DNA from: Campylobacteraceae bacterium
GTDB lineage: Bacteria; Campylobacterota; Campylobacteria; Campylobacterales; Sulfurovaceae
Direction: 5' to 3'
DNA: 11,610 nt
Assembly: GCA_027031505.1 (NCBI GenBank)
Contig: JALVQH010000306.1
Span: 5,623-17,232 of the forward strand
The notes under the pieces are model-generated. The model was not told the DNA's origin. It saw only the letters and a list, made by a program, of their open reading frames with translations, and ran no database searches. A program made the position numbers and the translations under genes. Position 1 is the first letter of the stretch. Each line of letters starts with the position of its first letter. Shown here piece by piece: positions 1 to 11,610 of the stretch.

Positions 1-21
1 GGGGGTAAGGACTGTCTCCAT
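1..21 (-). CDS. hslU: HslU ATPase subunit, first seven codons only (partial)
   Basis: Immediately after the hslV stop codon (TAA) an ATG follows with no gap. It reads METVLTP before the window ends, and a GGAG sits about nine bases upstream inside the last codons of hslV. HslU proteins begin with a short variable stretch followed by a (L/M)TP-(K/R)-xIV motif, so LTP fits. In Campylobacterota hslU normally follows hslV directly. HslU is the AAA+ unfoldase that docks on the HslV dodecamer. The identification rests on position and three residues, so it is inferred from gene order more than from sequence. Confidence 0.6.
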
Positions 22-555
22 TTATTTGAGCTCCAGAAGTTTGATGTTGGTGTTGGTATAGATGCAGAGTTCTCCGGCAACCATGAGGCTCTCCCGCACC
101 AATGCATCGGCAGGAAGGTCAGCATGTCTCTCCAATGCCCGGGCAGCCGAAAGGGCAAAGTTGCCCCCGCTGCCGATCGCGGCAATCCGCCCGTCTTCAG
201 GCTCGACAACATCTCCGGTACCGCTGAGGATGAAAATGTGCTCGAGATTGAGCACGAGCATCATCGCTTCAAGCTGCCGCAGATGCTTGTCCTTGCGCCA
301 CTGTTTGGAAAAAGCAATCACCGATTTGAGCAAATCACCCTTTTTTTCATTGAGGATCCCTTCAAACATATCAAAGAGATTAAACGCATCGGCTGTGCTC
401 CCGGCAAACCCGGCAAGAACCTTCCCCTCGTGGAGAGTGCGAATCTTGGTCGCATTGCCTTTGAGCACGGTGTTGCCGAATGTCACCTGTCCGTCTCCAC
501 CGATAACCGCATGACCCTCACCCCGACAGGCGAGTATGGTAGTGGCTTCAAACAC
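22..555 (-). CDS. hslV: HslV, proteolytic subunit of the HslUV ATP-dependent protease
   Basis: The 177-residue product is a cytoplasmic N-terminal-nucleophile threonine peptidase. It assembles as two stacked hexamers and degrades proteins unfolded by HslU. Visible hallmarks are TTI at residues 5-7, which follow a four-residue MFEA leader (the catalytic Thr is expected at position 5 after trimming), then [21 protein letters not shown] and [14 protein letters not shown]. Length matches the family. The start codon is GTG, and its G is shared with the last base of the rplI TAG stop (TAGTG). An AGGGG lies seven bases upstream, which supports this start and suggests translational coupling to rplI. 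The MFEA leader, in place of a lone Met, is typical of Helicobacter/Campylobacter relatives. hslU starts directly downstream. Confidence 0.96.
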
Positions 556-1001
556 TACTCAACCCCTGCGATATCGACTTTGACGGTGGCATGAATGGCA
601 TGGCCGAGCTTGATATCGACTGTATGGATACCGGTAGTTTTGAGCGCTTTTTTGAGACCGATATGTTTCTTGTCAATCACAATCCCGAGCTGCTCTCCGA
701 TCGCTTCGGCGATATCGCCGTTGCCGACTGATCCCCGGATCCCCACCGGTGCCAGCGGTTTTTCGATCCGAACAACTGCCGTTTCAAGCTGTTGCTTCTC
801 GGCTTCAAGACGGGCAATCGTCTCGGCCTCCTCTTTGGCGATCTGCTCCTGCTCCGCCTTCCACGCTTCGACGACTTGAGGTGTCGCGATTCTGGCAAAT
901 CCCTTTGCGACAAGAAAATTACGCCCGTATCCGTCTTTGACCTCTTTGATCTCTCCAGCTTTTCCGAGCGATGTGACATCTTTGATCAGTAAGACTTTCA
1001 T
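555..1001 (-). CDS. rplI: 50S ribosomal protein L9
   Basis: The 148-residue product is L9, which binds domain V of 23S rRNA at the base of the L1 stalk and helps maintain reading-frame fidelity. The N-terminal RNA-binding domain is plain: MKVLLIKDV, then [18 protein letters not shown] at about residues 13-30. A charged connecting helix follows (about 45-75, rich in Glu/Ala/Lys), then the C-terminal domain with [11 protein letters not shown] and the ending TVKVDI. The length is standard. The ATG start is preceded by AAAAGGA at a suitable distance. It is the first gene of a minus-strand operon rplI-hslV-hslU; its TAG stop overlaps the hslV start by one base. In many other bacteria rplI sits with rpsF and rpsR, whereas the hslV linkage is the campylobacterial arrangement. 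Confidence 0.97.
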
Positions 1002-1030
1002 AAAAAATCCTTTTCAATTTAAATTGAGAA

Positions 1031-1040
1031 ATTTTACCCA
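1031..1040 (-). promoter_or_regulatory. Putative rplI operon promoter, extended -10
   Basis: Read on the minus strand this is TGGGTAAAAT, a TAAAAT hexamer with a TG just upstream, about 30 bases before the rplI ATG, so the leader would be about 20-25 nt. No convincing -35 lies at 16-18 bp. Weak or absent -35 boxes are normal for the housekeeping sigma factor in Campylobacter and Helicobacter. Inferred from sequence alone. Confidence 0.5.
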
Positions 1041-1055
1041 AATTTTCTATCGATT

Positions 1056-1064
1056 TGGTACAAT
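1056..1064 (+). promoter_or_regulatory. Putative prlC promoter, extended -10 (TGGTACAAT)
   Basis: TG-G-TACAAT is an extended -10 element, 35 bases before the prlC ATG, in an AT-rich stretch with no clear -35. It is divergent from the rplI promoter within the same 97-bp gap, so the two transcription units share a very compact control region. A TAAGG at 1084-1088 is the likely ribosome-binding site for prlC. Confidence 0.5.
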
Positions 1065-1098
1065 GCGGAAAAAATTTTACGGTTAAGGTCTGTTTCCC

Positions 1099-3060
1099 AT
1101 GTTTCAATCTTTTCCCGATATACCTCTCGAGACGTTCCCCGAAGCGCTCAAGGCGCTCCTCGACCGTCAGCGCCAGACCATCCAAACCCTCACGCAGACT
1201 GCACCGGCGACCTACGATACGATCCTCAAGCCGCTCCAGGATCTCGAAGAGGAGCTGGAAGTGTTCTTTGTTCCTCTTTCCCACCGCAACAGCGTCACCA
1301 ATTCTCCCGAAACCCGTGCAGCCTACGAAGCATCTCTTCCCCTGCTCTCCGCATTTCATTCGGAGCTCACCCGGAACAGCGCTCTGTATGAAGCGATCAG
1401 GCTGATCAAAGCTGGCACACCACAGGCTCAAACAGTCGTCGAGCACATGGTACGGGATTTTCGCCTCTCCGGCGCCGAACTCTCCGAGGCGGACAAGCAA
1501 CGGATCGAAGCAATCGATCTGCGCCTGTCAGAGCTCGGCAATGCCTTTTCCCAGAACCTTCTCGACGCCACCGACTCCTATGAGATGATTCTCGACGATC
1601 CGGCCGATATCGCCGAACTCCCCCCGGCAGAACTGGAAGCTGCCACGATCGAAAAAGAGGGGAAGACATACTACCGATTCACTCTTCAGATGCCAAGCTA
1701 CATCGCCTACATGACCTACGGCTCCAACCGTGCCCGCCGTGAAGAACTCTACCGCGCCCATACCACACGAGCCCCAAAAAACGGTGAAATTATCGATGAA
1801 ATTTTACAGCTTCGTGCGGAAAAGGCACGTCTGCTCGGCTTTGGGAACTATGCAACCTTTGCACTCCAGACCCGGGACGCAGAAGATGAGGCTTCCGTAC
1901 TGAATTTTCTGGAATCTCTGCTTGAGTCGGCACGCCCGCAAGCCCAGACAGAGCTGGAAACCCTCCGCACCTTTGCTCGCAAACATGACGGCATCGAACT
2001 GGCCAGCCACGATACAGCCTACTACAGTGAAAAACTCAAAAAGGCGACGTTTGATTTTGATGAGAGTCAGACCCGACCCTATTTTGAGCAGAAACGCGTC
2101 CTCTCGGGGCTGCTTGAAATCGTAACAGAGCTCTTTGGTATCGATTTTGCTCCGGCGGATGTCCCGACATGGGACGCTGCGGTGCAAGTGTACGATCTAC
2201 ACGAAAACGGATCGCTCTGCGGACGCATATATTTCGATCTCGAAGCACGCGAAGGGAAACGGGGCGGAGCCTGGATGCACGACTGGGAGACCCATTTTGT
2301 CGACACCAAAGGCAAACAACATCTCCCCTCGGCCTTTGTCGTCGCCAATTTCGCCCCAGCAACCGACACCACTCCTTCGCTGCTGCGCCACGACGATGTG
2401 GTGACCCTTTTTCATGAAATGGGACATGCAATCCACCATCTTTTCGGTCGGGCAACCGAACGTGCCGTCTCTGGCATCAACGGTGTAGCATGGGACGTGA
2501 TCGAGTTCCCCTCGCAGTTTCTCGAAAATTTCGCTTACGAGGCTCCTGTCCTGAGCCGTTTCGCCTTTCATTACAGGACAGGAGAAGCGATCCCCGAAAC
2601 CCTTATCACCCGAATCAAAGCAGCCAAAAACTTTCAGGCAGCCCTCGGAATCCTTCGGCAGGTGGAGTTTGCTCTGTTTGATTTCCGGCTCCACCAAAAT
2701 CTCTACCGGGGAGACGAAGTACAAACCCTCCTCGATACCATCAGGGAAAAAACCGCCCTCCTCCCTCCTCCGGCATACAACCGCTTTCAGCACGGCTTTG
2801 CCCATATTTTTTCCGGGGGTTACGCCGCAGGGTATTACAGCTACAAGTGGGCAGAAGTCCTCAGTGCCGATGCATTTTTTGCCTGTCTGGATCCCGAAGA
2901 GGGCTTTGAGCGCAGCAAGGCGATCGGATACCGCCGACATATTCTCTCCCGGGGAGGAAGTGCGCCGATGCACCGTCTTTTTCACCGGTGGCTCGGGCGC
3001 AGTCCCGACATCAAGAGCCTCATCCGGCTGTACGACATTCCGGAGAGGAGGGATGGATGA
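1099..3060 (+). CDS. prlC: Oligopeptidase A, M3-family zinc metallopeptidase
   Basis: The 653-residue product is a cytoplasmic thimet-type oligopeptidase. It cleaves short peptides, including leftovers of ATP-dependent proteases and of signal-peptide degradation. The zinc site is complete: HEMGH at residues 439-443 and the third ligand Glu469 in WDVIEFPSQF. The thirty-residue spacing from first His to third ligand, with SGINGVAWD between, is that of E. coli OpdA rather than of thimet oligopeptidase or neurolysin. The conserved C-terminal substrate-binding block GYYSYKWAEVL lies at about 578-588. There is no signal peptide or membrane segment, and the length is near the roughly 680 residues of OpdA. 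The ATG is preceded by TAAGG (1084-1088), ten bases away. Its TGA stop overlaps the start of the next gene (ATGA), so the two are probably co-transcribed. The symbol is used in the sense of prlC/opdA. Confidence 0.93.
   Translation: MFQSFPDIPLETFPEALKALLDRQRQTIQTLTQTAPATYDTILKPLQDLEEELEVFFVPLSHRNSVTNSPETRAAYEASLPLLSAFHSELTRNSALYEAIRLIKAGTPQAQTVVEHMVRDFRLSGAELSEADKQRIEAIDLRLSELGNAFSQNLLDATDSYEMILDDPADIAELPPAELEAATIEKEGKTYYRFTLQMPSYIAYMTYGSNRARREELYRAHTTRAPKNGEIIDEILQLRAEKARLLGFGNYATFALQTRDAEDEASVLNFLESLLESARPQAQTELETLRTFARKHDGIELASHDTAYYSEKLKKATFDFDESQTRPYFEQKRVLSGLLEIVTELFGIDFAPADVPTWDAAVQVYDLHENGSLCGRIYFDLEAREGKRGGAWMHDWETHFVDTKGKQHLPSAFVVANFAPATDTTPSLLRHDDVVTLFHEMGHAIHHLFGRATERAVSGINGVAWDVIEFPSQFLENFAYEAPVLSRFAFHYRTGEAIPETLITRIKAAKNFQAALGILRQVEFALFDFRLHQNLYRGDEVQTLLDTIREKTALLPPPAYNRFQHGFAHIFSGGYAAGYYSYKWAEVLSADAFFACLDPEEGFERSKAIGYRRHILSRGGSAPMHRLFHRWLGRSPDIKSLIRLYDIPERRDG
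3046..3051 (+). promoter_or_regulatory. Strong ribosome-binding site fixing the start of the downstream membrane protein
   Basis: AGGAGG lies five bases before the ATG at 3057, inside the last codons of prlC. An upstream in-frame ATG at 2988 has no such site and would add a hydrophilic stretch lying inside prlC, so 3057 is the better start. Confidence 0.75.
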
Positions 3061-3590
3061 GCGATATGCGCTCCTTTGGGTTGATCCTCGCTGCCATTTT
3101 CGGTTTGCTGGCGCTTGGAGCTTTTTTCAGTCCTACCTATACGGAGCAGATGGGGTATGCTGAGTGGTTTCTGTTTGCCGGAGGGATGCTCTTTATCGCA
3201 TCGACAGTGGTTGTGGTCGCCGCCATAGGGTTTCATACGTTTGCCCTCTATCTCGCCGTACTGATCGCGCTTGCCGTTTCCGCTTCCGGGGTGTACGGCG
3301 GGATACTGGTAATTGTGCTGACGTATCTGAGCTGGGGATTTGTATTTGCGATACAGGTGCTGCTGGTCTACCACCACGCTGCGACCGCTGTAGACTGGTT
3401 CCGTGCGCGATATACCTATCGGGCTTTTTATGCAGAATATCGCCTTTTTTATCCCATGCTCTGGCTCTTTTATTTTTTGCTTGATGTTGTGCCCCATGTA
3501 CTGTTTCGTGACCGGTTAATTCCCTTTCATCCGGGAGAAATTTTACAGCAAATGAAAAAAATCCTCCCGCTTCAAAACAGCAGAAAATGA
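3057..3590 (+). CDS. Small multi-pass inner-membrane protein of unknown function
   Basis: The 177-residue product begins MSDMRSFG, at an ATG that overlaps the prlC stop (ATGA) and follows a perfect AGGAGG. I do not recognise the family. It has four to five hydrophobic segments: about 5-24 (LILAAIFGLLALGAFF), 36-56 (FLFAGGMLFIASTVVVVAAI), two close helices over about 60-105, and 133-152 (LWLFYFLLDVVPHVLF). A charged loop with two Tyr- and Arg-rich clusters lies between the last two. The basic C-terminus (QQMKKILPLQNSRK) should be cytoplasmic. No catalytic motif is visible. Coupling to prlC suggests co-expression but not necessarily a shared job. It could be a lineage-specific membrane protein. 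A separate promoter for the next operon follows after only about 30 bases, and no terminator hairpin is evident. Confidence 0.8.
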   Translation: MSDMRSFGLILAAIFGLLALGAFFSPTYTEQMGYAEWFLFAGGMLFIASTVVVVAAIGFHTFALYLAVLIALAVSASGVYGGILVIVLTYLSWGFVFAIQVLLVYHHAATAVDWFRARYTYRAFYAEYRLFYPMLWLFYFLLDVVPHVLFRDRLIPFHPGEILQQMKKILPLQNSRK

Positions 3591-3619
3591 ATTTTGTCAA
3601 AAGATATCCAACAAAATCA

Positions 3620-3628
3620 TGGTATGAT
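3620..3628 (+). promoter_or_regulatory. Putative promoter of the P-box/hybrid-kinase operon (TGGTATGAT)
   Basis: TG-G-TATGAT is an extended -10, 42 bases before the first sensor gene, in the 71-bp gap after the membrane protein. A TTGTCA at 3594-3599 resembles a -35, but its spacer of 23 bp is too long to count. AGGAG at 3653-3657 provides the ribosome-binding site. No palindrome that could serve as an operator was seen in this short gap. Confidence 0.5.
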
Positions 3629-3661
3629 ACACTTTGAAATCCAACACAAGGAAGGAGTCGC

Positions 3662-4432
3662 ATGATTCGCCTGTTGAGAATCGCACTGATCGGTCTTTTT
3701 TTCGGGACATACGCCGGTTGGGGTCTCGAAATCAAAAATCTCTCTGTTGCAGTGGATGTGGCCGGAAAACAGCGTATGTTTACCCAGCGTATGCTCAAAG
3801 ACTATGCAATGATCGGCATGGGCAATACTTTCGGGAACCCCAGGGAGGATCTCACAAAGATTATGACCGACTTTGAAGACCACCTCAAAGCGCTCATTGC
3901 TTTCAATAAGGAAAAAGCAACTGCCGAAAGCCTGCAGAAGGTGATGAAGCTCTGGAAGCCGCTCAAAGCCACTCTGAAGGCACCGCCGAGCAAAGAAAAA
4001 GCCGGCGACATTCAGGAAAAACTTGAAGCCCTGCTTCGTCAATCCAACGAAGCCGTGGGTCTCTTTGCCAAACAGACAGGAAAAGTGTCCGGCGAAATCA
4101 TTAACATCTCCGGACGCCAACGGATGCTCTCCCAACGGATGGCCAGTCTGTACATGCTGAAAGTCTGGGGGGTCAATGATCCGAAGTTCAAGAAAAAAAT
4201 GGACGATGCCATGAAGCTGTTCAGCACGTCACTGGACAGATTGATGGCGGCCAAAATGAGCACGCCCCAAATCAAAGCACTGCTCAAAAAGGCCAGACAA
4301 GCGTTCATGTTTTTTGAAATCATGAACCGTTCCAGTTCCAAGTTTATCCCGACCCTTATCTATAAAAAATCAAATGACATCCTCAAAAACATGAATACAG
4401 CTACCGGTCTTTATGCCGCTCAAGAAAAATAA
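3662..4432 (+). CDS. Exported tandem P-box sensor protein (PilJ N-terminal / NarX-like family), paralogue 1
   Basis: The 256-residue product starts with a signal peptide (MIRLLRIALIGLFFGTYAG, cleavage near residue 20) and has no other membrane segment, so it should be periplasmic. It has two copies of one helical module. The first carries AGKQRMFTQRM (G35, R38, R43) and the second ISGRQRMLSQRM (G151, R154, R159), exactly 116 residues apart. This is the core of the family named after the N-terminal domain of the pilus chemotaxis transducer PilJ, and it resembles the P-box of the nitrate sensors NarX and NarQ, in which a G-x-x-R element contacts nitrate. Here it stands alone, with no kinase or methyl-accepting region. 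It is first in a four-gene operon; the next gene begins 14 bases on. Ligand binding is inferred, not shown. Confidence 0.85.
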   Translation: MIRLLRIALIGLFFGTYAGWGLEIKNLSVAVDVAGKQRMFTQRMLKDYAMIGMGNTFGNPREDLTKIMTDFEDHLKALIAFNKEKATAESLQKVMKLWKPLKATLKAPPSKEKAGDIQEKLEALLRQSNEAVGLFAKQTGKVSGEIINISGRQRMLSQRMASLYMLKVWGVNDPKFKKKMDDAMKLFSTSLDRLMAAKMSTPQIKALLKKARQAFMFFEIMNRSSSKFIPTLIYKKSNDILKNMNTATGLYAAQEK

Positions 4433-4446
4433 GGAGTAACCACACT

Positions 4447-5265
4447 ATGAAAACTCATACCCTCAAACGGATTCTTGTTGGAGCCTTTCTGGCCACCTCG
4501 TTTCTCGCTGGTGCCGAGAAGAGTGCAGGCGCAGCATCTGCATTGGTACCCGAGTCGACACAGCCCAATATGAAAGAGGTAATCAATATTGCCGGGAAAC
4601 AGCGTATGCTTTCCCAACGCATTGCAAAAGATTATCTCTACATCGGAAAAAATGTGGCGGTGGACAAAGCGACCAGGCAGCTCAAAAAATCACTTGAGTT
4701 GTTTACAAAAAGTCAAAATTTCCTCAAGGAGTTTATCCCGGATCCAGAGATCAGAAACCTGATTGCTTTTGTCAATCTCAGTAAAAATGAACTGGAAGAG
4801 ATCGCTAAGAAGCCTTTCAGTCTCGACAACGCACAGTTGATACTTGACTTGAGCGAATCGATGCTCGAGGGGAGTCAATACATTGTGGACTCTCTCAAAA
4901 ACCAGGCCAAGCAAAAAGATTCGGCCATTGTAGCAACTTCCGGAAAACAGCGTATGCTGGCACAGCGTATTGCCAAATACTACATCGCCTATCAATCCGG
5001 CATTAAAGATAAAAACACGGTCAACCAGATGAAGGCTGCCGTCAAGCTCTTCGACGACAACAGCAAAGTTCTTATGAACAATGCCGGCAATACGGAGAGA
5101 ATCAACCAGGAACTTCAGCAGGTCAACAGCCTGTGGAAAATTGTTCACAAATTCTACCTCAATATCGAAAAGGGAGGGCTCCCTTTTATTGTTTTTACCA
5201 GCACAGACGATATTACAAAAAAAATGGATGTTATTACAAAAGAATACTCCCGACTTAAACGCTGA
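4447..5265 (+). CDS. Exported tandem P-box sensor protein (PilJ N-terminal / NarX-like family), paralogue 2
   Basis: The 272-residue product has a signal peptide (MKTHTLKRILVGAFLATSF, then LAGA as likely cleavage site) and a short Ala/Ser-rich linker before the first module. It has the two best-preserved motifs of the three paralogues: INIAGKQRMLSQRIAKDY (G50, R53, R58) and TSGKQRMLAQRIAKYY (G166, R169, R174). Their spacing is again 116 residues, which shows both genes descend from one two-module ancestor. Each motif helix is followed by an acidic/leucine-rich helical stretch, as expected for a four-helix bundle. An AAGGAG overlaps the stop of the preceding gene. No lipobox is present, so it should be a soluble periplasmic protein. 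The name of the Pfam family suggests pili or chemotaxis, but nothing around it supports that role. Confidence 0.86.
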   Translation: MKTHTLKRILVGAFLATSFLAGAEKSAGAASALVPESTQPNMKEVINIAGKQRMLSQRIAKDYLYIGKNVAVDKATRQLKKSLELFTKSQNFLKEFIPDPEIRNLIAFVNLSKNELEEIAKKPFSLDNAQLILDLSESMLEGSQYIVDSLKNQAKQKDSAIVATSGKQRMLAQRIAKYYIAYQSGIKDKNTVNQMKAAVKLFDDNSKVLMNNAGNTERINQELQQVNSLWKIVHKFYLNIEKGGLPFIVFTSTDDITKKMDVITKEYSRLKR

Positions 5266-5277
5266 AAGGAATCAAGA

Positions 5278-6036
5278 ATGAAAACGCTAACGCGCATTTT
5301 CCTGTTTTTGATCTGGATTGGAACCGTGGGTCAGAGTGCAACCCGTTCCGATATCAATACGATTGAAGCGGCTGAGAAAATCCGATATTTGAGTCAGAAA
5401 ATTGCCAAAGATTATCTGCATCTCTACAGCCGACCCCAACGTACAGATCTCAAGGAAACCCTTGAAAACATGATCAAAGAATTGGGGAAAAACTTCGATG
5501 TAATTGCCGATTCCACCCGGGATAATGACACCAAGGATCTCCTTCAGTATCTGAGATACAACAAAAAGAATATCGAAGAGCTCCTATCCAAAAATCCAAC
5601 GAAAGAGCGATCTCAGAAAATGCTCGACTACAGCGAAATCCTTCTTGAGGGTGCCGATTCCATCGCCAGAGAACACAGCTATCAATTCAATCGGGAAGAA
5701 AGGATGCTGATGAACATCAAAAAAGATGAATATCTGCTTCAACGTCTTGGAAAATTTTACATGGCATCCCATCTCGGAACACTCAGCAACGTCAACCAAA
5801 AAAAGATGAAAGAGAGTGAAGCTGCTCTCAGAAAAGGATTGGATATCATCCAGTATTATCCCTATCCCGATACCCTGAAAAAACAAAAAAAAGAGTTGGA
5901 TCTTTTCTGGAAATCCAGTCATTATATTCTCTCGCACGTCTATGATATGTATGTACCCAATATTATTGCGACGACGAGTGACTATTTTGAGATGCTGCTG
6001 AATGATCTTGCACGCTATCACAGTAAAAGTCAATAG
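5278..6036 (+). CDS. Exported degenerate P-box protein, paralogue 3
   Basis: The 252-residue product has a signal peptide (MKTLTRIFLFLIWIGTVGQ, cleavage after about QSA) and aligns along its length with the two genes before it, but its motifs are eroded. The first reads AEKIRYLSQKIAKDY: the glycine is Glu33 and the second arginine Lys41, though Arg36 remains. The second reads KKDEYLLQRLGKFY: glycine is Lys148 and the first arginine is Glu151, while Arg156 remains. The distance between them (115) is almost unchanged, and the frame is intact with a normal ribosome-binding site (AAAGGA). So it appears to be a maintained protein that changed or lost the ligand site, not a pseudogene. A structural or kinase-facing role is a possible reading. 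The stop overlaps the ribosome-binding site of the kinase gene. Confidence 0.8.
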   Translation: MKTLTRIFLFLIWIGTVGQSATRSDINTIEAAEKIRYLSQKIAKDYLHLYSRPQRTDLKETLENMIKELGKNFDVIADSTRDNDTKDLLQYLRYNKKNIEELLSKNPTKERSQKMLDYSEILLEGADSIAREHSYQFNREERMLMNIKKDEYLLQRLGKFYMASHLGTLSNVNQKKMKESEAALRKGLDIIQYYPYPDTLKKQKKELDLFWKSSHYILSHVYDMYVPNIIATTSDYFEMLLNDLARYHSKSQ

Positions 6037-6044
6037 GAGATATT

Positions 6045-9000
6045 ATGCGTTTTTTCAACAACCGGTTGCTTCTTTTTCTTTTGTTGATTCCTATATTTCT
6101 CCTTTTGGGAAATGCAGGATATCAAACATATCTCGAATACCGTAATTACACCAAAAACCAACAAGCTTTTCATACTCTTGCGGTTGTCGAGGCACTGAAC
6201 AATCTGGTAAACGCCGTCGAAGAAGAGAGTCTTCAGAGTGCTTTGTCCTCTTCCAAAACCCCCTCTTCAGCCCTGCTGCATGCCCGTGAAGCTACGGATG
6301 CTCTTCTGTCCCGGGCTCTGCAGAATTCTCTTCTGCTGAAAATACCGTCGGTAGCCTCCAGCCTTTCAGCGTTGGGAAAAGCTCTTGAGCAGGCACGCAC
6401 ACTGTACGAAGCAAAACCGGTTAAATACCTGAAAATACTTCAGGATCTGTACAATCTCGGGGGAGTTCAGCAGATCCTTTCTGCTGCCAAAAACGAAATT
6501 CTCAAATCAAAAAACTCTATCCTCTCCTCCAACATTGCCGTTTATCAGCGTTTTGCGGAAATCAAAGCGGATAACGATGCGGAAAAGGCTCTGATCGGAT
6601 ATGTCCTGCAGCATAAAATACCCATGACACCCAACGATTACAAAACCTGGGATCATCTCCTCTCCAATACGGTTCTTCCCGATCTTGACCGTATCCAGCC
6701 GCCGGCTTTCTCTTCAAAAATTCGCCAGACCATTCAGCCGACTTATTTTAGCCATCTTGGATTCAAAGCACGGGCTTTTATTGCGGCCGGAGGAGTCAGC
6801 GGGCATTACAGCATCAGTCCGGATATCTGGATAAAATCTCCTGCTGAAAAAGACAAACGTTTGCAAACGGCACAATCTTTGATTCTGACGCACGCAAAAC
6901 AGCACATTGGAAACCTGCTTGCCCACAACAAGCAGAATGCTATCAATTACCTCCTGCAAACTCTGTTGTTCCTGTCTATTTTCGGTTTTATTCTCTACCT
7001 TCTGCGCAAACTTACTCAAGATAAACGCTTGCTTGAAACTGCACTTAAAAATATTGAATTTGACCTGACCAAAGAGAAAAAAGCGGAACTGCAGCGTATC
7101 GTTCAGCAGCGAAAAACCGAAGACATCTATGCCTTTCTCGCCGACACAATCCGAGAATCCAACCAGGCAAAGGATCTCTTTCTGGCCAATATGTCTCATG
7201 AGATCCGAACCCCACTCAATGGAATTGTCGGTTTCACGCAGCTGCTCAAAACCACTCCATTGAACGAAGACCAAAATGAGTTTATTCACGTAATTGAAGA
7301 GAGTTCGGAAAATCTGCTGACCATTGTAAACGATATTCTGGATCTTTCCAAAATCAAAGCCGAAAAAATCGATCTCGAAGAGATTCCGTTCGATCCGCTT
7401 GAAAAATTTGAATCGGCCTTTGAAACGTATGGCGCCAAAGCATTGCAAAAGGATATCGATTTCGGTGTTTATGTTGATCCGACACTTCCCAGCAGCCTTA
7501 TCGGCGATCCTACCCGCGTCAGCCAGGTACTTGTCAATCTCATCAGCAATGCCATCAAGTTTACCGGAACGTATGGTGAAGTCAGTGTTTTCTGTGAACG
7601 TATACATGAGGATGGGGAAGAAGTTGCCGTCAAATTCTCTGTCAAGGATACCGGCATCGGCATCGCTCCAGCAGAACAAAAACGCATTTTTGAAGAATTT
7701 TCTCAGGCAGATTCCAGCACCACACGCAAATTTGGCGGCACCGGTCTCGGACTCTCCATCTCCAACAAACTGGTTACGCTCATGGGTGGCAAACTGGAGA
7801 TCGAAAGCGAACCCGGCGAGGGATCGACCTTCTATTTTACGCTCCCGTTCAAACGTGATCCCAATGCTGCACCTGCCGTACGCCCGAATTTCAACGGTAT
7901 TACAGTCGGCCTGATGCTTCCCAAACGCAACATCAAGCGCCAGGTGGATCGCAACCTCGAATCGTATCTGCGCTATCTCGGTGCCAGTTTCTCTCTCTAT
8001 TATGAAAATGAAATCTATAATTTACCGCAAAACAAATTGCCTGAACTGCTTTTTGTCGATCAGCGCTATGTCCAGCGTGAAGGGGAGCTCGAACGTGTTC
8101 TGACACTGGAAACCTCTATTATCCTGCTCGCATCCGGACAAAACAAAAAGAAAATTGAAAGCATTGAGGATCGGCTGGGCGGATTTATCTTTAAGCCGCT
8201 CAACTTCACAAAAACACTCAAAGCTCTGCAGAAGCACGTGGGCGAAGATCTCCAGAAGCCGCAAACAGCCAAACAAAATATTCGATTCAAGAACTTGCGC
8301 ATTCTCGTAGCCGAAGACAACCGTATCAATCAGAAATTGATCACAACCACACTCAGTAATTTCGGCATCGATGTAACCATTGCCGCCAACGGAAAAGAAG
8401 CTCTCATGCTGCGCAAGCAGAACGATTACGATCTTATTTTGATGGACATTCAGATGCCGGTCATGAACGGAATCGAAGCCACACGCGAAATCCTCCATTA
8501 TGAGGAGATCGCTCGCCAAAAGCATGTGCCCATCATTGCCCTGACAGCCAATGCGCTTCGCGGTGATCGAGAAAAATATCTGAAAGCAGGCATGGACAAT
8601 TATACGCCTAAGCCCATCAATATCGACCTTCTCAAAGGTATTATCCGGGAATACTATCCCGAAAAAGCCCAGATCATCGAAGAGAAAACATCAGAGAAAT
8701 CTCATCATCCAAAACAGACTGCGGCCAATGCTCCTGTCCAAAGGCCCTTGCCGGATCGGGCAAAAAAAACCGAACCTTCACCATCGGATCAGCCCCGGAC
8801 ATCTTTTCCGAAAACACAGTTACCCAATGCGACTTCCGACACAAAAGATATACTGATTTACATTGATCGTCCGCTTTCTGCTTCTCTGCAAATGCGCGCA
8901 CTGGAGGAAGAGGGCTACAAAGTGGATCATGTTCGAACCGAATCGGCCTTTTTGGAAAAACTCGATGCAACACACTATCGATGCGTTCTGGTTGAGAGCA

Positions 9001-9152
9001 GGTTGTTGGCTATGGAAGGGTGCTTGATAGAAAACATTCTTGCCGAGAGAGACACACAAGTGTATATTTGGGGAGAAAAAACATCCCGGCACTGCCCGGG
9101 AACCGAAAGCTACAGAACCCTTCCGGAACTCAGGAAAAAACTGGGGATCTAA
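6045..9152 (+). CDS. Membrane-bound hybrid sensor histidine kinase with NIT-like periplasmic domain and three receiver-like domains
   Basis: The 1035-residue product has a membrane helix at 8-25, an all-helical periplasmic region (26-300), a second helix (302-321), a coiled coil (322-378) and a full kinase core. The core shows [10 protein letters not shown] with His385, an N-box with NAIKF at 502-506, DTGIGIAP at 535-542 and GGTGLGLS at 564-571. Three receiver-like domains follow. The first (618-735) keeps Asp672 and Lys717 but lacks the acidic pair. The second (751-870) is intact, with Glu757/Asp758, Asp801, Thr834 and Lys856. After a Pro/Lys-rich linker the third (933-1035) has Glu984 where the phosphate acceptor should be. 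The periplasmic part resembles the NIT domain: acidic EEESLQSAL at 59-67 and AEKAL at 179-183 sit where NIT proteins have ER-containing motifs. There is no Hpt or output domain, so phosphate must go to a partner elsewhere. It is last in the operon, nine bases after the third P-box gene. Confidence 0.9.
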
Positions 9153-10471
9153 GCTTTCTCTTCTTTGTGAAAACCAAACCAGCGTTTGATGCGCTCACAG
9201 ATGGTAACCGATTTGGTTTCGATCCGGCACACCTCCTCCTCTTGAAGTGTCCGACGCCTGGGCTGCTGTTTCCCTTCGATGATGAAACGCAGCGCGTTGA
9301 GACGGATAAACCCTTCGGCGTCCTGCTGATTGTATACTTCGTCTTCTTCGAACGTCGAATGTTCTTCGCTGTAGAGTGAATGCTCCGACGAACGCCCCAC
9401 GACCGTCACATTCCCTTTGTAGAGTTTGAGGCGCACTTCGCCGGTGACATTCTCCTGTGTCTTGTCGATCGCCGCCTGCATCATCTCCCGCTCCGGTGAC
9501 CACCAGAAACCGTTGTAAATCAGACTGGCATATCGGGGCATCATCTCATCTTTAAGATGAGCTTCCTCCCGATCGAGGGTGATCGACTCGATGGCACGGT
9601 GGGCTTTGAGCATGATGGTTCCGCCCGGGGTCTCGTAGCATCCGCGGGCTTTCATCCCGACGTAGCGATTCTCAACGATATCGATCCGGCCGATACCGTG
9701 CTTGTTTCCGTATTCATTGAGAGTGCGCAGAATCGTTGCCGGGGAGAGTGTCTCACCGTTGATCGAGACGGGATCCCCTTTTTCATATCCGATGGTGATG
9801 TACTCGGGTGTGTTCGGTGCCTCTTCGGGCGCATTGGTCCAGAGCCACATATCGGGCTCCGGTTCGGCATTGGGATCTTCGAGGATCTGTCCTTCATAGG
9901 AGATGTGGAGGAGATTCGCATCCATGCTGTAGGGGGATTTTTTCCCTTTTTTGTCGATGGGGATCCCGTGCTGCTCAGCATACGCCAGAAGTTTCTCACG
10001 AGAATTGAGATCCCACTCACGCCACGGAGCAATCACCGTGATCTCCGGATCGAGACTCAGATACCCCAGCTCGAAACGCACCTGATCGTTCCCCTTGCCC
10101 GTCGCCCCGTGTGAGACGGCATCGGCGCCGGTCTGATGGGCGATCTCAATCTGTTTTTTCGCGATCAACGGGCGGGCGATGGATGTACCGAGAAGATACT
10201 CCCCCTCGTAGATCGCATTGGCACGAAACATCGGGAAGACGAAGTCTTTGACAAACTCCTCTTTAAGATCGAGGATAAAGATATTCTCCGGTTTGATCCC
10301 GAGTTTCAACGCCTTTTCCCGTGCCGGCTCCACCTCTTCCCCCTGCCCGAGATCAGCGGTGAATGTCACCACTTCGCAATGGTACTCATCCTGGAGCCAT
10401 TTGAGGATAATACTTGTATCGAGACCGCCTGAATACGCCAGTACAACCTTTTTGATTTCACGTTTTGCCAT
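9149..10471 (-). CDS. argG: Argininosuccinate synthase
   Basis: The 440-residue cytoplasmic enzyme joins citrulline and aspartate with ATP, giving argininosuccinate, AMP and pyrophosphate, in arginine synthesis. The signature ATP-pyrophosphatase loop AYSGGLDTS is at residues 12-20. [34 protein letters not shown] and [18 protein letters not shown] are all present. The start is the ATG of MAKREIKK, with AAGGA six bases upstream. An in-frame TTG fifteen bases earlier would place that site inside the coding region and is rejected. About 35 residues follow the usual end of the family (after FIIEGK), forming a charged tail with RWFGF near its end. Campylobacter ArgG stops before this. Its TAG stop overlaps the stop of the converging kinase gene. 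Confidence 0.96.
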
Positions 10472-10499
10472 CTTGTTTCCTTGCAATAAAAGTGGGTGA

Positions 10500-10508
10500 A
10501 TTTTACCA
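10500..10508 (-). promoter_or_regulatory. Putative argG promoter, extended -10 (TGGTAAAAT)
   Basis: On the minus strand TG-G-TAAAAT lies about 28 bases before the argG ATG, which gives a leader of about 20 nt. It matches the layout of the rplI promoter. No -35 is evident. An ARG-box-like operator could not be made out with confidence. Confidence 0.5.
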
Positions 10509-10514
10509 TAATGT

Positions 10515-10523
10515 TGTTATAAT
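10515..10523 (+). promoter_or_regulatory. Putative pdxJ promoter, extended -10 (TGTTATAAT)
   Basis: TG-T-TATAAT is the best -10 in the window and faces pdxJ. Transcription would start near 10530, leaving a leader of about 155 nt. The other promoters seen here give leaders of 20-30 nt. The argG promoter lies back to back a few bases away. Confidence 0.6.
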
Positions 10524-10548
10524 CGGCTCTATTCGAATTGAACTTGAT

Positions 10549-10651
10549 GAAGTACGACCACTTCGGGCGGGTTCGATGGCGACCAAGGAGCACTCAACCC
10601 CAAAGGGGCGCTTGCGTTTGCGACGCCAGAATCATCGAATCCGCCCGAAGT
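10549..10651 (+). promoter_or_regulatory. Highly structured pdxJ leader: candidate cis-regulatory RNA or small RNA
   Basis: Positions 10561-10578 (CTTCGGGCGGGTTCGATG) pair with 10633-10650. All eighteen bases pair, with one G-U. One further pair at each end (A-T outside, G-T inside) makes 20. The 52-base enclosed part contains CCCC-AAA-GGGG (10598-10608) and an alternative GGCG/CGCC pairing (10607-10610 with 10624-10627) that cannot form at the same time. Just upstream GAAGT (10549-10553) can pair with ACTTC (10560-10564), which competes with the base of the long stem. TTTATT follows the stem, a weak terminator-like tail. I do not recognise it as a known riboswitch, SRP RNA or tRNA. It lies between the pdxJ promoter and the pdxJ ribosome-binding site, so control of pdxJ is the simplest idea. 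A short independent RNA or a mobile palindrome is also possible. Confidence 0.55.
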
Positions 10652-10686
10652 TTATTCTCAGGGAAACTCATTTATAAAGGCAATCC

Positions 10687-11472
10687 ATGCACCTCGGAGT
10701 CAACATCGATCACATTGCCATCCTGCGTGAAGCCCGCCGCATCAACGATCCCGATCCCCTCCAGGCACTCGGGGTCTGCGCACGGGCCGGAGCCGATCAG
10801 ATCACCATCCATCTGCGCGAAGACCGCCGCCACATGCACGATGAGGATGCCGTCGCCATTGTCCGCCACTCCCCACTGCCCGTCAACCTTGAGTGTGCCG
10901 TCGCTCCTGAGATCATCGATATCGTCTGCACCCTCCGCCCTGCCCGTGCCACCATCGTCCCCGAAAAACGCGAAGAGGTCACCACGGAAGGGGGACTGGC
11001 TGTCACCGGAGACCGCCCCGATCTCGAACACGCCATCGCCCGCCTCCACGAGCAGGAGATTGACGTCTCCCTTTTCATCGACCCCACCCGCGAAGCGATC
11101 GAAGCGGCACATGGTCTTGGAGCCGAGTGGATTGAGTTTCACACCGGACACTACGCCAACCTCTACGCCATGCTCCACACGAACCTCGCCCGAACCCACC
11201 ACACGATTCCCCAATTGGAGCTGACCCGACGTGAGCTGAAAGAACAACTCCAACACGAACTGGAAACCCTCCGAAGCCTCAGTGTCTACGCCGCCGAACT
11301 GGGGCTGCATGTCGCCGCCGGACACGGCCTCAACTACCAGAATGTCACCCCCATCGTCGAGATTGAAACCATTGAAGAGCTCAACATCGGCCAGAGCATC
11401 ATCGCCCGGTCGGTGTTTGACGGGCTGGAGCGTGCCGTTAGAGAGATAAAGCACCTGATAAGTGAGAAGTGA
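10687..11472 (+). CDS. pdxJ: Pyridoxine 5'-phosphate synthase
   Basis: The 261-residue cytoplasmic TIM-barrel enzyme condenses 1-deoxyxylulose 5-phosphate with 3-amino-2-oxopropyl phosphate, the last ring-forming step of the DXP-dependent vitamin B6 route. Conserved blocks are all there: GVNIDHIAILR at 4-14, HLREDRRH, VPEKREEVTTEGGLAV, DVSLFID, EFHTGHYA, HVAAGHGLNYQNV and ELNIGQSIIARSVF. The roughly 20-residue insert after HTGHYA relative to E. coli PdxJ is seen in Campylobacterota. AAAGG lies six bases before the ATG. A long structured leader precedes it. The final codons and the TGA stop lie within the first two copies of a 7-bp tandem repeat, so the last residues (ISEK) are encoded by repeat DNA. 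In Helicobacter pdxA follows directly; here at least 138 bp of noncoding sequence follow. Confidence 0.96.
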   Translation: MHLGVNIDHIAILREARRINDPDPLQALGVCARAGADQITIHLREDRRHMHDEDAVAIVRHSPLPVNLECAVAPEIIDIVCTLRPARATIVPEKREEVTTEGGLAVTGDRPDLEHAIARLHEQEIDVSLFIDPTREAIEAAHGLGAEWIEFHTGHYANLYAMLHTNLARTHHTIPQLELTRRELKEQLQHELETLRSLSVYAAELGLHVAAGHGLNYQNVTPIVEIETIEELNIGQSIIARSVFDGLERAVREIKHLISEK

Positions 11473-11490
11473 GAAGTGAGAAGTGAGAAA
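11461..11490 (+). repeat. Tandem 7-bp repeat (AGTGAGA, four copies plus two bases) across the pdxJ stop
   Basis: AGTGAGA occurs four times without interruption from 11461 to 11488, followed by AA. It starts in the last codons of pdxJ and supplies the TGA stop at 11470-11472. Because the stop falls within the second copy, changes in copy number above two would leave the protein unchanged. Confidence 0.9.
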
Positions 11491-11505
11491 CTGAAATACC
11501 GTTTT

Positions 11506-11523
11506 GGTGTGCTATTGCACGCC
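11506..11523. repeat. Hairpin in the noncoding region after pdxJ
   Basis: GGTGTGC and GCACGCC form a seven-pair stem with one G-U around a TATT loop. No T-run follows on either strand, so it is not a classic intrinsic terminator. It may be part of a dispersed intergenic repeat or act as an mRNA 3' stabiliser. Confidence 0.45.
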
Positions 11524-11562
11524 CTACGCGACCATATAGCCCATTACCAGTTGCCCATTTAC

Positions 11563-11576
11563 GGGACTAAAGTCCC
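11563..11576. repeat. Short palindrome GGGACTAAAGTCCC
   Basis: A five- to six-pair stem with a small A/T loop, inside sequence that codes for nothing visible. It looks like the short palindromes of REP-type elements. Five T residues start ten bases later, a poor match to a terminator. Whether it recurs in the genome cannot be judged from one window. Confidence 0.5.
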
Positions 11577-11584
11577 TGCTCCAA

Positions 11585-11610
11585 ATTTTTCATTTTTTAT
11601 TTTTCATTTT
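11585..11610. repeat. AT-rich direct repeat at the window edge
   Basis: A 14-base unit (ATTTTTCATTTTTT) at 11585-11598 is followed by twelve bases of a second copy that runs into the window end. Together with the heptamer and the two hairpins it makes 11473-11610 a noncoding, repeat-rich patch with no gene on either strand. Confidence 0.7.

Follow-up and report, generated by a model that had tools for sequence, protein, structure and literature searches.

A cassette of four successive genes in a genome of the Sulfurovaceae encodes three proteins related to the P-box family of anion sensors (P1, P2, and P3) and a hybrid histidine kinase. In our leading explanation, which is held tentatively, the four genes make up one signalling module in which sensing has been partly moved off the kinase, with P1 and P2 acting as receptors, P3 as an adaptor, and the kinase as the entry point of a phosphorelay. 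The window, the whole stretch of 11,610 nucleotides that was analysed, is part of contig C306; the genome has 373 contigs and is 95.8% complete. All features given below are on the plus strand of the window.

P1 (3662..4432, 256 amino acids), P2 (4447..5265, 272 amino acids), P3 (5278..6036, 252 amino acids), and the kinase (6045..9152, 1035 amino acids) follow one another with gaps of 14, 12, and 8 bases, which confirms the core observation of the original prediction, namely that P-box proteins and a hybrid kinase form one plus-strand array with gaps of 8–14 bases. An M3 peptidase gene and a short reading frame lie on the 5' side of the cassette, and argG, on the opposite strand, followed by pdxJ, lies on the 3' side. 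A possible extended −10 element (TGgTATGAT, 3620..3628) was read by eye before P1; it is absent from the output of a sigma-70 scan, which requires a −35 element.

The cassette is conserved within the family. A search of 120 family genomes with the N-terminus of the kinase found it in 75, and 80 kinase loci (L036–L115) from the better-scoring matches, mostly stronger than about E 1e-11, were compared together with the window. P3 is the next upstream P-box gene in 66 of the 80 kinases that have at least 300 bases upstream, at a distance of 0–18 bases in 60 of the 66 (extremes −59 and 402), so that stand-alone P-box proteins and NIT-type hybrid kinases are indeed co-located in relatives, as expected. 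The arrays are P1–P2–P3 (33), P2–P3 (12), P1–P1–P2–P3 (11), P3 alone (8), and two longer ones; three of the twelve P2–P3 arrays and two of the eight P3-alone arrays lie at, or no more than 120 bases from, a contig end, and one further P3-alone locus (L113) carries a weak P2-like fragment upstream. Among the 14 kinases without P3, 11 measure 849–896 amino acids (one of these being truncated at the far end), another is truncated at 751 amino acids, that of L064 has 998 amino acids, and one in L054 is preceded, at a distance of 12 bases, by a P3-like gene that is more diverged (44 bits). P3 itself is present in 65 of the 120 genomes, all 65 of which also carry the kinase; the P3 profile also matches P2 (down to 3e-41), and the weakest of the 65 best matches (9e-42, in G095) is accordingly borderline. 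A collection scan with the P2 alignment, the P3 alignment being too divergent, gave 94 relatives, the best 80 of which were used as 79 loci; among their names are Sulfurovum, Nitratifractor, Sulfurovaceae, and broader groups of Campylobacterota, and the family is taken on these grounds to be Sulfurovaceae. Twenty other loci that were examined contain P-box proteins without a related kinase in the fetched stretch.

The genes that neighbour the cassette are mostly genus-specific and housekeeping-like by eye, and nearly all clusters of shared neighbours are confined to one or two genera. One cluster, of small c-type cytochromes, occurs in three genera (g4, g10, and g6; nine genomes) and on inspection comprises two kinds, a monohaem protein and another cytochrome. 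In five g4 genomes the gene for the monohaem cytochrome (CxxCH, PF00034) and P1 are neighbours placed back to back; the gene lies 4.9 kb away in a sixth and adjoins the kinase in G006, and the second kind is found in two g10 genomes.

P1 and P2 are members of the PilJ family (PF13675), scoring 72.9 and 69.7 bits, each in two stretches, against a curated cut-off of 26.6 bits. Both carry a nitrate-site signature, in support of the original prediction, as judged by the published nitrate N-box pattern [IVL]-[ND]-x-A-G-x-Q-R-M-L-[ST]-Q (PMC6381276). The first box of P2 (INIAGKQRMLSQ, 4582..4617) matches this pattern exactly, and its second box (VATSGKQRMLAQ, 4930..4965) has three mismatches and retains G-x-x-R. 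The two boxes of P1 (residues 31–42, VDVAGKQRMFTQ, 3752..3787, and residues 147–158, INISGRQRMLSQ, 4100..4135) each have one mismatch; the P1 of the window contains no full N-box match and retains G-x-x-R in both boxes. The best N-box windows of shuffled proteins have four to seven mismatches. Across the family, a full match is present in 22 of 62 P1, 41 of 60 P2, and none of 66 P3 proteins, and both glycines and both arginines of the boxes are retained in 54 of 62 P1 and 38 of 60 P2 proteins.

The N-termini of P1, P2, and P3 are export-like: each protein is hydrophobic at the N-terminus, lacks any further membrane-like segment, and is free of cysteine in residues 1–35. The hydrophobic N-terminal stretch recurs in 53 of 62 P1, 52 of 60 P2, and 59 of 66 P3 proteins, and a later hydrophobic stretch is found in one P1, no P2, and one P3 protein. 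These sequence features fit a probable export of the three proteins to the periplasm.

The AlphaFold model of P2, built with 52 sequences (pLDDT 88.3, with residues 1–31 mostly below 50), consists of two four-helix bundles. In VIA-align, the model scores 17.9 against NasR over 228 residues, 17.2 against the LytS sensor, 16.4 against PilJ, 15.3 against McpN (onto the second bundle), and 13.1 against NarQ; since scores of about 13 may arise by chance among helical bundles, weight is placed on the top rows and on the PF13675 matches. Foldseek searches with the P2 model and with a model of the kinase sensor gave no match at E ≤ 0.001. As modelled, the tandem P-box protein and the kinase NIT domain have a common overall arrangement, and because the P2 model is a double bundle that resembles a NIT domain, an anion site could form inside one chain. 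The two G-x-x-R boxes on the two bundles of P1 or P2 could thereby hold, by analogy with NasR, the kind of anion site with two arginines for which NarX and McpN need a dimer. In the nitrate site of NasR, as described in PMC8199190, both arginines lie in one asymmetric site and one glycine is replaced.

Nitrate (or nitrite) is the most likely ligand of P1 and P2, on account of the exact N-box, the predicted fold, and an association with napA, which is present in 55 of the 65 genomes with P3 and in 33 of the 55 others (p = 0.0035, uncorrected for descent). The same receptor–adaptor–kinase module might respond instead to a different small anion (bicarbonate, a sulfur oxyanion, or only nitrite) or to a signal of organic or redox nature, a reading that we consider rather improbable, given the exact match of P2 to the published nitrate N-box. 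In its favour, napA is missing from ten of the 65 P3 genomes (G009, G015, G028, G061, G092, G095, G096, G106, G109, and G110), six of which are at least 90% complete. P1 and P2 were examined in six of the ten, and both boxes are intact within one protein in three (G015, G109, and G110); molybdopterin oxidoreductases were found in seven of the eight napA-less P3 genomes searched. A P3–kinase pair was seen within a few kb of soxB only in two genomes, G008 and G018, with SoxY, SoxZ, and SoxA domains also present in G008, and the cytochrome gene back to back with P1 in the five g4 genomes points the same way; soxB, however, is not significantly enriched alongside P3 (36 of 65 versus 22 of 55 genomes, p = 0.10). 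Nitrate binding is not universal among PilJ and NIT domains: in PMC6381276, the tandem PilJ domain of a chemoreceptor, which has no N-box, and the NIT domain of PA4520 are reported to bind none.

Two further comparisons bear on the ligand. Among 49 genomes, those with napA comprise 39 with an intact-box protein and four without, and those lacking napA three and three (p = 0.03); since all seven genomes without such a protein belong to two genera (g8 and g9), this association is not used as support. Co-location of the cassette with nap genes, which had also been anticipated, is not found: P3 and napA share a contig only in G020, G024, G041, and G075, at least 83 kb apart, and lie on separate contigs otherwise. 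The supposition that this group generally lacks a NarXL-type system agrees with the literature, as E. coli-type regulators such as NarPL are described as not conserved in Campylobacterota in the review PMC6682613. Wolinella has, according to the same review, Nss regulators for nitrate, NO, and N2O, and free-living marine members carry similar genes; the cassette therefore need not be the sole nitrate sensor.

P3 differs from the other two P-box proteins in its motif and in its position. It scores 15.7 bits, below the PF13675 cut-off, yet is homologous to P2, and the remnant of its first box (IEAAEKIRYLSQ, 5362..5397) has four mismatches to the N-box, with Glu replacing the nitrate-contacting Gly, a substitution found in 23 of 27 aligned P3 proteins. 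In all 66 cassettes in which the kinase has P-box genes, P3 is the next gene upstream; P1 and P2 vary in number and presence but usually retain the motif. Because P3 keeps a constant place beside the kinase without an anion motif, the role of an adaptor fits it better than that of a receptor. The original prediction had treated the three P-box proteins as equivalent, which they are not, P3 being motif-less yet the one that always adjoins the kinase. The sequence data fit equally well the two roles that the prediction offered for the soluble receptors, reporting to the kinase and buffering it.

The kinase begins with a NIT-like sensor (residues 21–294, 6105..6926) flanked by two hydrophobic segments. 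Domain searches place HisKA at 7167..7361, HATPase_c at 7503..7853, and a receiver domain at 8301..8645, a combination that identifies the protein as a hybrid histidine kinase. A degenerate second receiver (8850..9068) scores 22.6 bits against PF00072, below the cut-off of 30.2, and by eye has Glu at the position of the phospho-acceptor Asp. The search for HPt domains in the genome gave one match above the cut-off, on contig C182, in a 543-amino-acid frame directly before another hybrid-type kinase frame (the kinase being recognised by eye), and this HPt protein is a candidate relay partner.

The sensor is NIT-like in its predicted structure, the model showing the double-bundle fold of NIT domains. 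PF08376 (NIT) has no match in the window kinase at E ≤ 1 for the whole protein or at 0.01 for the sensor part, and it matches 41 of 48 aligned sensor members at 0.01. PF13675 has no match in the kinase, whose best N-box window, with five mismatches, equals those of shuffles, and NasR was never among the matches in PDB sequence searches with the sensor. The nitrate-binding arginines of NasR are Arg49 and Arg236. Each half of the aligned sensors contains an invariant Glu, which is followed by Arg in both halves in 12 of the 48; in the window sensor, Ser and Lys replace these two arginines, leaving the ER pair in neither half. Arg243 is near-invariant in kinases with P3 (58 of 65) and without it (14 of 14). 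A candidate pattern in which P3-linked kinases had lost the NIT arginines and P3-less kinases had kept them was not borne out, as both arginines are kept in 13 of 65 versus 0 of 14 (p = 0.11) and Arg243 is near-invariant in both groups.

As Arg243 is near-invariant regardless of P3, the kinase may bind an anion itself. Such direct sensing by the NIT-like domain, with the free P-box proteins buffering or delivering a periplasmic ligand and contact with the kinase being unnecessary, would also accord with the NIT fold of the sensor and with the 14 of 80 related kinases that have no adjacent P3. It is nevertheless unlikely, since the constant partner, P3, lacks the anion motif that a buffer would need, and since the ER pair, with the putative ligand arginines, is kept in both NIT halves in only 12 of 48 members and in neither in the window.

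The histories of P2, P3, and the sensor can be compared in the nine genomes that carry two complete cassettes. In all 18 of these cassettes, P3 and the sensor resemble their counterparts in some other genome more than those in the sibling cassette, and the copies are therefore old. P3 and the sensor name one and the same nearest outside cassette in 13 of 18 cases, and P2 and the sensor do so in 7 of 18, four of the misses of the latter comparison pointing to L060, where P2 is cut by a contig end. Spearman correlations of distances, uncorrected for descent, are 0.82 for P2–P3, 0.63 for P3–sensor, and 0.47 for P2–sensor; as P3 tracks P2 more closely than the sensor, a private P3–sensor pair is not singled out. 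In the two-copy g4 genomes (G093, G103, and G109), identity between copies is 68–78% for P2, 42–47% for P3, and 26–28% for the sensors, a gradient that would fit a shared ligand receptor with a faster-changing adaptor and sensor, and that exchange of P2 or plain differences in rate would also give.

Outside the family, the P3 profile matched 23 of 397 phylum genomes, comprising 14 in the family, two in a second family (f9), and seven elsewhere with weak matches (E 5e-5 to 9e-4). Both f9 loci keep the order P1, P2, P3, immediately followed by a kinase whose N-terminus scores 194 or 74 bits with the sensor profile. These kinases have 543 or 512 amino acids; one of them gives a borderline HATPase_c match and the other a weak match to NIT, no receiver domain was matched in either, and no response regulator gene adjoining the two cassettes is evident by eye from the reading frames. 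The f9 cassettes preserve the periplasmic half, and their output half is different. Very improbably, the P-box proteins could be the output, having some other function in the periplasm and being set in amount by the kinase through autoregulation of the operon, as co-transcription alone would yield the same gene order and P-box proteins occur without a related kinase in the 20 other loci, but this sits poorly with a P3 that adjoins the kinase in every one of the 66 cassettes and with an order kept in f9 despite the different output half.

In the receptor–adaptor–kinase explanation, P1 and P2 would be secreted, single-chain tandem P-box receptors, and P3, their motif-less homologue, would be an adaptor that is blind to the ligand and acts on the NIT-like sensor. 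Loaded P1 or P2 would exchange with P3 or dock on P3 and the sensor, shifting the kinase, which would phosphorylate its own receiver and pass the phosphate onward through an HPt protein encoded elsewhere. It is also conceivable, with more doubt attached, that an ancestral NIT/P-box sensor was split into secreted paralogues, giving P1 and P2 as single-chain anion receptors, P3 as an adaptor with a dead motif, and a NIT-type kinase with a possibly decaying anion site of its own. If so, receptor, adaptor, and sensor would derive from one helical fold and could be combined with various output halves of kinases, and the cassette would be a candidate nitrate-sensing system of the Sulfurovaceae. Soluble receptors and a kinase sensor of one fold would open the evolution of accessory-receptor kinases to mutational study. 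Campylobacterota, including Sulfurovum, are described as widespread and predominant at hydrothermal vents in PMC10045233, and the cassette offers a concrete, testable candidate for electron-acceptor sensing in Sulfurovum-group bacteria.

Kinases with accessory receptors in the periplasm are an established kind, to which the cassette would belong, and NreA is already known as a separate nitrate receptor. The partner proteins in TorT–TorS, LuxP–LuxQ, XylFII–LytS, and QseG–QseE have binding-protein folds or are lipoproteins, and NreA is cytoplasmic. Within the full-text literature searched, to which subscription journals mostly do not belong, no pairing of a stand-alone P-box receptor with a kinase and no description of this cassette was found, and it looks like an apparently undescribed receptor-plus-kinase system. 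N-box PilJ domains have been reported in transcriptional regulators, kinases, chemoreceptors, and diguanylate cyclases, and McpN is a membrane chemoreceptor with a single PilJ domain that binds one nitrate at its dimer interface, according to PMC6381276. NasR is, according to PMC7496416, a one-component regulator in which a NIT domain is fused to an ANTAR RNA-binding domain. In NarX and NarQ, the P-box lies within the kinase and two subunits together make the site, whereas here proteins distinct from the kinase carry the P-boxes, two to a chain, and the kinase itself is hybrid, has a NIT-like sensor, and lacks PF13675. The cassette would resemble NreA–NreBC, in which a separate soluble nitrate receptor regulates a kinase (PMC8199190), and differs from it in that NreA has a GAF fold, as given in the same paper, and has no P-box. 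It would likewise resemble TorT–TorS, LuxP–LuxQ, and QseG–QseE, in which a separate periplasmic or envelope protein governs the kinase sensor (PMC8534201 and PMC12691602), and XylFII–LytS, in which the sensor is governed by a separate partner protein. In contrast to these last four pairs, the cassette has several partners, and partner and sensor would both be helical bundles of the P-box/NIT type.

The window's own genome carries a further complete cassette on another contig (L036, contig C249, 2028-7700), in which genes for two tandem P-box proteins (P1 and P2), the degenerate P-box protein P3 and a hybrid histidine kinase again stand together. Identity between this cassette and that of the window is 35% for P2, 31% for P3 and 20% for the NIT-like sensor domain of the kinase; the divergence between the two is an old one. 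The only HPt domain above the cut-off in this genome, a candidate phosphorelay partner for the kinase receiver, lies in a 543-aa frame on contig C182 (L245), adjoining another hybrid-type kinase.

The P1-P2-P3 order followed by a kinase gene also occurs in a different family of the same order, in two genomes in which the kinase is short and devoid of receivers (543 aa at L266, 4566-8494, in G354; 512 aa at L267, 6750-10565, in G165). Kinases of 849-896 aa with the same sensor type as the cassette kinases, and with no P-box gene upstream, are found at L084, L086, L090-L092, L096, L097, L099, L104, L106, and L112.

Five genomes of the genus g4 have a small c-type cytochrome gene (CxxCH) in back-to-back orientation with P1, and in G006 such a gene adjoins the kinase (L042 13991-14401, L046 13530-13937, L047 4228-4584, L058 3064-3420, L068 3118-3474, and L094 74-460). 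At L042, an extra P1-like gene (12998-13786; 126 bits to the P1 profile, no PF13675 match) lies upstream of the cassette. In G008 (L044) and G018 (L052), soxB lies a few kb from a P3-kinase pair that lacks P1 and P2, and G008 also has matches to SoxY, SoxZ, and SoxA domains.

Other P-box-type proteins occur as well. At L225 (G051, contig C6, 3820-13243), an NnrS gene adjoins a P-box protein (116 bits) with an export-like N-terminus, and napA is about 6 kb away. P-box proteins of ~560-620 aa are encoded at L231, L232, and L243, stretches that hold no related kinase; among the matches listed, several family frames of this size have four P-box matches each. In two genomes (L226, 8181-9833; L239, 1647-3656), a P-box-type protein with a membrane-like N-terminal segment directly follows a short frame that, read by eye, looks like a Crp/Fnr-type regulator. 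The database proteins P0050 and P0058, relatives of P3, are named as Dnr-type Crp/Fnr regulators, a name that does not fit their kinship with P3.
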